Below, one piece after another: positions 1 through 64,000 of a DNA stretch of 64,000 nt; the first letter of the stretch is position 1, and every line of letters starts with the position of its first letter. The position numbers and the translations under genes are program-made. The notes below the pieces were generated by a model. That model saw only the letters and a program-made list of their open reading frames with translations. It was not told the DNA's origin and did no database searches. Source of the stretch: Niastella vici (lineage in GTDB: Bacteria; Bacteroidota; Bacteroidia; Chitinophagales; Chitinophagaceae). The DNA is taken from positions 1 to 64,000 of the forward strand of contig NZ_LVYD01000002.1 of the NCBI RefSeq assembly GCF_002077945.1, written 5' to 3'.

Positions 1-95
1 AAAGATTGCGTGGAAAGTTTAAAACATTGCATGGAAAGTTCAGAAGATTGTGTGGAAAGTTCAAAACATTAGGTGGAAAGTTTAAAACATTGGGA
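1..95 (+). repeat. 21-bp tandem repeat, about 4.5 copies, possibly coding
   Basis: The unit is close to ATTGCGTGGAAAGTTTAAAAC, repeated with exact 21-bp spacing and a few substitutions per copy. The first copy is cut by the window edge, so the array may extend left. Read on the plus strand from base 1, it encodes heptapeptide repeats of the type C-V-E-S-L-K-H, ending at a TAG at 70-72. The repeat continues past that stop, so either a longer repeat protein has been truncated by mutation or the reading frame is a coincidence of a period divisible by three. Confidence 0.75.
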
Positions 96-305
96 CCAAA
101 GTTGCGAACTTACGTCATATAGTAAACGACTGCTACAACCACGTTAGCGACTACTGCAATGATCTATGAAACTCTTACGCACAACTTTTTAAGAGACGAG
201 ACTTTTTTGCAATATGTCTCCGCATTTTCTCACACAATCAATAGGTAAATTTAAGTTTAAATAGTTCCCCATGCAAGAAAACCAAAAGAACAAAGTCGGC
301 ATTAT

Positions 306-345
306 GCAAAGCAGGCTGCAATGATCAAACTACAGCCTGCTTTGC
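306..345. terminator. 13-bp perfect stem-loop after the lipoprotein fragment
   Basis: The arms GCAAAGCAGGCTG and CAGCCTGCTTTGC are perfectly complementary around a 14-nt loop. The hairpin lies just downstream of the minus-strand fragment ending at 355. A diverged copy (stem 3441-3451 with 3466-3476) lies after the second fragment, so it belonged to the duplicated unit. There is no clear T-run on either side, so its terminator activity is inferred from position only. Confidence 0.5.
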
Positions 346-354
346 AATTAATAG

Positions 355-709
355 TCTTATTGGCGATATTTGTATTGTGTGGTAATTGAATATGTACCAA
401 CAACATTGGACAACGGATACGATACTGAGCTCAGAATTCCTTTCACATCAAAGCCATTGGTAAAAGTCATGTAGTCCTTATTGTTCATTTTTATAGATTG
501 TAACACATTTGTTCCTGGATCGACGCCATAAATAGTATTTGTAAAGGTAAACAGTCTTATCCCATAGAACCATAACAGGTCACCGGCCCTTTGTGTCATA
601 AATTTACCAAGATCGTTGAGTTGCCCGCTTCCATATTGATAGGTATATACAGTGGGGGTATTTTTACCGCTTTCCTGGGTTCTTGATATACGATTTCCCG
701 CGGCTCTTG
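355..709 (-). pseudogene. C-terminal fragment of a lipoprotein (paralogue of 7177-8151)
   Basis: The minus-strand frame is open from 709 down to a stop near 355. It matches the last ~118 residues of the intact lipoprotein at 7177-8151, sharing blocks such as AAGN, YTYQY, QLND, GKF, NVLQ, TNGFDV and the terminal YSITTQYKYR. The fragment has no signal peptide or N-terminus: homology stops abruptly at about 709, exactly where a 105-bp repeat begins. It is therefore a truncated duplicate and probably not functional. An internal ATG at 599 would give an 80-residue protein, but the homology runs upstream of it, so that start is not credible as the original one. Confidence 0.75.
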
Positions 710-812
710 CTGAAAATGTTAACCACTAATTAATTATAATGCAGCCAGCATAAAAATCTCCAATAAAAAAAGGTGCCCATTCGAGCACCTTTAATTTATC
801 TGTAATAAGTTT
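708..812. repeat. 105-bp repeat, copy A
   Basis: The block starts TGCTGAAAATGTTAACCAC and recurs at 2414-2516 with roughly 88% identity by eye. It contains a hairpin (GGTGC-CCATTCGA-GCACC) followed on the minus strand by a T-rich stretch, so it resembles a terminator-bearing gene tail. It forms the exact truncation point of the lipoprotein fragment to its left, which suggests a recombination or insertion junction. Confidence 0.75.
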
Positions 813-870
813 TATTTTCATTCTGCTTCATATCTAAAATTTATACATTTTTTTTGGAACTATTATACCA

Positions 871-1024
871 TCAGATCGACTTCTTATTAAAATCCCGAAT
901 GTAGGAAAATTGAATAATCTTCAACACATCCTTTTTCCCATTTTGCCCTTCGCTAAAGAAAATAAAATCGTAGATAGTTGATCGGAAATTCAGCAATCTC
1001 ATATCGATGGGTAAGATTATTCAT
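871..1024 (-). pseudogene. Decayed N-terminus of a DUF6934-like protein
   Basis: On the minus strand an ATG at 1024 opens a frame reading MNNLTHRYEIAEFPINY. After one frame change around 965-975 the neighbouring frame reads YDFIFFSEGQNGKKDVLKII and ends at the TGA at 871-873. The combined pattern (RYEL-type start, then F-x-F-x-SEG-x-x-G-K and a hydrophobic stretch) resembles the start of the DUF6934 family common in Bacteroidota, which is about 150 residues long. Only ~45 residues remain, with a frameshift and no conserved C-terminal half. The family call is from recall and is tentative. Confidence 0.45.
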
Positions 1025-1465
1025 ATATTCATATTGCAATAAATTAAGTTTGCAAAAGTACGGATCGCTTATCATCTTTAAGAGAGAATACATTACATAG
1101 CTGAATTCCTTTACTTATTGGGTTTGCTTTATAAAATACCATACTTTTATAAAACAAAAATGAAATTGTTAAAATGGGTTAGGTCGTAAAATAATAGATG
1201 ATAAGCGGACTTAAGCAAGGGACAAAGAACAATAAATCGCGACAAGGGCGAACGCACAACAGGCGGTTTGGCAATATGGTGGAACGACGAATAAATGCTC
1301 AACTTTTTGTTCGCTATTCGGCTTCAGTTCCAGACGACGAATAACGCCCGAGCTGTAGTTCTTATCATCATCTTTTGTAACTTAATTCATCAACAGTTAC
1401 GGGCCGACGATTTTCAAATACCACCACATAGCCAAGTCGTGACCGTTACCTGCCATTGTAAATAA
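1025..1465. other. Gene-free region with a long imperfect inverted repeat
   Basis: No credible coding sequence. A left arm at 1254-1282 (including AGGCGGTTTGGC and TATGGTGG) pairs imperfectly with 1421-1459 (including CCACCA, GCCAA, TTACCTGCC and ATTGT), enclosing about 140 bp. CGACGAATAA occurs twice inside, at 1284 and 1335. The right arm ends a few bases before the NADAR gene start. The layout recalls cassette recombination sites, but I see no exact RYYYAAC/GTTRRRY core pair. Confidence 0.4.
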
Positions 1466-2230
1466 ATGACGACATACTATGACATAAATTGGTTAACTGA
1501 AAGATTTGAAAGTGGTGACACTTTCAAATATATTTTCTTTTGGGGACATACCAATAAGTATAATGAAGAAGTTGGAAAGTTTTGTTTTAGTCAATGGTTT
1601 GAAAGTCCATTTACGGTTGACAACATTGTATATAAAACGGCTGAACATTGGATGATGGCTCACAAAGCACTATTATTCGGGGATAAAAATATTTTTGACA
1701 AAATCATTAGTTGTGACAAACCAGGAGAAGCAAAAGAACTTGGGCGACAAGTTTTGGGTTATGACGACCTGACTTGGAACGAAAAGAAATTTGAAATTGT
1801 AAAACTTGGCAACATTCACAAATTCAACCAATATCCTGAATTTTCAGATTATCTTTTGAAGACAGAGAACAGAATATTAGTTGAAGCAAGCCCAGTTGAC
1901 ACTATTTGGGGAATTGGATTATCACAAGACAGTAAAGACATAGATAATATTTATGCTTGGCGTGGACAAAACTTACTTGGTTTTGCTTTAATGGAAACAA
2001 GAGACTTTTTAAAAGAGTTTGGCCATTTCAAACCACTTGACAACTCAATTCAACCACCTTGGTCTAAATTTCCAAATGTTGACAGCAGCGATATGTTTTG
2101 GAGAATGGGAAAAGGCGAAGATTATTTGATAGAATTTAGCAAGTATTATCAAAACCTAACAGACAGAGAAAAAACGATTTATAAATTAATAAATCCACAG
2201 CCGTATGAATGGACAGATTTTTACGACTGA
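1466..2230 (+). CDS. NADAR-domain protein (YbiA-like)
   Basis: 254 aa. The NADAR domain spans roughly residues 24-185 and shows the family marks: AEHWMMAHKALLF at 59-71, the G-x-x-V-x-x-x-D-x-x-W-x-x-x-K-x-x-I helix at 93-111, and P-x-D-x-x-W-G-I-G around 143-151, including the conserved Glu60 and Asp145. NADAR proteins are N-glycosidases; some remove ADP-ribose from guanine in DNA and serve as antitoxins to DarT1-type toxins, and others act on riboflavin-pathway intermediates. No DarT-like gene is visible here. About 70 residues beyond the domain (186-254) are unassigned. The gene is markedly AT-rich compared with the rest of the window and lies among decayed genes and repeats, so recent transfer is likely. 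The start follows from the domain position. Confidence 0.88.
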   Translation: MTTYYDINWLTERFESGDTFKYIFFWGHTNKYNEEVGKFCFSQWFESPFTVDNIVYKTAEHWMMAHKALLFGDKNIFDKIISCDKPGEAKELGRQVLGYDDLTWNEKKFEIVKLGNIHKFNQYPEFSDYLLKTENRILVEASPVDTIWGIGLSQDSKDIDNIYAWRGQNLLGFALMETRDFLKEFGHFKPLDNSIQPPWSKFPNVDSSDMFWRMGKGEDYLIEFSKYYQNLTDREKTIYKLINPQPYEWTDFYD

Positions 2231-2413
2231 AACAAAAAACAACGACACCGATCAATCGCCGATCAACGACATGATCGAATCAGTAAAGCGTTTAGGAAGG
2301 AAAGAAAATTCATAATAATTCCAACTTCTCGCTTTTCAAAGCGGCTCTTCCGGAAAAGAAAGAAACGTAGGCTAAAATAATCAATCTTACCAGCAAATCA
2401 ATTTTATAACTAC
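2231..2413. other. Gene-free stretch after the NADAR gene
   Basis: Together with the 105-bp repeat that follows, this gives about 290 bases without a convincing gene. Apart from the phrase CGACAACGACACC-like text just after the NADAR stop, I see no structure here. Confidence 0.3.
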
Positions 2414-2516
2414 TGCTGAAAATGTTAACCACTAATTAATGATAATGCAGCCAGCATGAAAATCTCAATAAAAAGGGTGCCCATTCGAGCACCGTTAATT
2501 TATCTGTAATCAGTTC
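2414..2516. repeat. 105-bp repeat, copy B
   Basis: Second copy of the block at 708-812, in the same orientation and about 1.7 kb away. The hairpin GGTGC-CCATTCGA-GCACC is retained. It starts immediately after the stop codon of the decayed minus-strand frame at 2517-2650. The two copies bracket the NADAR gene and its inverted repeat, so the whole 1.7-kb interval could have been inserted or deleted by recombination between them. Confidence 0.75.
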
Positions 2517-2650
2517 TTACTTTTTAACAAGTCGCGCACGATCAAGCATTTTCCCTGCCTCTTCCATCTTTTTGGGAAATAGAATTTTCCCTTTAATTTG
2601 CGAAGCAACATATCAATGAGCCGCGATTCCAGGCACATGCTTTGAGTGCG
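2517..2650 (-). pseudogene. Remnant of an unidentified coding sequence
   Basis: A minus-strand frame ending at the TAA at 2517-2519 reads YVASQIKGKILFPKKMEEAG followed by KMLDRARLVKK, which looks like genuine coding sequence. It continues upstream as HVPGIAAH across an in-frame TGA at 2613-2615. The only open part is 31 residues long. It follows the DoxX-like gene on the same strand and may be the tail of a former operon partner. I cannot assign a family. Confidence 0.35.
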
Positions 2651-3151
2651 TTAAAGTACCTTCTTATTCGTTTTCTCTATCTGTAGCTTTTGATTACTGG
2701 CCGCATCCGATGACTGCAATTGCTGTTGCCTTTCCTTTTCTCTATACCAGATTACGAGCGCTGCGCCTGCTATCACAAGATTTTTAATTATATACTGGCC
2801 CGTTAGTGATAAACCATAGGGAATGTGCTGAAAGGTGTCGCCGGGAAAAAGAAAAAGTGGCGCAAAAGTACAGGTTATATGCACGAACAATAATACAAGC
2901 ATTGGCTTTACCCATTTTCCAAGCATTAGTGCCAGACCAACAACAGTTTCCCACGCCGCCAGTAACCTGATCTCTATGACCTCATTAAAGATCCCGAATG
3001 TAAGTTTGGTAATCGTCTTAATAGCCAGGTCTTCTGCGGGGCTGTACCCGTGGAAGAATTTGAGCATGCCAAACCAAAAATAAATGATACCAATACTAAT
3101 TCTCAATAACGATAAACTGCGGGAAGATTGTGCGATAGTCCTGGTTTTCAT
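2651..3151 (-). CDS. DoxX-like integral membrane protein
   Basis: 166 aa with four predicted membrane segments, at about residues 14-32, 62-80, 83-103 and 117-136. The pattern RISIGIIYFWFGMLKF near the start and LTGQYIIKN in the last membrane segment are typical of DoxX/DUF417-type small membrane proteins, whose biochemical role is mostly unknown (some are tied to redox or thiol stress). The C-terminal ~30 residues are a charged, Gln-rich tail. The gene stands alone on the minus strand; a 23-bp perfect palindrome lies 127 bp upstream at 3278-3300. Decayed coding DNA directly follows the stop. Confidence 0.8.
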   Translation of the reverse strand: MKTRTIAQSSRSLSLLRISIGIIYFWFGMLKFFHGYSPAEDLAIKTITKLTFGIFNEVIEIRLLAAWETVVGLALMLGKWVKPMLVLLFVHITCTFAPLFLFPGDTFQHIPYGLSLTGQYIIKNLVIAGAALVIWYREKERQQQLQSSDAASNQKLQIEKTNKKVL

Positions 3152-3277
3152 ACTATATTTTAAACTGAATAAAAGCTGGGACCCGGCATAAATAAGTAAT
3201 TATGCCGTACATAAAAGTTCAAAAGAAACTGAGCGGTGATTAAGAAAAGCTTGCAGGCTATAGATTTCTGCAAAATA

Positions 3278-3300
3278 CATTTATTTTGACAAAATAAATG
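3278..3300. promoter_or_regulatory. 23-bp perfect palindrome upstream of the DoxX-like gene
   Basis: The arms CATTTATTTTG and CAAAATAAATG are perfectly complementary around a single central A. The site lies 127 bp upstream of the minus-strand gene starting at 3151. There is no intact gene on its other side, so if it is an operator it serves that gene or a lost neighbour. The surrounding 3152-3489 stretch has no other recognisable feature. Confidence 0.5.
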
Positions 3301-3489
3301 GAAAAGATAAAAAAGACTTCCAACCTTTTTTTTCATATACCAGCTTCGTGATTGGAAATATATACCTGTTCGCCATTGGAGCGGCGGTAAATAATTGCAG
3401 GCATGGTTCCATGCCAGGAAGAAAAACCTCCATTAACGCCAAACCAGGCTGCAATGATAAAACTACAGCCTGGTTTGCATTTAATAGTC

Positions 3490-3678
3490 TTATGGCCGGT
3501 ATTTGTATTGTGTGGTAATAGAATAGGGTCCAGCAGCAACGGTCAGCGGATACGATACTGAACTCAGGTTTCCGTTCACATCAAAGCCATTGGTATAAGT
3601 CACATAGTCCTTATTGTTCATTTTTATGGATTGTATCACATTTGTTCCTGGATCGACTCCATGGTTATTATTTGTACG
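3490..3678 (-). pseudogene. Second C-terminal fragment of the lipoprotein family
   Basis: The minus-strand frame from about 3678 to the stop at 3490-3492 matches the last ~60 residues of the lipoprotein at 7177-8151 and of the fragment at 355-709: G-V-D-P-G-T-N-V-I-Q-S-I-K-M-N-N-K-D-Y, TNGFDVNGNLSSVSYPL and YSITTQYKYRP. It begins only two bases after the stop of the gene at 3681-4217 and lacks any start codon of its own, so it is a displaced 3' end. The conserved stem-loop (3441-3476) follows it. Translationally silent unless fused to the upstream gene by readthrough. Confidence 0.7.
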
Positions 3679-3680
3679 GC

Positions 3681-4217
3681 TTAAATCTGTTCGGAATCCT
3701 TTTTATGGATATCATAATATTTACAAATTTGACGAGCTTCTAGTTCTTTTATATTTTCATTATAATCAAATGAAAAAGTAACACCTCCAACGGTATCGAT
3801 AAAATGATGGTCGCAGTCTGAAAGTCCAATAAAGGTGCCTGCTGCTGTTTCGATATTATTTAAGGGCTTTGACACTACATATCTTTTATATACAATGCTT
3901 TTAGCATTCAATTTTTCTTCCACGAGAGATATTTGTCTATTCTTATAAATCCAGGGCATCCTCACTCCTTTAAAGTCCTTTTTAGGAAATGAAATATCTG
4001 GCCTGTAACTTATTCCATTAAACTTCTCATCAATTATATGGAACTCGATAAATCCAACTTTAATTATGCCATAAATCAATCCATTATTTTCAATTTCCTT
4101 CACATACCAATGGTCGTGGCCAAATATACACAATAATGTTTCCAGTGAAGTCCCTGGTAAAAGTCCTTCTATATATCCGTTTCTTAAAAAATGATCGAAG
4201 TCCTTATCTGATATCAT
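3681..4217 (-). CDS. Hypothetical protein, immunity-like orphan
   Basis: 178 aa, soluble, with no signal peptide or membrane segment. It begins MISDKDFDHFLRNGYIEGLL and has an aromatic-rich middle. I do not recognise the family. Size, AT-rich composition and position beside other small orphan genes (4391-4807 and the broken 4892-5258) resemble immunity genes left over from polymorphic toxin or Rhs-type loci, but no toxin is present in the window. It is followed after two bases by a displaced lipoprotein C-terminus. Confidence 0.6.
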   Translation of the reverse strand: MISDKDFDHFLRNGYIEGLLPGTSLETLLCIFGHDHWYVKEIENNGLIYGIIKVGFIEFHIIDEKFNGISYRPDISFPKKDFKGVRMPWIYKNRQISLVEEKLNAKSIVYKRYVVSKPLNNIETAAGTFIGLSDCDHHFIDTVGGVTFSFDYNENIKELEARQICKYYDIHKKDSEQI

Positions 4218-4262
4218 ATTTGCTCAATAACTGTAAAATTTTCTATTTGCATAAAATCCCTA

Positions 4263-4394
4263 ATGCAATCATTCATCATCTTTGCAGAAATTTATGGCCC
4301 ACCTTGCGAGAAATGCGGAAAACCATACCGGACTTCTAAAGCCAGTTTTTGTGCTGGATGTGGGAATAAACGAAATTTGCAAAACGTATGTTAG
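4263..4394 (+). CDS. Short zinc-ribbon ORF
   Basis: 43 codons from the ATG at 4263 to the TAG at 4392-4394. The product contains two Cys pairs, C-E-K-C-G at about residues 15-19 and C-A-G-C-G at about 30-34, spaced as in a minimal zinc ribbon. No Shine-Dalgarno or promoter is evident, and the last 4 bases overlap the 3' end of the convergent gene at 4391-4807. It could be a real small protein, or the C-terminal remnant of a longer zinc-ribbon protein; the upstream in-frame sequence is not convincing. Confidence 0.35.
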   Translation: MQSFIIFAEIYGPPCEKCGKPYRTSKASFCAGCGNKRNLQNVC

Positions 4395-4807
4395 GCGCCC
4401 AAAAACGGAAGCCCCGTAGAAAAGCTCAATTCATTACCCGCAACTTTCTCCAGTTCTTCTTTTAATTCCTGTGATACAAAAATATATCGGTCATATCCCC
4501 ACACTTTATAGCCATGTTTATTTTCAATATTTATGGTTTGGGGAGATGTCAAATTTAGAAATGTAAGTTCAATATAATCTTCAACCACTGTATTAAACTG
4601 GTAGTCGTGTATCTTAATTGGCCGGGTATTTATCTGGTCAAAGGCCAGCAGGAAGATGTCTTCATATTTCCTGTTGATAAGGGTATAACTGCCGTTATTT
4701 AAAATAGGACTGTATTTGCCATCCTGTATTACCCTGAAAGCATCCTTTTCAGTACGCCATAGTAACAGCTTAGTATATTCATTGTTATCTACATTCCAAA
4801 TATGCAT
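4391..4807 (-). CDS. Hypothetical protein, possibly an Imm11/Imm43-like immunity protein
   Basis: 138 aa, cytosolic. The C-terminal third, with D-R-Y-I-F-V-S-Q-E-L-K-E-E-L-E-K, resembles the tail of DUF1629/Imm-type immunity proteins, where a short strand and a helix close the domain. That resemblance is weak and from memory only. It lies between two other AT-rich orphan genes on the same strand. If these are immunity genes, their toxins have been lost or lie outside the window. Confidence 0.55.
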   Translation of the reverse strand: MHIWNVDNNEYTKLLLWRTEKDAFRVIQDGKYSPILNNGSYTLINRKYEDIFLLAFDQINTRPIKIHDYQFNTVVEDYIELTFLNLTSPQTINIENKHGYKVWGYDRYIFVSQELKEELEKVAGNELSFSTGLPFLGA

Positions 4808-4891
4808 ACAATTATTCTTGATATTTTACAGATAAATTTAGTTTATGAAGCTAATCTCTTAACTGTCTAATATTATTGCAAACCCCAAATT

Positions 4892-5258
4892 TTATTGTGG
4901 TGGCCCTGCCTGAATGATAAAATCGTCCCCGAACTTGATGCAACCCATTAGTTGAGTTATTGCATCATCTAAATTTGATTGATTACACCAATACTGGTTT
5001 ATTTCTCCGTACTTGTTATACCTTGAAATGTTAAAGCCTTCTTCAATATCATTATACCAGATAACCCGGTATCCACAAATAGCCACTACCCAAAAGCCAC
5101 CGCCTTCTTTGCCATATTGCTTTTCTTGCCATTTCTCAGGTATTATTTTTATTGAGCTTCCAAAAGCCGGCTTGTTCACCAATAATTCGATTTTCGGTCT
5201 CAATAATTAAATCATACAGTTTGTCAAAAGGAATAGGTGTCCACATTGTTTTTTTCAT
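4892..5258 (-). pseudogene. Frameshifted immunity-like gene
   Basis: Two minus-strand frames together make one plausible protein. The first opens at the ATG at 5258 and reads MKKTMWTPIPFDKLYDLIIE and on to GEQAGFW before running into a stop at 5136-5138. The second frame, shifted by one base near 5150-5165, continues IKIIPEKWQEKQYGKEGGGF and on to the stop at 4892. The joined protein of about 120 aa has the W-T-P-I start and the GGGFWVVAICGYRVIWYNDIEEGF core of a family of small Bacteroidota proteins found near toxin loci. The ATG at 5203 in the second frame is an artefact of the shift. Either the gene is inactive or the base count in a short homopolymer run is wrong. Confidence 0.6.
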
Positions 5259-5402
5259 TGTATCGTAATACTGTCACCGATAGATGCATTTTCAAATATA
5301 ATGTAAGTGGTAGTAGGTTTGAATATTTAGTAGAAATTTTGAATCCCTGCAAATCCCGTAATAGCCAGGAGTAAATTCCTGATGGGAAAGAGATTTTCCC
5401 CC

Positions 5403-5621
5403 TCACTCATTCTCCTTCCCCCTACCAGTAAGCTCTTGCAGCTCTTCAATCTTTTTGGAAGCCTCAGCCTTCGTCATGTTTTCATCAATCTGCACTTTGG
5501 CCTCATCAGCCAGCGTATGCAGGTAAGAACGTTGGGCTTCTGTCATTGGTTCATTGCCGGTTGTCCATTTGTCAGGGTCCTTAATGGCATTTCCTTTATT
5601 AGTGTTGTCATCATTCCGCAT
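5403..5621 (-). CDS. DUF3072 family protein
   Basis: 72 aa, hydrophilic. It matches the DUF3072 pattern: K-D-P-D-K-W-T-T-G-N-E-P-M-T at about 14-27, then Q-R-S-Y-L-H-T-L-A at about 30-38, and K-A-E-A-S-K-K-I-E-E-L in the C-terminal helix. The family has no known function; proteins of this kind are often found near stress genes. It stands alone on the minus strand, with a weak hairpin-free gap on both sides. Confidence 0.88.
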   Translation of the reverse strand: MRNDDNTNKGNAIKDPDKWTTGNEPMTEAQRSYLHTLADEAKVQIDENMTKAEASKKIEELQELTGRGKENE

Positions 5622-5768
5622 ATACTAATATTTTTAGTATAAATACTATAATTATTGTGCCAACCAGCACCATGACGCCCCTGCCTGGCACAGTGTCAAA
5701 ATTTCACCTGCTTTGAATTGGTATTTATGTTGTTTACTAAAAATATAAACCAAAAATGAACCTGCGCC

Positions 5769-6062
5769 ATGCAAACCAAATTTTATATTAATTGCCATAT
5801 TAAAACCCCGGCCGGACCAGAAACCTATGGGCGCTTTGAAATAGGTAACGACCGCCACGCAGCCGCACAGCTCTTCGCAAAACTCAAAGGCGATAAAGAA
5901 GTGAACGAACAAAATATACTGTGCATTGAACTTATGGAAACGGTAAATGAACTTCCCTTCAATATCAATATCCTGAGCTGTACACTCGACCAACTAACGG
6001 AAAATTGCCGCATTATTACCAAAGAAGTTTTTACCCAATACAATCTTGGTAAACTATTGTAA
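5769..6062 (+). CDS. Conserved small hypothetical protein
   Basis: 97 aa, soluble, without a signal peptide. The mixed alpha/beta composition and the well-formed start and stop support it as a real gene. I do not recognise a family. It is read toward the Hsp20 operon but separated from it by about 350 bp. Confidence 0.65.
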   Translation: MQTKFYINCHIKTPAGPETYGRFEIGNDRHAAAQLFAKLKGDKEVNEQNILCIELMETVNELPFNINILSCTLDQLTENCRIITKEVFTQYNLGKLL

Positions 6063-6211
6063 CCCGCCTGCCTTCACCTTTAAAGGCCGGGAACTGCCGT
6101 TAGTTTTGACAGCTGTCAAAATTTCAAAGCGCAACGAACCAATTGCTGAAATTTTTGCATAAAAAATGACAAAATTTTAGGGCGACAGCCCCCTGGCACA
6201 CAACTTGAAAA

Positions 6212-6403
6212 ATGGGTTTTATAAAAATTGTCTTCCTGTTTATGCTTTTGTTTATTGATCATTCAAAAACATATTGTATGGTTAACAATTTTAACAATCC
6301 ACTCAGCCCGCTTCGCAAAAGCCTGATGGCTAAGCCTCCTCCCCCGGTGCTTAAGAAATTCGCAGCCCATGCAGGGAAGCATATTTTGTATAATAGCTTA
6401 TAA
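6212..6403 (+). CDS. Possible small membrane-anchored ORF
   Basis: 63 codons with a hydrophobic N-terminal stretch (residues 3-16) and a basic, Pro-rich C-terminus containing PPPPVLKKFAAHAGK. No clear ribosome site precedes it. It ends 13 bases before the next small ORF at 6417, which does have a strong ribosome site, so it could be the first gene of the operon. It could equally be chance. Confidence 0.3.
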   Translation: MGFIKIVFLFMLLFIDHSKTYCMVNNFNNPLSPLRKSLMAKPPPPVLKKFAAHAGKHILYNSL

Positions 6404-6416
6404 AAGGAGGTAAAGT

Positions 6417-6551
6417 ATGCGTTATCCTATTAGTAAGTTGTACCATCACGTGTGGACGCCAATAAAAAATTACACCAAAAACCTGATACGCTTTATCAGT
6501 AAAAACGATGAAGACGATCATCACTTTAATAACCCCTTTGTTATTTATTAA
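6417..6551 (+). CDS. Small ORF upstream of Hsp20
   Basis: 44 codons from the ATG at 6417 to the TAA at 6549-6551. It is preceded by AAAAGGAGGTAAAGT, a near-perfect Shine-Dalgarno, which is unusual in Bacteroidota. The Hsp20 gene 65 bp downstream has the same kind of site (AAAAAGGAGGATGT). The product is basic and aromatic at the start (MRYPISKLYHHVW) and acidic with His pairs at the end (DEDDHH). The matching ribosome sites suggest one heat-shock transcript. Confidence 0.5.
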   Translation: MRYPISKLYHHVWTPIKNYTKNLIRFISKNDEDDHHFNNPFVIY

Positions 6552-6615
6552 AGGGGGGATGGTGAATATTTTTTTGATTAGAATTATTTTCAACTCGTTA
6601 TAAAAAGGAGGATGT

Positions 6616-7086
6616 ATGTCAAACATTTTGAAAAGAGAAAACAGCCGTCAACCGGCCAATTTTGGAAGTGTAGTTGATCAGATCTTCCAGAACAATTTAT
6701 CCCGTTTTTTCGATGATTCTTTTTGGGGGTTCAATGCCGGTGATATGAACCAGGCCAAAGTGCCGGTAAACCTGCGCGAAACAGCATCGGCCTTTGAAAT
6801 GGAACTGGTAGCCCCCGGTTTACAAAAAGAAGATTTTCAGTTGAATATTTCCAACGACATGCTTACCGTTTCTTTTGAAGAAAAAAATGAGAACCGGGAA
6901 GCAAATAAAGAAGAAGGATGGGTACGCCGGGAATACCGGAAACGTTCATTCAGCCGCAGCTTCCATTTGAATGATGCCATTGATACAAACGGGATCAGTG
7001 CGCATTATGAAAATGGCATCTTATACGTGCTGCTTCCTAAAAATGAAAAAACAAAACAGATCTCCAAAACCATTAAGGTTGAGTAA
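6616..7086 (+). CDS. Hsp20/alpha-crystallin small heat-shock protein
   Basis: 156 aa, the usual size. The alpha-crystallin domain spans roughly 48-156, starting V-P-V-N-L-R-E-T and containing M-E-L-V-A-P-G-L-Q-K-E-D-F, with Y-E-N-G-I-L-Y-V-L-L-P-K as the A-x-x-x-n-G-v-L block near 130-141. These ATP-independent chaperones hold unfolding proteins in a refoldable state. The start is set by the strong AAGGAGG site 8 bases upstream. A hairpin terminator follows at 7106-7138. Confidence 0.95.
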   Translation: MSNILKRENSRQPANFGSVVDQIFQNNLSRFFDDSFWGFNAGDMNQAKVPVNLRETASAFEMELVAPGLQKEDFQLNISNDMLTVSFEEKNENREANKEEGWVRREYRKRSFSRSFHLNDAIDTNGISAHYENGILYVLLPKNEKTKQISKTIKVE

Positions 7087-7105
7087 TTACAGTTATTCAG
7101 TAATA

Positions 7106-7138
7106 AAAAGGTCTCCCGGTGATGTGGAGACCTTTTTA
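7106..7138 (+). terminator. Rho-independent terminator after Hsp20
   Basis: AAAAAGGTCTCC pairs with GGAGACCTTTTT around a short CGGTGATGT loop, 20 bp past the Hsp20 stop. The A/T flanks make it potentially bidirectional, so it may also serve the minus-strand lipoprotein gene ending at 7177. Confidence 0.85.
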
Positions 7139-7176
7139 TTTATCAAACCTTCCGGTTTACCTTGCAATTAATAGGC

Positions 7177-8151
7177 TTATGGCCGGTATTTGTATTGTGT
7201 GGTAATAGAATATGAGCCGCCAACAACATTGGTCAACGGATGCGATACTGTGCTCAGGTTTCCGTTCACATCAAAACCATTGGTATACGACAAATAAACT
7301 GTATTGTTTCTTTTTACAGTCTGCAACACATTTCCTCCCGCATTCTGGCCAATTTCGGCGTAGGTCAGGAAAAACAGGTTTTTCCTGTAGAACCAAAACA
7401 GGTCCCCCGACAATTGCTTTATAAATTTACCATAATCGTTGAGCTGCTCGCTTTGATATTGATAAGTATATACATCGGGGGTATATTTACCGTATTGATA
7501 AGTTTCTGTGATCAGGTTCCCGGCTGCATCGTACTCCAATTTATTAACGGAGCTATCAGTTCTATAAGCACTTATTATGGGAAAACTTTTAATATAAACA
7601 ACTTTATTATTCACCAACGCCTGCTGGTAATAGTCCTGGCCATCTTCATAGTATGACGTATGTTTATGCGCCGAATCCAGGAAAGTAATAAAGGTGGTAT
7701 CGCCCCGTTTGTCATAAGTAACTGTGCCTTCACTACTGGCCATTACACCATTCTTGTATTGTGACAACACTTTGGTCACCTGTCCATTGGCATTGCGCAC
7801 AAATTCCATGCGGCTGATGTAAAGATCGGTATAGGCATCTATATGTTCATACAAAACGAGCTGGTTATTGCTATTATAGGTAAAGGTTTGTATAGAAGTA
7901 TCATTGCTTCGCTTTGCAAGTCCATATTGCTTTAAGATAATTTTATTATTGACAGAGTCAATCTGCACATCGGTACTATCTCCTGAGTAGAAAGCTGTCT
8001 TATTAAATGTGGTTTTCAATATAGTTTTCAACTTAAACCAGTCGCGGGTAACCGCCGGCGGATTATTAGTGTCGTTACTGCTATCACTCTTGTTACAGGC
8101 AATCAAAAAAATACAGACCAGGCCGGCCAAATACAATAATTTGCTTTTCAT
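7177..8151 (-). CDS. Lipoprotein with YD-like repeats (intact family member)
   Basis: 324 aa. The signal sequence ends in a lipobox L-I-A-C with Cys19, followed by a Ser/Asn linker (KSDSSNDTNN), as in surface-directed Bacteroidota lipoproteins. The body consists of beta-rich units of the type T-Y-N-S-N-N-Q-L and Y-D-A-A-G-N-L-I-T-E, resembling single YD/Rhs repeats. No enzymatic motif is visible. The last 120 and 60 residues are duplicated as fragments at 355-709 and 3490-3678. A shared TTTGCAATTAATAG sequence follows the stop in all three copies. Function unknown. Confidence 0.8.
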   Translation of the reverse strand: MKSKLLYLAGLVCIFLIACNKSDSSNDTNNPPAVTRDWFKLKTILKTTFNKTAFYSGDSTDVQIDSVNNKIILKQYGLAKRSNDTSIQTFTYNSNNQLVLYEHIDAYTDLYISRMEFVRNANGQVTKVLSQYKNGVMASSEGTVTYDKRGDTTFITFLDSAHKHTSYYEDGQDYYQQALVNNKVVYIKSFPIISAYRTDSSVNKLEYDAAGNLITETYQYGKYTPDVYTYQYQSEQLNDYGKFIKQLSGDLFWFYRKNLFFLTYAEIGQNAGGNVLQTVKRNNTVYLSYTNGFDVNGNLSTVSHPLTNVVGGSYSITTQYKYRP

Positions 8152-8483
8152 GTTTTGAAGGGTTAATTAGTTAACAGGTTTGGCTATCCGGGAAAATTGG
8201 CGGTTGGCGATTACAGGGATGGACTTTACGTATTGGGGCCGCAAGATAATACATGTATTATTATAAATAACATTATTATACCATGAATTTTCTAACGTCA
8301 ACTGCCAGCCATGCGCGTAAACCGGCTTACCCCAATAAAAAAGCCAGGGGAACGCAATCGTTTGCGTGAACCAGGCCCGGTTAGGCTATGGGCTTATGCG
8401 GGCGAACCCGTTTAACCATATTTTATGTAATTATATTGTGCACAATTTAATTTTGCCATACCTTTGTGTACAAATAGCGGATC
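8152..8483. other. Divergent intergenic region, lipoprotein/ohrR
   Basis: 332 bp between two divergent genes. The right-hand part holds the ohrR promoter and operator, listed separately. The rest shows only a small hairpin (CGGGCGAACCCG) near 8399-8411. Confidence 0.5.
8429..8466 (+). promoter_or_regulatory. ohrR promoter with OhrR-type operator
   Basis: A palindrome centred on ATTGTGCACAAT (8435-8446) extends imperfectly to 8429-8452 with AT-rich arms, as in known OhrR sites. A Bacteroidota -7 element TACCTTTG is at 8459-8466, and a -33 TTG at 8436-8438 lies inside the palindrome with 20 bp between them. OhrR bound there would block the -33 region; oxidation would release it. Transcription should start near 8472, 12 bp before the gene. 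Confidence 0.75.
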
Positions 8484-8909
8484 ATGGAAGATAAATTATT
8501 GTTATCGAGCCAGGTATGTTTTCCCATCTATACGCTGGCCAAAGAAATTGTAAACCAGTACCGGCCCCTGTTAAATGACCTGGACCTTACTTATCCGCAA
8601 TACCTGGTTATGCTGGTGCTGTGGGAACAGCAGGAGCAAACGGTAAACCAGTTAGGCGAAAAACTAAAACTCGATAGCGGCACACTTACCCCCCTGTTGA
8701 AACGGCTGGCCCAAAAAGGGCTGGTAGCCCGGAACAGGGATGAAGCGGATGAACGCGTGGTAAACATTACCCTTACAAAAGAGGGGAAAAAATTAAAAGC
8801 CAAAGCGCAGTGTATTCCACAACAGCTGGCAGCGTCGATGAAAGTGTCGGTAAAAGACCTGCAGCTGCTGAAGAATTTGATCGAAAAAATATTAAGCAAT
8901 TATAATTAA
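8484..8909 (+). CDS. ohrR: OhrR-type MarR family peroxide sensor
   Basis: 141 aa winged-helix regulator. The N-terminus S-S-Q-V-C-F-P-I-Y contains Cys12, aligned with the peroxide-reactive Cys of OhrR, and Tyr26, Tyr37 and Tyr40 can provide the Tyr contacts to that Cys. A second Cys at 110 could act as a resolving cysteine as in two-Cys OhrR proteins; this is inference. The recognition helix region S-G-T-L-T-P-L-L-K-R-L lies at 65-75 and the wing with R-D-x-x-D-E-R at 85-91. It is followed 9 bp later by ohr, the classic target, and a palindromic operator overlaps its promoter, so autoregulation is expected. Confidence 0.92.
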   Translation: MEDKLLLSSQVCFPIYTLAKEIVNQYRPLLNDLDLTYPQYLVMLVLWEQQEQTVNQLGEKLKLDSGTLTPLLKRLAQKGLVARNRDEADERVVNITLTKEGKKLKAKAQCIPQQLAASMKVSVKDLQLLKNLIEKILSNYN

Positions 8910-8918
8910 ACGGAAATT

Positions 8919-9359
8919 ATGAAAATCATGTATAGCACCGGCGCAACGGCCCGGGGCGGAAGAAATGGCCGTGTAAAAAGTGAGAACGGGATCCTGGACC
9001 TACAGGTAAGAATGCCCAAAGCCCTGGGCGGCGCCAATGATGAATACGCCAATCCTGAAATGCTTTTTGCCGCCGGTTATGCAGCCTGTTTCGACAGCGC
9101 TTTAAACCGCGTTATTAAGTTATCGAAAATAGCAACCGGTGAAACTTCGGTAACTGCCAGCGTAAGTTTAGGTCAAATTGAAAATGGCGCCTTTGGATTA
9201 GCCGTAGCATTACATGCCAACATTCCACAGGTTTCAATAGAAGAAGCGCAACAACTCATTGAAAAAGCGCACCAGGTTTGTCCTTATTCAAACGCTACCC
9301 GCGGAAACATCGCCATTACCTTAACCGTTTCGAATAATGAGGCAGTAATGCAGGCATAA
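8919..9359 (+). CDS. ohr: Ohr organic hydroperoxide reductase
   Basis: 146 aa, the usual length for the OsmC/Ohr family. The catalytic pair is Cys57 (in A-A-C-F-D-S-A) and Cys121 (in V-C-P-Y-S-N-A-T-R-G-N), with the helper residues Arg15 or Arg18 and Glu47 in N-P-E-M-L-F. Ohr reduces fatty-acid and other organic hydroperoxides using lipoylated proteins as donors. The GGRNGRV motif at 13-19 is the Ohr signature that separates it from OsmC. It is co-transcribed with ohrR. Confidence 0.95.
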   Translation: MKIMYSTGATARGGRNGRVKSENGILDLQVRMPKALGGANDEYANPEMLFAAGYAACFDSALNRVIKLSKIATGETSVTASVSLGQIENGAFGLAVALHANIPQVSIEEAQQLIEKAHQVCPYSNATRGNIAITLTVSNNEAVMQA

Positions 9360-9475
9360 AGCCCTATTCATCTATTTATTACAACCATAAAATCTGAATG
9401 CTCGCATGTAATTGTTTTTGCAGCCTGGGACAGGGTATACGGAAGAGCGGATAGACCAGGAAATGCCAGGCCGGT

Positions 9476-10702
9476 TCATCGTATTTTAACTATAGCGATC
9501 GAACTTACATTGCCGTACTGACTGCAACAAAGTGGCGTTTCAACTCCATTTTTCCAGTATACAGTTGCACCACCATCACCCCCGCCTACATAAATATCAG
9601 ATTTATAAAATGCAATAGCCGAAGCGGCAGCGGAATAGCTCCGCCTGGCGAGGGTAATTCTTGCTCCATCTTTCCAGTAAACAGCATCTCCGCGATAACT
9701 GCCCGTAACATAAACGCTGTTGTTTACTACGGCAATTGAAGTGGCAGTAACCGGAGCATCACCCGGAAATTTCTCCAACACAACCCGCACGCCATTTTTC
9801 CAGTAAACGGCACTTCCCGAGTCGGTTGCACAAACATATACATCGTTACCGTTCGTTGCTATGGAGGTAGCTCCTATATCAATTAACCCCTGTGTGCCCA
9901 ACAAGGTTTCAACGCCGTTCTTCCAATAAACCGAACGCTCTTCATTATTTGGTCCGGCTTCATACCCGGCTGCATATACATCATTGCCATTGATGGCCAG
10001 CGCATTTACCCGCGCATATCCGCCACCGAACATGGGCAAACTGTTCTTTACACCGTTTTTCCAATAAACAGGCCTGTAATTTTCGCTGCCACCTATATAG
10101 AGATCGTTGCCAGATAACACAAGGGCTTTTACATCTCCTGCAGAATCGGGCGACGAAATCGTCGTTTTTTTCCCGTTCTTCCAATAGGCCGCCTCGAAAC
10201 CCGGGTAGGTACTGAAATGTGTATAGCCCCCAACGTACACGTTGGTGTCTGATACCGCAATGCCGTAAGCCCCGCCGATATTATTTTGTGTAGAGGCAAG
10301 AAACACTTCCTGCCCGTTCTTCCAGTATACAACTCCCATAGCCGGTGCAGATAAATACACGTCTACAGAGTCAGTAGTATAGGTGAAAACGGGGCCGGTT
10401 GCCGTACTTCCGGCTACCGCAACTGTAACGGGGCCCGACGTGCCGTTTGCGGGTGCAATTACAATCAAAGAGTCAACAGCAGATGCAAGCACGGCTGCCG
10501 AATCGTTGTTGAACTTAACGATGTTATCTGACGGATCAACCCCAAAATGAGCACCTTTAATGACTACCCTTGTACCTGCCGGGCCGCTGGAAGGAGCAAT
10601 TGAACTGATCGAAACTTTGTCTGCTTCAGCTGGCCCCGGATCTTTTACACACCCTGAAAAAAAGAGGGCAGGCATTGCCAGTAAACAAACGGAAAGTTTC
10701 AT
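9476..10702 (-). CDS. Lipoprotein with IPT/TIG domain and seven-repeat propeller
   Basis: 408 aa. Lipobox F-F-S-G-C with Cys18. An IPT/TIG immunoglobulin-like domain occupies about 32-112 (I-S-S-I-A-P-S-S-G-P-A-G-T is its hallmark start). From about 120 to the end there are exactly seven copies of a unit built around V-Y-W-K-N-G, spaced 35-50 residues apart and each followed by a strand of the type DVYVGG or DVYVAG. Seven such units fit a seven-bladed beta-propeller. Presumably a cell-surface binding protein; its ligand is unknown. It is single on the minus strand. Confidence 0.82.
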   Translation of the reverse strand: MKLSVCLLAMPALFFSGCVKDPGPAEADKVSISSIAPSSGPAGTRVVIKGAHFGVDPSDNIVKFNNDSAAVLASAVDSLIVIAPANGTSGPVTVAVAGSTATGPVFTYTTDSVDVYLSAPAMGVVYWKNGQEVFLASTQNNIGGAYGIAVSDTNVYVGGYTHFSTYPGFEAAYWKNGKKTTISSPDSAGDVKALVLSGNDLYIGGSENYRPVYWKNGVKNSLPMFGGGYARVNALAINGNDVYAAGYEAGPNNEERSVYWKNGVETLLGTQGLIDIGATSIATNGNDVYVCATDSGSAVYWKNGVRVVLEKFPGDAPVTATSIAVVNNSVYVTGSYRGDAVYWKDGARITLARRSYSAAASAIAFYKSDIYVGGGDGGATVYWKNGVETPLCCSQYGNVSSIAIVKIR

Positions 10703-11021
10703 GTACTTTTTATTTAGGTCATAAAGTTATTTTAAGGTACCCATAATTGCAATTTTGTAAATAAGTGCGTTGTTTTGGCGTATAACCGTGCACTTTGAGG
10801 CAAAATTCGTGCAGGCGTTATCTATAAGGGGCAGGCTATCATATGGGTAAAGGAAAGCGGGCGGATTTTCGGCAGGTAAACCAATATCTTAATTTTTTAT
10901 CACGCTCAACACCCACAGTACGCGCTCAACCACCCCATTACCTTCCCAAACGCATAACCGCACAGATATCACATTTAAAAATATTCGTGACCGTTTGAAC
11001 GATTTTTTTTAAATTCATTAA
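10703..11021. other. Divergent intergenic region
   Basis: About 320 bp between the propeller lipoprotein and the 11055 gene. The only visible structure is a pair of related phrases, CACGCTCAACACCCACAGTA and CGCGCTCAACCACCC, near 10900-10936. No terminator or clear promoter. Confidence 0.3.
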
Positions 11022-11054
11022 ATTTTTATCCTGAAGCACTGTGTTGCCATACTG

Positions 11055-11573
11055 TTGCTTGCCGTTCACGGGTTTAACCTGGCAGGCTATACGCTGTTGT
11101 TCGATTACTTCATACAACAGTCGAATGAACAACTGGTGCAACAGCTCGACAACCACCAATACAACGACAACGAGCTCATTGAAGTGACAATACCCTTACA
11201 TACGCCCTACCTCACCAGCTGGAGCGATTATGAACGGGTTGATGGGGAAGCGGAAGTAAATGGCTTGTACTATACCTATGTAAAAAGAAAGATCCACAAC
11301 GATACCCTGTACCTGTTGTGCCTGCCTAATAGAACTAAAACCCAACTAACCGCTGCACGTATTGATTATGCGCACAAAGTGCACGACGTACCCTCCAATG
11401 CAGCAGAAACCGGCGCACTCAAAAAAAATCCGGCTGGCAGCGAATACCATCAGCCGGCCGCCCCATTCACCTTCACTGTAATAACCACAGTAACCGGTGA
11501 ACAGGTTCCCCATGCGCCCACACCGGTTTTGCATGCATATAGTACCGCCCCCTATCATCCGCCCCGGGTATAA
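11055..11573 (+). CDS. Conserved Bacteroidota hypothetical protein, start uncertain
   Basis: 172 aa from a TTG at 11055, but the frame is open back to 11022 and reads I-F-I-L-K-H-C-V-A-I-L-L-L-A-V-H before it, making a complete hydrophobic signal or anchor helix. No ATG or GTG lies in that stretch, so the true start may be the rare ATT at 11022 or the TTG at 11055. The middle part (V-T-I-P-L-H-T-P-Y-L, then V-N-G-L-Y-Y-T-Y-V-K-R-K, then LYLLCLPNRTKTQL) resembles a small Bacteroidota family often placed near TonB-dependent receptors. The family role is not known. The C-terminal 50 residues are Pro/Thr/His-rich. Confidence 0.65.
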   Translation: MLAVHGFNLAGYTLLFDYFIQQSNEQLVQQLDNHQYNDNELIEVTIPLHTPYLTSWSDYERVDGEAEVNGLYYTYVKRKIHNDTLYLLCLPNRTKTQLTAARIDYAHKVHDVPSNAAETGALKKNPAGSEYHQPAAPFTFTVITTVTGEQVPHAPTPVLHAYSTAPYHPPRV

Positions 11574-11692
11574 GCTCATTTTTACGACCAATGACTGAAA
11601 CCCGGCCGGGATTAACCTCCCCTGCCCCATTACTAACATGTTGCTTATTATGAACCTCAACCGTTCATAACAGGCTCATAATATATTCTTCC

Positions 11693-13945
11693 ATGACCAT
11701 TGCCTTTTCCAAAACAAGGCCGGCTATATTCTTATGGCTGGCCATTTCCTGTAACACCCACACTTCGCCCAATAAAGAAATGACCAACCTGCTGTCAACG
11801 ATAGCAGCCAGTGAAAACAACGTCAAAAACTCGTTTGCCTCCGCCACAAAGCTCCATTTCTTTGATTCGCTGCTACAGGCAGCCACCATTTACCCCGACT
11901 CGGCCACCGCCCTGTATGGCAGGGCCAATTGCCTGCTTGAACTGGGACAGGAAGAACAGGCCATCCCCATTTTTGAAGACCTCTTTAAGAACCTGCCGCC
12001 GTGGTTGAATGATAACCGCAGAATGATCCTGAAGAACCTGGCCATCTCTTATTTACGGCTGGGTGAAAGAAAGAACTGTATTTACAACCATACCGGCGAA
12101 TCGTGTATTTACCCCATTGCCAACAAAGGCATACATGTAATTAAACAACCTGCCGAAAAAGCCATTGACCTGTACACCACTTTGTTAAAAGCCGACCCAA
12201 CTGACCTGGAATCGCGCTGGCTGCTGAATATTGCGTACATGGCTACGGGCGGGTATCCGCAACAGGTTCCACCCGATCTCTTACTGGAACTCACCGGCGC
12301 CGATAGCAGCGTTACCGTAAAACCTTTTACCGACCTCGCCGGCCGCCCGGGGCTTAACCTGAAGAACCAGGCCGGTGGCAGCGTGGTGGAAGATTTTAAC
12401 AATGATGGTTATGTTGATATTATCACCAGCAGCTGGTCGTTGCAGGAAGGCATGCATTACTACATCAATAACGGCAACGGCACCTTTACCGATGCCGCTG
12501 CTTCATCGGGCTTACAATCGCTCACCGGCGGCCTGAACCTGCAGCAAACCGATTACAACAACGATGGCTGGAAGGATATTTTTGTACTTCGCGGCGCCTG
12601 GCGTGGCCCCTTTGGTAAAGAACCCAATTCGCTGTTGCGGAACAATGGCGATGGCACCTTTACCGATGTTACAAAGGAAGCCGGCCTGCTTTCCTTTTAC
12701 CCCACCCAAACCGCCACCTGGGCCGATTTTAACAACGATGGCTGGCTCGATGTATTTATCGGTAATGAAACAAGCCCCGGTTCCATGGGCGACTTAAACC
12801 CCTGCGAACTGTACATCAATAACCGCAACGGCAGCTTTACCAGCATGGCCGCCAAAGCCGGCTGCGCGGTGATCGGTTTTGTAAAAGGCGTTACTTCGGG
12901 CGATTACAACAACGATGGCTGGCCGGATATTTTCATCTCCACCCTCGATGGCAAAAAGGAACTGCTGAAAAATGATGGCGGAACCAATGGCGGCGTTCAT
13001 TTCACCGATGTATCGCAGGCAGCAGGCATCAGCACCAACAATGCCCGCACGTTCACCACCTGGTTTTGGGATTATGACAACGATGGCTGGCTCGATATAC
13101 TGGTATGCGGCTATGAATTCAACCGCTCGCTGGCCTGGTATGCTGCCATGGAAGCGTTGCATCAGCCATTGGGCAATTCAGGCAAAATGATCCTGTTCCG
13201 CAACAAACACGACGGCACGTTTGAAGACGTATCGGAAAAAATGGGCCTCACCCACATCGCCTTTGCCATGGGCGGTAATTTCGGCGACATCGACAACGAT
13301 GGCTGGCTCGATTTTTACCTGGGCACCGGCAACCCGCAATACACTTCCCTGGTGCCAAACAAACTGTTTAAAAACGTCGATGGCAAACGCTTTGCCGATG
13401 TTACCATTCCGGCACGTGTAGGCAACCTGCAAAAAGGCCATGGCGTTTCATTCGTTGACCTCGACAACGATGGCGACCAGGATATTTATATTGATATGGG
13501 CGGCGCTTATGTAGGCGATGCGTATGAAAATGCACTGTATATAAACCCGGGACAGAACAATAACCACCGCGCTTTATTTTCGTTGCAGGGCAACACCTGT
13601 AACCGGGCGGCCATTGGGGCCCGGCTGAAAATTTCTTTTACCGATAACGGCCTCAAAAGAGCTGTTTATCGCGACGTAAACTCCGGTGGAAGTTTCGGGA
13701 GCAATCCGCTGCTGCAACATATTGGCACCGGCCAGGCCACCCTGCTCGATGAAGTGATGATACAATGGCCCGGCAATAAAACACCACAGGTATTTAAACA
13801 GGTGCCTGTTGATGCCATCATCACTATTAAACAGGGTGAAACAACTTACACTACAACAAGATTGAAAAAATTTGATTTTAACCAGGTAACACCGAGTACC
13901 ATTGAATGTTTCCCCGCTGTAAAAGTGGCAGTTGGCGGGAAGTAG
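11693..13945 (+). CDS. ASPIC/UnbV lipoprotein with TPR and FG-GAP/VCBS repeats
   Basis: 750 aa. Lipobox L-A-I-S-C with Cys20. A tetratricopeptide-like segment lies at about 55-165. From about 215 to 600 there are repeated calcium-binding loops of the type D-x-N-N-D-G-W-x-D-I/L, each followed by N-G-D/N-G-T-F, the FG-GAP/VCBS propeller pattern. The C-terminal ASPIC/UnbV domain is at about 640-715, including AIGARLKI and DEVMIQWPG. Such proteins are surface-exposed in Bacteroidota and often accompany SusCD systems; no activity is established. The last codons (A-V-G-G-K-stop) lie inside a heptamer repeat array that begins at 13939 and supplies the stop codon. Confidence 0.88.
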   Translation: MTIAFSKTRPAIFLWLAISCNTHTSPNKEMTNLLSTIAASENNVKNSFASATKLHFFDSLLQAATIYPDSATALYGRANCLLELGQEEQAIPIFEDLFKNLPPWLNDNRRMILKNLAISYLRLGERKNCIYNHTGESCIYPIANKGIHVIKQPAEKAIDLYTTLLKADPTDLESRWLLNIAYMATGGYPQQVPPDLLLELTGADSSVTVKPFTDLAGRPGLNLKNQAGGSVVEDFNNDGYVDIITSSWSLQEGMHYYINNGNGTFTDAAASSGLQSLTGGLNLQQTDYNNDGWKDIFVLRGAWRGPFGKEPNSLLRNNGDGTFTDVTKEAGLLSFYPTQTATWADFNNDGWLDVFIGNETSPGSMGDLNPCELYINNRNGSFTSMAAKAGCAVIGFVKGVTSGDYNNDGWPDIFISTLDGKKELLKNDGGTNGGVHFTDVSQAAGISTNNARTFTTWFWDYDNDGWLDILVCGYEFNRSLAWYAAMEALHQPLGNSGKMILFRNKHDGTFEDVSEKMGLTHIAFAMGGNFGDIDNDGWLDFYLGTGNPQYTSLVPNKLFKNVDGKRFADVTIPARVGNLQKGHGVSFVDLDNDGDQDIYIDMGGAYVGDAYENALYINPGQNNNHRALFSLQGNTCNRAAIGARLKISFTDNGLKRAVYRDVNSGGSFGSNPLLQHIGTGQATLLDEVMIQWPGNKTPQVFKQVPVDAIITIKQGETTYTTTRLKKFDFNQVTPSTIECFPAVKVAVGGK

Positions 13946-14097
13946 GTTTGAAGTAGGTAAGAGGTAGGAAGTAAGAAGTATGAAGTAAGAAGTATGAAGT
14001 AGGAAGAACCCGAAATTCGGGACTCGTAACAATTAGCAAGCGCGAGCTTCAACATTCAGACTCTTCCTACTTCTTACGTCCTACTTCCTACTTCCTA
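13939..14097. repeat. Inverted heptamer element, GAAGTAA family
   Basis: The left arm at 13939-14007 repeats GAAGTAG/GAAGTAA/GAAGTAT with a 7-bp period. A core of about 50 bp (14008-14058) contains the palindrome CCCGAAATTCGGG. The right arm at 14059-14097 is the reverse complement pattern (CTTCCTACTTCTTAC). The element starts inside the last codons of the preceding gene. A second member is at 59874-59985. Confidence 0.85.
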
Positions 14098-14099
14098 TT

Positions 14100-14398
14100 T
14101 CCCTTCCCTTCTTCACTGAAAATCACTTCTTTAAAGGTGCTAAACAGTACCCCAATCGAAATTTGGCCTGTCTCTTGCTATATGTTCGATGTGAAGGGAT
14201 CGTACATGGAAACATGTATTTCACTAATGATCCTTTTATCTTACAACCAACTCTGATTAGTTCCTAGGAAATTTGCAACCGCTATCCATTTTTGATAGCC
14301 ATTTTTCCGGTTTTACCCTATCATATTGTACCGGATAACATGGTCCGTAACAAGAAAACCGGCAAACAATTAAACCTGTTTGCTTATCTATTATCCAA
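14100..14398. other. Gene-free region before the response regulator
   Basis: About 300 bp between the GAAGTAA repeat and the response regulator. No conserved structure or promoter could be assigned with confidence. Confidence 0.3.
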
Positions 14399-14419
14399 TT
14401 GCAAACTATTTTCAGAGCT

Positions 14420-14839
14420 ATGCGGCGTGAACAAACGACGATATTATATATTGACGACGACCAGGATGATCTGTTGATATTTGAAGAATCGGTAAACGCA
14501 TTATATCCTGACGTTACGCTGTACAAGGCGCAAAGCAGTGAAGCAGGCATTGATCTGTTGAACCAGCTTGAATTGGAAAGCAAACCTTTCCCCACCCTCA
14601 TTATGGTAGATATGAATATGCCTAAAATGAATGGCCGGGAAACCCTACAGCATATTCGAAGAAACGAAAAATGGAACGATATCCCGGTGGCCATCTTTAC
14701 CACTTCGGCCAACCACGAAGACATTGAGTTTTGCAAAAATTATGGTTCGGCCTGTATTACCAAACCCATGAGCTTTACTGATTTCAGCGCTGCTTTACAA
14801 AAGTTGTTTAGTCACTGTAATATCATTATCGAAAAGTGA
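14420..14839 (+). CDS. Single-domain response regulator
   Basis: 139 aa from the ATG at 14420; an upstream TTG at 14399 adds seven residues that do not belong to the fold. It is a complete REC domain with no output domain: the acidic pocket I-D-D-D-Q-D-D near the N-terminus, phospho-acceptor Asp64 in M-V-D-M-N-M-P-K-M-N-G, the Thr switch in I-F-T-T-S-A, and Lys in T-K-P-M-S. Such proteins pass phosphate or act by protein contact. The window's hybrid-free five-PAS kinase at 39.4 kb is too far away to be assumed as its partner. A repeat element follows 30 bp after the stop. Confidence 0.92.
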   Translation: MRREQTTILYIDDDQDDLLIFEESVNALYPDVTLYKAQSSEAGIDLLNQLELESKPFPTLIMVDMNMPKMNGRETLQHIRRNEKWNDIPVAIFTTSANHEDIEFCKNYGSACITKPMSFTDFSAALQKLFSHCNIIIEK

Positions 14840-14870
14840 TTTCTGAGTGGTTTATTGTTTTGGTTACCGG

Positions 14871-14990
14871 TTACCTGTTTCCGGTTTCCAGGACCTTACT
14901 GTCCAGAATACCCGCCAAAAATCGGACAGTCATTAATTTGAGCCCCGGCAACTGGTAACTGGTAACTGGTAACTGGTAACTGGTAACTGG
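14871..14990. repeat. Inverted heptamer element, GGTAACT family, copy 1
   Basis: The left arm at 14871-14890 has units of the GGTTACC type; the core at about 14891-14944 contains AATTTGAGCCCCGG; the right arm at 14945-14990 has six uninterrupted GGTAACT-type units. It sits between convergent genes, ending three bases from the stop of the GH106 gene. Confidence 0.9.
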
Positions 14991-14993
14991 CAT

Positions 14994-17900
14994 TCACCAC
15001 TCACTACCCTTAACAACAATCACCGGTCCTAATAACCCCGAAGGCATCAATGGTGCATCTTTTTTGAAGGTGATATTCGTTTTCGTCAATCTTTTCTCCG
15101 GTGGCAATGCGGCATCGCCGATGAGGCGGTTTGGCCAGCAATTCACTACCGCAATCTCCAGCACATTATCAGTGGGCTGTAACAAGCCGCTTACTTCCAC
15201 CCGCCAGGGCGCCGTCCATAAAATGCCCAGCTTTTTTCCATTCAGCGTTAACTCAGCCAGATCTTTTACCACCCCGGTTTCCAGAAAATAACGGGCGCCG
15301 GGTTGTATACCGGTCATATTGAACCGCTTTACATAGGTGGCTTTTCCCGAATAATATTTTATGCCTTCTTCGGGCCGTTGCGTCCAGTCTTCGAGCGTGT
15401 TGAACTCCACGCTGGCCGGACCGCCCCATTTAGGATCGAAGTGAACCGTCCAGCCGCCGGTGAGTTCCTGCGCCGGGGTAAAGGAAAGAAAATTGGCGGC
15501 GCTGCTTTTTGCCGCTACCGTTTTCTGTGGGGCCGCTTTTTTGAAAATAATAAACCACGATTGAAAAGGTGCAAACTGCAGGGGAATGCTGGTATAACCA
15601 CCCGCCTGGCTAAACTGTTTCACCGGGCTCATTTCACCGGTCACCGCATCCCAGAGCTCCGGCGGGCGGCCCGTAATGCGGAAGCGGCAGCTTCCTTTTT
15701 CTTCGCGGTTATTGCGGTTCGTTATAAAATACACCTCGGTATCCCCTACGCTGCGATGAATAAAATCAATAAAGGCATTTTCATTGTCACAAACAAAATC
15801 GGGCCCCACGCCTTTTTCTTTCAGCACGGCTTTGAGGGGAACATTCCAGTAGATCTTTCCTTTTCCGTACACCTGTTGTTTAATGGCCTTGCCATCGCAT
15901 TTTCCCCACACGGCAGCGGCCAGCTGTTTTATTTGCTGATCGCATTGCGGAAAGTCTTTTAACCCGCTGTCGGTTTCGGGTTTTGGTCCTACTACAGTGG
16001 CGCCGGCCTGCACCAGCGCTTTTATTTTTTGCAACACCGGCAGCGGCATCACCGTTGTTTCGGGCAGCACCAGCAGGCGGTAGCTCATACCATCGGGCAA
16101 TACTATTTTGCCGTTTTGCACACTCAGGCGCGTCAGCAGTACTTCTTCATTGCATACATCGTACTCATAGCCTTTGCCTGCTGAGGGGTCAACATGTTTG
16201 GGCAGCGCGATGTTCGGCGCTATATCGCCGTTATAATACAGGATATCGGCCACAAACAATCCCTGTTGCAACAGATACTGGCACCGGCTGATATAGTCCA
16301 GAAATGGGCCGGACTGGTTCCACCAGGTTACATTGGGGTTGAAGTGCGTGCCGGCGCCATATTCAATACCCGGTTTGCCATCCTGCGGGCGGGTAGCCGT
16401 TGAGGTATGAAAAAGAAAGCGGTTTATGCCTTCGCAAAAAGCGCGGTCGGCCGCCTGTTTCATGTTACCGGGATAATCGTACCAGTGCCGGAAAGAAGTG
16501 AATGATTCGGCGGACGCCGTTTTCTTCCCGTAAATATGCGCTGCCGAAGCAGTCATTTTAGTCACCTTGTTCTGCCCACCCTCGAGGCGTACCACGCCAT
16601 AGCCCAGTTTTTCATTGAGCCCTCCTTCTTCATCATGTTTGCCGCCCAACCAGAACTCGCCCTGCGGCATATCGCTGCGGCCCAGGTTTTTCAGGGCATC
16701 CATACACATGGTGCCTGAACGGCTGGGGCCCGCTGCTTCATTTTGCACCTTCAACCCATTTTGATGGCAGAGGTCGGCAAAATGTTTATAGTGCTCATCG
16801 GCCAGGCAATCGGCTACGGTTTTGCGATAGTCGTTCAGGAAGCGGTCGCACCTATCAACACTTCCGATGATAAAGCCGTTCAATACCGGTAACCAGGGCG
16901 TGGGATCGTAACCGCGGTATTTTTTGAATTGGGCAATTATGTTTTCGGTCCAGTTGGGAAAGCCATCTTCAAAACTATCATCACACAAATACATCAACGT
17001 TTTACCGGCGAGGTCGCCGGCTTCCTGGATCAGCACCTTTCCTAAATTTTCAAATTGCAGGTCCACACCGGTACGGTTTAACCAATCGACCGAGAGCCCG
17101 CTGGCCTCGGGTTGCGCGATCATTACTTTGGAGCCGGTCATGCGGTGGCCGGTACGGATGATGGTCCATTCACCGGCAGGCACTTCCCAGTCGAGTTGCC
17201 CATCGGCGCTTACCTTGCCGGTAAGGTCGATCACCTGATCGGGTGCAATGGGTGCATCACCAGGCATGGTTGGCCAGGGGGTTGATACCGGGCCCATTAC
17301 CTCATTGGCCTTTATAAAATTGCTGGCATCCTTGCGGTTGGTTTTGGCGGGAAACAACGCTTTTCGCGCATCCGTCTTCAGCGGGGTATTACCGGCGCCA
17401 CCGGGAATGGCCACGATGGCCGTATCGCGGTAATCTATTTGATCGATAGGCAGGTCGAGGTATTCTTTAAAGCCCGGTGCATTCACCAGGTTATCGTAGC
17501 CATCGCGATTACCCGGCAGGGGTAGTTTGCCGGAAAAATGTTGCGGGCCGGTTACCGTTAGCGTTGATTGCAGGAACCAGCGGCAGGCATGTTGCGGCGG
17601 GATCCAGGGACCGCCCATACACCAGCCGCTACTCATGTTGACGCCCATTTTTATGCCGAGACGGCTGGCTTCTTTCAATGCATGGCGATAGAGGGCGCGC
17701 CATTCGGGCGACAGGAATACAGCGCCTTGTGGTACTTTGGCGCCGCCCAGTCCATCGGCTGAATTGATCATCAGCACTTCGCCCATGCCTTTGGCTTTAA
17801 ATTCCTCCAGGTCGCGCGTAATACCTTCTTTATCTACAAACCCATTGAACCACCACCAGTAACAACCCGGCTGAAAGGGTTGGCCGGGCGCTACAAATTT

Positions 17901-18044
17901 TTCTTTCAGGGTTGCAAAGGAAGGCGCATCACCAAAATAGGATTCATTTTTCTGTACCCATTGTGCCATTCCACTTTGCATCAATGCCACCTGAAGGCCA
18001 GTTAGGGAACTTAATGCTATAAAATTGCGTCTATTGAGATTCAT
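14994..18044 (-). CDS. GH106 family glycoside hydrolase, alpha-L-rhamnosidase-like
   Basis: 1016 aa. The N-terminus M-N-L-N-R-R-N-F-I-A-L-S-S resembles a Tat signal, so export in folded form is likely. The N-terminal region has the GH106 marks: W-W-W-F-N-G-F-V at about 62-69, G-I-x-x-D-L-E-E-F-K-A-K-G-M-G-E-V near 73-90, and MSSGWCMGGPWIPP around 136-150. The ~250 C-terminal residues form beta-sandwich domains. GH106 enzymes remove terminal rhamnose from pectic side chains and glycans. It is the last gene of the minus-strand catabolic locus starting near 26.5 kb. Length agrees with the family (about 950-1150 aa). Confidence 0.9.
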   Translation of the reverse strand: MNLNRRNFIALSSLTGLQVALMQSGMAQWVQKNESYFGDAPSFATLKEKFVAPGQPFQPGCYWWWFNGFVDKEGITRDLEEFKAKGMGEVLMINSADGLGGAKVPQGAVFLSPEWRALYRHALKEASRLGIKMGVNMSSGWCMGGPWIPPQHACRWFLQSTLTVTGPQHFSGKLPLPGNRDGYDNLVNAPGFKEYLDLPIDQIDYRDTAIVAIPGGAGNTPLKTDARKALFPAKTNRKDASNFIKANEVMGPVSTPWPTMPGDAPIAPDQVIDLTGKVSADGQLDWEVPAGEWTIIRTGHRMTGSKVMIAQPEASGLSVDWLNRTGVDLQFENLGKVLIQEAGDLAGKTLMYLCDDSFEDGFPNWTENIIAQFKKYRGYDPTPWLPVLNGFIIGSVDRCDRFLNDYRKTVADCLADEHYKHFADLCHQNGLKVQNEAAGPSRSGTMCMDALKNLGRSDMPQGEFWLGGKHDEEGGLNEKLGYGVVRLEGGQNKVTKMTASAAHIYGKKTASAESFTSFRHWYDYPGNMKQAADRAFCEGINRFLFHTSTATRPQDGKPGIEYGAGTHFNPNVTWWNQSGPFLDYISRCQYLLQQGLFVADILYYNGDIAPNIALPKHVDPSAGKGYEYDVCNEEVLLTRLSVQNGKIVLPDGMSYRLLVLPETTVMPLPVLQKIKALVQAGATVVGPKPETDSGLKDFPQCDQQIKQLAAAVWGKCDGKAIKQQVYGKGKIYWNVPLKAVLKEKGVGPDFVCDNENAFIDFIHRSVGDTEVYFITNRNNREEKGSCRFRITGRPPELWDAVTGEMSPVKQFSQAGGYTSIPLQFAPFQSWFIIFKKAAPQKTVAAKSSAANFLSFTPAQELTGGWTVHFDPKWGGPASVEFNTLEDWTQRPEEGIKYYSGKATYVKRFNMTGIQPGARYFLETGVVKDLAELTLNGKKLGILWTAPWRVEVSGLLQPTDNVLEIAVVNCWPNRLIGDAALPPEKRLTKTNITFKKDAPLMPSGLLGPVIVVKGSEW

Positions 18045-18053
18045 ATTTTTAGT

Positions 18054-18084
18054 AGTTACCAGTTACCGGTTTCCAGTTGCCGGG
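18054..18084. repeat. Half element of the GGTAACT family, copy 2
   Basis: Only about four units (AGTTACC, AGTTACC, GGTTTCC, AGTTGCC) followed by a core-like GGGGATAAATTCAGG. No opposite arm is recognisable, so this is a decayed or incomplete member between two minus-strand genes. Confidence 0.65.
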
Positions 18085-18134
18085 GATAAATTCAGGATGT
18101 TCTACAATTGGCTGGCTACCCTGCTGCCTGCAAC

Positions 18135-19070
18135 TCACTTTCTTCCAAAAAATTTCTTTTTATCACTGTTAGCCGGTGCTAACTCACGAACAGCAGCAGC
18201 TGCTTCTATCGCCCTGTCCGCTTCAATTACATCGGCCCCGCTTTTGATGAGCTGCACATAGGCTTTCGCCCGCTCTTCTGCAGTAGGTAGTTTATCATAA
18301 GTGGGAGCCGTAGAGATCATGCACATGACGCCACGCTGGTGCAGCAGATCGAACATTTCTTTATTCTCCGGTTTATCGTCAGGGCCTACATAGGCCATGA
18401 TCTGCGCCCAGGGAATACCGGCCTGTTCATATTCTTCCAGGGCTTTCTTTGTTTTTACAAAAGCCTCGAACAGCAGGTTCTTATTATCGTCGTAATAGAA
18501 TTTGGCTTCTTTGGCATTGTGCACCGTAAGCATCACCCAGGCTTCGGCATGGTGTTTTTTGATAAGCTTTGCCGTAGTGGCCAGCGGTACATCCTTTTTA
18601 TCGAGGATGAGCACGGTTTTGCCTTTGGCCCATACAATGGCTTCTTCGAGGGTGGGAACCCGGTAGGGCGTCACCTGGCCATTCACATCTTTCAATCGCA
18701 GTTGTTGAACTTCGGCCCAGGTATATTGGTTCAGCTTGCCATGACCGGTAGTGGTGCGGTCGAGCGTATCGTCGTGCAGCAACACGATCACACTGTCTTT
18801 GGTTAGCCGCGGATCAATTTCAAAAGTGGCGGGTGTGAACGCCAGCGAATGCGCAAATGCTTCAATACTGTTTTCGGGCGCGCCTTTATCGGGCCCGCCG
18901 CGGTGGCCGCTGATGAGCGGAATATCATGACCGGTGTATTTAAAATACTGTTGCAGGTCGTGCGGCGTGTTTATCAGTAACACGTTCCCTTTGTTCGACT
19001 GTGCCTGTACGGACACGGCAATAAAACAGGCTACAACTAACGCGAGTTGCCTACATTGTTGAAGGAGCAT
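18135..19070 (-). CDS. Secreted glycerophosphodiester phosphodiesterase (GDPD)
   Basis: 311 aa with a Sec signal peptide (about 1-24, cleavage after V-Q-A-Q or nearby). The GDPD catalytic set is complete: H-R-G-G at 56-59, A-P-E-N-S at 64-68, E-I-D at 84-86 and H-D-D-T-L-D-R-T-T at 99-107. These calcium- or metal-dependent enzymes hydrolyse glycerophosphodiesters such as deacylated phospholipids or teichoic acid backbones to sn-glycerol 3-phosphate and an alcohol. It lies 23 bp after the phosphatase gene on the same strand. The periplasmic location suggests release of an alcohol for uptake. Confidence 0.92.
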   Translation of the reverse strand: MLLQQCRQLALVVACFIAVSVQAQSNKGNVLLINTPHDLQQYFKYTGHDIPLISGHRGGPDKGAPENSIEAFAHSLAFTPATFEIDPRLTKDSVIVLLHDDTLDRTTTGHGKLNQYTWAEVQQLRLKDVNGQVTPYRVPTLEEAIVWAKGKTVLILDKKDVPLATTAKLIKKHHAEAWVMLTVHNAKEAKFYYDDNKNLLFEAFVKTKKALEEYEQAGIPWAQIMAYVGPDDKPENKEMFDLLHQRGVMCMISTAPTYDKLPTAEERAKAYVQLIKSGADVIEADRAIEAAAAVRELAPANSDKKKFFGRK

Positions 19071-19093
19071 GGTATTTATTTTTGGCTAAGCGA

Positions 19094-19690
19094 TCAAAAT
19101 TTTGAATTCAGGTGCCGCAGCACGAACGAACCACCGGGTTCCAGCGTGAACATACTGGGCAATGCATTCTCCATAAAGAACAGGCGGTAATTGCGCAACG
19201 GCATACCCAACTTATGCGCCAGGAACAGGCGGTTCACCCCATTATGGGCTGCAACCAGGAAATTACCGCGTTGATATTTTTTCTGTAACCACTGAAAGAA
19301 ATCATCGACCCGTTGCACGATGGCAGCGCCTGTTTCGCCCGTGCCCCCGGCCTTGTTACCGGCGGGGTCGCGCATCCAGTTGTGCCACAGCTGTGCATTT
19401 TCGGCCATAAATTCTTCTTTGGTTTTGCCTTCCCACAAGCCGAAATCGGCTTCTATGAGCCGGTCATCTTTTACCACGTTGGCGCCGCTGGCGAGTGTTG
19501 CCGTGGTAAAGGCGCGTTGCAGGGGGGAAGAAAAAACGCCATCCAGTTGAATGTGCTGCAACTGTTGCCGCAATAGTTCGGCCTGTTTCAATCCTTTTTC
19601 GGTGAGGGGAAGATCTGTTCTGCCACAATACCGGTTGTTATCGGCGTTCCAGGCTGTTTCCCCATGCCTGATCAAATAAATGTTAAGCAT
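19094..19690 (-). CDS. Histidine phosphatase (phosphoglycerate-mutase-like)
   Basis: 199 aa from the ATG at 19690; a longer frame to 19798 would only add residues shadowing the upstream kinase. The R-H-G motif with catalytic His9 (Y-L-I-R-H-G-E-T-x-W-N) and the second catalytic segment A-A-H-N-G-V-N-R-L near residue 150 are intact. Family members remove phosphate from sugar phosphates, phosphoglycerate or alpha-ribazole phosphate. The start overlaps the end of the FGGY kinase gene by 8 bases, so the two are translationally coupled and probably act on the same metabolite pool. Confidence 0.9.
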   Translation of the reverse strand: MLNIYLIRHGETAWNADNNRYCGRTDLPLTEKGLKQAELLRQQLQHIQLDGVFSSPLQRAFTTATLASGANVVKDDRLIEADFGLWEGKTKEEFMAENAQLWHNWMRDPAGNKAGGTGETGAAIVQRVDDFFQWLQKKYQRGNFLVAAHNGVNRLFLAHKLGMPLRNYRLFFMENALPSMFTLEPGGSFVLRHLNSKF

Positions 19691-21140
19691 ATGCGGTTTT
19701 GCTGATATAGCCTTTGCCGGCCAGTACCTCAATAAATTGCTGATAGTTCTGTTGATAAATAGTGGCAGGCCCCGCCTGGGGATGCACTTCTTTTTCAATT
19801 TGGGTCAATGCTTTGGCAGCTTCGGTAAGCGACTTAAAATGCGTTTGTGAAGCGGCGATGATGGCGGCGCCTACGGCGCCGGTCACGTGCTTCATTTTAT
19901 ACACGGGCAGGTTGAGCACATTGCTCCTGATCTGCAACCACAGATCGCTGTTACTGCCGCCACCCGCGGTAAACACCGCCTGTACGTTTTCGCCCGACAA
20001 TTGTTCAATTACTTCATAAGCGTAGCGTTCAATATAAGCCACGCCTTCAAGACAGGCGGCAAACAAAGTGGCCGGCGGTAAGCCAGCCGGTTGAAAACCT
20101 GTTGCCTGCGGCGCTATAAAGGGAAAGCGTTCCCCCTGTTGTTTTAAAGGCCAGGCCAGGTGTTTGGTAGGGACCAGTCTCGCAGCCTGTGCCGTTAAAG
20201 CAGCCAGGTCAGTACCAAAATCGCGCGTTACCCAATCGGCGCCGGTATTGCTGGCGCCACCGGGCATCCAGTACCCTTCGGGATGGCGATGACAATATAA
20301 CCTTCCCAGCGGATCATTGATCTCCTGTGTGGTAACGCCTTTTACCACCAACGTTGTTCCTATAGTGGTGTTCCAGTCACCTACCTGTACCGCACCGGAG
20401 GCGATCTGTGCCGCACAACCATCCGTCATGCCGGCAACAATTTGTATCGTTTGCGGTAAACCCAATGCGGCTGCCAGTTCGGGCAAAATGGTGCTTACGG
20501 TTATGCCGCTGGGTTGTACCATTTGTAACCAGCTTTGCTGGATGGGCAATTTTTCCCAGATATAGGCCGGCCATTCTTTTTTGCGCACATCGTACCCCGA
20601 TTTCAACGCATTGGTATAATCGGTTATATCGTAACGGCCGCTTAATTTACCAATGATAAAATCGGCGGCATGAATGAATTTACCCAGCTGTTCGGCCTTA
20701 CCGGGATAGCGGTTGATAAACCATAACATTTTGGGCAATCCGCTGCTGGCATTGAAGGCGGTATAGCCATTGCTGTTCTCTGCGAGCGCCACTTTTTTGC
20801 AATAGCTGGCTTCCTCGGCCGACCGCGGATCGCTGTACATGATGGCATTGTATAATGGCTGATTGTTTTTATCGAGCGGGATAATAGTGCCGGAAGTGGA
20901 AGTAACGGAAATGGCCTGTATATCGGCCAACCGGATAGTCGCTTTCACCTGCGCTATCACCTGTTGCAGGCACAAAAAACAATCGTGCCACCATTGTTCG
21001 GGCGATTGTTCTTCGCGCGACTGGTTGTTTAAGGGAAAGGCCTGTTCGCCACTGCCCAGCACTTCGCCGAGCGAGTTGATCAATACGGCTCTTGCTCCTT
21101 GCGTGCCTACATCTATACCTATAAAATATGGACTGTTCAT
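19683..21140 (-). CDS. FGGY-family carbohydrate kinase 1, xylulokinase-like
   Basis: 485 aa, both actin-like domains present. The ATP/phosphate loop G-I-D-V-G-T-Q-G-A-R-A starts at residue 8; the catalytic Asp is in G-M-T-D-G-C-A-A near 240, and the C-terminal FGGY signature region carries F-T-A-G-G-G-S-N-S near 394. Family members phosphorylate ketoses or polyols. The substrate cannot be read from the sequence; overall layout is nearest to xylulokinase. It is the second of two FGGY kinases here, and its 3' end overlaps the histidine phosphatase gene. Confidence 0.88.
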   Translation of the reverse strand: MNSPYFIGIDVGTQGARAVLINSLGEVLGSGEQAFPLNNQSREEQSPEQWWHDCFLCLQQVIAQVKATIRLADIQAISVTSTSGTIIPLDKNNQPLYNAIMYSDPRSAEEASYCKKVALAENSNGYTAFNASSGLPKMLWFINRYPGKAEQLGKFIHAADFIIGKLSGRYDITDYTNALKSGYDVRKKEWPAYIWEKLPIQQSWLQMVQPSGITVSTILPELAAALGLPQTIQIVAGMTDGCAAQIASGAVQVGDWNTTIGTTLVVKGVTTQEINDPLGRLYCHRHPEGYWMPGGASNTGADWVTRDFGTDLAALTAQAARLVPTKHLAWPLKQQGERFPFIAPQATGFQPAGLPPATLFAACLEGVAYIERYAYEVIEQLSGENVQAVFTAGGGSNSDLWLQIRSNVLNLPVYKMKHVTGAVGAAIIAASQTHFKSLTEAAKALTQIEKEVHPQAGPATIYQQNYQQFIEVLAGKGYISKTAYA

Positions 21141-21206
21141 TTTAAGAATAATAATGTTAACCTGGATCCTTTATCGTTTTAAGAAACTGTTACAGGTCTC
21201 AAAGTT

Positions 21207-21393
21207 CAGTTACCGGTTGCCAGTTACCGGTTTCCGGTTACTGGTTGCCGGTTACAAGCTACTGGTTACCGGTTGCCAGCTACTGGTTTCCGGTTACTGG
21301 TTGCCGGTTACCGGGCCCTTAATGCGGAATGCTTGCCAGTAATCAGAATGCCATAAATTTGAGCCCGGCAACTGGTACCTGGTAACTGGCACC
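21207..21393. repeat. Inverted heptamer element, GGTAACT family, copy 3
   Basis: Long left arm at 21207-21315 (about 15 units alternating GGTTACC, GGTTGCC, GCTACTG and similar), core about 21316-21362 with ATAAATTTGAGCCCGG, right arm 21363-21393. It lies between two minus-strand kinase genes, close to the 3' end of the FGGY gene at 21401. Confidence 0.9.
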
Positions 21394-21400
21394 TGCTTTA

Positions 21401-22840
21401 TTACATTCCCCTGAAACTCATCCTCACTTTCTTCCACTCTTTATACAAAGCAGCGTAATAGGATTGTTTTTCAGGATGAACCACTTCAATGGTATCATCA
21501 AATTCAACCGCCACTTTCAATGCTTCATTACAGATAAGCGCACCACCTATCACGGATGATTGTTCGAAGCCGCGGCGCACCTGCACTTTCTTGTTCAGCA
21601 AACCGGCAAGCACGGTACGCAGGGCCACGCTTTGCAAACCGCCGCCACAGGCCCATACATAATCGGGCTGGTGACCGGCCACTTCGCATAAGATCTTATA
21701 ATTCTCTGCAATGGAACAGGCAATATCGACGAGGGTGGCCCATACAAAATGCGCGCGCGTTAACTGATGCGATACCGGGGTGGGAAAAACAAAACCGCCT
21801 TTGATCAGCGGGGTTTTTTCATCGGCCACCACCGAGCCCAGCGAGGCCACGCAAAATGCTTCTTTGGTGGCGGCCAGCTCCTGCTCTATCACCGCATAAC
21901 TTTCGTTGGGATAAAAGATCTCTTTTAACCGTTGAAAGTTTAACCCCGTTACGCCGGCATTGGCTTCAAACACCAGGCGGGTGGGGTCAATATCCCTGCT
22001 CGTCCAGGTACGTTGCTGCGCATCGAGCATATAGGTATCAACCAGTTTTACGATGGGCGTGGTGGTGCCGGAGACGATCACCATATCTTCCACCGCCGGC
22101 TGCGTGCTGCGGATGGCGAGCTGTGTATCGCCACCGCCCACTACTACAACGGCATCTTTTGAAATATTGAAGTCAGCAGCGATAGCAGGTAATACATTGC
22201 CGAGAATAGCACCTGAATTGTTCAGGGGCGGCAGCAGGGAACTGTCTATACTAAAAAGATCACAGAGTTCTTCGCTCCATTGCCTGAACTGTACATCATA
22301 CAACAGGGTTTCGGAAGCCTGCGAGTGCTCATATTTAATAACACCGCTCAATTTATATTCAACCCAATCGCTGATGCTGACAAAGCTTGCACAGTTCTGC
22401 CACACCTCTTTCCACCGCTTTTTTATACCCAGTAATTTGAAAGCAGAGAACAGGGAGGTGGGATACCGGCCGGTGAGCTTATACACGATGGTTTTATCGG
22501 GCACTGTTTCTTCCCACTCGCGGCCGCGGTGATCGATGTTGGGCAGGCCAACGAGCGATTCACCGTTCCTGCCCAACAGTACAATGCCTTCGCGCTGGCT
22601 GGTGCCTGTTAACGCCCGGATGGTAACACCGGGTAACCCAGCGATGACCTGTTTGGCCAAACGGGTCACCTGTTGCCATAAGGCATCGGCATTAAAGTAC
22701 AGGGCATCGGGATATTTATCATCGCGGATGTATTGAATATCTTCCCGCGCAACACCCAATACTGTACCATTGACGCTGGTAGCTGCCACGCGTACATTAC
22801 CGGTGCCGATATCAATAATTATATATGCTTCGTTTTTCAT
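21401..22840 (-). CDS. FGGY-family carbohydrate kinase 2
   Basis: 479 aa. It has the N-terminal I-D-I-G-T-G-N-V-R-V-A loop and the catalytic region V-V-G-G-G-D-T-Q near 235, followed by I-V-S-G-T-T-T-P. It differs strongly from the neighbouring kinase, so the two are not a recent duplication; they probably phosphorylate different intermediates. The start lies 8 bases after the stop of the dehydrogenase gene, so the two form one transcription unit. The substrate is unknown: polyol, ketopentose or sugar acid are all possible. Confidence 0.87.
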   Translation of the reverse strand: MKNEAYIIIDIGTGNVRVAATSVNGTVLGVAREDIQYIRDDKYPDALYFNADALWQQVTRLAKQVIAGLPGVTIRALTGTSQREGIVLLGRNGESLVGLPNIDHRGREWEETVPDKTIVYKLTGRYPTSLFSAFKLLGIKKRWKEVWQNCASFVSISDWVEYKLSGVIKYEHSQASETLLYDVQFRQWSEELCDLFSIDSSLLPPLNNSGAILGNVLPAIAADFNISKDAVVVVGGGDTQLAIRSTQPAVEDMVIVSGTTTPIVKLVDTYMLDAQQRTWTSRDIDPTRLVFEANAGVTGLNFQRLKEIFYPNESYAVIEQELAATKEAFCVASLGSVVADEKTPLIKGGFVFPTPVSHQLTRAHFVWATLVDIACSIAENYKILCEVAGHQPDYVWACGGGLQSVALRTVLAGLLNKKVQVRRGFEQSSVIGGALICNEALKVAVEFDDTIEVVHPEKQSYYAALYKEWKKVRMSFRGM

Positions 22841-22848
22841 GGTATACT

Positions 22849-23850
22849 TTAGATCTGTACAGTAAGGATTTCTTTATTGGCCAGCCGTGCGCCGGTTTTT
22901 TTATTATGCACGAACCAGTCGACCAGGGTTTTATTTAAAATGGTCACATGATGATCTTCCACCTCAAAAGTGGCGCCGGCAATATGCGGCGTGGGCAGCA
23001 CATTGGGATGGTCGATGATACGGTAATCGATGGCATCGGGTGGCTCATGATCAAAAACATCAAGGATCGCGCCACGGATCTTCCCTTCTTCCAGCACCCG
23101 CAACAGGTCGTCGCGTTTTACCACTACCGCCCGGGCCGTATTTACAAAAATGGCACCGGGTTTCATTTTCGACAACAACGAATAATCGATGAGCCCTTTG
23201 GTTTGTTCGGTCACCGGCAAATGTATTGACACAATATCGCTGGTAGCAAACACTTCTTCGAGCGACAGCGATTTGTAGGCTTTGTCGTATTCTGTAACAT
23301 ACGGATCATAGAACTGTATGGGGCAGGGATAGCATTGCAGCATGGTAGCAATGAGCTGACCGATGGCGCCAAAACCAACCAGGCCAACGGTTTTACCTGC
23401 CAGCTCGGCGCCCTTGAATTGCAGGTACGAGGTATGCGCCCCTTCGGCCCAGTTGCGGCCCCGTAACCAGTCGATACCCGCAATGGTGTTGCGCATAAAG
23501 GTGATCACATTGGCGACAAATAGTTCGGCCACGGCCTGCGCGTTGCGCGCCGGGGTATAAAAAACAGGGATACCGTGTTTGGTAGCCGTTTCAATAGCAA
23601 CATTTGAAGGCGTTCCCCGGCATACGCCAATAAACTGCAAATGCGTATTGGCATTAATAACCTCGGCGGTTACATGATCGTGCTCGGTGATCAATGCGGT
23701 GGCTGCTGTAGACTGTAACAACGCCGTTAATTCATCGGCATAATAAGCACGGCCATGCGGCTTCCAGGGCCTGTAAATTACCTCGCCAAAATGTTGCTGC
23801 AATGTTATTAACCCGTTATCATTATACGGCGCCGTCACAAGGATCTTCAT
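22849..23850 (-). CDS. D-isomer-specific 2-hydroxyacid dehydrogenase
   Basis: 333 aa. The Rossmann motif G-L-V-G-F-G-A-I-G lies near 155-165. The catalytic triad is present: Arg in N-T-A-R-A, Glu in D-V-F-D-H-E-P-P, and His in T-P-H-I-A-G. Such enzymes interconvert 2-hydroxy and 2-oxo acids with NAD(P); the family includes phosphoglycerate and erythronate-phosphate dehydrogenases. Its place directly upstream of an FGGY kinase suggests it works on a sugar acid or its phosphate in the same pathway. The start is the ATG at 23850. Confidence 0.92.
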   Translation of the reverse strand: MKILVTAPYNDNGLITLQQHFGEVIYRPWKPHGRAYYADELTALLQSTAATALITEHDHVTAEVINANTHLQFIGVCRGTPSNVAIETATKHGIPVFYTPARNAQAVAELFVANVITFMRNTIAGIDWLRGRNWAEGAHTSYLQFKGAELAGKTVGLVGFGAIGQLIATMLQCYPCPIQFYDPYVTEYDKAYKSLSLEEVFATSDIVSIHLPVTEQTKGLIDYSLLSKMKPGAIFVNTARAVVVKRDDLLRVLEEGKIRGAILDVFDHEPPDAIDYRIIDHPNVLPTPHIAGATFEVEDHHVTILNKTLVDWFVHNKKTGARLANKEILTVQI

Positions 23851-23891
23851 AATTTATGTACTTTGATTTTATGTTACTGTATACTATAGGT

Positions 23892-24001
23892 GAATGGTCA
23901 ATGGTCAATGGTGAGTGAGCTCGCGATATTTCGGGAGTCTGAACATTTGGAAACCCTTTCACGTTTGCCGATTGCCGATTACCGATTACCGATTACCGAT
24001 T
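23892..24001. repeat. Inverted heptamer element, CAATGGT/CGATTAC family
   Basis: Left arm 23892-23917 with GGTCAAT units; right arm 23967-24001 with GATTACC units, both with period 7. The arms are only partly complementary. The intervening 49 bp contain GAGCTCGCGATATTTCGGGAG. The right arm abuts the stop codon of the MFS gene at 24003. Confidence 0.8.
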
Positions 24002-24002
24002 C

Positions 24003-25310
24003 TTAATTCTCCAGTTTCAGTTTTTCCATTTCCGCCACCTGTACACTCTTCTCATTCACATGATGCAGGGTCTTCGCATTATCGGGCAGCGTAATGAATT
24101 TGGTGAGCACGGCGCTTATGAAATACAGCACCGCCAGGATCCAGATAAGCCCTTCTTCACCCACCAGCGTAAAGAACAGGCCAACCAGCGCGGGCCCAAC
24201 AAACACAGGCAAACCGGCGCCCAGGTTTAAGATGGCCATGGCGGCGCCTTTGTCTTTTTTCACCAGCGAAGGCACCAGGGCCGATAAAGGCACATAACCG
24301 GCCAGACAGGCGCCCCATAAAATACCGGCGGTGAGCACAATGGCGAAATTACCGGGAGCGGCCTGGGGCACATAATACAAACCAAGGGTAGTAATAGCGC
24401 AACCTATACCGCCAAACCACATAATGGTATTGCGCCAGCCAAGGCGGTCGCCTACAAAACCGAAGATCAGATTGAAAATGATATTGCTGGTAAAAATGGT
24501 TCCCCAGATCTTGAGCCAGGTAATGGTATCGAATCCGTGTTTCTCCATGTACATAGGCAAAAACACGGGGAAGGCAAATTGCGCGGTGGTATTGATGATG
24601 CGCACGATACCGCCGATCAGTACTTTCGGTTCTTCTTTTACGATGGTTAACCCTTTCAGCAATTCCCCAGCTTTGCTGGTGGTGTTTTGCCCGTTGGCAC
24701 CGGTTTTAAAGGAAGCCTTGTTCAACAGCAGGGCGAAGAACGCGCCGATCAATACCCAGAACACCGAGCTCCATAACGTATTGATGTATCCCAGGCTGTG
24801 AATGGCCCAGCTTGAGTAAAAAGCGCCGAGCACATTGAGGCCGCCCGTAAATACAAACCAGAACCAGCCCACAGCCCGGCCGAGTTTTTCTTTCGGGCTT
24901 TGATAGGCGATCCAAACCATAAAGGAGTACGCAAATAAAGGATAACCAAACCCACGCAGGGCGTAGGTAACGATCATAACGGGATAGTTCAGTTGCGGAA
25001 GCCCCATGCCTACAAAACCGCAGGTGCCGGCCAGGTATAATAACAACCCGGCGAGCATGGTCTTCCTGGGGCCAAACCCTTCGGCCAGCACGCCCGAAAA
25101 CCAGGCCGAAACGGCAACGGTTATTCCATAAGCCGTGAACAGGGTGGCATTTGCTGAAACGCTTAAACCTCTTCCATTTAGGTACGGACTTAACCAGCCG
25201 GTTTCCATACCATCGCCCATCATGAATATGAGGATACCTATATAGCCCCAGAGCAGGGACATGGGAATGCCGGTTTTGTCGGCTAATGAATTTTTGTTGG
25301 CAGCAGTCAT
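24003..25310 (-). CDS. MFS transporter, polyol-permease-like
   Basis: 435 aa with twelve predicted membrane helices. The first helix region S-L-L-W-G-Y-I-G-I-L-I-F-M-M-G-D-G-M-E and the segment FTAYGITVAVSAWFSGVL match the polyol permease (ribitol/xylitol) group rather than the sugar-porter group. It probably imports a polyol or related small alcohol across the inner membrane. The gene lies upstream of the dehydrogenase and kinase genes on the same strand, so its substrate is most likely the input of that pathway. Confidence 0.88.
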   Translation of the reverse strand: MTAANKNSLADKTGIPMSLLWGYIGILIFMMGDGMETGWLSPYLNGRGLSVSANATLFTAYGITVAVSAWFSGVLAEGFGPRKTMLAGLLLYLAGTCGFVGMGLPQLNYPVMIVTYALRGFGYPLFAYSFMVWIAYQSPKEKLGRAVGWFWFVFTGGLNVLGAFYSSWAIHSLGYINTLWSSVFWVLIGAFFALLLNKASFKTGANGQNTTSKAGELLKGLTIVKEEPKVLIGGIVRIINTTAQFAFPVFLPMYMEKHGFDTITWLKIWGTIFTSNIIFNLIFGFVGDRLGWRNTIMWFGGIGCAITTLGLYYVPQAAPGNFAIVLTAGILWGACLAGYVPLSALVPSLVKKDKGAAMAILNLGAGLPVFVGPALVGLFFTLVGEEGLIWILAVLYFISAVLTKFITLPDNAKTLHHVNEKSVQVAEMEKLKLEN

Positions 25311-25351
25311 CGTTTATTAAAGTTGTTTGTTTGTGATTCGTTGTATTAAGA

Positions 25352-25515
25352 CCCGGTTGCCGGTTGCCGGTTCCCGGGTACCCGGTACCGGACCTTTATT
25401 TCGGAATTGCCGGCAATAATCAACCTGCCAGAAATTTGAGCCCCGGAAACTGGTAACTGGTAACTGGTAACTGGTAACTGGTAACTGGTAACCGGCAACC
25501 GGTAACCGGTAACTG
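25352..25515. repeat. Inverted heptamer element, GGTAACT family, copy 4
   Basis: Left arm 25352-25391 (CGGTTGC units); core 25392-25441 ending AAATTTGAGCCCCGG; right arm 25442-25515 with ten GGTAACT/GGTAACC/GGCAACC units. It lies after the stop of the propeller lipoprotein (25520), between two minus-strand genes. Confidence 0.9.
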
Positions 25516-25519
25516 ACAT

Positions 25520-26515
25520 TCATTTACAAACCTTCACTACAGCATTGTCATCATAACTAAACCCAGCATTCAGGAACCATCGTCCTTTATATGCTTTCAA
25601 CCCATTTAACTGAAAAACGGTATTTCCCTTGAGATCGATCACCTTATCATTGTACCACTGCTGATCGGTATCGATGGACTGCATCAAAATGGCCGGGTAT
25701 TTATCACTGGGGCCATTTGAAACGCTTTTCACCCGGGGCAGCGCACATTGCCCGGTAACGGTTCGCTTTGTAAGATCTATCGACCACACTTTGCTGCTGG
25801 TAGATAACCACAACGAATCTTTGCCATATAACGGAAAAAGATCGTGACTACCACTAGCGGGCAGGGTTAAACTATCTGTAAGGGTGAGATCGGGCGCCGC
25901 ACAATTGAAATTATACGTGAAGGCGTACAATTTGTTCCCTGAGGCGGTCCACAGCACCTGTCTTTTTTTATCCCACACCACATTATGCGCATCGGCCACG
26001 GTCACTTTTTTGGTATAACCGCTATAGGGATTGGCCGTGGTATCCATTTTCATCAACATGAGGTAACTGCCGGTACTGGCAGCGATCACCAGGTTGCCAT
26101 CGGGCAGCACTTCGGCTGAATGAATATTGCCATTGCCGGCATAGCCGTAAAACACGGTCTTTTTATCGGCGATCCTGATGAGGGCCACCCCGCCGGCAGA
26201 TGCATTGGCCAAAATGTACCTGTTGTTGTAAACCGGTTTGGCGTCGCTCATATTCACGAACCATTTTACGTCTCCGGCGGCCACACCCGCCTGGGCCGGT
26301 TGCCATTCCCACACCACCTGTTTGGTATCTACATCGGCTATTACCACCCGGTTCACCGATTGATCGGCAAAAACGATCTGCCTAACTGTGGCGCCGGTAC
26401 CGGTGGAGTCGCCCCCATTATCGGGCGTATTCCCCGACGAAGATTTGGAACATTGAGTAATGAATGCCGCTGCCAGGCCGGTTATGACCATGATCCTGAA
26501 AGGAATAGTTTTCAT
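25520..26515 (-). CDS. Propeller-like lipoprotein, possibly DUF6528
   Basis: 331 aa. Lipobox I-T-Q-C with Cys22, followed by an acidic Ser/Gly/Asp linker. The body has repeated beta-strand pairs: R-V-V-I-A-D-V-D-T-K-Q-V-V-W-E-W, then S-A-E-V-L-P-D-G-N-L-V-I-A-A-S and A-H-N-V-V-W-D-K-K-R. This is the layout of a six- or seven-bladed propeller like DUF6528 or PQQ-type proteins, but no catalytic residues are evident. It is the first gene of the minus-strand locus and may bind the substrate at the surface. Confidence 0.75.
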   Translation of the reverse strand: MKTIPFRIMVITGLAAAFITQCSKSSSGNTPDNGGDSTGTGATVRQIVFADQSVNRVVIADVDTKQVVWEWQPAQAGVAAGDVKWFVNMSDAKPVYNNRYILANASAGGVALIRIADKKTVFYGYAGNGNIHSAEVLPDGNLVIAASTGSYLMLMKMDTTANPYSGYTKKVTVADAHNVVWDKKRQVLWTASGNKLYAFTYNFNCAAPDLTLTDSLTLPASGSHDLFPLYGKDSLWLSTSSKVWSIDLTKRTVTGQCALPRVKSVSNGPSDKYPAILMQSIDTDQQWYNDKVIDLKGNTVFQLNGLKAYKGRWFLNAGFSYDDNAVVKVCK

Positions 26516-26820
26516 ATGCTTAATTGTAATCGCTTTAAATTTTGTTTAAATGTTATACATTACTCCCAGCGATTATTAACAATTGACAACCATTGCCCCA
26601 AAAAAGTACTAGAACGGATCAATAAAAGAGCTGCTATTTAATCGGGGCCCAGGGCCCGTACCGTTTAAATCTCTACCAAAGTAAGTAAAATTTACACTAT
26701 TTAAACAAAAATTAAAAGAAATAAATCTTTTTAAACTTAAAATTAAACCCACTATTCTCCCGCAATCGAGTGCATTAATATTAACTCTTATTTAAAAAAT
26801 TAAACCCCGCGTAAAGCTTT
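26516..26820. other. Divergent intergenic region before the octamer array
   Basis: Very AT-rich near 26690-26800, as expected for promoters of the divergent lipoprotein and DeoR genes. No operator could be defined by eye. Confidence 0.35.
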
Positions 26821-26841
26821 TTACAATAAATTTGAACCTGG

Positions 26842-27012
26842 GAATTTGGGATTTAAGGGATAGTGGGATTTCGGGATTTTGCGATTTCGCGATTTTGTGA
26901 TTTCGGAATTGTGGGAATTTGAGATTTTGAAGATTGGAGTTTCCGAATTAATAAGGAATGCAGCGCATAAAGAAATCTCTAAATCCCTAAATCTATAAAT
27001 CTCAAAATCTAA
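26842..27012. repeat. Inverted octamer element, CGGGATTT family
   Basis: Left arm 26842-26936: about twelve 8-bp units such as CGGGATTT, TGCGATTT, CGCGATTT, TGTGATTT. Right arm 26971-27012: five units of AAATCTCT, AAATCCCT, AAATCTAT, AAATCTCA type. Same architecture as the heptamer elements but with period 8. It is the one array not placed at a 3' end: it is upstream of the DeoR gene start at 27031. Confidence 0.85.
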
Positions 27013-27030
27013 TCCGCAATTGCCTTCATT

Positions 27031-27795
27031 ATGACTATTACTGACAGACACCAGCTCATTATTCAGAAATTACAGGAAAAAGGACGGGTAGATATTCAGG
27101 AACTCAGCGAAGAGCTGCAGGTTTCGGGCGTTACCATTCGCAAGGACCTGAAATTGCTGGAAGAAAAGAACCTGTTATTCCGCACAAAAGGCGGTGGTTC
27201 TATCAATAATCCCTATGCCATTGAACGCACCATCAATGAAAAGGAGTTTATCAATGCCGATCAAAAGAAGAAGATCGCGAAAGCGGCGCTTTCCCTGCTG
27301 GGGCAGAACGACAGCATAATAATAGGTTCGGGCACTACGGTGTTTGAACTGGCGCAGGCGCTGTACCCACCCAAACATATAACGGTGATAACCCCGGCGT
27401 TGCGGGTGGCCATTGAATTATGCAACCGGCCCAATGTTGATATACTGCAAATAGGCGGGCTCATTCATCACAGCTCGGCTTCCGCTGCCGGCGCCTTTGG
27501 CGAACGCCTGCTCGAAGATATTTCGTGCGGATTGCTGTTTATGGGTGTTGATGGTATTGAACCCGAATTTGGCTTAAGCATCACCAACCTGGCCGAAGCC
27601 AGTCTCGATAAAAAAATGATCTCCGTTGCCCAGCAGGTAGTGGTAATGGCCGACAGCACCAAGTTCGGCCGCCGCGGCATTGGCCGCATCTGCGGGTTAG
27701 ACCAGGTTGATTACATCATCACCGATGCGGGCGCACCAGCTGAAACCATCAGGCAGTTGGAAGAAAAAGGCGTGAAGACGATCATTGCCGAATGA
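27031..27795 (+). CDS. DeoR/GlpR-family transcriptional regulator
   Basis: 254 aa. The N-terminal HTH (residues 6-58) includes Q-K-L-Q-E-K-G-R-V-D-I-Q-E-L-S and V-S-G-V-T-I-R-K-D-L as the recognition helix, followed by the KTKGGG hinge. The C-terminal DeoRC sensor domain (75-235) contains I-G-S-G-T-T and the M-A-D-S-T-K-F-G-R-R-G block near 209-219, which in this family binds sugar or polyol phosphates. It is divergent from the adjacent catabolic genes, so it is the likely repressor of that locus, with a phosphorylated kinase product as inducer. Confidence 0.92.
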   Translation: MTITDRHQLIIQKLQEKGRVDIQELSEELQVSGVTIRKDLKLLEEKNLLFRTKGGGSINNPYAIERTINEKEFINADQKKKIAKAALSLLGQNDSIIIGSGTTVFELAQALYPPKHITVITPALRVAIELCNRPNVDILQIGGLIHHSSASAAGAFGERLLEDISCGLLFMGVDGIEPEFGLSITNLAEASLDKKMISVAQQVVVMADSTKFGRRGIGRICGLDQVDYIITDAGAPAETIRQLEEKGVKTIIAE

Positions 27796-28020
27796 GTTGC
27801 CGGTTACCAGTTACCAGTTACCGGTTACCAGTTACCAGTTACCGGTTACCAGTTTCCAGTTGCCGGTTACCAGTTTCCAGTTACCAGTTACCAGTTACCA
27901 GGAAACAGGTACCAGTTACCAGTTTACCTGTTTCCGGTTGCCAGATCCTAACTTCCAGACTCCCGAAAACAGCTGGCATTCCTGATTTCCCGGAAACCGG
28001 TACCCGGTAACCGGCAACCA
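27796..28020. repeat. Inverted heptamer element, GGTAACT family, copy 5 (largest)
   Basis: Left arm 27796-27943, about 21 units of AGTTACC, GGTTACC and AGTTTCC, starting at the very base after the DeoR stop codon. Core about 27944-27988. Right arm 27989-28020. Convergent genes flank it. The core differs from the common one, apart from its CCGG ends. Confidence 0.9.
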
Positions 28021-28050
28021 ATTCCAGATAATTCATCAACGCAACCAACT

Positions 28051-28287
28051 TTATCGATTGCCTATTAACTTACTATAATCCTCCTCATTCAAATACTCGA
28101 GGATATCGCCCGGCTGACAATTCAGGATCTTACAGATCTCATCGAGTGTGGAGAAGCGAATGGCTTTGGCCTTACCGCTTTTGAGCACACTTAAATTGGC
28201 AATGGTGATGCCTACCCTTTCACTGAGCTCGGTGAGGCTCATTTTTCGTTTCGCCAGCATTACGTCCAGATTCACTACAATAGGCAT
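28051..28287 (-). CDS. XRE-family HTH regulator (YozG-like)
   Basis: 78 aa, almost entirely an HTH_3/XRE fold: M-L-A-K-R-K-M-S-L-T-E-L-S-E-R-V-G-I-T then N-L-S-V-L-K-S-G-K-A-K-A-I-R-F-S-T-L as the recognition region. Proteins of this short kind typically sit next to DUF2975 membrane proteins, as here. The start lies one base after the stop of the DUF2975 gene, so they are one operon. A 17-bp inverted repeat in front of the operon is its likely operator. Confidence 0.9.
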   Translation of the reverse strand: MPIVVNLDVMLAKRKMSLTELSERVGITIANLSVLKSGKAKAIRFSTLDEICKILNCQPGDILEYLNEEDYSKLIGNR

Positions 28288-28288
28288 A

Positions 28289-29404
28289 TTAAATAGTTAA
28301 GTCCTGTTCTTTTTGCAATTTGTTTCCTTTTTGAAATGCCTTTCCGGTTATATAGATCACAACCACCGCAATAAAAAGCTGCGTCTTAGCAGCTACTTTT
28401 GACCAGATACCGGGAAATATAAAATCATCAGGGATCATTTTCCAGAAACAGAGCCGTATGATATAAGGCGACAGGATAGTGCCCACCGTTGCTATCAGTA
28501 ATGCCAGCGCCATGAGGTTCAACCGCCGCACGTTCTTATCATCAAAAGCATTGCCTCTTGAAATATTGATCAGGATCTGTAAAGGAAATCCCAGAAAGAA
28601 ATAGCAACCGGCAGCCACCAGCAAACAGCTGGCTAAAGGACCTGCAATACTCAGCACCTTGTATAATTGTGCTGAAACCGGGATGAACAGCATTTTATTT
28701 TCGGCCGAATACCGCACCGGTATTTGCTTTCGTTCATAATGGCCATAACGCCAGGTATCACTATGCGACTGTTTTACTGAATCTATTTTCAGATAAGCCA
28801 GGTTATACGTCCCATTCTGAACAAAGAACTTTGTGCTTTCAGGCAGGGAATACCCCTGCAGGCTGAGGTAATGCAAATTGTCGGGCATAGGAACCCGCTG
28901 GTTCAACATGCGGTTGAAATAAGCCGTGGTATCGCGCAACTGGTCTTTAATGCGCCTGATACTGTCTTCATTGGTAAGCCTGGCTATTTTATTATTGGCT
29001 GCAATTGTCAAACTGTCTAACCGGTCAGTAATATGTTTTATTCTTATTTTTTCTTCCAGGCTGGTTATAGGCGTATGCAAGGTATACATACCCAGGGAGC
29101 CAAATGCCCAGCCGCCTTCCATTGACACCCCTCTGTTCTCCAACTGCCGCTCCTCATTCATCCGCTTTATGCTATCGGCCAGGTGTTGATACAAATAATG
29201 CGGCAGGGAATCATTTACAGGGGCCGGATTCGCGAATAAACCGCCAAAAGCAGTATCGTCGTCGTAAGTTAGATAGATATCTGTAGTAACCCTTCCGCTG
29301 AAATTTTCATTGCTGGTGGTTGTACCCCAAAATGTTAGTATGAACCAGGTGATGACTATACCTGTTACGACCAGCGCCAGCACGCTGCGGCTCCGTTTTC
29401 GCAT
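28289..29404 (-). CDS. DUF2975 membrane protein with large extracytoplasmic insert
   Basis: 371 aa from the ATG at 29404; an earlier ATG at 29431 lies inside the operator palindrome and adds nine residues, so it is less likely. A first membrane helix at about 8-27 is followed by about 220 extracytoplasmic residues rich in charged helices. Three more helices follow at roughly 252-275, 293-315 and 337-355. The C-terminal N-A-F-D-D-K-N-V-R-R-L-N-L-M-A segment is the DUF2975 signature. Usual DUF2975 proteins are about half this length; the insert between helices 1 and 2 is the difference. The role is unknown; pairing with the XRE regulator suggests membrane-linked control. Confidence 0.8.
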   Translation of the reverse strand: MRKRSRSVLALVVTGIVITWFILTFWGTTTSNENFSGRVTTDIYLTYDDDTAFGGLFANPAPVNDSLPHYLYQHLADSIKRMNEERQLENRGVSMEGGWAFGSLGMYTLHTPITSLEEKIRIKHITDRLDSLTIAANNKIARLTNEDSIRRIKDQLRDTTAYFNRMLNQRVPMPDNLHYLSLQGYSLPESTKFFVQNGTYNLAYLKIDSVKQSHSDTWRYGHYERKQIPVRYSAENKMLFIPVSAQLYKVLSIAGPLASCLLVAAGCYFFLGFPLQILINISRGNAFDDKNVRRLNLMALALLIATVGTILSPYIIRLCFWKMIPDDFIFPGIWSKVAAKTQLFIAVVVIYITGKAFQKGNKLQKEQDLTI

Positions 29405-29422
29405 AGAAATAAGTTTCCTGCA

Positions 29423-29461
29423 AAATAACATATTTATCGATAAACGATAAATATGTTATTT
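29423..29461. promoter_or_regulatory. 17-bp perfect inverted repeat before the DUF2975/XRE operon
   Basis: Arms AAATAACATATTTATCG (29423-29439) and its exact reverse complement (29445-29461) flank ATAAA. Within it ACGATAAA/TTTATCG motifs recur. It lies 19 bp upstream of the ATG at 29404, a place fit for repression by the co-encoded XRE protein. Confidence 0.8.
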
Positions 29462-29522
29462 AAAAGGGAAATTTAATGCCTTTATTCAGGTCCATCAGAC
29501 TGAACAAGATGCCATTCGGGGC

Positions 29523-29552
29523 AAATAAAAAACCCCGGTTGTTGCCGGGGCC
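29523..29552 (-). terminator. Rho-independent terminator
   Basis: On the minus strand CCCCGG pairs with CCGGGG around a 6-nt loop, followed by a run of T. It is 20 bp after the stop of the gene at 29574. Confidence 0.88.
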
Positions 29553-29573
29553 TTTCAATATAATCAGCGAGTG

Positions 29574-30002
29574 TTATTGGGCATTTTCACTGGCCGCTTT
29601 TTCGGGAACTGAGGCAGTTGCGGGAACCGGAACGGGTTGAACCGCCACCGCCGCTGTTTGCACAGCCGCTACCGGCGCCGCTTCATCCTCGACCCAGTCG
29701 GCCGGCAGATAGCCCTTATACTTTTGCAGCACAGGACTCATTTTCTTCTTTACATATTTGGAAATGATCTCGAACACCACAAAACCAATGATAATGGAGA
29801 TCATCCATTCCATGGCACTGAAGGTTTGCTTGTCGACCACCGTTTTTTTGGCGGTAAGCCCCCACAGGTTTTTGATGCTGCGGGTGGTAAAGAAATGCGC
29901 TACTAAACGTGTGGAGGCCATACCAATGGCAAAGCCAACAAAGTTGCCTGTAAAATTACTGTACATATACTGCAGGAACTTTTGGCTGGTATTGCTTTTC
30001 AT
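29574..30002 (-). CDS. Hypothetical membrane protein
   Basis: 142 aa from the ATG at 30002; the GTG at 30023 adds seven residues and is less likely. Two membrane helices are predicted, at about 16-35 and 65-86, then a basic segment and a long Ala/Val/Pro-rich tail (VAAVQTAAVAVQPVPVPA) that is probably disordered. I do not recognise a family. A strong terminator follows, so it is a single-gene unit. Confidence 0.7.
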   Translation of the reverse strand: MKSNTSQKFLQYMYSNFTGNFVGFAIGMASTRLVAHFFTTRSIKNLWGLTAKKTVVDKQTFSAMEWMISIIIGFVVFEIISKYVKKKMSPVLQKYKGYLPADWVEDEAAPVAAVQTAAVAVQPVPVPATASVPEKAASENAQ

Positions 30003-30075
30003 AGTGTAATGTTTGGTATACACTAAAATAATACCTTCCTGCCGTAATCACACGCCTGTGTAAAAAATAACCTAT

Positions 30076-30534
30076 TTACAACACGATCATCTTACGCACA
30101 CTGTACTCGAGCAGGCGTTTCAGGTATTTTAAATTCCTGCGGCTGTAACTACTGATGCTCAGGGCAAATAAAGGGGTAATGGCCTTTGAAATGCCGGCGG
30201 GCCGGGCCCGGTGCCGTAACCGCATACAGGTGCGGTTTTCATCAACGGCCTGCCACCCGAAGGTGGTTTCCAGCATCATGCCATTGCTTTCGGTTCGCAT
30301 CACCATTTTTTGACCGGCAATGAACTCCACCACTTCGTAGGTATGTTGCTGATAACGATGCATCACCTGCTCATTGATCACCAGTTGGGTGCCTGCCCGT
30401 AAAGGCATTCCTTTACTAAATTCAACCGATCTTATGTGCGTACACCAGTGGGGGGCATTGGCGGGGTCACTGACAAATGCGCTCACTTTTTCCTTGGGGA
30501 GATTGATGACAATCTCATTGATTACGTTTACCAT
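30076..30534 (-). CDS. SRPBCC-family protein (polyketide cyclase/START-like)
   Basis: 152 aa. The start V-N-V-I-N-E-I-V-I-N-L-P-K-E-K-V-S-A-F-V-S-D-P and W-C-T-H-I-R-S-V-E-F are typical of the first strand and helix of SRPBCC lipid-binding folds, which carry hydrophobic ligands in a deep cavity. The last 30 residues are basic (S-S-Y-S-R-R-N-L-K-Y-L-K-R). Ligand unknown. It stands alone. Confidence 0.85.
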   Translation of the reverse strand: MVNVINEIVINLPKEKVSAFVSDPANAPHWCTHIRSVEFSKGMPLRAGTQLVINEQVMHRYQQHTYEVVEFIAGQKMVMRTESNGMMLETTFGWQAVDENRTCMRLRHRARPAGISKAITPLFALSISSYSRRNLKYLKRLLEYSVRKMIVL

Positions 30535-30759
30535 AATAATATAACTTCTAAATAAACAATCTCTTACATGGGCGCGCGCGCAGGAACGGTGTTTTTCAAA
30601 TTATGGCTGGAGGTACCTATGGAGTGCGGATACATAAAGATAAGCACCACCGCTTACCAATCAATACCCTTGTTTGTTATCTTATCGCAAATCAAGCCCC
30701 CAGCAGGGGTTCACGTAAATGTTAAATAACCATTGCCCCGGCCCGGGCCAAACCATAAA

Positions 30760-30793
30760 TTGTGACCCAAAAACGGTAAACGTTTTACATTTG
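30760..30793 (+). promoter_or_regulatory. Promoter of the SF1 helicase gene
   Basis: A -7 element TACATTTG at 30786-30793 and a TTG at 30760-30762 as -33. Start codon only 4 bases after the -7 element, so the transcript is probably leaderless or nearly so. Confidence 0.6.
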
Positions 30794-30797
30794 CAAA

Positions 30798-32699
30798 ATG
30801 GATTATTTCAAAAGCCTGCTCGAACTGCTGAAAACCGAACGTGAAGAGGACCGGCAATTGTACCTGAAATTGAAGCAAACGACCTCTGTTGCACAACGCA
30901 GGGCCAACGGACTTACCTGGTACCCCATCGCCATCCGCGACCAGGAAATGAGCCGCGGCGATTACCTCACCGTTGAAGTGGAACGCACTACCCATCACGA
31001 CGTCATACACCAGTTGCGCTTTGGCATGCCCGCCGTACTGTTCTCGAACCATGATGCAGAAACCAATAAAGTGGAAGGCACCATCAGTTTTGTGAATGGC
31101 AACCGGCTGAAGATCACCCTGCGCACCGATGAACTGCCCGATTGGGCCAGCGATGGCAAACTGGGCATCGATCTGCTGTTCGATGAGAACAGCTACGATG
31201 AAATGCAGAACGCCTGCAAACAGGCGATGCAACTGGCCGAAAAACCAGCCGAAGGCCGCCTGATCCAGATAATCACCGGGAACAAAGCGCCCACATTCGA
31301 AACCACTGTTGCAGCAGCTGTTCCCGCATTGAATACCTCGCAGCAGGCTGCGGTCAATAAAATTCTGCAGGCCAATGACCTGGCCATTGTGCATGGCCCG
31401 CCGGGAACCGGTAAAACCACTACCCTGGTGCAGGCCATCAAAGCCATGATAAAACAGGATAACCAGCAGATACTGGTGGTAGCGCCCAGCAATACCGCCG
31501 TTGACCTGTTGAGCGAAAAATTAAGCGATGAAGGGTTGAACGTGTTGCGGGTGGGTAACCCCGCGCGGGTGTCGGAACGGTTGCTGTCGCTGACGCTCGA
31601 TTATAAAATGGCCGAGCACCCCCATACGAAAGAAATAAAGCGCCTGAAAAAACAGGCCTCGGCTTTTCTTGATATGGCGCACAAGTATAAACGCCATTTC
31701 GGCAAGGCGGAACGCGACCAGCGCAAAGCCCTGTTTGCCGAAGCGCGCAATATCATGAAAGACGTCGACAATTCGGAACAATATATCATCAACGACCTGG
31801 TTGCCAAATCACAGGTGATCACCGCCACCCTGGTGGGCGCCAACCACTATACCGTGCGCAACCTGAAATTTAAAACGGTGGTGATCGATGAGGCCGGGCA
31901 GGCACTGGAACCCGCCTGCTGGATCCCCATTCTGAAAGCACAAAAACTGGTGCTGGCGGGCGATCATTGCCAGCTGCCGCCAACGGTAAAAAGTTCGGAG
32001 GCAGCGAAGAACGGACTGGCCACTACCCTGCTGGAAAAATGCGTGGCCCTGCATCCCGAGGCGGTGGTATTGCTCGAAGAACAGTACCGCATGCACGAAA
32101 TGATCATGGGTTACTCTTCCACCGCTTTTTATGACGACAGGTTAAAAGCCCATGCTTCCGTAGCCCGCCATGTGCTGTTCTCGAACGACAACCCGCTGGT
32201 GTTTGTTGATACGGCCGGTTGTGGTTTTGATGAAAAGACCGAACAAACCAGTACGTACAATCCGGAAGAAGCGGCCTTCCTGTTCAGGCACCTTACACAG
32301 CTGGTATCGGCGCTCGACAGTCATTACAAGCCCGATAATTTCCCCAGCATTGCGATCATTTCGCCTTACAAACAGCAGATAGATACGTTGAAAGAACAAT
32401 TCCTGAGCTCGCCGGCGCTGCAGGTATATGAACATAAGATCGCCATCAATACCATCGACAGCTTTCAGGGCCAGGAACGCGACATTGTATACATCAGCAT
32501 GACGCGCAGCAACCCCGACAACCGCATCGGCTTCTTAAGCGATATCCGCCGCATGAACGTGGCCATGACGCGCGCCCGTAAAAAACTGGTTGTCATTGGC
32601 GACAGCGCCACCCTGTCGCAATTCCCCTTTTATTCAGATTTTATTTCCTGGGCGCAGGACCGCAATGCGTATCAAAGCGCCTGGGAGTTTGTGGAGTAA
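30798..32699 (+). CDS. SF1B DNA/RNA helicase (UPF1/IGHMBP2-like)
   Basis: 633 aa. All main motifs are present: Walker A G-P-P-G-T-G-K-T-T near 199-207, motif Ia V-V-A-P-S-N-T-A-V-D near 227-237, DEAG Walker B (V-V-I-D-E-A-G-Q-A-L) near 362-371, G-D-x-x-Q-L-P-P near 391-398, Q-Y-R-M-H near 427, and the C-terminal I-D-S-F-Q-G-Q-E-R-D and M-T-R-A-R-K-K segments. The N-terminal ~160 residues form the 1B-type beta-barrel region. Such enzymes unwind nucleic acids 5' to 3'. Single gene; a heptamer element follows its stop. Confidence 0.92.
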   Translation: MDYFKSLLELLKTEREEDRQLYLKLKQTTSVAQRRANGLTWYPIAIRDQEMSRGDYLTVEVERTTHHDVIHQLRFGMPAVLFSNHDAETNKVEGTISFVNGNRLKITLRTDELPDWASDGKLGIDLLFDENSYDEMQNACKQAMQLAEKPAEGRLIQIITGNKAPTFETTVAAAVPALNTSQQAAVNKILQANDLAIVHGPPGTGKTTTLVQAIKAMIKQDNQQILVVAPSNTAVDLLSEKLSDEGLNVLRVGNPARVSERLLSLTLDYKMAEHPHTKEIKRLKKQASAFLDMAHKYKRHFGKAERDQRKALFAEARNIMKDVDNSEQYIINDLVAKSQVITATLVGANHYTVRNLKFKTVVIDEAGQALEPACWIPILKAQKLVLAGDHCQLPPTVKSSEAAKNGLATTLLEKCVALHPEAVVLLEEQYRMHEMIMGYSSTAFYDDRLKAHASVARHVLFSNDNPLVFVDTAGCGFDEKTEQTSTYNPEEAAFLFRHLTQLVSALDSHYKPDNFPSIAIISPYKQQIDTLKEQFLSSPALQVYEHKIAINTIDSFQGQERDIVYISMTRSNPDNRIGFLSDIRRMNVAMTRARKKLVVIGDSATLSQFPFYSDFISWAQDRNAYQSAWEFVE

Positions 32700-32708
32700 C
32701 AGATGAAT

Positions 32709-32860
32709 GTTACCAGGTAACAGGTACCAGGTACCGGTTACTGGTTGCCGGGCAAAAAATTCGGAGAGCCTGACTACAGACAACCTTTTCGATATTCAAT
32801 TCCTGGGAACCGGGAACTGGCAACCGGTAACCGGGAACTGGCAACCGGCAACCGGTAACA
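32709..32860. repeat. Inverted heptamer element, GGTAACT family, copy 6
   Basis: Left arm 32709-32752, core about 32753-32801, right arm 32802-32860 (GGGAACT/GGCAACC units). It fills the gap between the convergent helicase and ABC transporter genes. Confidence 0.88.
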
Positions 32861-32889
32861 GCAACATTCTTCATTCACCTTTCAACCCT

Positions 32890-34716
32890 TTATCTATCCC
32901 TCACCTCTTCACTCTCTAAATACCTTTTTGCCTGCATGTTGTACAACGCGGCATATTGTTTATCGAGCAGCATCAGCTCCCGGTGCGAACCGTATTCAAT
33001 GATGCGGCCATGCTCGAGCAAAATGATCTGATCGGCATTTTTTACGGTACTGAACCGGTGCGTGATGAGGATGACGGTATTGCCCTGCAAATTCTGCTCA
33101 AGCGTACTGAAGATCTTTTCTTCCGTTACCGCATCGATGGAAGCCGTGGGTTCATCGAGAATGGTGACGGCCGCATTGCGGTAAAACATGCGGGCAACAG
33201 CCAGGCGCTGGTGCTGGCCCTTCGACAGATCGATACCACCGGCAAATTCTTTCCAGATAAGCTGATCATAATCTTTTATAAAATCATCGGCCCCTGAATA
33301 CTGCGCCGCCCGTTGCAGCCGCTCTTCTTTTTGCGCCGGCAGCTGGCCATTATCCTCAATACGCCCCACCCCAATTGATTCGCGGATGGTGAGGTTGTAC
33401 ACCGGAAAATCCTGGAACAAAATACCGAGGGCGCTTTGCCAGTCTTCGAGGTGAATATCTTTTAAATTAATGCCATTCACATAAATATTCCCTTCGGTAG
33501 GATCATAAATGCGGCAAAGCAATTTGATGAGGGTGGTTTTGCCTGAACCGTTCACGCCAACGATGGCCACTTTTTCGCCCGGCTTTATGGTAAAGGAAAT
33601 ATGCTGAAGTACAAAGGGCGTTTCGCCTTCTTCATTGGGATAGCGGAACGATACATTATCAAATTCGATCAACGGCGGTTCTTTAAAGGCAATGCGCACG
33701 GCATTCTCTTTTGATACAATGCGGGGTTGCAGCGCAAACAACTCGAACCAGCGCGCCGCATACCGCGATGCTTCTTCGGCGTAGCCAATGCTTTCAATGT
33801 ACCCGTTAATAGTTTGGTAGAACCGGGTATAGGTGCTGAACGCCAGCAGCAAACCGCCCACTGCAATACCGCCGGTGAGGGCCTCCCGCGTCATAAGGCC
33901 AATGGCCGCAAACAGGAACAGCAGATACCAAAGGCTCATGATGCTGTAAGAAATGGCTTTCTTGCGTTCGGCGGCAATGATCTTGTTGTTATACGACATT
34001 TTATGGTCCCTGATCTGGTCTTTGAGCCAGGTTTGCAGCTTGAGCAGGATGACATCCACCGCTTTTTGCAATTCTTCAAAATGTGAGATGCGGTTATTGA
34101 TGATGCGCTGATCGTTGATCGAAAAATACCGGATGCGGAACACCTCCATGCTGTACTTCTTGTAAAAGAAATATACCGGCGCCGCCGCCAGCACCGCAAA
34201 AACCACCAGCCAGTGGTTCAGCGACCACAGGATACTGATAGAGGTTATGATGCTGGCAAAATTGGTAGCGGAGTTAAAAAAGAAATCCTGCAGGTTCAGT
34301 ACGCTGCCATTGCCCCACTCCTGGGCGCTGCGCAACAGGTTCTGGTACGAACTGCTTTCAATAGTGCCGATATCCAGTTTACCCTGCCGCTCAATTTTAT
34401 ACATCTCGAGCCGGACACTTTGCTGCATGCGGAAGATCATGCGGTAATGCGTATTGATGTTGCCTACCATCAATGGCAGCAAAAATGACAGCCCCAGCAC
34501 TACCGACTGTGTTACCAACTCACTGGTTCGCCCATGCCCCTGTTTTATTTTAATGATCTCATCGACTATGGAAGAAAAACTGGTGAACTGTAGATATACC
34601 ACTGCCCCCTGGAAAATATGGAACAGCATGATCATGATCATCAATCGCCGGTTGGTTTGCCAGGCAAAATCAATTGATTTGATGGCAACGCCAAACATAT
34701 TCTTATAGTTCTTCAT
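32890..34716 (-). CDS. ABC exporter half-transporter (permease plus ATPase)
   Basis: 608 aa from the ATG at 34716; the longer frame to 34773 adds an unlikely N-terminus. About six membrane helices lie in the first 330 residues. The nucleotide-binding domain follows: Walker A G-V-N-G-S-G-K-T-T, a degenerate signature L-S-K-G-Q-H-Q-R-L in place of LSGGQ, Walker B T-I-L-D-E-P-T-A and H-loop I-T-H-R. It probably works as a homodimer. Exporters of this type move lipids, peptides or drugs; the substrate is unknown. The altered signature (Lys for the first Gly) is worth noting but is seen in other active members. Confidence 0.88.
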   Translation of the reverse strand: MKNYKNMFGVAIKSIDFAWQTNRRLMIMIMLFHIFQGAVVYLQFTSFSSIVDEIIKIKQGHGRTSELVTQSVVLGLSFLLPLMVGNINTHYRMIFRMQQSVRLEMYKIERQGKLDIGTIESSSYQNLLRSAQEWGNGSVLNLQDFFFNSATNFASIITSISILWSLNHWLVVFAVLAAAPVYFFYKKYSMEVFRIRYFSINDQRIINNRISHFEELQKAVDVILLKLQTWLKDQIRDHKMSYNNKIIAAERKKAISYSIMSLWYLLFLFAAIGLMTREALTGGIAVGGLLLAFSTYTRFYQTINGYIESIGYAEEASRYAARWFELFALQPRIVSKENAVRIAFKEPPLIEFDNVSFRYPNEEGETPFVLQHISFTIKPGEKVAIVGVNGSGKTTLIKLLCRIYDPTEGNIYVNGINLKDIHLEDWQSALGILFQDFPVYNLTIRESIGVGRIEDNGQLPAQKEERLQRAAQYSGADDFIKDYDQLIWKEFAGGIDLSKGQHQRLAVARMFYRNAAVTILDEPTASIDAVTEEKIFSTLEQNLQGNTVILITHRFSTVKNADQIILLEHGRIIEYGSHRELMLLDKQYAALYNMQAKRYLESEEVRDR

Positions 34717-34934
34717 GCGGAAATGTGTGTTTTGACCTGGTGCCCGCCCCGCCGGGGAACTTACTCCCGACAAGCGGGGGTAAAGATTTTCATTGCAATT
34801 TATATTATAATGAAAATTTTGACAAAGAACGTTTCAGGCCTGAAATGTGTGTTTATACTGATGTGAACATAATTTACGGAAAAAAGTTCACCAGGCCTGT
34901 TTTGCTGTGAATTTGTTAATAGCTAAAATTTTAT
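34717..34934. other. Divergent intergenic region with palindromes
   Basis: Contains a 14-bp perfect palindrome TTTCAGGCCTGAAA (34832-34845), a pair ATTTTCATT/AATGAAAAT near 34786-34818, and a 13-bp direct repeat GAAATGTGTGTTT at 34720 and 34842. No promoter for the ABC gene was defined. Confidence 0.45.
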
Positions 34935-34984
34935 TTGGAACATTCGTTCCAATACCTATACCTTTGTTCCGGAATGATCATTCC
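34934..34984 (+). promoter_or_regulatory. SDR-tetR promoter with two operators
   Basis: A -7 element TACCTTTG (34959-34966) and -33 TTTG (34934-34937). Operator 1, TTGGAACATTCGTTCCAA (34935-34952), overlaps the -33; operator 2, GGAATGATCATTCC (34971-34984), overlaps the expected start of transcription. Both are perfect or near-perfect palindromes of GGAAy-N-rTTCC type. Confidence 0.85.
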
Positions 34985-35013
34985 AATATCATTACCTAAA
35001 CAATTTAACAGTC

Positions 35014-35763
35014 ATGAGTCGATTACAAAATAAGACCGCCCTTATTACCGGCGGCAACAGCGGAATAGGTTTTGCCACCGCCAAAGAATTCCTGGAACAG
35101 GGCGCCACCGTTATCATTACCGGCCGCAGCCAGGCTTCGTTGAACGAGGCCAAAAAAGAATTGAACGGAAAAGTGCATACCATTCTTTCGAACACCAGTA
35201 ACCTGGGCGAAATTCGCTCGCTGGCCAAACAGGTACAGCAGATAACGCCGCAGCTCGATGTAGTGTTTATCAATGCCGGTATTGGCAAGTTTGCGCCTAT
35301 TGAAGCGGTTACCGAAGAACATTTCGACGAACAATTCAACACCAATGTAAAGGGCGCTTATTTCACCATTCAGGAATTGTTGCCTTTAATTAAAGATGGC
35401 GGCTCCATTATTCTGAATACATCCATCAGTGCACATATGGGTATGGCCACTTCGAGCGTGTATTCGGCCACCAAGGCAGCCCTGCTCACCTTAACGCGCA
35501 CCCTCTCAGCAGAATTATTGCCCCGCCGCATTCGGGTAAATGCTATTAGTCCGGGCCCGGTAACCACCCCCATATTCGGGAAAATGGGCATACCAGCTGA
35601 ACAGATAGACGGCCTTAAAACTTCCATACAAGGCCAGGTGCCCATCGGCCGCTTTGGCGAGCCGGCCGAAATTGCCAAAGTTGCCACCTTCTTCGCTTCA
35701 GACGATTCTTCCTTCGTACTGGGCGCCGAGCTCATCGCAGATGGCGGCATGATCACTTTGTAA
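35014..35763 (+). CDS. SDR-family oxidoreductase
   Basis: 249 aa classical short-chain dehydrogenase: NAD(P)-binding T-G-G-N-S-G-I-G near 12-19, N-A-G-I near 89, catalytic Ser in I-L-N-T-S-I-S, and Y-S-A-T-K near 152-156. The Arg at I-T-G-R after strand 2 suggests NADPH. The Substrate is unknown. It is transcribed with the tetR gene 41 bp downstream and is repressed, by inference, through the flanking operators, so its substrate is probably the inducer of the regulator. Confidence 0.92.
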   Translation: MSRLQNKTALITGGNSGIGFATAKEFLEQGATVIITGRSQASLNEAKKELNGKVHTILSNTSNLGEIRSLAKQVQQITPQLDVVFINAGIGKFAPIEAVTEEHFDEQFNTNVKGAYFTIQELLPLIKDGGSIILNTSISAHMGMATSSVYSATKAALLTLTRTLSAELLPRRIRVNAISPGPVTTPIFGKMGIPAEQIDGLKTSIQGQVPIGRFGEPAEIAKVATFFASDDSSFVLGAELIADGGMITL

Positions 35764-35776
35764 AATTTGTGGTAAT

Positions 35777-35796
35777 TTTGGAACGCAAATTCCAAA
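35777..35796 (+). promoter_or_regulatory. Third TetR-type operator, inside the operon
   Basis: TTTGGAACGCAAATTCCAAA is a near-perfect palindrome with the same GGAA and TTCC half-sites as the two operators before the SDR gene. It lies between the SDR stop and the tetR start (35805), so it can tune tetR separately. Confidence 0.75.
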
Positions 35797-35804
35797 TACG
35801 CCCG

Positions 35805-36389
35805 ATGCCAAAGAAAAAACAGTTCAACGAAACGGAAGTGTTGATGAAAGCAAAGGAGCTTTTCAGTGAAAAAGGATACAATGGCACTTCAATGGACGAC
35901 CTGGTGCAGGCCACGGGGTTAAGCCGTTCGAGCATCTACGATACGTTTGGCGACAAACATGGCCTGTTCCTGAAAAGCCTTAACCATTACCGTGGTTCGC
36001 AACAGGGCGACCTCGAAAAACAATGCGCCCGTACAGACAGCCCGAAGAAAAAGATCAGGTATATTTTTGATTATACCATCAAAGATATACTGGCCGATAA
36101 GGAATGCAAAGGCTGTTTAATGATCAATGTGACCATGGAGCTGGGGGCAGTTGACAAGGAGGTGGCCGCAGTGGCCGTATCGAACATGGAAGAAATGGAA
36201 CAGGTGTTCAGTTCGCTGGTAAAAGAGGGGCAGGCAAAAGGTGAGATCTCCAAAAAATTCACGCCCAAAGCGCTGGGCCGTCATTTATACAGCAGTTTAA
36301 TGGGACTGCGCGTAACCGGTACAAGCCGGCCCGATGCAGATGCCCTGCGTGAGATCACAAAACTCGCACTCTCTGTTCTGGATGAATAA
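35805..36389 (+). CDS. TetR/AcrR-family repressor
   Basis: 194 aa from the ATG at 35805; a GTG at 35769 would run through the operator. HTH at about 10-55: A-K-E-L-F-S-E-K-G-Y-N-G-T-S-M-D-D-L and T-G-L-S-R-S-S-I-Y-D-T-F-G-D-K. The C-terminal ligand domain contains Cys pairs (K-E-C-K-G-C near 102-106) that could be redox-active, an inference only. Probably binds the three GGAAy/rTTCC palindromes around this operon. Confidence 0.92.
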   Translation: MPKKKQFNETEVLMKAKELFSEKGYNGTSMDDLVQATGLSRSSIYDTFGDKHGLFLKSLNHYRGSQQGDLEKQCARTDSPKKKIRYIFDYTIKDILADKECKGCLMINVTMELGAVDKEVAAVAVSNMEEMEQVFSSLVKEGQAKGEISKKFTPKALGRHLYSSLMGLRVTGTSRPDADALREITKLALSVLDE

Positions 36390-36390
36390 A

Positions 36391-36540
36391 GGGTTACCAG
36401 GTACCAGTTACCAGGTACCAGTTACCAGGTACCAGTTACCAGGTACCAGTTACCGGGCCATAAATCAATGGCAGGCCGGGGATTTTCCGGCATGCTTGCA
36501 ATAAGGGCCTGGTAACCGGATACCGGTAACCGGAAACTGA
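36391..36540. repeat. Inverted heptamer element, GGTAACT family, copy 7
   Basis: Left arm 36391-36457 made of a 14-bp higher-order unit GGTACCAGTTACCA repeated four times; core about 36458-36507 (GGGCCATAAATCAATGG to AAGGGCCTGG); right arm 36508-36540. Flanked by convergent tetR and AI-2E genes. Confidence 0.92.
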
Positions 36541-36569
36541 AACATTTATCAACTGATCAGGTTTTATGC

Positions 36570-37673
36570 TTATGGCTTTTTCTTACTTTCAGGCGGTGAT
36601 TTAAAAATGATCTTCCCGATGGGCGGCATGGTATCGCCCAATAAAAATCCCCAGGGGTTGAGCGGCGTAATTCTATCAAAAATAACTTTCAGGATGGCGG
36701 TAAGCGGCACCGCGAGGAACATGCCCGCAACGCCCCAGATAGCGCCGCCAATAAAGACCACCACAATGGACACCAACGCATTGATGCGCACTTTGGAGGC
36801 TACAATGCGCGGCATTATATAATGGTTATCGATAAACTGAACCGCCATATACAACGCCAGTACCCACAGCACATATACCGGCGATTTGGTGGTGTAGGCG
36901 ATCAACACCGGTAATACCACGGCAACAATACCGCCTATATAGGGAATAATATTCAGCAGGGCCCCTATAATGGCGAGCAGCAGGGCATAATCGATCCCCA
37001 ACAATAACAAACCAATGCCATTCAGCGCCGCTACAATGGCCGCCTCCAGCAACAACCCCACCAGGTAACTTTGAATAAGGGTTTTGGTTTCGTACAGTAC
37101 TTCCCCCACCGTTTCATGGCTTTCGCGGCGAAAGACCCGCGAAAAAAAATCGAGCAGCAGGGGTTTATAAAAAAGGAACATGAACACATAAACGGGTATC
37201 AGAAAAAACAGCTTCAGCACAGCCGTAGCCGTGATGAGGGTTTGGCCCAGGATAGCGGCGGAGGCATTCAGCTGCCGGTTCTCGGTATCAACTATGTATT
37301 TATCAACTTTATCACCACTGACCCTGAATGTTCGCGATGCCCATTGGGTAAACTGCTGTAACAACATATTGAGCTTTTGCTGCAGCACCGGCAAACTGTC
37401 GGCAAACCGCAATGACTGGTCAATAACGAAATACATGAGCCCGAAAAACAGGAGTAACAATAAGATAACTGCGATGCCTATGGCCAGTACCCGGTTTATA
37501 CGGTGCCGGCATAACCGGTTCACCAACGGGTTCAGTAAAACGGCCATGATGGCGGCATATATCACGGGCAAAATGATGCCACTACCTATATATAAAATAT
37601 AAAAGAAAATGAACAACCCTGTGATCCCCAGGGCTGCAACAATTACAAACGGGGTTTTACCGGTGGTATTCAT
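36570..37673 (-). CDS. AI-2E family membrane protein
   Basis: 367 aa with about eight predicted helices. The typical AI-2E pattern is clear: paired N-terminal helices, a soluble amphipathic region at about 80-150, then F-F-L-I-P-V-Y-V-F-M-F, L-N-I-I-P-Y-I-G-G-I near 236-245, and I-D-N-H-Y-I-M-P-R-I and G-V-A-G-M-F-L-A-V-P-L near the end. Family members have been linked to autoinducer-2 export and Na+(Li+)/H+ antiport; the role here is open. Single gene. Confidence 0.92.
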   Translation of the reverse strand: MNTTGKTPFVIVAALGITGLFIFFYILYIGSGIILPVIYAAIMAVLLNPLVNRLCRHRINRVLAIGIAVILLLLLFFGLMYFVIDQSLRFADSLPVLQQKLNMLLQQFTQWASRTFRVSGDKVDKYIVDTENRQLNASAAILGQTLITATAVLKLFFLIPVYVFMFLFYKPLLLDFFSRVFRRESHETVGEVLYETKTLIQSYLVGLLLEAAIVAALNGIGLLLLGIDYALLLAIIGALLNIIPYIGGIVAVVLPVLIAYTTKSPVYVLWVLALYMAVQFIDNHYIMPRIVASKVRINALVSIVVVFIGGAIWGVAGMFLAVPLTAILKVIFDRITPLNPWGFLLGDTMPPIGKIIFKSPPESKKKP

Positions 37674-37782
37674 AATTTTTAGGGCAACAGTACGCCTGTT
37701 CCTTATTGTAATACAATTCCCGGGCCGCTGTTACTGACCTGGTTTATGGCAATTTGGCTACACCAATGTAGATTTGCCGGAT

Positions 37783-39381
37783 ATGATCCAGGACAACCTA
37801 TTACTGATCCTTTCCTTGTTATTTGCCATCAGCATTCTTACGATGATCAGTGGCAAATTGAAAATAGCTTATCCTATCTTCCTCGTAATAAGCGGCCTGC
37901 TTATCAGTCTTATACCCGGTATTCCCCCTGTTTCGCTGAACCCCGACCTGGTATTCCTTATTTTTTTGCCCCCGCTGTTGTACGCGGCGGCCTGGAACAC
38001 CAGCTGGAATGATTTCTGGCGGTTGAAACGCCCCATCAGCCTGCTGGGGTTTGGCCTGGTCATCTTCACTTCTGCCGCCGTTGCCTTTGCCTGCCAGCTC
38101 ATGATCCCCGGTTTTTCGCTGGCAGCCGGTTTTTTGCTGGGCGGTATTATTTCACCGCCCGATGCCATTGCAGCCACGTCGGTATTACAGGGATTGAAAG
38201 TGCCCAAAAGAGCCCTTACCATACTCGAAGGCGAAAGCCTGGTAAATGATGCCGCGAGTTTGATCGTATTCCGGTTTGCGCTGGCCGCCGTAATGACGGG
38301 CCAGTTCCATATGTGGGAAGCCACCCGCACTTTTTTTGTGGTAGCAGGCATGGGCATATTGATTGGTCTCGTAATTGCGCATGTGGTATATGCCATTCAC
38401 CGGTTCTTCCCCACTACACCCGCCATCGATGCCGCCTTCACCCTTATTACCCCCTACATCATGTACATTACGGCCGAACATTTTCATGTTTCGGGCGTGC
38501 TGGCGGTAGTAAGCGGCGGCCTGTTCCTCACCTACCGTTCGCCCGACCTTTTCAGTTATGATGCCCGCATACAGGTGCTGGGCCTGTGGGATACGCTGGT
38601 GTTCCTGTTGAATGGATTTGTATTTATACTGATAGGCCTGCAGTTGCCCGGGATCATTCGCGGTATGGAAAATTATTCAGTGGGCGAAGCCATCTCCTAT
38701 GCCATTATCATCAGCGTGGTCACCATCCTCATTCGCATCATCTGGGTTTTTCCCGGCGCCTATGTACCGCGTATGCTGTTTAAAAGCATCCGGGCAAAAG
38801 AACCCGATCCGGGCTGGCGCAATATATTGCTGATAGGCTGGAGCGGGATGCGCGGCGTGGTATCGCTGGCTTCTGCGCTGGCGGTTCCGTTAACGCTGGC
38901 CAATGAACGCGCCTTTCCGCACCGCAATCTTATTTTGTTCATCACCTTTGTGGTGATCCTGTTCACGCTGGTATTGCAGGGCCTGAGCCTGAAACCGGTG
39001 ATCAGGCTGTTGAAAATAAAAGGCGACCCAACAGAAAAAGAGACCATGCAGGCGCTCGATATGCGGTTACGGTTGGCCAATGCCGTACTGGCGCATATTG
39101 ATGAAAGGTATGAGAAAGAAATAGGAACGAATGAAACGTATAAACGGGTGCGCGACCGGTATGCCCGCATGATAGAGATCACCCAGCAAAAACTGGATGC
39201 CCCGTCAACTAAGGATGAAGGAACGTCGTTTTTGCCGCATTACCGGCAAATGTTGCTGGAGCTGATAGATGTACGCCGCCGCGAGCTCAATCATTTCAGG
39301 CACAACAATACATTCAGCGAAGAGCTGATAAAGGAACGTGAATGGGAACTGGACCTGGAAGAAGCAAGACTGAGAAGATAG
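37783..39381 (+). CDS. CPA1-type Na+/H+ antiporter
   Basis: 532 aa from the ATG at 37783 (a TTG at 37774 would add three residues). Twelve to thirteen helices in the first 410 residues. The ion-binding N-D dyad lies in E-G-E-S-L-V-N-D-A-A-S-L near 150-161, and the preceding G-G-I-I-S-P-P-D-A-I-A-A-T near 125-137 is the A/P-D-P type crossing. The C-terminal ~120 residues form a cytosolic helical region. It exchanges sodium for protons across the inner membrane. Its end lies two bases from the end of the convergent kinase gene. Confidence 0.92.
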   Translation: MIQDNLLLILSLLFAISILTMISGKLKIAYPIFLVISGLLISLIPGIPPVSLNPDLVFLIFLPPLLYAAAWNTSWNDFWRLKRPISLLGFGLVIFTSAAVAFACQLMIPGFSLAAGFLLGGIISPPDAIAATSVLQGLKVPKRALTILEGESLVNDAASLIVFRFALAAVMTGQFHMWEATRTFFVVAGMGILIGLVIAHVVYAIHRFFPTTPAIDAAFTLITPYIMYITAEHFHVSGVLAVVSGGLFLTYRSPDLFSYDARIQVLGLWDTLVFLLNGFVFILIGLQLPGIIRGMENYSVGEAISYAIIISVVTILIRIIWVFPGAYVPRMLFKSIRAKEPDPGWRNILLIGWSGMRGVVSLASALAVPLTLANERAFPHRNLILFITFVVILFTLVLQGLSLKPVIRLLKIKGDPTEKETMQALDMRLRLANAVLAHIDERYEKEIGTNETYKRVRDRYARMIEITQQKLDAPSTKDEGTSFLPHYRQMLLELIDVRRRELNHFRHNNTFSEELIKEREWELDLEEARLRR

Positions 39382-39382
39382 C

Positions 39383-41992
39383 CTAGAGGACCAGAAATTC
39401 TGAGCCCGGTCCCTGGTTCTTATCAAACACAACCGTTACGGTGCAGCCCTTCCCCGGCGCCGTTCGAATATTGACCTTCCCGTTGAACACATCGGCGCGG
39501 TTAAAGATGTTACTTAAACCAATGCCCTTGCGTTTTGCAGCGAGGTCGAAGCCTTTGCCGTTATCGTTGATGGAGAGCGAGATCTTTTTACCCTGTTCTT
39601 TTATGGTGATCCCTACTTTTGAGGCCTCTGCATATTTCAGGATATTGCTCATTTGTTCCTGCACAATGCGGTAAATGGTAAGCTTCAACCCATTGTCGAG
39701 CTTTGATTCATCGATGCCGCCATGATTGAAACATACTTCCATTTTTTGCGCACTCCTGATATCCCCGATCATATCATTGATGGTTTCAATAATACCCAGG
39801 TCGGCAGCGCTGGGCGATACCAGTGATTTTGACAGCTTGCGAATTTCTTCTATGGCCATATGAATATGTTCGGTGGCCTTATTCATGAAATACTCCCGTT
39901 CTTCGCTTTCAATAAAAGGCGACGACAGGAACAGTTTGGCCGAAGCCAGGATCTGGTTTACATTATCGTGCAGTTCCTTGCCTATTTCGGAGCGTTCTTT
40001 TTCCTGGATATTAATAGTGGCGCGGGTGATCTGCCGCTGGTGGTTCACTTTTTCTTCCACCATTTGGGCCTCCTGGTTCCGCAATTGTTCCTCGGCCTGT
40101 TTCTGATTGGTGATATCATGCACCACCCCTATCAGTTTCTCCGATTCACCAAGGTGATTTTTGACCACCTGGCCCTGCGAATGAATGACCCTGATGTCCC
40201 CATTGGGTCGAAGGCTTCTGAACTCCAGATCAAATTCGCCTTTACCTTCGGTCACAGCTTTCATTGTGGCCAATACATATTCCCTGTCATCGGGATGAAC
40301 AACATCAAGACGCTGGTCCATCGTAGGCGCCGCATCAGTGGGTTCCAGGCCAAAGATGCGGAACAGCTCATCTGACCAAATGGTAGCGCCCGTTGCCAGA
40401 TCGGTTTCCCAACTGCCTAACGAAGCGATGCGTTCTGCCTGTTGCAGTAAACGCTGGTTGCGCAGCATTTGCTCTTCCGACTTTATGCGTTCGGTACTAT
40501 CAATGCCAATGGCAAAATAACCGGCAATATTCCCCTCATTATCGAACTGCGGTTGTGCCTGCATGGTAAGCCATACCTTGCGGCCCGATTTGGCATAGAT
40601 CATCATATCAATTTCAAACGTGCGGCCGGCATTCTTATTCTCGATCACCCTTTTAATGGTATTGCGGTCGGTACCTTCCCCATACAAAAAATCTTCGGGC
40701 CTTCTGCCCAACACTTCCTCGAGGGTGTATTCTGTTATTTTGGTAAACGCATCATTGATCCATACGATCCTTCTTTTTACATCGGTAAGCACAATGGGGC
40801 ACAGGGTTTCGCGGGCCACATGCGATAACTTTTTCAACTCTTCCTCTGTCTGCTTTTTGGCGGTTATGTCCCTGATGATCGTACTCATCCGTTCTTCCCC
40901 GTTCAGGTCTTTGAATGAGACCGATGAAAATTCACTGGGAAAATGTTCACCATTCTTTTTAATACTTATCTGTTCGCCCTGTATAAACCCTTTTTTCGCC
41001 CGTTCTTCCATTAGCTTCAGGAACTCTTCGTCATGAACCACCAACTTTGTACGCCCCAGCTTTTTGAATTCCTCCTCGGTATAACCAAACAATTCGACTG
41101 CATTCTTATTTACTTCCAGGATGGTGCCATCGGGTTTACCCAAAATAAAAGCATACAGGCTGCTGTTGGCAATGGACCGGTATTTTTCCTGGTTCAGGTA
41201 AATCATTTGCTCGGCCTGCTTATGCTGGGTAATATCCTGAAAGGTGCCAAACAGTTGTATGGTCTTGTTGAGCGCCTGTTTGGGGCGGCCAATGGCCCGC
41301 ACCCATTTTTTATGGGGCGTACCTGTACAGCAATCCAGATCAAGGTTAAAAGGGGTGCCTTTTTGAATAGCCTGGTGCACAGCCCATTTAAATTGCTGAT
41401 AAGCTTCCTTACCAACAAAGTTGAGCAGATCGTACCAGGTGATCGTTTTGGTTTTGGGCCGCTCAAGCAACTTGTACATGCCTTCAGTGCATGACAACTG
41501 GTTGGTTTGCACATCGAGCTGCCAGCCGCCAATGCCCGCCGCCAGCTCGGTTTCTTCGAGCAGGTGCTTGTAGTTGGTGGTTGCTGTGACATCGGTCATG
41601 CAAACCGTCATATACCGGAACCCATCCGGTTCGGTAATTATAGTTACACTGCAATTGGCCACGAATACATGGCCGTCTTTTCGTTGTACAGCAAATTCAG
41701 TGATCTTACGGGGAGCGCCTGAAGTAATATCCTCATTAAAGGAGCGCTGCACAAAGTCTTTTTGCATTTCGGGTACAACGGTTAAAAAATGATTGCCGAT
41801 CAACTCGCTTCGATCGAAGCCGATCATTTGGCAATACGTGTCATTCATATCAATGTAATACCCTTTGCAGTCCAGTATCAGGATCCCTACATCCAGGTTA
41901 TTGAAAACCGGATTGAATAGTAAACTGGCAGCCCTGGCCGTCGCAGGCTTTTTTTCCCGTTTTGCTTTTGAATGTACTCGCATATCACCCAT
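39383..41992 (-). CDS. Cytosolic sensor histidine kinase with five PAS domains
   Basis: 869 aa; two other starts (42010 GTG, 41983 ATG) are possible. No membrane helix, so a soluble sensor. Five PAS units follow one another at about 30-130, 145-255, 265-375, 385-500 and 505-635, the PAC segments marked by I-R-D-I-T-A-K and V-H-D-I-T-N-Q types. The dimerisation box is HisKA_3, with the phospho-acceptor His in E-K-E-R-S-E-I-G-K-E-L-H-D-N-V near 672. HATPase_c follows (DNGKGFD, GIGLSNI, PGKGC-type boxes). No response regulator adjoins, so its partner is unknown. Confidence 0.9.
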   Translation of the reverse strand: MGDMRVHSKAKREKKPATARAASLLFNPVFNNLDVGILILDCKGYYIDMNDTYCQMIGFDRSELIGNHFLTVVPEMQKDFVQRSFNEDITSGAPRKITEFAVQRKDGHVFVANCSVTIITEPDGFRYMTVCMTDVTATTNYKHLLEETELAAGIGGWQLDVQTNQLSCTEGMYKLLERPKTKTITWYDLLNFVGKEAYQQFKWAVHQAIQKGTPFNLDLDCCTGTPHKKWVRAIGRPKQALNKTIQLFGTFQDITQHKQAEQMIYLNQEKYRSIANSSLYAFILGKPDGTILEVNKNAVELFGYTEEEFKKLGRTKLVVHDEEFLKLMEERAKKGFIQGEQISIKKNGEHFPSEFSSVSFKDLNGEERMSTIIRDITAKKQTEEELKKLSHVARETLCPIVLTDVKRRIVWINDAFTKITEYTLEEVLGRRPEDFLYGEGTDRNTIKRVIENKNAGRTFEIDMMIYAKSGRKVWLTMQAQPQFDNEGNIAGYFAIGIDSTERIKSEEQMLRNQRLLQQAERIASLGSWETDLATGATIWSDELFRIFGLEPTDAAPTMDQRLDVVHPDDREYVLATMKAVTEGKGEFDLEFRSLRPNGDIRVIHSQGQVVKNHLGESEKLIGVVHDITNQKQAEEQLRNQEAQMVEEKVNHQRQITRATINIQEKERSEIGKELHDNVNQILASAKLFLSSPFIESEEREYFMNKATEHIHMAIEEIRKLSKSLVSPSAADLGIIETINDMIGDIRSAQKMEVCFNHGGIDESKLDNGLKLTIYRIVQEQMSNILKYAEASKVGITIKEQGKKISLSINDNGKGFDLAAKRKGIGLSNIFNRADVFNGKVNIRTAPGKGCTVTVVFDKNQGPGSEFLVL

Positions 41993-42361
41993 TTTACCAA
42001 CCCTGGTCACTCCGCCAGTTGGCGGACCAGCTTAAAAATTATGAATTAATAACTCTTCAGGTACAAATACTAAGGCATGCTTTTTCAGGAACAGGTTGAA
42101 TTGATGATTTCACGAATACCGGGATAATGAGGTTAAAGTACAGGAGGTTAATGAATACAGGATCAATGATCAGTGTAGTAAAAAGGCTATCGGGAATGGT
42201 GTTTGAATAAATTTACTATTTTCTTATCTATCAAAACAGAAATTATTATGCCCGGTAGGGGTTTTATTTAATTTCAAAAGGGTTTTTGGCAATTTCCTGG
42301 CCCGGATCAAATTGCTGATAAATATTGCAGTTAAATTCTTCGACTTCGCTCAGAACAAATA
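41993..42361. other. Gene-free region upstream of the histidine kinase
   Basis: About 370 bp. Apart from a GTTGGCGGACCAGC-type short repeat beside 42015 I see nothing; there is no coding potential. Confidence 0.3.
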
Positions 42362-42399
42362 AAAACGGACAACCCATTTTACCATGAATTGTCCGTTTT
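42362..42399 (-). terminator. Terminator after the PmoA-like gene
   Basis: AAAACGGACAA pairs with TTGTCCGTTTT around a 16-nt loop, followed on the minus strand by a T-rich stretch; 28 bp after the stop of the gene at 42427. Confidence 0.85.
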
Positions 42400-42426
42400 A
42401 CTTTTTATTGAAAATCGTTGGTTCGC

Positions 42427-43482
42427 TTACTTCCCGATTTCTTTAAATTTTGTTTTGCTAAAATCATCGGCCAGCTGGTTCAACTGGGCAGGCGACAGGG
42501 TGGTAGTTCCCTGGTCAAAAACGATGCGGTAAACAAAACGCACGCTTTCGCCTGGTTTCAGGTGCAGGTTTTTGGCAGCATTACCATTGGTGAATACTTT
42601 TTCGCCCAACGGGTTGGCGGCAAACAGGCCATAGCCCCGCGCATGCCAGAAAGTGGGATAATTGACGTTGCCGGGGTGATCGATGATGGCGATACTGATG
42701 CTGTCGTTCTTCATTTTTCCATACATCTTGCACCAAACCCCTCTCGTGCTCCAGGCGCTGTCGCCTTCCTTACCGGCGCTGGTAAGGTAATTACCGGTGG
42801 CCACCGCATCGGTATTCCCTTTTACGACTGTAACATTTCCTTTATCATCGTTGAACAACTGATCTTTTTTGCTGCTGATCTGTAATTCATGCGCTACCCG
42901 CAAACCCAGCAACCCATCTTTGGCATCGGTGAACAGTACATCCTGTACTGCTTTCAGTACGGTGATACGGTCAACGATGCGCTGGTTCCCTGCGCCGCTG
43001 AATTCATATTGCGTGGTTTCTTCGAGCAGTACGTCGTTCTTGCTGTTTACCCAGTTGGCATGATAGGCCAGGATGCCTTTGGCCCCGTCTTCTTTTTTGA
43101 TAATGCGATCGGTTTTGATCGATCCGTACATGCTTTTTCTGGAAGCGGGGATCGCAAAGGAATTATTCCAGAAATCGAGGCCGTTCACATTTTCAAAATT
43201 GAACCACAGGCCCACATGATGCGGATGATCGGTAGGATCGCCAGCCATGGGGAAATAGGGATAACCACGGGTAAGCATGGCGCCATTGGCCGAAAAGATC
43301 GGGTATAGTACCGGCTTCGCCAGGCTATCGGGAAATATAAAACGGGTGAACAGGTTTGAACCGATAAATACATTGATGGTGCTCTGGTCTTTTTCAGTTA
43401 CCAGCTTTACCGTTTCTTTTTTCTGGGCAAAGGATACGGATCCAATGAAGCAACCGGTAACCCAAAGAAAAGCTTGTTTCAT
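42427..43482 (-). CDS. Secreted PmoA-like (DUF6807) protein
   Basis: 351 aa from the ATG at 43482; the longer frame to 43548 would run into an octamer repeat array. Signal peptide at 1-19. The protein contains the family block Y-P-Y-F-P-M-A-G-D-P-T-D-H-P-H-H-V-G-L-W-F and a C-terminal beta-rich half. Members of this PmoA/DUF6807 family are annotated as methane oxygenase-like by name only; they are usually found with Gfo/Idh/MocA oxidoreductases, as here, and probably belong to sugar metabolism. The conserved His pair H-P-H-H could bind a metal or substrate. Confidence 0.85.
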   Translation of the reverse strand: MKQAFLWVTGCFIGSVSFAQKKETVKLVTEKDQSTINVFIGSNLFTRFIFPDSLAKPVLYPIFSANGAMLTRGYPYFPMAGDPTDHPHHVGLWFNFENVNGLDFWNNSFAIPASRKSMYGSIKTDRIIKKEDGAKGILAYHANWVNSKNDVLLEETTQYEFSGAGNQRIVDRITVLKAVQDVLFTDAKDGLLGLRVAHELQISSKKDQLFNDDKGNVTVVKGNTDAVATGNYLTSAGKEGDSAWSTRGVWCKMYGKMKNDSISIAIIDHPGNVNYPTFWHARGYGLFAANPLGEKVFTNGNAAKNLHLKPGESVRFVYRIVFDQGTTTLSPAQLNQLADDFSKTKFKEIGK

Positions 43483-43506
43483 AAAAGGTATTAAAAATGG
43501 TTTTTG

Positions 43507-43599
43507 ATGGATTTCTGATTTTGAGATGTAGCGATTTTGAGATTTCAATTTGCTTTAGCCTTTTTATAAAATCTCAAAATCCCGAAATCCCGAAATCGC
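43507..43599. repeat. Inverted octamer element, GATTTTGA family
   Basis: Left arm 43507-43548 (ATTTTGAG, ATGTAGCG, ATTTTGAG, ATTTCAAT); right arm 43567-43599 (AAATCTCA, AAATCCCG, AAATCCCG, AAATCGCT). Period 8. It lies between two minus-strand genes, about 20 bp from the stop of the Gfo/Idh gene at 43622. Confidence 0.85.
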
Positions 43600-43621
43600 T
43601 TAATTTTCTCCTAAGGTAAAC

Positions 43622-44977
43622 TTAATATTTAAATACCTTTCCACCTACCATTACTTCCTGTGTTTTTTCATCGAACGTAGCCTTCATGCCTGAGTGAACA
43701 GCTGCATTGGTCATGATGGTGGCTATAGAGTGACTGTAACCTGCTTCAACAGGCGCATTGGGTTGTTTGCGGCTGCGGATGCATTCCATCCAGTTGCGTA
43801 CGTGGTTGCTGGTTAGTTTATCGCCACCGGTATTGGCGCTGGCAATAACAGGCTCTACCGCAGATAAGCTCTGCTCGGGCAACAGGTTGGGCTGCATACC
43901 CATTTCATCGGCAAATCTCTTTGTCAACCCGCCTTTGGGCGAAACGGTATTGGTAATGAGGTTGAGCTCACCGCCATTTGAATAATACACTTCAGAAGGC
44001 CGTTCATCACCATTATGCATACGGCTGCCAAATACCACCTGAAAGCCGGTTGAAGCATCGTTTAACGGACCGTAATCAAAAACAGCCGTGATGGTGTCCC
44101 AGTTCTTACGGCCATCTTTCCACATGTATATGCCGCCATTGGCCACCACACTGCGCGGGTGCTCAATGCCGCTGAACCAATGCACCGTATCGATCTGATG
44201 GCTCATCCACTGACCGGGCAAACCTGAAGAATAAGGCCAGAACAAACGATACTCGAGGTATTTACGCGGATCGAATGGTTCATACGGCCGGTTCATGAGG
44301 TAGCGTTTCCAATCGGTATCTTCTTCTTTTATTTCTTTCAGCAATGCGGGCCTGCGCCAGCGCCCCGGCTGGTTTACATTCCAGGTAAGTTCTACCATGG
44401 TAATGGGGCCGAATTTGCCCGATTTAATAAAGTCATTGGCGGCATGGTAGTTGGAACCGCTTCTGCGCTGTGAACCGATCTGTACAATGCGGTCGGTGGC
44501 CTTGATGGCCTTCAGGGCAGCGCGGTTATCTTCCATGGTTTCGGCAAATGGTTTTTCAACATAGGCATCGCAACCGGCCTTTACGGCTTCAATGGCGTGC
44601 AGGGCATGTTGAAAATCGGCCGTGCTGATGAATACGGCATCTACCAGTTTCTTGCTGTATAGTTCTTCGTTATTGCGGCAGGCCACAATATCATGGCCCA
44701 TTTTTTCTTTCCATTGGGCAGCGCCCTCTTCCCTTCTCTTATTCCAGATATCCGATACCGCCACAATATCAAAATTCAGTTCTTTGTAATGGTTCATAAA
44801 ACAAGGCATGTGCGTGGAGCGATGCCGGTCACTAAAACCAACTACGCCTACCCGTACCCTATCATTTGAACCCAGGATCCTTCTATAACTTTGTGCAGAA
44901 AATCCGGCCTTTGCAGCTAACAGTCCGGCTGAGGCCATGGTAGTTTGCTGTATAAACCGGCGACGAGAATTTTTCAT
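43622..44977 (-). CDS. Gfo/Idh/MocA-family oxidoreductase with Tat signal
   Basis: 451 aa. The N-terminus K-N-S-R-R-R-F-I-Q-Q-T-T is a Tat-type signal, so it acts folded in the periplasm. The Rossmann domain begins V-R-V-G-V-V-G-F-S-D-R-H near 41-52, and the E-K-P-F-A motif near 142-146 is the family hallmark. The C-terminal domain is the usual open beta-sheet. The lid segment H-Q-I-D-T-V-H-W near 262 is typical of secreted members. It probably oxidises or reduces a sugar, or works redox-neutrally on a glycoside. Its neighbours on the same strand are a PmoA-like protein and a bicupin. Confidence 0.92.
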   Translation of the reverse strand: MKNSRRRFIQQTTMASAGLLAAKAGFSAQSYRRILGSNDRVRVGVVGFSDRHRSTHMPCFMNHYKELNFDIVAVSDIWNKRREEGAAQWKEKMGHDIVACRNNEELYSKKLVDAVFISTADFQHALHAIEAVKAGCDAYVEKPFAETMEDNRAALKAIKATDRIVQIGSQRRSGSNYHAANDFIKSGKFGPITMVELTWNVNQPGRWRRPALLKEIKEEDTDWKRYLMNRPYEPFDPRKYLEYRLFWPYSSGLPGQWMSHQIDTVHWFSGIEHPRSVVANGGIYMWKDGRKNWDTITAVFDYGPLNDASTGFQVVFGSRMHNGDERPSEVYYSNGGELNLITNTVSPKGGLTKRFADEMGMQPNLLPEQSLSAVEPVIASANTGGDKLTSNHVRNWMECIRSRKQPNAPVEAGYSHSIATIMTNAAVHSGMKATFDEKTQEVMVGGKVFKY

Positions 44978-45144
44978 ATCGGCTTTGTTAAATTGGTTGA
45001 TTGGAAAGCATTAAAATTAAGTAGAACAATGAGATTTTTTTCATTAAAAAACAACAGGAATATATTAATGAGTTTATTGTTATTATAGGTTAATACCGTT
45101 ACAGGTTGCAAGACGCAAATTAACAGTTGCAGGTTGCATGAGGA

Positions 45145-45268
45145 AGTTACCAGTTGCCGGGTACCAGTTACCGGGTACCAGTTACCGGGGCACAAATTAT
45201 AAGCAGGCTGATTACAGGCGGGCTTTCCGCAATAAGGTTCTGGTAACCGGGAACAGGCAACCGGAAAC
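45145..45268. repeat. Inverted heptamer element, GGTAACT family, copy 8
   Basis: Left arm 45145-45190 (AGTTACC, AGTTGCC, GGGTACC units), core about 45191-45238 (GGCACAAATTATAAGCAGG to AATAAGGTTC), right arm 45239-45268. A degenerate GTTGCA array lies just to the left (45101-45138). The right end touches the stop of the bicupin gene. Confidence 0.9.
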
Positions 45269-46041
45269 TATTGAAACTGCAAAGCAAAATATTCAAGGGG
45301 TTCTGTACTGGTATTCTTGAGCGAATGCAGGGTATTTGAGGAAAAGAAAATAAGGTCGCCGCCGGTAGCGGTTTGCGTTCCGTCACCTATGAGTGCCAGG
45401 GCATTTCCTTTGCGAATGAGAATAATTTCTTCCTGCGGATGTTTATGCGGTGCGTGGCTTACCTGCCCGGGATTCAATGAAGTAACATGCAATTCCATTT
45501 TTTGAAACGCGGCCGTGAACCGGTCGAACACTTCTCTTCTTTCGCCTTTTTCAGTTGGCTGAACCGACCAGTTATCCCAGTCGCCGGCGAATGAGCCACC
45601 CGCTCCTTTGCCACGCTCTGCATTGATGGGCGTGTTTGTTTTGAACCGCAAAATATAGTACACGGTCAACACCTTACCCGTATTTTCAAAACTGTGTTCA
45701 TCGCCCGGCATAATGAGCGCCACGCCACCGGGCCCAATGATGGTGGTATTGCCAATGGCCGTCACTTTCAGGTTTCCTTCTTTTACAATGATGAGCTCTT
45801 CCACATCGGGATGCACCCGGGGTGGGTACGGCATGCGGCCGGGGTCCAGCTCAACAACCCGCATTTCAAGATTAGCTAAAGTAGCCGTAGGCCCATTGGC
45901 CATTTTCATGAAATAAGTGCTGGAATCCTTTTGTACGATCAGGTCTTTCCAGGCAAATACTTTCGAGGTTATTGATGTTGGTGGTTGCGCCCTGGCAAAA
46001 AGGCACGCTAAAACCATAATACTCAGCAAGGTAGACTTCAT
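45268..46041 (-). CDS. Secreted bicupin protein
   Basis: 257 aa with a signal peptide (1-18). Two cupin barrels: the first with P-P-R-V-H-P-D-V-E-E-L near 77-87, the second with H-A-P-H-K-H-P-Q-E-E-I near 196-206, each with the His/Glu metal-binding pattern; the first lacks one His of the usual H-x-H. Such proteins bind a metal ion and a small sugar or acid. Enzymatic role unknown. Its context suggests sugar or uronate processing with the two neighbours. Confidence 0.8.
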   Translation of the reverse strand: MKSTLLSIMVLACLFARAQPPTSITSKVFAWKDLIVQKDSSTYFMKMANGPTATLANLEMRVVELDPGRMPYPPRVHPDVEELIIVKEGNLKVTAIGNTTIIGPGGVALIMPGDEHSFENTGKVLTVYYILRFKTNTPINAERGKGAGGSFAGDWDNWSVQPTEKGERREVFDRFTAAFQKMELHVTSLNPGQVSHAPHKHPQEEIILIRKGNALALIGDGTQTATGGDLIFFSSNTLHSLKNTSTEPLEYFALQFQ

Positions 46042-46137
46042 GGCGTAAACATAACATCGTTTTGTTATAAGTCACGGTTCCATTTACTATAACGCCGGCG
46101 GGCGGGTGCGGATTGTGGATAAATGCCAATATCGCAT

Positions 46138-46173
46138 GAAAAAAAGGGACATCCATGGTTGCGGATGCCCCTT
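46138..46173 (-). terminator. Rho-independent terminator after GH5
   Basis: On the minus strand GGGGCATCC pairs with GGATGTCCC around an 8-nt loop, followed by TTTTTTT. It lies 25 bp after the GH5 stop. Confidence 0.88.
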
Positions 46174-46197
46174 GTGGCTTATGCTTCTATCTACTCT

Positions 46198-48453
46198 CTA
46201 CTCTTTTATCAGTTTGGTAGTGACCACTTTGCCGTTATGCACCATTTTTAATGTATACAAACCGGCTGGCAAATGGCGTGGCTCAAAGCTTGCCCGGTGG
46301 CTGCCGGCGGCCAGGTTACCATTCACCAGTATGGCCACTTCTTTGCCGGTAAGGTCATATACCGAGAGGTATACATGGCCAGGCTGTTCCATATTGAACA
46401 CAATGGTATTGCTTTGTTTGAACGGATTGGGATAGGCCTGCAGCGTAGTGCCTGCTGCTGGTGTGGTTGACCGGTCGATGAGCGAAGCGATGATCCGTGG
46501 CTGTACGGTCGTTGTTGTCGTTGTGTTGATCACCAGCTGCGGCGGGTTGTTACCGGCTTCTGAGGAGTTCCACAAAATACGCGGATCGGCCGGGGCCTGG
46601 CTCTTCATGACCAGGGAGATCAGTTTACGGCCGGCGGCCATTTCGCTTTTGACGTAATTGGTAATGTCCCAGGTAACATAACTGTAAGCCGCATTGGTTA
46701 CCGTAGCTGAAGCCAGGGCGGTTGTGCCCGATGCCGGTTTGTTATTCCAGGTCAGTGCACTTTCCGTCCAGCCGGTGTTTGCCACGGAGAAAACCGCAAC
46801 GGGTATGCTGATGGCTGTTGTGCCGTCTACTTTGCCATACACTTTTAACGCTACTGAGTTAATAGTGCCGGTAACCGCAGTGGCATCGAACAGCAAATAG
46901 GTTTCGCGGTTATTACCGGTGGTTGATGTAGGATTCACCTTGGTGATCAGCAGCGTTGAATCGGTAGTGCCATGGGTAACAGTGGCATTCGATCCGTCAC
47001 GCACATACGCATCCTGTACAGGCAATAAGGTAATGAGCTGGTTATTGCCCGAACCGGTCGTGATCTTCACTTCGGTATAACTGTTCCAGGCATTCACGCT
47101 GTTCCCATGCCCCACGATGCGTACATATTTGGCAGAACGCGGCGAAAAGGTGAATGTTTCGAGGTTCAGCGTAGTGCCACTGCTTTTTAAACCGGTAGCG
47201 GCATTTGTCCAGGTTTGTCCATCGGTACCTGTTTGCACATCAAATGTAGACGTGCGGGTGTTGCCGCTGTAAAAAGCGATCTGTACGCCCGATACGGTGG
47301 TAGCGGTATTCAAGCAGAATTGGATCCACTGGCCGTCACCGCTGGCCGACCACCGGGTGTTGAGATCGCCATCGAGCACATTCGCGGGCAAATTGCCATC
47401 GTTACCGCTGGCGGTAACGGGTTCACAGGTGGGTGTTCCACTGCCGGGGAAATCATCGGCCGGGCTCATGATATGGTCCCTGATCCAGCTGCCGGCCGGT
47501 TTTAACCGGGCTGTTGTCCACGGACCGTTTGAACAGGTGCCGGTTGTCCATACGGCGCCGGAGCGAAAATCATCCGAATAGTTCCAGTTTGTCCAGCTGA
47601 TCTTTTTTGTTCGTAACAGATCGAGGTATTTCTGGCTCATGGTGAAATTATTGCCACCATCGCCCGTATACGTTTGCGTACCGAATTCTGTAACGAACAC
47701 GGGCAACCGGTCTGATGCCCAGTTCAACTCATTGTAATACTCATCACCATGCGAAGCCGCATAGAAATGGAAGGTGTACATGATGTTGGCAAAATTCACC
47801 GGGTTGCTAACGATATCCTGCGCCGTGCGGCCATCAGAAATACCGAAAGAAGACCAGCCATGGGTGCCTATCAATATTACGGCATCGTCATCAATGGCGC
47901 GGATGACGGGAATGATCTGGTCTGCATAACTTTTGATGCCGGCCCAGCTTACATTATTGGGTTCATTACAAATATCATAAATGATATTGTTCTTGGCCTT
48001 GTGCTGGTTGGCAATAGCGGTGAAGAATGTTTTTGCCCGCGCGAGGTTGTAATTGGGATCGCCGGGGTCTAACTGATGCCAGTCGACCAGGGCATACATG
48101 CCGCGTTCGGTGGCTTCTTCGATGAGGCGGTTCACCTGGGCGGTAAAGCCTGCGGGGTCGGTTTCATAACCGTCTTCCTGTACGTACAGCGAAATACGCA
48201 GTACATCGGCGCCCCAGCCATACGCCAGGGTATCGAGCGAGGCTTCGGTAAGGCAACTTCCCCACCCATACCACTGAATGCCATGGGTGCTCATGCCCCG
48301 CAGCTGAATGGGATTGCCATACTGGTTACATAATTTCAAACCAATAACGCGTAGCTGGCCGTTTTTGGCCACCGGCGTTTGTGCCTGCGCGTGCCGGCCC
48401 ATGGCCAGCAGCAATAACAGGCTCCATAAAAAAGGAAAGGTCGATTTCTTCAT
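46198..48453 (-). CDS. Secreted GH5 endoglucanase with F5/8C, DNRLRE and T9SS tail
   Basis: 751 aa. Signal peptide 1-24. The GH5 catalytic barrel (about 30-330) carries the acid/base in D-I-C-N-E-P-N near 163-169 and the nucleophile Glu in V-F-V-T-E-F-G near 248-254. An F5/8 type C (discoidin, CBM32-like) domain is at about 345-470, a DNRLRE-type domain (V-Q-D-A-Y-V-R-D-G) at about 475-640, and a T9SS type A sorting tail at 665-751 (NPFKQSNTI, L-P-A-G-L-Y-T). Exported by T9SS and anchored to the surface, it should cleave beta-1,4-glucan or -mannan. The discoidin domain is almost the same as that of the PL6 protein next door. Confidence 0.93.
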   Translation of the reverse strand: MKKSTFPFLWSLLLLLAMGRHAQAQTPVAKNGQLRVIGLKLCNQYGNPIQLRGMSTHGIQWYGWGSCLTEASLDTLAYGWGADVLRISLYVQEDGYETDPAGFTAQVNRLIEEATERGMYALVDWHQLDPGDPNYNLARAKTFFTAIANQHKAKNNIIYDICNEPNNVSWAGIKSYADQIIPVIRAIDDDAVILIGTHGWSSFGISDGRTAQDIVSNPVNFANIMYTFHFYAASHGDEYYNELNWASDRLPVFVTEFGTQTYTGDGGNNFTMSQKYLDLLRTKKISWTNWNYSDDFRSGAVWTTGTCSNGPWTTARLKPAGSWIRDHIMSPADDFPGSGTPTCEPVTASGNDGNLPANVLDGDLNTRWSASGDGQWIQFCLNTATTVSGVQIAFYSGNTRTSTFDVQTGTDGQTWTNAATGLKSSGTTLNLETFTFSPRSAKYVRIVGHGNSVNAWNSYTEVKITTGSGNNQLITLLPVQDAYVRDGSNATVTHGTTDSTLLITKVNPTSTTGNNRETYLLFDATAVTGTINSVALKVYGKVDGTTAISIPVAVFSVANTGWTESALTWNNKPASGTTALASATVTNAAYSYVTWDITNYVKSEMAAGRKLISLVMKSQAPADPRILWNSSEAGNNPPQLVINTTTTTTVQPRIIASLIDRSTTPAAGTTLQAYPNPFKQSNTIVFNMEQPGHVYLSVYDLTGKEVAILVNGNLAAGSHRASFEPRHLPAGLYTLKMVHNGKVVTTKLIKE

Positions 48454-48518
48454 TGGGTGTTTTTTTTATTAACAATTCATAATGTGAAAATTTGGTGAGA
48501 TAATTTGATAATGGAATA

Positions 48519-48631
48519 CAGTTGCCGGTTACCAGTTACCAGTTTCCGGGTCGCAAATCAAGGCCGGCTGAGCATTGGCGGGCATGCTGACATTTAGGGC
48601 CTGGCAACCGGAAACCGGGAACCGGAAACTG
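48519..48631. repeat. Inverted heptamer element, GGTAACT family, copy 9
   Basis: Left arm 48519-48550; core about 48551-48599 (GGTCGCAAATCAAGGCCGG to ATTTAGGGC); right arm 48600-48631 (CTGGCAA, CCGGAAA, CCGGGAA, CCGGAAA). The core matches copy 10, reversed, at nearly every base. It lies 14 bp from the stop of the PL6 gene. Confidence 0.92.
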
Positions 48632-48645
48632 AATCATTTATCACT

Positions 48646-50703
48646 TCATTCTTTTACTATTTTTTTAGTAACAATCTTTCCATTATGCACCAGCTTAACC
48701 CAATACACACCGGCGGCCAATCCATGTGCATTGAACGGTGTGCGGTAGTTACCGGCTGACTGCTGGCCATTCACCAGCACGGCTACCTGCCGGCCCATGA
48801 GGTCCAGAATGCTCAACTGTACCTTACCTTCTTTTTCGAGTGTATAGGTAATGGTGTTACTATTATTGAAAGGATTGGGAGAGCTATTCAGTCCTGTTTT
48901 TGTAGTCAGGGTTTCTTCCATTAAACGGGCTGCTACAGAAGCGCTGGTTTGTATTTTTACTTCGGTATAACTGTTCCAGGCGTTTACACTATTGCCATGC
49001 CCAACAATGCGCACATATTTGGCAGTGGTGGCAGTAATTGCAAATGTTTCCAGGTTCAGCGAAGTACCGCTGCTTACGCGGCCGCTGGCGGCGGTGTTCC
49101 AACTGGCGCCATCGGTACTGGTGAGAAGATCAAAGGTGCTGGTGCGGGTGTTGCCATTATAAAAAGCGATCTGAACTCCGGTAACAGTGGTGGCATTGTC
49201 TAAACAAAATTGGATCCATTGCCCGTCGCCGCTGGCCGACCAGCGGGTGTTGAGGTCATTATCGAGCACATTGGCGGGTACATTGCCATCATCGGCGCTG
49301 GCAATCACCGGCTGGCAGGTGAGCGGATCGGCTCCATTGTAACCGACCATGCCTGTTGACAATATTTGTGCGATCACCGGGGCCGTGGAAGTTTCATCGG
49401 CGCCCACATCAAGAGGCGAGGTACGGCTTTGCCCATCCATATCAACTGTAACCGCGCTATAGGTACCGGTGGCGGCGCCAATGGCCGGGCTCCCCGATTG
49501 CAAATGGAAGGTGCCTGTAGCATTACGCGCCAGCAACGGATTCACTGAAGTATAACCGCTTGATGGCATGGCGCCGGCGCCATTGGTTTGATAAATAATA
49601 TTGCCCGACCATACGGCGCCGGTATACGGTCCTGCAATGGAAGCTGCAGCGCCCCCACCCTGTATAATATTATTGGCAAACGTGGTACTGGTAGCACCTA
49701 ACCCGTTCGTACGGCCGCTTTGCACGTAGTTGGAAGGGTTATTGACGAGGGTATTGAAAACGATCACACAACGGTCGGGCCGGTCGTGCACGGTGAGCGC
49801 ATCGCCATCGGCCACTTCTCCGTCACCGTTGCCAATGTTGATGGCCGGATCGCAATTCTCGAAATGATTGCTGAAGATGATATGGTCATCGCCGAAGATG
49901 CGGATACCGGGCGTATTGATAAAATAGTTGCCATACACCACATTATGGTTACCATGCCGCAGGGTAAACTGGGCCGGGCAATCCCGGATGGTATTATACC
50001 TAATGGTAACTGCCGAGGCTTTTACCGAGATCATTTCATTTTCGCCTTCGCATTGTTCAAACAAATTGTATTCAACAATACTGTTGCTCGAGGAAAGACT
50101 GTAGCCACTTAAGCCGAATTGCAGGGTCTCGGCCCCGTTACCCGTTTGTGGTTGCTGATCGAAGAAGTAATTGTGATGAATATGCAGGCGCTGTGCGATC
50201 TGGCTGCCCGAACCGCGTACCGCAATAAAGCGGCCCAGCGCGTTCTTATGTTGAAAGGTATTGTAATCTACTTCATGGTCGTTCCCATTGAGTAGCAGGT
50301 TTTCGCCTTCACCGGGCGTTTCAAAAATATTACGCGTCCACCGGCAAAAGCTGGTGCCGCTGGCCATGGTAGCCTGGGAAGCGCTGTGCGTGAATTTGAA
50401 TCCTTTGATGATAATGTATTTGGCCGGACTAACGATATTAAAACCGTTGGTACCGCCAATGATGGCGCCACCAATGGTTTGGGCCTGAATGGTGATGGGC
50501 GCTGTGGCCGTGCCCTGTTTACTGACATTGATATCGGCACTGGCCGTATACGTGCCATTGGCCAGAATGATGATATCACCGGCCGCCGCATTATTAATGA
50601 CAGTTTGCAGGGCCGATAAAGAAGTTACCGTAACGGTGGCCGCAGTGAGCGTGGCCGGAAGAATGTACAACAGTACAAGCAATGCGTAGATCTTTGTGCT
50701 CAT
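48646..50703 (-). CDS. Secreted PL6 polysaccharide lyase with F5/8C and T9SS tail
   Basis: 685 aa from the ATG at 50703, which starts the signal peptide (1-21); a longer frame to 50739 is possible. A right-handed beta-helix lyase (about 22-430) shows chondroitinase-B/alginate-lyase features: T-S-F-C-R-W-T-R-N-I-F, then R-L-H-I-H-H-N-Y-F-F and the calcium-binding N-E-M-I-S-V-K region around 225-232. An F5/8C domain lies at about 455-580, and a T9SS type A tail (SSPNPFNNSNTI, G-V-Y-W-V-K-L-V-H-N-G) at the end. It should cleave alginate or chondroitin by beta-elimination at the cell surface. Confidence 0.92.
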   Translation of the reverse strand: MSTKIYALLVLLYILPATLTAATVTVTSLSALQTVINNAAAGDIIILANGTYTASADINVSKQGTATAPITIQAQTIGGAIIGGTNGFNIVSPAKYIIIKGFKFTHSASQATMASGTSFCRWTRNIFETPGEGENLLLNGNDHEVDYNTFQHKNALGRFIAVRGSGSQIAQRLHIHHNYFFDQQPQTGNGAETLQFGLSGYSLSSSNSIVEYNLFEQCEGENEMISVKASAVTIRYNTIRDCPAQFTLRHGNHNVVYGNYFINTPGIRIFGDDHIIFSNHFENCDPAINIGNGDGEVADGDALTVHDRPDRCVIVFNTLVNNPSNYVQSGRTNGLGATSTTFANNIIQGGGAAASIAGPYTGAVWSGNIIYQTNGAGAMPSSGYTSVNPLLARNATGTFHLQSGSPAIGAATGTYSAVTVDMDGQSRTSPLDVGADETSTAPVIAQILSTGMVGYNGADPLTCQPVIASADDGNVPANVLDNDLNTRWSASGDGQWIQFCLDNATTVTGVQIAFYNGNTRTSTFDLLTSTDGASWNTAASGRVSSGTSLNLETFAITATTAKYVRIVGHGNSVNAWNSYTEVKIQTSASVAARLMEETLTTKTGLNSSPNPFNNSNTITYTLEKEGKVQLSILDLMGRQVAVLVNGQQSAGNYRTPFNAHGLAAGVYWVKLVHNGKIVTKKIVKE

Positions 50704-51276
50704 AAATTTTAATTGTTTTAAGTGCATTTGCGCAGGCATGGCAATCCCGAACAGGAATTGGCGCCCGCCTGTTTAAATAACCAGTAATTAAAGGGGAGAA
50801 ATACTAATCGTATACGGCCATGTACACACTAATTGCCACACCGGTTGTAAGGGGAACCCGTGCGCACCAGCGATAGCATGGAGCGTATAATTCAATGGCT
50901 GATACCTGCCTGCATTTCCGGGAACGTAAAGGAAAGAAGAAGGATTGAAATGCAATCGCCATGCTTCCACATAAATCGCACCGCAATTACAAATGGGGAA
51001 AAATAAGGGGGAAATGCAGGGGAATAAATAAAAAGATGCGCTAGTAGTAATAAGAGTATACGTTACCGATATACTCGGGCGTAGTGTTTTTTTTCATGTG
51101 ACAGGCGTTTTGGTGAATGGTATAGTAAACGAAGTAACATTTTATTGTTTTTTATAGCACCCCCGTTATTAGCTGATGAATAACCTATCTTAACACGAAT
51201 TGTATTTAACGCTAATATTTTCTGCTGATAGCCCGTGAATTTGTACATTGCGCATTAACCGAACAGTTGCTTTACC
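50704..51276. other. Gene-free region between PL6 and Crp genes
   Basis: About 570 bp with short minus-strand frames that I do not consider genes. An inverted repeat GAGTATA/TATACTC with a 9-bp spacer lies at 51054-51076; it could be an operator for the Crp-type gene but has no recognisable match. Confidence 0.4.
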
Positions 51277-51846
51277 ATGCACGAACATTTGATAAACGCC
51301 ATTCAGTATTTAATTCCGCTTGCTGACAACGAGAAAGAATTTATACGCCAACTCTTCAAAGAAAAGCATTTTGCCAAAGGCGATTATTTTTTAAAAGAGG
51401 GACAAATATGCCAGCATGCGGGCTTTATTCAACAGGGACTGGTACGTTATTACATCAATAAAGAAGGGGAAGACCTGATCTATGGTTTTGGGAAGGAAGG
51501 GAATTTTGTTTGCAGTTATGAAAGCTTTCTCGACCACTCCCCTTCAACCAAGATCATTCAGGCTATTGAAGACACTACGATGCTGACGATCACCTACCAG
51601 GAGCTGCAACAATTTTATACTGAAATAAAAGGGGGCCAACAATTCGGCCGCCTGGTAGCCGAGCAGATCTTTGTGGAATCGGTAAAACAGATCACCTCCC
51701 TGTATACCGACCCGCCGGAACAACGTTACCGTAATTTTTTAGCGCTCTATCCCGATCTGCAGCAGCGCATTCCGCAATATCATATTTCCAGCTATGTAGG
51801 GGTAAAACCGCAATCATTGAGCCGCATCAGAAAAAGATTATTATAG
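51277..51846 (+). CDS. Crp/Fnr-family transcriptional regulator
   Basis: 189 aa. The cyclic-nucleotide-binding barrel (about 20-115) contains F-A-K-G-D-Y-F-L-K-E-G near 38-48. The C-terminal portion ends P-Q-S-L-S-R-I-R-K-R, a short HTH of the type typical for small Bacteroidota Crp proteins. No Cys ligands for an Fe-S cluster, so Crp-like rather than Fnr-like. Ligand unknown. It precedes the DUF4267 gene by 91 bp and may control it. Confidence 0.9.
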   Translation: MHEHLINAIQYLIPLADNEKEFIRQLFKEKHFAKGDYFLKEGQICQHAGFIQQGLVRYYINKEGEDLIYGFGKEGNFVCSYESFLDHSPSTKIIQAIEDTTMLTITYQELQQFYTEIKGGQQFGRLVAEQIFVESVKQITSLYTDPPEQRYRNFLALYPDLQQRIPQYHISSYVGVKPQSLSRIRKRLL

Positions 51847-51937
51847 GGGCAATTGCATTTGTTAACCCGGGTGCATGAAATTGTTTGCCGCCGACCTGAA
51901 ATTTGTACTCAGTTAATCACTACTAAAAAAAGTACAA

Positions 51938-52336
51938 ATGAAAAATTCAGCTAAAAACTTCGCATTCTGGACATCTATCCTTACCGGAGCATTATTGTTA
52001 TTCATCGGCGGCCGTTTTTTTGCCATACCAGAACCTGCCACTACTGCATATGGCATTCATGTGCCCACTAATGGCGACTTTTCGTTCCAATACATTAAAG
52101 GCATTCGCGATATCTTCACCGGCGCCATTTTATTAGTGCTGTTGTTTGCAAAAGAGTTTCGCGCCCTGGGCATCGCTTTATTGGTGGGTTGTATGATTCC
52201 CATGGTTGATTTTTCGATCGTGTTAACGCATCCGGGTTCTGAAACTGCGCGACTGTACCCGCATCTGAGTGCCGTACTGATCAGTTTGCCATTAGGCATC
52301 TATTATCTTAGAACAGCCAGGGTGAAAAAGGTGTAG
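51938..52336 (+). CDS. DUF4267 membrane protein
   Basis: 132 aa, four predicted helices (about 10-27, 58-76, 78-95 and 110-125). The segments G-G-R-F-F-A-I-P and Y-I-K-G-I-R-D-I-F-T-G, with K-G-I-R-D as the family hallmark, match DUF4267, a group with no established role. Its end lies 3 bp from the end of the next, convergent, gene. Confidence 0.88.
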   Translation: MKNSAKNFAFWTSILTGALLLFIGGRFFAIPEPATTAYGIHVPTNGDFSFQYIKGIRDIFTGAILLVLLFAKEFRALGIALLVGCMIPMVDFSIVLTHPGSETARLYPHLSAVLISLPLGIYYLRTARVKKV

Positions 52337-52339
52337 GGT

Positions 52340-53278
52340 TCAGGGCCCGGGCCTGTACAGTTCAATACCCGCGTTTTTTGATAGGCTGGAACTGAGCAGA
52401 AAGCTTTCTTCTTTTTTACCATATATGATGCGAAGGAGGGCCGTATTGGGCGGAAACATGCCCAGGCTCTCGGCATAGATCACCAACCGGTTGGGATAAG
52501 CAGGATACAGGGGAATTTTAATAATGTATGGTTTTTCTTTTAAACCCAGTTTTGGGACCAGCAGCTGGCCGTTATAGTACACAGTGATAGTATCACCATC
52601 AACAATGCCATTATCCATGAAACGGATCTCAACGGAATCGGCGTTTATGATATACCGGTTAGCGGGCGTTACCGGCCTGCCGGCAAAGAAATCACGGCCA
52701 ACAAGTGAATCCCTGTAAATAGGTTTTGCAAAAGTAAAGCTGGTTCCCCCGGTTTTCACAGCGAGCTGGCGGGGCGTAATATCGGGCTCATAAAGGAATG
52801 CAGCTTTATATACCAATGACCCCACGTTCTTTGTATAGCGGGCCACAATGTTACACAGCGTATCGCATTGTCTTTCGCCCTGTAACACCACGCTGTCGCC
52901 CTCCTTTTCAAAGGTATACTTCATACTGTCGCACAAAGCGCAATGCTTGGCCCAGGTATATTGGCCCGGCGGGTCCTTGAAGTACAGCACTTCCTTTAAT
53001 TTGGTCATGATGTGATCGGCATAAATGCGGCCGGTGATGCGGGTATGCAGGCGAACGGTTGTATCGGTGGGCAAAATGCATTGTACCACGCCTTCAAACT
53101 GTGAACCCTTCACCTTTGAGATCAGCAGGCGGGTATCAAAGGTTTTGGTGAGCTTGCTTTTTTCGCCAAAATATACACCGTTCCAGTTCCCTGCTATCCA
53201 TTGGTTATCCTGGCTGAAGCCCTGTAAAAAAGCCAGCGTACAAACCAGACACACAAAAACCAGTATATATTTTTTCAT
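52340..53278 (-). CDS. Secreted hypothetical protein
   Basis: 312 aa from the ATG at 53278, which begins an ideal Sec signal peptide (1-22); the longer frame to 53332 does not fit. A beta-rich N-terminal part (N-W-N-G-V-Y-F, then lipocalin-like strands) holds a pair of cysteines in K-H-C-A-L-C-D-S, repeated as R-Q-C-D-T-L-C-N; these may form disulphides. The C-terminal ~100 residues form beta-sandwich strands (I-V-D-G-D-T-I-T-V-Y-Y-N-G). I do not recognise the family. It is likely periplasmic or outer-membrane associated. Confidence 0.7.
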   Translation of the reverse strand: MKKYILVFVCLVCTLAFLQGFSQDNQWIAGNWNGVYFGEKSKLTKTFDTRLLISKVKGSQFEGVVQCILPTDTTVRLHTRITGRIYADHIMTKLKEVLYFKDPPGQYTWAKHCALCDSMKYTFEKEGDSVVLQGERQCDTLCNIVARYTKNVGSLVYKAAFLYEPDITPRQLAVKTGGTSFTFAKPIYRDSLVGRDFFAGRPVTPANRYIINADSVEIRFMDNGIVDGDTITVYYNGQLLVPKLGLKEKPYIIKIPLYPAYPNRLVIYAESLGMFPPNTALLRIIYGKKEESFLLSSSLSKNAGIELYRPGP

Positions 53279-53465
53279 TATTGGTACAGTTGTACAATTG
53301 TCATTGTTTGCGCCGATACCCATCGGGCGCAAAATTGAAAAAATTGCCTGTACAGTTCAGGAAGTGTGAAGGGGGTGCGAAAACGAAGCAATATAAAGCC
53401 AAAAAACAACCCGGCCAAAACCGAAAACAGGAATGGTAATAGCCTGTGAATTCCGGGGCGAGCAT

Positions 53466-53496
53466 AAAAAAATGAGGCACAGCCTGTAGCCATGCC
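53466..53496 (-). terminator. Terminator after the HAD hydrolase gene
   Basis: On the minus strand GGCATGGC pairs with GCTGTGCC (with two mismatched pairs) around ACAG, followed by CATTTTTTT. It lies 45 bp after the stop. Confidence 0.75.
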
Positions 53497-53540
53497 CCTT
53501 CTCTCAAACATGTAGTATTCGGAACCTTATTTAGATACAT

Positions 53541-54362
53541 TTATGCCACATTCAAAACAGGCTCATGCTGTTTATCGAGCACCTGTGCCAATAGATCTTC
53601 ATTGAGCAGGTCCTTTACCGATTTAATAATAAAATCAGGGGTATAACCAAACTGATCAAGATCAGTTTCCTGGGTTACGCCCGATAAGGTTAGCACAGTG
53701 GTAAAGCCCATTGAGCCCGCCCCCAGGATATCGGTGCTCATGGTATCGCCGATCATGATGGTTTCATCGGTTGACAGCTGCAATAGCTTGCGGGCCATAC
53801 GCATCATCACCGGACTTGGTTTACCCACGCTGAATGCCTGCTTACCGGTAGCAAATTCGAGCATGGCGACAAATGCGCCACAACCGGCCCGGTATTTTCC
53901 ACTGCCCACGGGGCAATTGGGGTCGAGGTTGGTGGCGATCAGCTTTGAACCGTTCATGATCATATTGATCGCTTTGTCGACCGACTCCAGCATAATGGTG
54001 CGGCCCTCGCCGATGATCACATAATCAGGATGATCGTCAACAATGGAATAACCCACATTATGTAGTTCGGTCAACAATCCGCCCTCCCCTATTACATAAG
54101 CCGTACCATGCTCTTTACGCGAGGCCAGGTAACGCGCCGTAGCCATGGCACAGGTAAAAATATCTTCATCAGTTACATTAAAACCCATTTTGCGCAATTT
54201 GTAGCACACATCGCGGGGTGTACGCTGACTGTTGTTCGTTAAGAACAAAAAAGGAAAACCTCTTTCACGCAATGAATTGATGAACTCAACTGCGCCGGGT
54301 ATTGGCTCACTGCCTTTGTAAATAACCCCATCCATGTCGATAAGAAAGCCTTTTTGTGCCAT
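53541..54362 (-). CDS. HAD-IIA hydrolase (NagD/AraL-like)
   Basis: 273 aa. HAD motif I, D-M-D-G-V-I-Y, with Asp8 as nucleophile and Asp10 as acid/base; motif II T-N-N-S-Q-R-T near 40-46; Lys in V-G-K-P-S-P near 184-189, and motif IV G-D-T-M-S-T-D near 206-212. The C2-type cap between motifs II and III marks the NagD group, which dephosphorylates nucleotides or sugar phosphates. It is a single gene with its own terminator. Confidence 0.93.
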   Translation of the reverse strand: MAQKGFLIDMDGVIYKGSEPIPGAVEFINSLRERGFPFLFLTNNSQRTPRDVCYKLRKMGFNVTDEDIFTCAMATARYLASRKEHGTAYVIGEGGLLTELHNVGYSIVDDHPDYVIIGEGRTIMLESVDKAINMIMNGSKLIATNLDPNCPVGSGKYRAGCGAFVAMLEFATGKQAFSVGKPSPVMMRMARKLLQLSTDETIMIGDTMSTDILGAGSMGFTTVLTLSGVTQETDLDQFGYTPDFIIKSVKDLLNEDLLAQVLDKQHEPVLNVA

Positions 54363-54730
54363 AGGTCTAATTTTTTTGTTTTAAAAATTGCTGCTTTTTT
54401 CAAAATGGCAGGCATCCTCTGGCTGCGTTCAACGCAAGCAGTTCATGACGAATGGACAAGCGAATAAATAACTCACAGGCAAGAAAAGATCGACGGCAAG
54501 AATTTGGCAAGAAGTTAAGTCAGGGGGCGAGTGTAGATTGTAACAGACGTACTATTTACAAACGATAAGTGCGTATCTTTTATTGTAAATAACGAAGCAA
54601 ATATAAGTGTTATTGATTGAAGATCAGGTTATGTTACCATTAAATATAAATGCACCACAAAGCATGTCAGGTTATTTCATTCCTTACAATGAAAAACAAT
54701 AGAAAAACATTACACAGATCACATTTTGCA
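54363..54730. other. Gene-free region with nested inverted repeats
   Basis: About 370 bp. TATTTACAA (54553-54561) and TTGTAAATA (54583-54591) enclose a GATAAG-type stem. It could be an operator or hairpin upstream of the HAD gene; no coding potential. Confidence 0.35.
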
Positions 54731-56122
54731 CTAAGAAATTTTTTCTTCCAGGTCTTTAAGCGCTTTATTATATCTGTATAGCACTTCTACATATTTTTCC
54801 AACACGGGTAATAACAACCAGCCGTTGGCCTTTCCATCAACCAGCATAAAATAATATTGCACGGCGCGTTGGATATCTTTCTGTTCAAGACAGATCCATA
54901 AACGGGTAAGCCAGAAATTGATCACTTCCGATGCATGGTATTGTTCATAACCCGGCACCGCCTCGCGAATATCGGTGTGTGCATAGATGTTCTCAAAACG
55001 CGTATCCGCTTCTTCCTGTATTAAAGCACCCAGGGCCATGCTAAAATGCAACACCGGGTAATATTTATACATTTTCAACGCATGTTGTTTGGCTACTTCG
55101 CACAGGCCATCCAGATCGAGTAAGATCCCCTGCTCATAAATAGTTTGTAATGCCAGCGGATTATGTGCATACTGGTTGGCCAGCGCGATCATGCGCGTTT
55201 CAAACTCCTGCATCTGTTGCTCATTGTTACGATCGAGCAAATCGGCCAAATCATCAGTAAGCTTTACCACTTCGGTATGTTCAGCCAAATGTTCTTCCAG
55301 TACATTATTGGGTTCTTCGGCCCCATGCCCTATTTCATCCCACATCTCGTGCCATACCAATTCTTCATTCGGCGTGCAGGTATTTATTTCGGGTGGCAGT
55401 AAACGCGTCAGCAGCTCGGCATGAATGGTGATCTGTTCCAGCACCGAGCGTTGCTGCACCTTTTCAGTATTCAACATATCATCTGAACGAATGTTCTGCA
55501 CATTGCTCAAACTCACTTCACCATGTGGTATGGAATCCATCGACATATTGATGGCGGCCGTTTCTTCCCGTAAACGGGGTGGCGCATCAGGATCTTCTAC
55601 TGTATAATAGTAATTTCCTTCGCCTGCATATTGCTTCAGCTTCAACAGTACATCGGCAAACTGACCGTGTTTTGCCACGATCAAATGTGGCAATCCGTCA
55701 GTACCAACAGGCACATCCACTACAGGAACTGCATTATTGTCTTCTTCCAGGATATAGCGGGTAATTTCGAAATTATGATGGGGATGAATATCAAACTCAA
55801 GGGCAAAATCGTGACCGGCATAAATGATATTATGCGCCAGGGCATAATCTATTTCCCTGAAATCGGCCAGCTGCTGGCTGTAGGCCAACATAAACTCCTC
55901 TTCTGAAGTATTGAAAAAAAACACGGTATCTTTTACGCCCAGGCACAGGAGATCGACCCGGTATAAACCAATCGTAACATTGCCGTTTGCATGTTTTCGC
56001 ATTACCGATACGTTGGCTATCTGGCTTTCTTCCCAATCTTTATTCACCATACATTTGCTCACAGGCATTGTGCGCGCTTTTGTTTGCACAAATTTCCGGG
56101 GAGACAGCGTTTGCATATCCAT
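54731..56122 (-). CDS. Conserved Bacteroidota hypothetical protein
   Basis: 463 aa from the ATG at 56122, which is preferred because the upstream part of the frame to 56236 is unlike a protein. The N-terminal part has V-T-I-G-L-Y-R-V-D-L-L-C-L-G-V-K-D-T near 31-48, and an Asp/His-rich stretch F-D-I-H-P-H-H-N-F-E. The C-terminal ~250 residues are predicted to be helical repeats. No family or active site could be named. It is not part of an obvious operon. Confidence 0.7.
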   Translation of the reverse strand: MDMQTLSPRKFVQTKARTMPVSKCMVNKDWEESQIANVSVMRKHANGNVTIGLYRVDLLCLGVKDTVFFFNTSEEEFMLAYSQQLADFREIDYALAHNIIYAGHDFALEFDIHPHHNFEITRYILEEDNNAVPVVDVPVGTDGLPHLIVAKHGQFADVLLKLKQYAGEGNYYYTVEDPDAPPRLREETAAINMSMDSIPHGEVSLSNVQNIRSDDMLNTEKVQQRSVLEQITIHAELLTRLLPPEINTCTPNEELVWHEMWDEIGHGAEEPNNVLEEHLAEHTEVVKLTDDLADLLDRNNEQQMQEFETRMIALANQYAHNPLALQTIYEQGILLDLDGLCEVAKQHALKMYKYYPVLHFSMALGALIQEEADTRFENIYAHTDIREAVPGYEQYHASEVINFWLTRLWICLEQKDIQRAVQYYFMLVDGKANGWLLLPVLEKYVEVLYRYNKALKDLEEKIS

Positions 56123-56471
56123 GTAATTTAATGTTGAGGTTATCGCCCGCCCCAACAAGTGAGCGCGAACGGAGTTGCTATTAGTTGAACAATCGTTTGT
56201 AATGCCTTTTCGCAGCAGTTGATCCCAGACCACCAAAGTAAACGTATTTTACACTATGACAACAGAAAAGTTGTTGTCATAATTTTCACACATTTCTTAA
56301 CATTAATGATAAAAGGTTGTTTGATATTGTTTTGCATGCAACAAACTATTAGATAAGGATCATTAAATTTTCTTACCCCCTTTGTGGTATTGTTCTGACC
56401 GTTACAAACCCCTAGATTTGATGTTGCACGAATTACAATCACTCCTGCCCGGCCAACATTAATCGAACTAT
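56123..56471. other. Divergent intergenic region
   Basis: About 350 bp with an inverted repeat TATGACAAC/GTTGTCATA (56255-56281, spacer 9 bp), located between the promoters of the two divergent genes. No other feature. Confidence 0.35.
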
Positions 56472-56831
56472 ATGTTTTTGCCTGCAATTTTTAAAAACAC
56501 ACTGTCATTGCTTTTGTTAGCAATCCTGCCTGCAATAACCTGCATAATTACCAGCTGCAGCAGCACTAAAATCATTACGGAATACGATTGTGCCGATGCC
56601 GCCAATATCAACAGGGACACTACGGTATGGCATTACTTCTGGGGCTTGAAACAGGCAAAAGACATCAGGCCGCAATGCGACAAACGATACAACCACCTGA
56701 ACAAAGTGGTGGTAAAAAGCACCCCGGCCCACGTGTTATTAACGGTTATCACCCTGGGCATTGTGATACCACAAAAAATATCCTGGTGTTGCGCGCCCCC
56801 CAATCTGCAACCGGGACACCTGGGGAATTAG
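56472..56831 (+). CDS. Small Bor-like lipoprotein
   Basis: 119 aa. The signal ends in a lipobox I-T-S-C with Cys29. The mature part Y-F-W-G-L-K-Q-A and the later hydrophobic segment V-L-L-T-V-I-T-L-G-I-V-I-P resemble the Bor family (T-x-W-x-x-F-W-G-L, then a hydrophobic T-L-G segment), known as a serum-resistance lipoprotein in phage lambda but common in environmental bacteria. The gene precedes the FAD oxidase by 15 bp and may be co-transcribed with it. Confidence in the family is moderate. Confidence 0.65.
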   Translation: MFLPAIFKNTLSLLLLAILPAITCIITSCSSTKIITEYDCADAANINRDTTVWHYFWGLKQAKDIRPQCDKRYNHLNKVVVKSTPAHVLLTVITLGIVIPQKISWCCAPPNLQPGHLGN

Positions 56832-56846
56832 GAAAAAACGTTGACC

Positions 56847-58439
56847 ATGACATTACCTGAAGGCATAAACTTACTACCGATCACTGACTGGCAAAACGGT
56901 CATCAGAATTTCACCGTAAACCTCACAAAAGACGCAAGCTTTAACTTACGGTTGCCTTTTGCATTTACCGAAACAGAAAAGAATTACCAGGCCACTACAA
57001 AAAATTTTCAGTGGCTCATACAACATGCTGTTGACAACAACCTCAAATTGCGCGCCCTTGGCAATGGCTGGAGCTTTAGTGATGTGCAGGTTTGTACTGG
57101 CGGACTGGTTGATACCCGTGAGCTGCGCACTTTCTTTAGCATTGGCAACAGTTTTTTATCGCCGCAATACCTGGCAAGCGGCAAAACCGCCAAAGACCTG
57201 GTATTTACCCAATGCGGCATGAGCATTTTGCAAATGAATAAAGAGCTGGAAGAGGAAAATGGCTGGCTGCGCAGTCTGCGCGCCTCCGGCGCCAGTAACG
57301 GACAAACCATTGCCGGCGCTACGGCAACCGGAACACATGGCGCGGGTATTAAAGCAGGGGCGGTTCATGACGCCATTGTAGGGTTACATCTTGTTACCGG
57401 CTTCAACCGCCATGTGTGGCTCGAGCGCGCTTCGAACCCCGTGGCATCGCCCGCATTTACCGACTGGCTGGGCGCTGAAATCTTCCGGGACGACGACCTC
57501 TTCAACGCCGCTGTGGTAAGCTTTGGAAGTTTTGGTTTTATTCATGGCGTGCTGCTCGAAACAGAACCTATTTACCTGTTGGAAAAATACACCTCGGCGA
57601 ACATCCCATATAACGACAACCTGAAACAGGCTATCAATGAATGGAAATTTGAAGCATTGAACGATTTTCTCCCCTTCCCGCCCGAAAGCCCTGGCCGTAG
57701 TTTATATCATTTTGAAGTACTGGTGAACCCGCATCGCTTCGCGGTTAATGATGCCGATAAAGGCGTTTATCTCAGAGCGATGTATAAAACACCTTACCGC
57801 ACTGATTATACAAAACCAGCACAACCCGGTGGCAATTTTCAATACGGTGATGAGTTGCTGGGACTCATTCAAACCATTCTCGATAATATCGGCAAGAAGC
57901 TTACGCAGAAATTGATACCACCACTGGTCACTAAACTGTTTCCCCTGGCATTTGCGGCCAATGAGCAGGCCACCGGTACCATTGGCGAGATCTTTACCAA
58001 TACAAAATTCAGGGGCAAGGCAGCAAGTGCAGCTACCGCTATTGACACCAGCAATGCCAGCCGCGCCATTGAAGAAATTGTAGCGCTGAATAGGAAGATC
58101 CCATTCCCCGGCGCCCTGGCATTACGATTTGTAAAAGGCACCCAGGCCACGCTGGGCTTTACGAAATTCGAAAAGACCTGCGTACTGGAAATGGATGGCG
58201 TTGAATCGGCCACCAGCCGGAAGTTCTTTTCCTCCGTATGGGACCGCTTTGAAGCCATTGGCCTCCCCTATACCCTGCACTGGGGCAAGATCAACTTTAA
58301 CCTAACAGAAGCGCGCATTCGCCAAATGTATGGCGACACGGCCGTGAATAAATGGCTTACTGCAAGACATAAATTGTTAGACAACGAGACGCAGAAAGTG
58401 TTTACGAATGAGTTTATGGAGAGAACGGGGCTGATGTAA
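56847..58439 (+). CDS. FAD-linked oxidase (PCMH-type, ALO/cholesterol-oxidase-like)
   Basis: 530 aa. The N-terminal FAD-binding PCMH domain (about 30-215) has L-R-A-L-G-N-G-W-S-F-S-D, then the A-S-G-A-S-N-G-Q-T-I-A-G and A-T-A-T-G-T-H-G segments that cradle the flavin. The C-terminal half resembles D-arabinono-lactone oxidase. No signal peptide. Family members oxidise sugar lactones, polyols or sterols; the substrate here is unknown. The neighbour is the Bor-like lipoprotein. Confidence 0.85.
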   Translation: MTLPEGINLLPITDWQNGHQNFTVNLTKDASFNLRLPFAFTETEKNYQATTKNFQWLIQHAVDNNLKLRALGNGWSFSDVQVCTGGLVDTRELRTFFSIGNSFLSPQYLASGKTAKDLVFTQCGMSILQMNKELEEENGWLRSLRASGASNGQTIAGATATGTHGAGIKAGAVHDAIVGLHLVTGFNRHVWLERASNPVASPAFTDWLGAEIFRDDDLFNAAVVSFGSFGFIHGVLLETEPIYLLEKYTSANIPYNDNLKQAINEWKFEALNDFLPFPPESPGRSLYHFEVLVNPHRFAVNDADKGVYLRAMYKTPYRTDYTKPAQPGGNFQYGDELLGLIQTILDNIGKKLTQKLIPPLVTKLFPLAFAANEQATGTIGEIFTNTKFRGKAASAATAIDTSNASRAIEEIVALNRKIPFPGALALRFVKGTQATLGFTKFEKTCVLEMDGVESATSRKFFSSVWDRFEAIGLPYTLHWGKINFNLTEARIRQMYGDTAVNKWLTARHKLLDNETQKVFTNEFMERTGLM

Positions 58440-58619
58440 TCCCCCCAGCCCCCTAAAGGGGGAGTAAATACAGGTGCAGGCTAAAAACTAAAAGCCAAAA
58501 AACAAAATACGAATGGTATTTGCTTTTGGCTTTATGATTTGTACGACATTTTTATCGTACGATATTATTATCGTATAAACGTAAACCCAGGCAACTTCCT
58601 CCCCTTCAGGGGCGGGGGT
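58440..58619. repeat. Inverted pair of CCCCC-type hairpins flanking TCGTACGA palindromes
   Basis: TCCCCCCAGCCCCCTAAAGG (58440-58465) and, at the other end, CTCCCCTTCAGGGGCGGGGG (58594-58620) are hairpins of the same type in inverted orientation. Between them lie AAGCCAAAA/TTTTGGCTT and two related stems built from GTACGA/TCGTAC and TACGATA/TATCGTA. It fills the whole gap between two convergent genes. The terminal hairpins match a type of intergenic repeat often seen in Bacteroidota. Confidence 0.75.
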
Positions 58620-59750
58620 TTACACTCTTACATAGATCTTCTTCTTATCCATCCAGTACCCCACAGCCCAACATAGTAGCATATAAAGTACCGCCTGCAC
58701 CAGGGCGCCCACATATGGTGTGGCCAGGTGTACAAAGATGTTATCGTACAACCACCTGAAAACGGTAGTGCCCGAGGGGAACCGGAATACATTCCATAAG
58801 ATCACCAGCACCTCAGACAGCAGATAAATGAACAATGGATTTTTTCCAAACACCTGGAAGAAGGGTGTCCAGGCTGTTTTTTGCTGAATATCGGCCACAT
58901 AAACGATAGCAGAAATGATCAAACAATCCAGTCCCACTGTATGCAAGACAAAAGAGCTGGTCCATAATTTTTTATTGATGGGGAACGAATAATCCCAGAA
59001 ATGCGCCAGCACCAGACAGGCAAAACCAGCCAGCATCAATTTGGTAAGCGCTTCATACGCACCACCTTTCTGCTGCAGGAATTTCCCCACCCAGTAACCA
59101 CCCACTACATTGGCAATGGCCGGGAAGGTGCTTAAAAAGCCTTCCGGATCAAAAGGCACGCCTTCGCCATGGTATAAATGATCGGGACCAATCAGCAGCA
59201 AATCGAGCTTTAAAACGGCATTACCATGCAACGACAGGGGATCGGCCGCATCGCCAAAGAAATACAGCACCGGCCAGTACAATAACAAAATGGCAGCGGT
59301 GATAATGATGGTGGCGCGGAACTTCAGGAAATAGAGCATCAGCGAGGCAAAACAATACGCCAGCGCAATGCGTTGCAATACGCCGAAGATGCGCGTTTTT
59401 TCAAAGGCCATGAAATGGTATTCCCCGGTTGCTTTATCCATTCGCACAAAGGGAAACCAGTACATTAAATAACCCAGTATAAAGATCAGCAGTGTACGTT
59501 TGAAAATTTTAGCCAGTACAGATGCGGTGGAAGCCGTTTCCCATTTGGGCATCACAAAGCTCATGGCGTTTCCTACGGCAAATAAAAAGGAGGGAAACAC
59601 CAGGTCGGTAGGGGTAAAACCATGCCATTTGGCGTGCAGCAGCGGTGCAAAGGTATGGTCCCCATCGGGCGAGGTATTTACGATGATCATGAAGCAGATC
59701 GTCATGCCGCGGAAAACATCCAGCGCCAGGAATCGTTTTTGTTGTTGCAT
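58620..59750 (-). CDS. HGSNAT/DUF5009-like acyltransferase membrane protein
   Basis: 376 aa from the ATG at 59750; the longer frame to 59822 is not needed. About ten membrane helices. The first helix begins R-F-L-A-L-D-V-F-R-G-M-T, the L-D-x-x-R-G motif of the family, and P-T-D-L-V-F-P-S-F-L-F occurs near 54-64. Members related to heparan-alpha-glucosaminide N-acetyltransferase (NagX, COG4299) move acetyl groups across the membrane onto amino sugars. Substrate here unknown. Confidence 0.85.
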   Translation of the reverse strand: MQQQKRFLALDVFRGMTICFMIIVNTSPDGDHTFAPLLHAKWHGFTPTDLVFPSFLFAVGNAMSFVMPKWETASTASVLAKIFKRTLLIFILGYLMYWFPFVRMDKATGEYHFMAFEKTRIFGVLQRIALAYCFASLMLYFLKFRATIIITAAILLLYWPVLYFFGDAADPLSLHGNAVLKLDLLLIGPDHLYHGEGVPFDPEGFLSTFPAIANVVGGYWVGKFLQQKGGAYEALTKLMLAGFACLVLAHFWDYSFPINKKLWTSSFVLHTVGLDCLIISAIVYVADIQQKTAWTPFFQVFGKNPLFIYLLSEVLVILWNVFRFPSGTTVFRWLYDNIFVHLATPYVGALVQAVLYMLLCWAVGYWMDKKKIYVRV

Positions 59751-59873
59751 GTCGGTTTTTAGTTGGTGTAGCAGTAGTTTACCTGAACAAACCGAAAGTA
59801 AACAATTCAAACGAATACACAAATTCCGGCATTGTTAATACACCTAAAACTTTTATGTACCCGCCTGAATTCG

Positions 59874-59985
59874 GAAGTAGGAAGTAAGAAGTATGAGGTA
59901 TGAAGAACCCGATTATCGAAATTGTTGATTATTTATGAAATTTAAACTCTTCTTACTTCTTACCTCTTACTTCCTACCTCTGTAT
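59874..59985. repeat. Inverted heptamer element, GAAGTAA family, second copy
   Basis: Left arm 59874-59907 (GAAGTAG, GAAGTAA, GAAGTAT), core of about 40 bp starting GAACCCGATTATCGAAATTG, right arm 59947-59985 (CTTCTTACTTCTTACCTCTT). The right arm extends into the gene starting at 59960 and encodes its last residues. Confidence 0.85.
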
Positions 59986-61846
59986 CCCTCACCGGGAGCC
60001 GAAGCGCCTGCATTATCTTGTAGAACAATTCCGTATTCTCATAAACGCCCCTGAACCGGAACGACTGTGGGCCGTACGCAAATACCGGAACAGGTATGGC
60101 CGTATGGTCATTACTTGCAAAACAGCCGCTTACATATCCATTCTGATAATCACCGGCCAACAACGACAGGCCGCCGGTTTCATGATCGGCGGTTACGATC
60201 ACCAGGGTTTGCCCGTCGGCATCGGCAAACTGCATTGCTTTGCCAATTACCTGGTCAAAATCCATTACTTCACTCGCTACGTACGACATATTGTTGGCAT
60301 GACCGCCATAATCGACCTGCGCGCCTTCTGTCATTAAGAAAAACCCTGTTTTATTGACCGACAATGTTTTTACTGCTTTTAAAAAAGCCTGTTCAAGCCA
60401 GTTCCCGCGGCCCTTCAGCACAGGCAAACCCGCTTTATTATCAACCACTACCCATTTTTTACCAGTTCCTGCCCCTACGCTGTCGAGACTGTGCGCAACC
60501 GTATACTGTGGCGCCAGTTCAAGCAATGCGGCATCGATGGCGCTGCCCTTCCCCTTCTCTTCCAGCAAATCAACATTCGATAAACTCTCTTTTCCGGAGC
60601 CTATCAACAGGTCAATGTTCGCTTGTTTGAGATCGCGCAAAATAGCGATGGAATTTTCCCGCTCGGGTTGATGCGCATAAAAATCGGCCGGCGTGGCATC
60701 TGTTATATCACCACAGGTGACCAGCCCGGTGCTGATATTCCTTTTCTTCAGGAACACCGGTAACAGCGGAATGGGCGCTCCCGTATGATCAACGCCCACA
60801 TGCCGGTTATTTGTTTTTTTGCCCGATGAAATAGCCGTAGAACCAGGCGCCGAATCGGTGACGTAATTGTCGTACGAGCTGGTTTTAGAGATCCCGATAT
60901 TGCGCATATTGAAAACGTTCAGGGCTCCTTTGTTGGCCGTATAGCCGGCATACAGCTGGGCCAGGCCGGTTCCATCGCCAATAAACAACAGGATATTCTT
61001 TACCGGTTTATCAACCCCATCGTTTTTAAAAGTGGGCTGGTATAGCTTATAGGCGCTTTTATTTTTCCAGGAACCGGCAGGTAATTTTTGCAGGAAATTT
61101 GACAGGGCTTTAATGCTGTCGGTATTGAGATAATCGACCTGCAGCTTCATCAACTGGTACCAGGCATTCGTAAAATCGGGCGTGGCCCAAAAACGCACCG
61201 GTTTCTTTAACGCATGGGCACGCGCCACCACGCGTTGCAGGGTATCCCATTCCGGCGCGGGGATATTTCCCTTTCCATTCCACTGGGTATATTTTTTAAG
61301 ATCGGCGCTCAGCATTACGATACGTGATAGTGCTTCGGCGGAATACTCTTTATTGAGCTCCCCATCAAAACCTATAAAGGAAGGATAAGAAGCATAGGCC
61401 GACATTTCGGGCCGGTTACCACTGATGGCTATTTGCAGGGTGCTGCACTGCGTAAGTGCCGGATATTTCTGTAACAGTTCAACCAGCCTGTTCAGGGTAA
61501 TGACCGAATCTGTTTTTATATCGATCATCAGTTGCAGGCGCCGGGTGCTGTCGGCATAAATATGGCCTTTGTTCTTTTCAACAAATACCTGCAGGGGTTT
61601 CAGGTATAATTCTTCCAGCGTGCGGTGCAACGCCAGTTCCTTCTCCGTATGCGCCACCAGTATTTCGCCGTTATGCCAGAAGATATCGGCCTCAATAGAA
61701 CCGAACGCCTCATAATAGGCCGTAAACAAAGGAACCGGTTGTTCATAATCGTTGTGCGAATGGGCGTTGGCTACTGTATAAGAAACAGGTTGAGCCAATG
61801 ATTTAGTGCTTAGAATAATCAAAAGAGAAAAAAGTAGCTTATTCAA
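59960..61846 (-). CDS. Phosphodiesterase-alkaline phosphatase fusion, secreted
   Basis: 628 aa with a signal peptide (1-18). Residues about 25-255 form a GDPD/PLC-like domain (A-H-S-H-N-D-Y near 27-33, E-A-D-I-F near 52, D-I-K near 109). It lacks the classic H-R-G start of GDPD proteins, so it may belong to a different PLC-like subgroup. Residues about 275-620 are an alkaline phosphatase: D-G-T-G near 291, the nucleophile Ser in T-D-S-A-P-G-S-T-A and metal ligands in T-A-D-H-E-T-G-G near 558-565. Together they could cleave a phosphodiester and then release phosphate. The C-terminal E-V-G-S-K-R is encoded by the heptamer array. Confidence 0.88.
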   Translation of the reverse strand: MNKLLFSLLIILSTKSLAQPVSYTVANAHSHNDYEQPVPLFTAYYEAFGSIEADIFWHNGEILVAHTEKELALHRTLEELYLKPLQVFVEKNKGHIYADSTRRLQLMIDIKTDSVITLNRLVELLQKYPALTQCSTLQIAISGNRPEMSAYASYPSFIGFDGELNKEYSAEALSRIVMLSADLKKYTQWNGKGNIPAPEWDTLQRVVARAHALKKPVRFWATPDFTNAWYQLMKLQVDYLNTDSIKALSNFLQKLPAGSWKNKSAYKLYQPTFKNDGVDKPVKNILLFIGDGTGLAQLYAGYTANKGALNVFNMRNIGISKTSSYDNYVTDSAPGSTAISSGKKTNNRHVGVDHTGAPIPLLPVFLKKRNISTGLVTCGDITDATPADFYAHQPERENSIAILRDLKQANIDLLIGSGKESLSNVDLLEEKGKGSAIDAALLELAPQYTVAHSLDSVGAGTGKKWVVVDNKAGLPVLKGRGNWLEQAFLKAVKTLSVNKTGFFLMTEGAQVDYGGHANNMSYVASEVMDFDQVIGKAMQFADADGQTLVIVTADHETGGLSLLAGDYQNGYVSGCFASNDHTAIPVPVFAYGPQSFRFRGVYENTELFYKIMQALRLPVRDTEVGSKR

Positions 61847-61885
61847 CTGAATAAATTTTCGTCAATGGAGAATGGTGAATGTTGC

Positions 61886-61998
61886 TGTTACCGGTTACCG
61901 GTTTCCGGTTACCAGGCCCTAAATCTCAGCATGCCTGCCAATGTTCAGCCCGTCCTTGATTTATGCCCCGGCAACTGGCGACTGGTAACTGGCAACCG
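61886..61998. repeat. Inverted heptamer element, GGTAACT family, copy 10
   Basis: Left arm 61886-61916; core about 61917-61966, the near-exact reverse complement of the core of copy 9; right arm 61967-61998. A short CAATGGA/GAATGGT run at 61864-61882 lies just in front, resembling the family at 23892. Confidence 0.92.
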
Positions 61999-62083
61999 AT
62001 TTAAAACCCCGACAGGGTAACGCAAAGCTACCGCCGTCAGGGTTTTCACTTAAAATTATCTTAATAATTTAATGATAGCTTAA

Positions 62084-63601
62084 TTACCAGCCGTTGCTTT
62101 GCTTTATAACGCCGCCGCTATTACTGATCTCCGTTGTTGGAACGGGCCAAACGTTGTGCACAGCAGGGTTAAAGGTACGGGCAGGCCAGATAACAGCGCC
62201 CGAAAAACCATGCAACGGTTGTGCATATACGGTTTGCGCATCGCCCCAGCGTACGAGGTCCCGGTGCCTGTCGGCCCATTCCCCGGCCAGCTCACAACGG
62301 CGTTGCTTTTTCAACTCGGCGAGGTTAGCACCGGTCACGGATGTCAATCCAGCGCGGTTACGGATGGCATTGATCTCTGCATCGGCATTCTTACCCTGCA
62401 TCAATTCGGCTTCCGCTTTTATCAGCAATACCTCTGCATACCGTATTAATGGTGGGTTCAGGGCCGTGGTTGGGTGGTCGCCGTTCGGACTGATATAACT
62501 TCCTATTGGACTGGCATAAGAGAACGGTTCCATATATTTCCTGAACTGATAACCGCTTAAACTGTTGTTGGAACCGTATATGGTATCTTTTCCAAAGAAT
62601 TTGAACGCATCACCGGGCTTCAGGATAGTGACTTCCCGGCGTTTGTCGCCGGTTTCATATGCATCGTACAATTCTTTGGTGGGTGTATAATATCCCCAGC
62701 CATTGTATTTGCCCCAGCCTTTGTTCTCGAGCATTACACCGGGCAGAATGCTGCCCCAGCCACCAGTTCCTTTGGGCGTGCTGAGGGCGCTCCAGATATA
62801 TTCTTTCGTCCAGTTATTGGCAATGGTGAATACATCGGCAAAGTTGGTCAGCAAACCATGTTTATTGCTCTTTATCACCGAATCGGCGTATGATTCGGCA
62901 CTGGCCCAGCTCTTTGTATACAGGTACATTTTCGACAGGTAAGCCCAGGCCGCTGTTTTATGTGCCCGGCCATAATCTTCGGCTTTATAGGTATCAAAAT
63001 AAGGCAATAACGAAGCTGCTTTTTTGAAATCACTTTCTACCAGCTTATAATTTTCGCTTACATTGGCAGCCCGCACCACCGCGTCGGCGTTGGTTGAATT
63101 GTCTTCAGTTATTATAGGTACACCGGCATTATCATTACCATAGTTATAGGACAATTGAAAATACATCAGTCCGCGCAGGAAATACGCTTCGCCCAGGATC
63201 CGGTTCTTCAGCGTGGCATCCATATTAATAGCCGGCACGTGCAGAATGATATCATTGGCGCGCTTGATAACAATATACCGCATCTTCCATTGGTCGGTAA
63301 GATACGACACACCTGAAGTGGCGCTGTTGAAATTCTTTACATTCTCGGCCTTGGCATTGGAGCGGCCGGTAACCATATCATCACTGGCGTTGATATACCA
63401 CATAAAACCACGGCCATAAAATTCTTCCCCGTCAAACTGCTCATACAGGGCATTGGCGCCGCTGACGGCATCGGCGGAAGTTTTCCAGAAGTTACCGGTC
63501 ACCGGTGAACCTTCCGGTTCAATATCGAGCTTCTTGTCACAACTGTTCAAAACAGTAACAGCCATGCAACCTATAATGATATTATTGAGTATTTTTTTCA
63601 T
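62084..63601 (-). CDS. SusD/RagB-type outer-membrane glycan-binding lipoprotein
   Basis: 505 aa from the ATG at 63601. Lipobox L-N-S-C with Cys22. TPR-like helices and the SusD signature segments are visible: A-Y-F-L-R-G-L-M-Y-F near 139-148, L-I-K-A-E-A-E-L near 390, and R-R-C-E-L-A-G-E-W-A-D-R near 430. SusD proteins cap the SusC channel and hand oligosaccharides to it. The gene lies 19 bp after the end of susC, the normal order. Confidence 0.93.
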   Translation of the reverse strand: MKKILNNIIIGCMAVTVLNSCDKKLDIEPEGSPVTGNFWKTSADAVSGANALYEQFDGEEFYGRGFMWYINASDDMVTGRSNAKAENVKNFNSATSGVSYLTDQWKMRYIVIKRANDIILHVPAINMDATLKNRILGEAYFLRGLMYFQLSYNYGNDNAGVPIITEDNSTNADAVVRAANVSENYKLVESDFKKAASLLPYFDTYKAEDYGRAHKTAAWAYLSKMYLYTKSWASAESYADSVIKSNKHGLLTNFADVFTIANNWTKEYIWSALSTPKGTGGWGSILPGVMLENKGWGKYNGWGYYTPTKELYDAYETGDKRREVTILKPGDAFKFFGKDTIYGSNNSLSGYQFRKYMEPFSYASPIGSYISPNGDHPTTALNPPLIRYAEVLLIKAEAELMQGKNADAEINAIRNRAGLTSVTGANLAELKKQRRCELAGEWADRHRDLVRWGDAQTVYAQPLHGFSGAVIWPARTFNPAVHNVWPVPTTEISNSGGVIKQSNGW

Positions 63602-63620
63602 TTTTGATTTTCTTATGCTG

Positions 63621-64000
63621 TTAAAAATTAACATTCACGCCAGCAAATATTGACCGTGCCTGTGGATAGCGGCCGGTATCGATGCCGCCATTACTCATAC
63701 CCACTTCGGGATCGAGCCCCTTATATTTAGTGATCGTTATCAGGTTATTCCCAGTAACGTACAGGCGCAGGCTATTGATCTTTGCTTTGCTGGTGAGTTT
63801 GCCAGGTAACGTATAGCCCAGTGTCACATTCTTTACACGGGCATAGGAACCATTGTCGAGGTACCAGTCGCTGGCGGTACTGAAGTTACCATTGGCATCG
63901 CTTAATGAAAGACGCGGAATAGTTGCATTTGGATTGTCAGGCGTCCACGCATTCTTCACATCGTTCAGCATATTGTAATTCTGACCGTTTACACCCGCCT
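63621..64000 (-). CDS. SusC/RagA TonB-dependent transporter, C-terminal part
   Basis: Partial: 126 codons up to the window edge. It shows the final beta-strands of a SusC-type barrel: R-V-K-N-V-T-L-G-Y-T-L-P, then L-R-L-Y-V-T-G-N-N-L-I-T-I-T-K-Y-K-G-L-D-P-E and the terminal S-I-F-A-G-V-N-V-N-F. It imports glycans through the outer membrane with energy from TonB. The rest of the gene lies beyond 64000. Confidence 0.95.
   Translation of the reverse strand, partial: AGVNGQNYNMLNDVKNAWTPDNPNATIPRLSLSDANGNFSTASDWYLDNGSYARVKNVTLGYTLPGKLTSKAKINSLRLYVTGNNLITITKYKGLDPEVGMSNGGIDTGRYPQARSIFAGVNVNF

Follow-up and report, generated by a model that had tools for sequence, protein, structure and literature searches.

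A fold-back family of intergenic heptamer arrays in Niastella

Introduction

Long inverted termini made of short tandem repeats around a middle are characteristic of the Drosophila Foldback (FB) elements. The elements described here are alike in build, and are likened to FB by build alone, FB being eukaryotic and far longer. Degenerate heptamers in paired arrays that fold are also found in the cyanobacterial STRR, including in the Nostoc tRNA-Leu intron; here too the degenerate, folding heptamers are alike, the words and taxa different, and to our knowledge the STRR do not constitute a dispersed array-core-array family.

Other heptamers and palindromes have been described from bacterial spacers. 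As set out in the parts of the source drawn on here, the GGGNATC repeat is a degenerate heptamer with a variable position and a preference for four units, which forms inverted pairs (70 in Xcc and 75 in Xac), lies mostly in intergenic DNA nearer its upstream neighbour (28 nt on average) and is rare between divergent genes (PMC4692102). Such heptamers occur in Xanthomonas and Nostoc; one G-rich unit was studied, and quadruplexes were proposed for it (PMC4692102). TAACTGA heptamers form intergenic tandem arrays in Beggiatoaceae, Cyanobacteria and five Bacteroidetes, the Bacteroidetes cases being long arrays absent from their relatives; the main genome of that account holds 169 direct sets and one inverted set, mostly just upstream of start codons (PMC4679880). 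REP and REPIN sequences, which go with RAYT transposases, are short, palindromic, extragenic and many per genome, and favour tandem and convergent gene pairs (PMC3733652). Tandem-repeat density is reported to be high in Bacteroidota (PMC12699852).

Here we analyse the window, a stretch of 64,000 nucleotides from Niastella vici, in which a first-pass annotation had listed ten intergenic elements, one of them a half, built of a heptamer array, a shared core and an inverted heptamer array, as a form not known to it from the literature. In keeping with that impression, no array-core-array heptamers in Niastella or Chitinophagaceae were found by title or abstract opening in the open-licence literature, which holds few subscription journals; for the build itself, however, there is a precedent in Xanthomonas (PMC4692102, in the parts considered). 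The elements, called GTTNCC after their unit, resemble GGGNATC in the variable position, the four units, the inverted pairing and the 3' bias. Unlike GGGNATC, their units lack a GGG tract and they have a conserved 55-bp core, none being described for GGGNATC in those parts of the source (PMC4692102); moreover, about 29 word clusters occur in the present genus, several without G-tracts, with word swaps at orthologous sites. The right arm of GTTNCC, read as TAACTGG, is one letter from TAACTGA, for which the consulted parts of the account describe no array-core-array form (PMC4679880). With REP and REPIN, GTTNCC shares its shortness, high number per genome, palindromy, extragenic location and preference for tandem and convergent spacers; it differs in that its arms are tandem heptamers, without the GTAG/CGTC tag and without a RAYT gene flanked by copies. 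Given the Xanthomonas precedent, GTTNCC is best regarded as an unusual variant of Xanthomonas-like repeats rather than something wholly new.

Results

Elements in the window

All ten listed sites are real and every one holds heptamer arrays, from 14863-14987 at the first to 61881-61996 at the last (Table 1). Nine have the complete order of array, core and inverted array, and the tenth, at 18054, is a half element, as had been noted from the start. Arms had been put at about 3 to about 21 units and measure about 4 to 21, with 21.3 copies over 27795-27944 (TRF) in the expanded left arm of an element that begins immediately after an ORF ending at 27795. The element at 32708 was missed by the strict array-pair detector of the 864-kb scan reported below. 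Four fold-backs of words other than GTTNCC also lie in the window and had been overlooked in the first-pass annotation.

Table 1. Repeat features of the window, in order of position
Feature	Position	Strand	Composition
Fold-back of another word, period 7	13952..14108		GTAAGAA/GTATGAA units, core of about 54 bp, inverted TTCTTAC/TTCCTAC units
GTTNCC element	14863..14987	+	4 units, 57-bp gap with type A core, 6 units
Half element	18054..18085	-	single 4-unit array, diverged core, without inverted partner
GTTNCC element (site under study)	21209..21393	+	13 units, 54-bp gap, 4 units
Two period-7 arrays, different words	23884..24011		GGTCAAT left, CCGATTA right; mutual complementarity weak (inverted score 14)
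GTTNCC element	25356..25513	+	5 units, 55-bp gap, 10 units
Period-8 fold-back	26857..27012		GATTTCGG-type versus AAATCTC-type units
GTTNCC element, expanded left arm	27796..28018	+	49-bp gap, 4 units on right
GTTNCC element	32708..32860	-	left arm mostly GGTACC-type units, core, about 7 inverted units
GTTNCC element between convergent ORFs	36393..36543	-	9 units, 56-bp gap, 5 units
Period-8 fold-back	43517..43597		GATTT/AAATC word as at 26857-27012, 23-bp core
GTTNCC element	45146..45268	-	6 units, 55-bp gap, 4 units
Canonical GTTNCC element	48521..48629	-	4 units, 55-bp gap, 4 units
Period-7 fold-back	59864..59981		GAAGTAG/GAAGTAA units, core of about 41 bp
GTTNCC element	61881..61996	+	5 units, 56-bp gap, 4 units; outer end GAATGTTGCTGTTACC

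The octamer fold-back word GATTT/AAATC recurs in the species, at 26857-27012 and 43517-43597 of the window and at sites on C1, C41 and C2, with short cores, of 20-30 bp at most sites. Among the nine relatives in the genus (Niastella/Longitalea, labelled G001-G009, with this genome as G000), the spacer orthologous to 23884-24011 holds related GTGAAAC/GTGAATC arrays in G001, G005 and G007 and none in G003, G004, G006 and G009. At the contig edge, positions 1-103 of the window form a period-21/42 tandem repeat, AAACATTGCGTGGAAAGTTCA.

Build of the GTTNCC element

We scanned 864 kb of the 10.06-Mb genome, the window plus 800 kb more, for GTTNCC array pairs. Nineteen pairs ran in the order left then inverted, one of them with a gap of 0; the opposite order was seen 0 times and the same direction once, and a single shuffle of the 864 kb gave 0 GTTNCC array pairs of any kind. 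The typical plan is about four heptamers GTTNCC[A/G], a core of 54-56 bp and about four inverted heptamers, and it recurs in 33 further elements of this genome picked by model score. When pairs of every origin are pooled, pattern hits in other taxa among them, 61 of the 135 gaps measure 51-63 bp with a peak at 54-56, one measures 102 and 73 measure 0-49; four units are the mode in both arms, and left and right arm lengths are uncorrelated (r = -0.005). Within the unit the constant letters are strongly kept (G 0.99, T 0.90, T 0.95, C 0.98 and C 0.97), and the commonest letters at the two variable places reach A 0.58 and G 0.45, in 468 units that include hits outside Niastella/Longitalea.

A shared core had been claimed, and the cores are indeed more alike than random DNA. 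The 61 cores whose gaps measure 51-63 bp, some of them from pattern hits in other taxa, gave a mean similarity of 37.6 when oriented versus 14.8 against shuffled sequence. Reversed, they still scored a mean of 27.1, which together with model matches on both strands indicates that the core is quasi-palindromic. At least two core types, A and B, can be told apart, and they are related. The model was built from 47 of the 61 cores, 14 having been excluded by eye as interrupted, non-aligning or from other taxa, and most core columns of this alignment are 34-89% conserved.

The two ends of the element are not identical. By the base before the innermost GTT, 59 of 87 elements have one G-arm and one A-arm, and the second unit carries T or C at its variable place in 43 of the 59 G-arms and A (GTTACC) in 39 of the 59 A-arms; this difference speaks for copying of whole elements. 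(The G-arm/A-arm comparison, like the variable-place match and wobble tests below, left out 52 loci: 51 outside Niastella/Longitalea, plus L079.) The element is about 110 bp long, with two non-identical ends of about four heptamers each and a 55-bp quasi-palindromic core. We leave as weak the observations that the G-arm lies 5' of the core in 27 cases and the A-arm in 13, with 14 ties, and that core orientation is opposite to tandem gene direction in 26 cases and the same in 12. At G000:C51:49865-50560 (L340, about 230-980), a run of eight complete elements, seven of them alike, is arranged head to tail at 88-bp spacing, with junctions at GGTACC. In one GTTNCC pair of G005 (L084, G005:C45:177515-177599), a terminator-like hairpin and T-run lie between the arms, replacing the usual core.

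Copy number and taxonomic range

Searches of the whole genome and of the relatives with the 47-element model recovered many further copies: at least 150 matches in this genome and 4-127 in the nine relatives (G001, 116; G002, 127; G003, 4; G004, a single contig of 9,033,684 bp, 31; G005, 72; G006, 99; G007, 106; G008, whose genome is 61% complete, 7; G009, 51). One family at a scale of hundreds of copies, as first proposed, is thus upheld by the at least 150 model matches. Extrapolation to the genome from ten copies in 50 kb is not valid, since elements are unevenly spread: the 64-kb window alone accounts for 8 of the 19 pairs in the 864-kb scan, C1 has 0 elements over 200 kb and C41 has 1 over 260 kb. 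Some 20-kb blocks of C41, C1 and C45 have 37-41% GC versus about 45% elsewhere, and no GTTNCC elements were found in them; many adjacent blocks of C41 and C1 are likewise without these elements.

A stricter pattern matched 9 of 10 genus genomes (with one match in G003 and none in G008) versus 1 of 109 others, its backward control giving 0-2 matches per genome. Unrelated taxa were also among the pattern matches listed, and those of their cores that were compared did not fit the family by eye. The GTTNCC elements are one real fold-back heptamer family, and the word is nearly confined to one genus.

Folding and pairing of the arms

The proposal that the arms fold into one long stem holds in part. 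Single copies fold arm to arm: 18 elements of this genome fold better than dinucleotide shuffles (mean z -4.1), and a fraction of 0.27-0.89 of the left arm pairs with its right counterpart. Against this, pairing at the two variable positions of a unit is infrequent, in part below that of shuffled partners, and RNAalifold did not find a long consensus stem. Arm-to-arm pairing was 79.4% versus 82.2% shuffled, lower than in any of the 500 shuffles, since matches at the variable positions are infrequent, and covariation was on that ground rejected as proof of RNA structure; the 83-element arm-match test included hits outside Niastella/Longitalea. For the 33 further elements, matching fell below expectation at the linking base of the innermost unit and at N of units 1 and 2, and not at other units. 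When arms were ordered as G-arm and A-arm, the N deficit was not significant (P 0.13, 0.10 and 0.62), so that we read the mismatch as mostly the ancestry of two different ends. The linking-base deficit appears in register only (z -5.2 for unit 1, -3.4 for unit 2), and there may be selection for mismatch at this base. On the sense strand of tandem genes, G.U was not above A.C (11 versus 18 elements, 14 ties).

These data bear on the possibility that the elements are 3'-end RNA hairpins under host selection, acting as terminators without a T-tract or as stabilisers of mRNA 3' ends, with letters free as long as the arms pair. The strong folding of single elements fits such a role, but the lack of a long consensus stem, arm pairing below that of shuffles and the lack of a G.U preference over A.C on the sense strand all speak against it.

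Gene context and turnover at orthologous spacers

Genes were called as longest ORFs of at least 100 aa, and start positions are therefore rough; the cut-off was 90 aa for the synteny, orthologous-spacer and orthologue-terminator comparisons and 60 aa for the 33 further elements, 26 of which are intergenic. Among spacers of at least 60 bp, 44 of 120 convergent spacers hold arrays, as do 131 of 443 tandem and 24 of 151 divergent ones, and this leaning towards spacers with gene 3' ends is what 3'-end hairpins would produce. Of 103 tandem spacers measuring 100-500 bp, 34 have an array that overlaps the stop side and 6 have one that overlaps the start side. For arrays wholly inside tandem spacers the mean relative position is 0.473 (p = 0.185), a drift to the stop that is not significant, and 19 of 91 arrays lie within 10 bp of the stop versus 12.7 expected. 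The stop-codon preference is weak, and it counts against the explanation that we prefer, a dispersed repeat tolerated near gene 3' ends.

Six relatives share the gene order of the window, most genes being 70-95% identical. Relatives differ at the ten sites: some are without an array, several carry one with a different word (the words were in part identified by eye, and the marking covers GTTNCC only), and some have spacers of just 10-17 bp where an element of 109-185 bp stands here. For the closest pair, G006 and G007, 133 orthologous spacers include 36 with arrays in both, 16 with an array in one only and 81 with none, and the word is the same in 23 of the 36 shared spacers versus 8.7 when shuffled. 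Between the window and the six relatives, 155 spacer comparisons, which are not independent, gave arrays in both in 32 (about 20 expected from the margins), only here in 29, only there in 18 and none in 76, with the same word in 9 of the 32 (shuffled sum about 4.5). At site 81-82 both arms vary in word, being GTTACC-type in G006 versus GTTACAG-type in G007. No insertion event was observed, spacers being too diverged for target duplications or clean empty sites to be read, the closest pair having 83.2% identity over the aligned part. The tendency of orthologous spacers to hold some array even when its word differs agrees with a 3'-end hairpin, and shared occupation by different words could reflect host function, a hot spot or spacer type.

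Canonical terminators, called by a simple custom detector, also supply evidence on both sides of the 3'-end account. They are scarcer beside arrays, at similar mean spacer lengths: in spacers of 80-400 bp, a terminator is present in 9 of 39 convergent spacers with an array versus 28 of 44 without (p = 0.0003), and in 7 of 100 tandem spacers with an array versus 55 of 221 without (p = 0.0001). Array-free tandem spacers have a terminator in 10 of 72 cases if the orthologue has an array versus 13 of 165 if the orthologue has neither array nor terminator, and at site 74-75 a simple GC-rich hairpin in G006 stands against a period-8 fold-back in G007. Yet those 10 of 72 tandem cases, and 3 of 15 convergent ones, are few when set against the 84 of 97 tandem and 6 of 9 convergent spacers that have a terminator if the orthologue has one (3 of 5 convergent if it has neither an array nor a terminator), all these orthologue counts being pooled over species pairs and not independent. 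Spacer room is a partial confounder, tandem array-free spacers below 120 bp having a terminator in 11 of 168 cases. The paucity of terminators in array-free orthologous spacers means that arrays do not simply replace terminators. As for the features of an intrinsic terminator, the stable hairpin is present and the T-tract absent, a T-run following the arms at only 4 of 70 arm ends. Taken together, we find the 3'-end hairpin, the chief rival of our preferred explanation, a possible but unlikely account of the family.

A wider system of period-7/8 words

GTTNCC is not alone. With low-complexity arrays left out, the 864 kb of this genome contain 57 intergenic tandem arrays of period 7, 20 of period 8 and 10 of period 11, with echoes at periods 14 and 16 and only 0-2 arrays at periods 5, 9, 10 and 13; one shuffle gave at most one intergenic array per period. 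In 393 kb of the relatives there are 93 period-7 and 41 period-8 intergenic arrays. At a score of at least 26, an inverted partner lies no more than 200 bp away from 97 of 238 intergenic arrays of period 6-12, versus 3 in the reversed control and 14 with flanks of other arrays, leaving 141 of 238 without a partner at that score; candidate fold-backs number 73. From 1.66 Mb of the genus, 331 period-7/8 arrays fall into 29 word clusters (20 and 9 for the two periods), of which 25 contain at least two arrays. Many clusters combine a constant stretch with a few variable positions, and many have the fold-back build. That the GTTNCC word is one of about 29 such clusters in the genus had escaped the initial reading, as had the exchange of words at orthologous sites.

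Elsewhere in the same family, 434 kb outside the genus hold 46 period-7 and 3 period-8 arrays, 32 of the 46 coming from 60 kb of G064, a 7.3-Mb genome of another genus (L245, L301 and L302); 188 kb of other families hold 2 and 1. By this survey the build is patchy in Chitinophagaceae and the GTTNCC word close to a matter of the genus. In G064, period-7 arrays are denser than in the Niastella stretches, and there are no period-8 arrays in the 60 kb.

The other period-7/8 words of the genus are presumably elements of the GTTNCC kind. Only tentatively, and as something we doubt, would we extend this to a Chitinophagaceae superfamily united by a rule of build and not by sequence: 7- or 8-bp units with 4-5 constant letters, some four to each arm, with the arms in inverted orientation on either side of a core. 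A single activity, recognising the spacing of units and the pairing of arms instead of one fixed word, would then copy each of the roughly two dozen words in a genus, so that orthologous spacers would exchange words between species.

The same survey allows a purely local origin to be weighed, in which slippage makes the 7-8 bp arrays, template switching inverts one arm and no element moves. The peaks at periods 7 and 8, the independent variation of arm lengths and the many arrays without an inverted partner at the score used would all follow from it. Template switching, however, should match the variable places, and the observed match is no better than chance and partly worse. A 55-bp core common to unrelated loci, moreover, needs copying between loci, which makes local mutation alone improbable for GTTNCC. 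It could account for words without a shared core.

The variety of words also bears on G-quadruplexes, as proposed for the Xanthomonas heptamers, in which four units would supply four G-tracts. The four-unit mode and a GG in each inverted-arm unit are compatible with this, but the tract is GG and not GGG, with loops of 5 bases, and other fold-back words, such as the AGTTGTTC, GATAATGT, AACGCTG and AGTTCAA types, have no G-tracts. We consider quadruplex formation very improbable as the basis of the family. Words without G-tracts that follow the plan of the Xanthomonas repeats weaken the quadruplex as a general explanation.

TnpA and RAYT candidates

PF01797 gave one strong hit per genome in 10 of 10 genus genomes, and nine weaker hits. 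The strong hit is a single-copy, 142-aa IS200-like TnpA (HMH and Y motifs read by eye), whose gene sits, by eye, between chorismate-mutase-like and aroB-like genes in the ten genus loci (L267-L276; G000:C46:19865-20290) and looks vertically inherited. A heptamer array lies 5' of the gene in 9 of 10 loci, with words GTGAATG/CGGCAAT and not GTTNCC. As a driver of the arrays TnpA was rejected: other spacers of the TnpA loci also hold arrays in most species; relatives 54 and 61% identical occur in G011 and G038, whose sampled 20 kb are without arrays; and G012, G035 and G060 have 2, 2 and 4 period-7 arrays in 20 kb but no TnpA match. The IS200-like TnpA, the sole candidate enzyme examined, does not track the arrays, which weighs against the copying that our preferred explanation calls for.

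Around the nine weaker PF01797 loci, RAYT-like by eye, there are 0 period-7/8 arrays within 3.2-3.3 kb, and one period-11 array. The GTAG or CGTC tag is absent from the GTTNCC consensus, GTAG does occur in some other words of the genus (GAAGTAG), and in the 18 bp outside the arms (110 flanks) no letter rises above 53%.

Discussion

We give a probability of about one half to the reading that GTTNCC is a dispersed, non-autonomous fold-back repeat that spreads by copying of the entire element, is tolerated close to the 3' ends of genes and changes its arms by slippage. We count in its favour the common core at many unrelated loci, the prevailing plan of four units, about 55 bp and four units, the distinct ends, the near confinement to one genus, the independent variation of arm lengths, the one locus with a head-to-tail run of whole elements, and the presence, absence and word swap at orthologous spacers. 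Terminal inverted repeats, a MITE-like feature, are present. For a repeat of this kind, a trans-acting activity would copy the whole element to a new site, and most surviving copies would be those in spacers close to the 3' ends of genes, where they may do little harm. After copying, unequal recombination or slippage would lengthen or shorten the arms; something would still require GTT..CC in each unit, while the other two positions drift. Weighing against this reading, the constraint on GTT..CC in every copy exceeds the needs of a purely selfish repeat and suggests a bound factor or function.

A heptamer excess in bacterial spacers has been noted before, without a general explanation in the papers compared here. 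With roughly two dozen words, frequent swaps and conserved synteny, the genus makes gain, loss and word change measurable. If the arrays shape transcript 3' ends, they would represent a large unannotated class of such ends in Bacteroidota.
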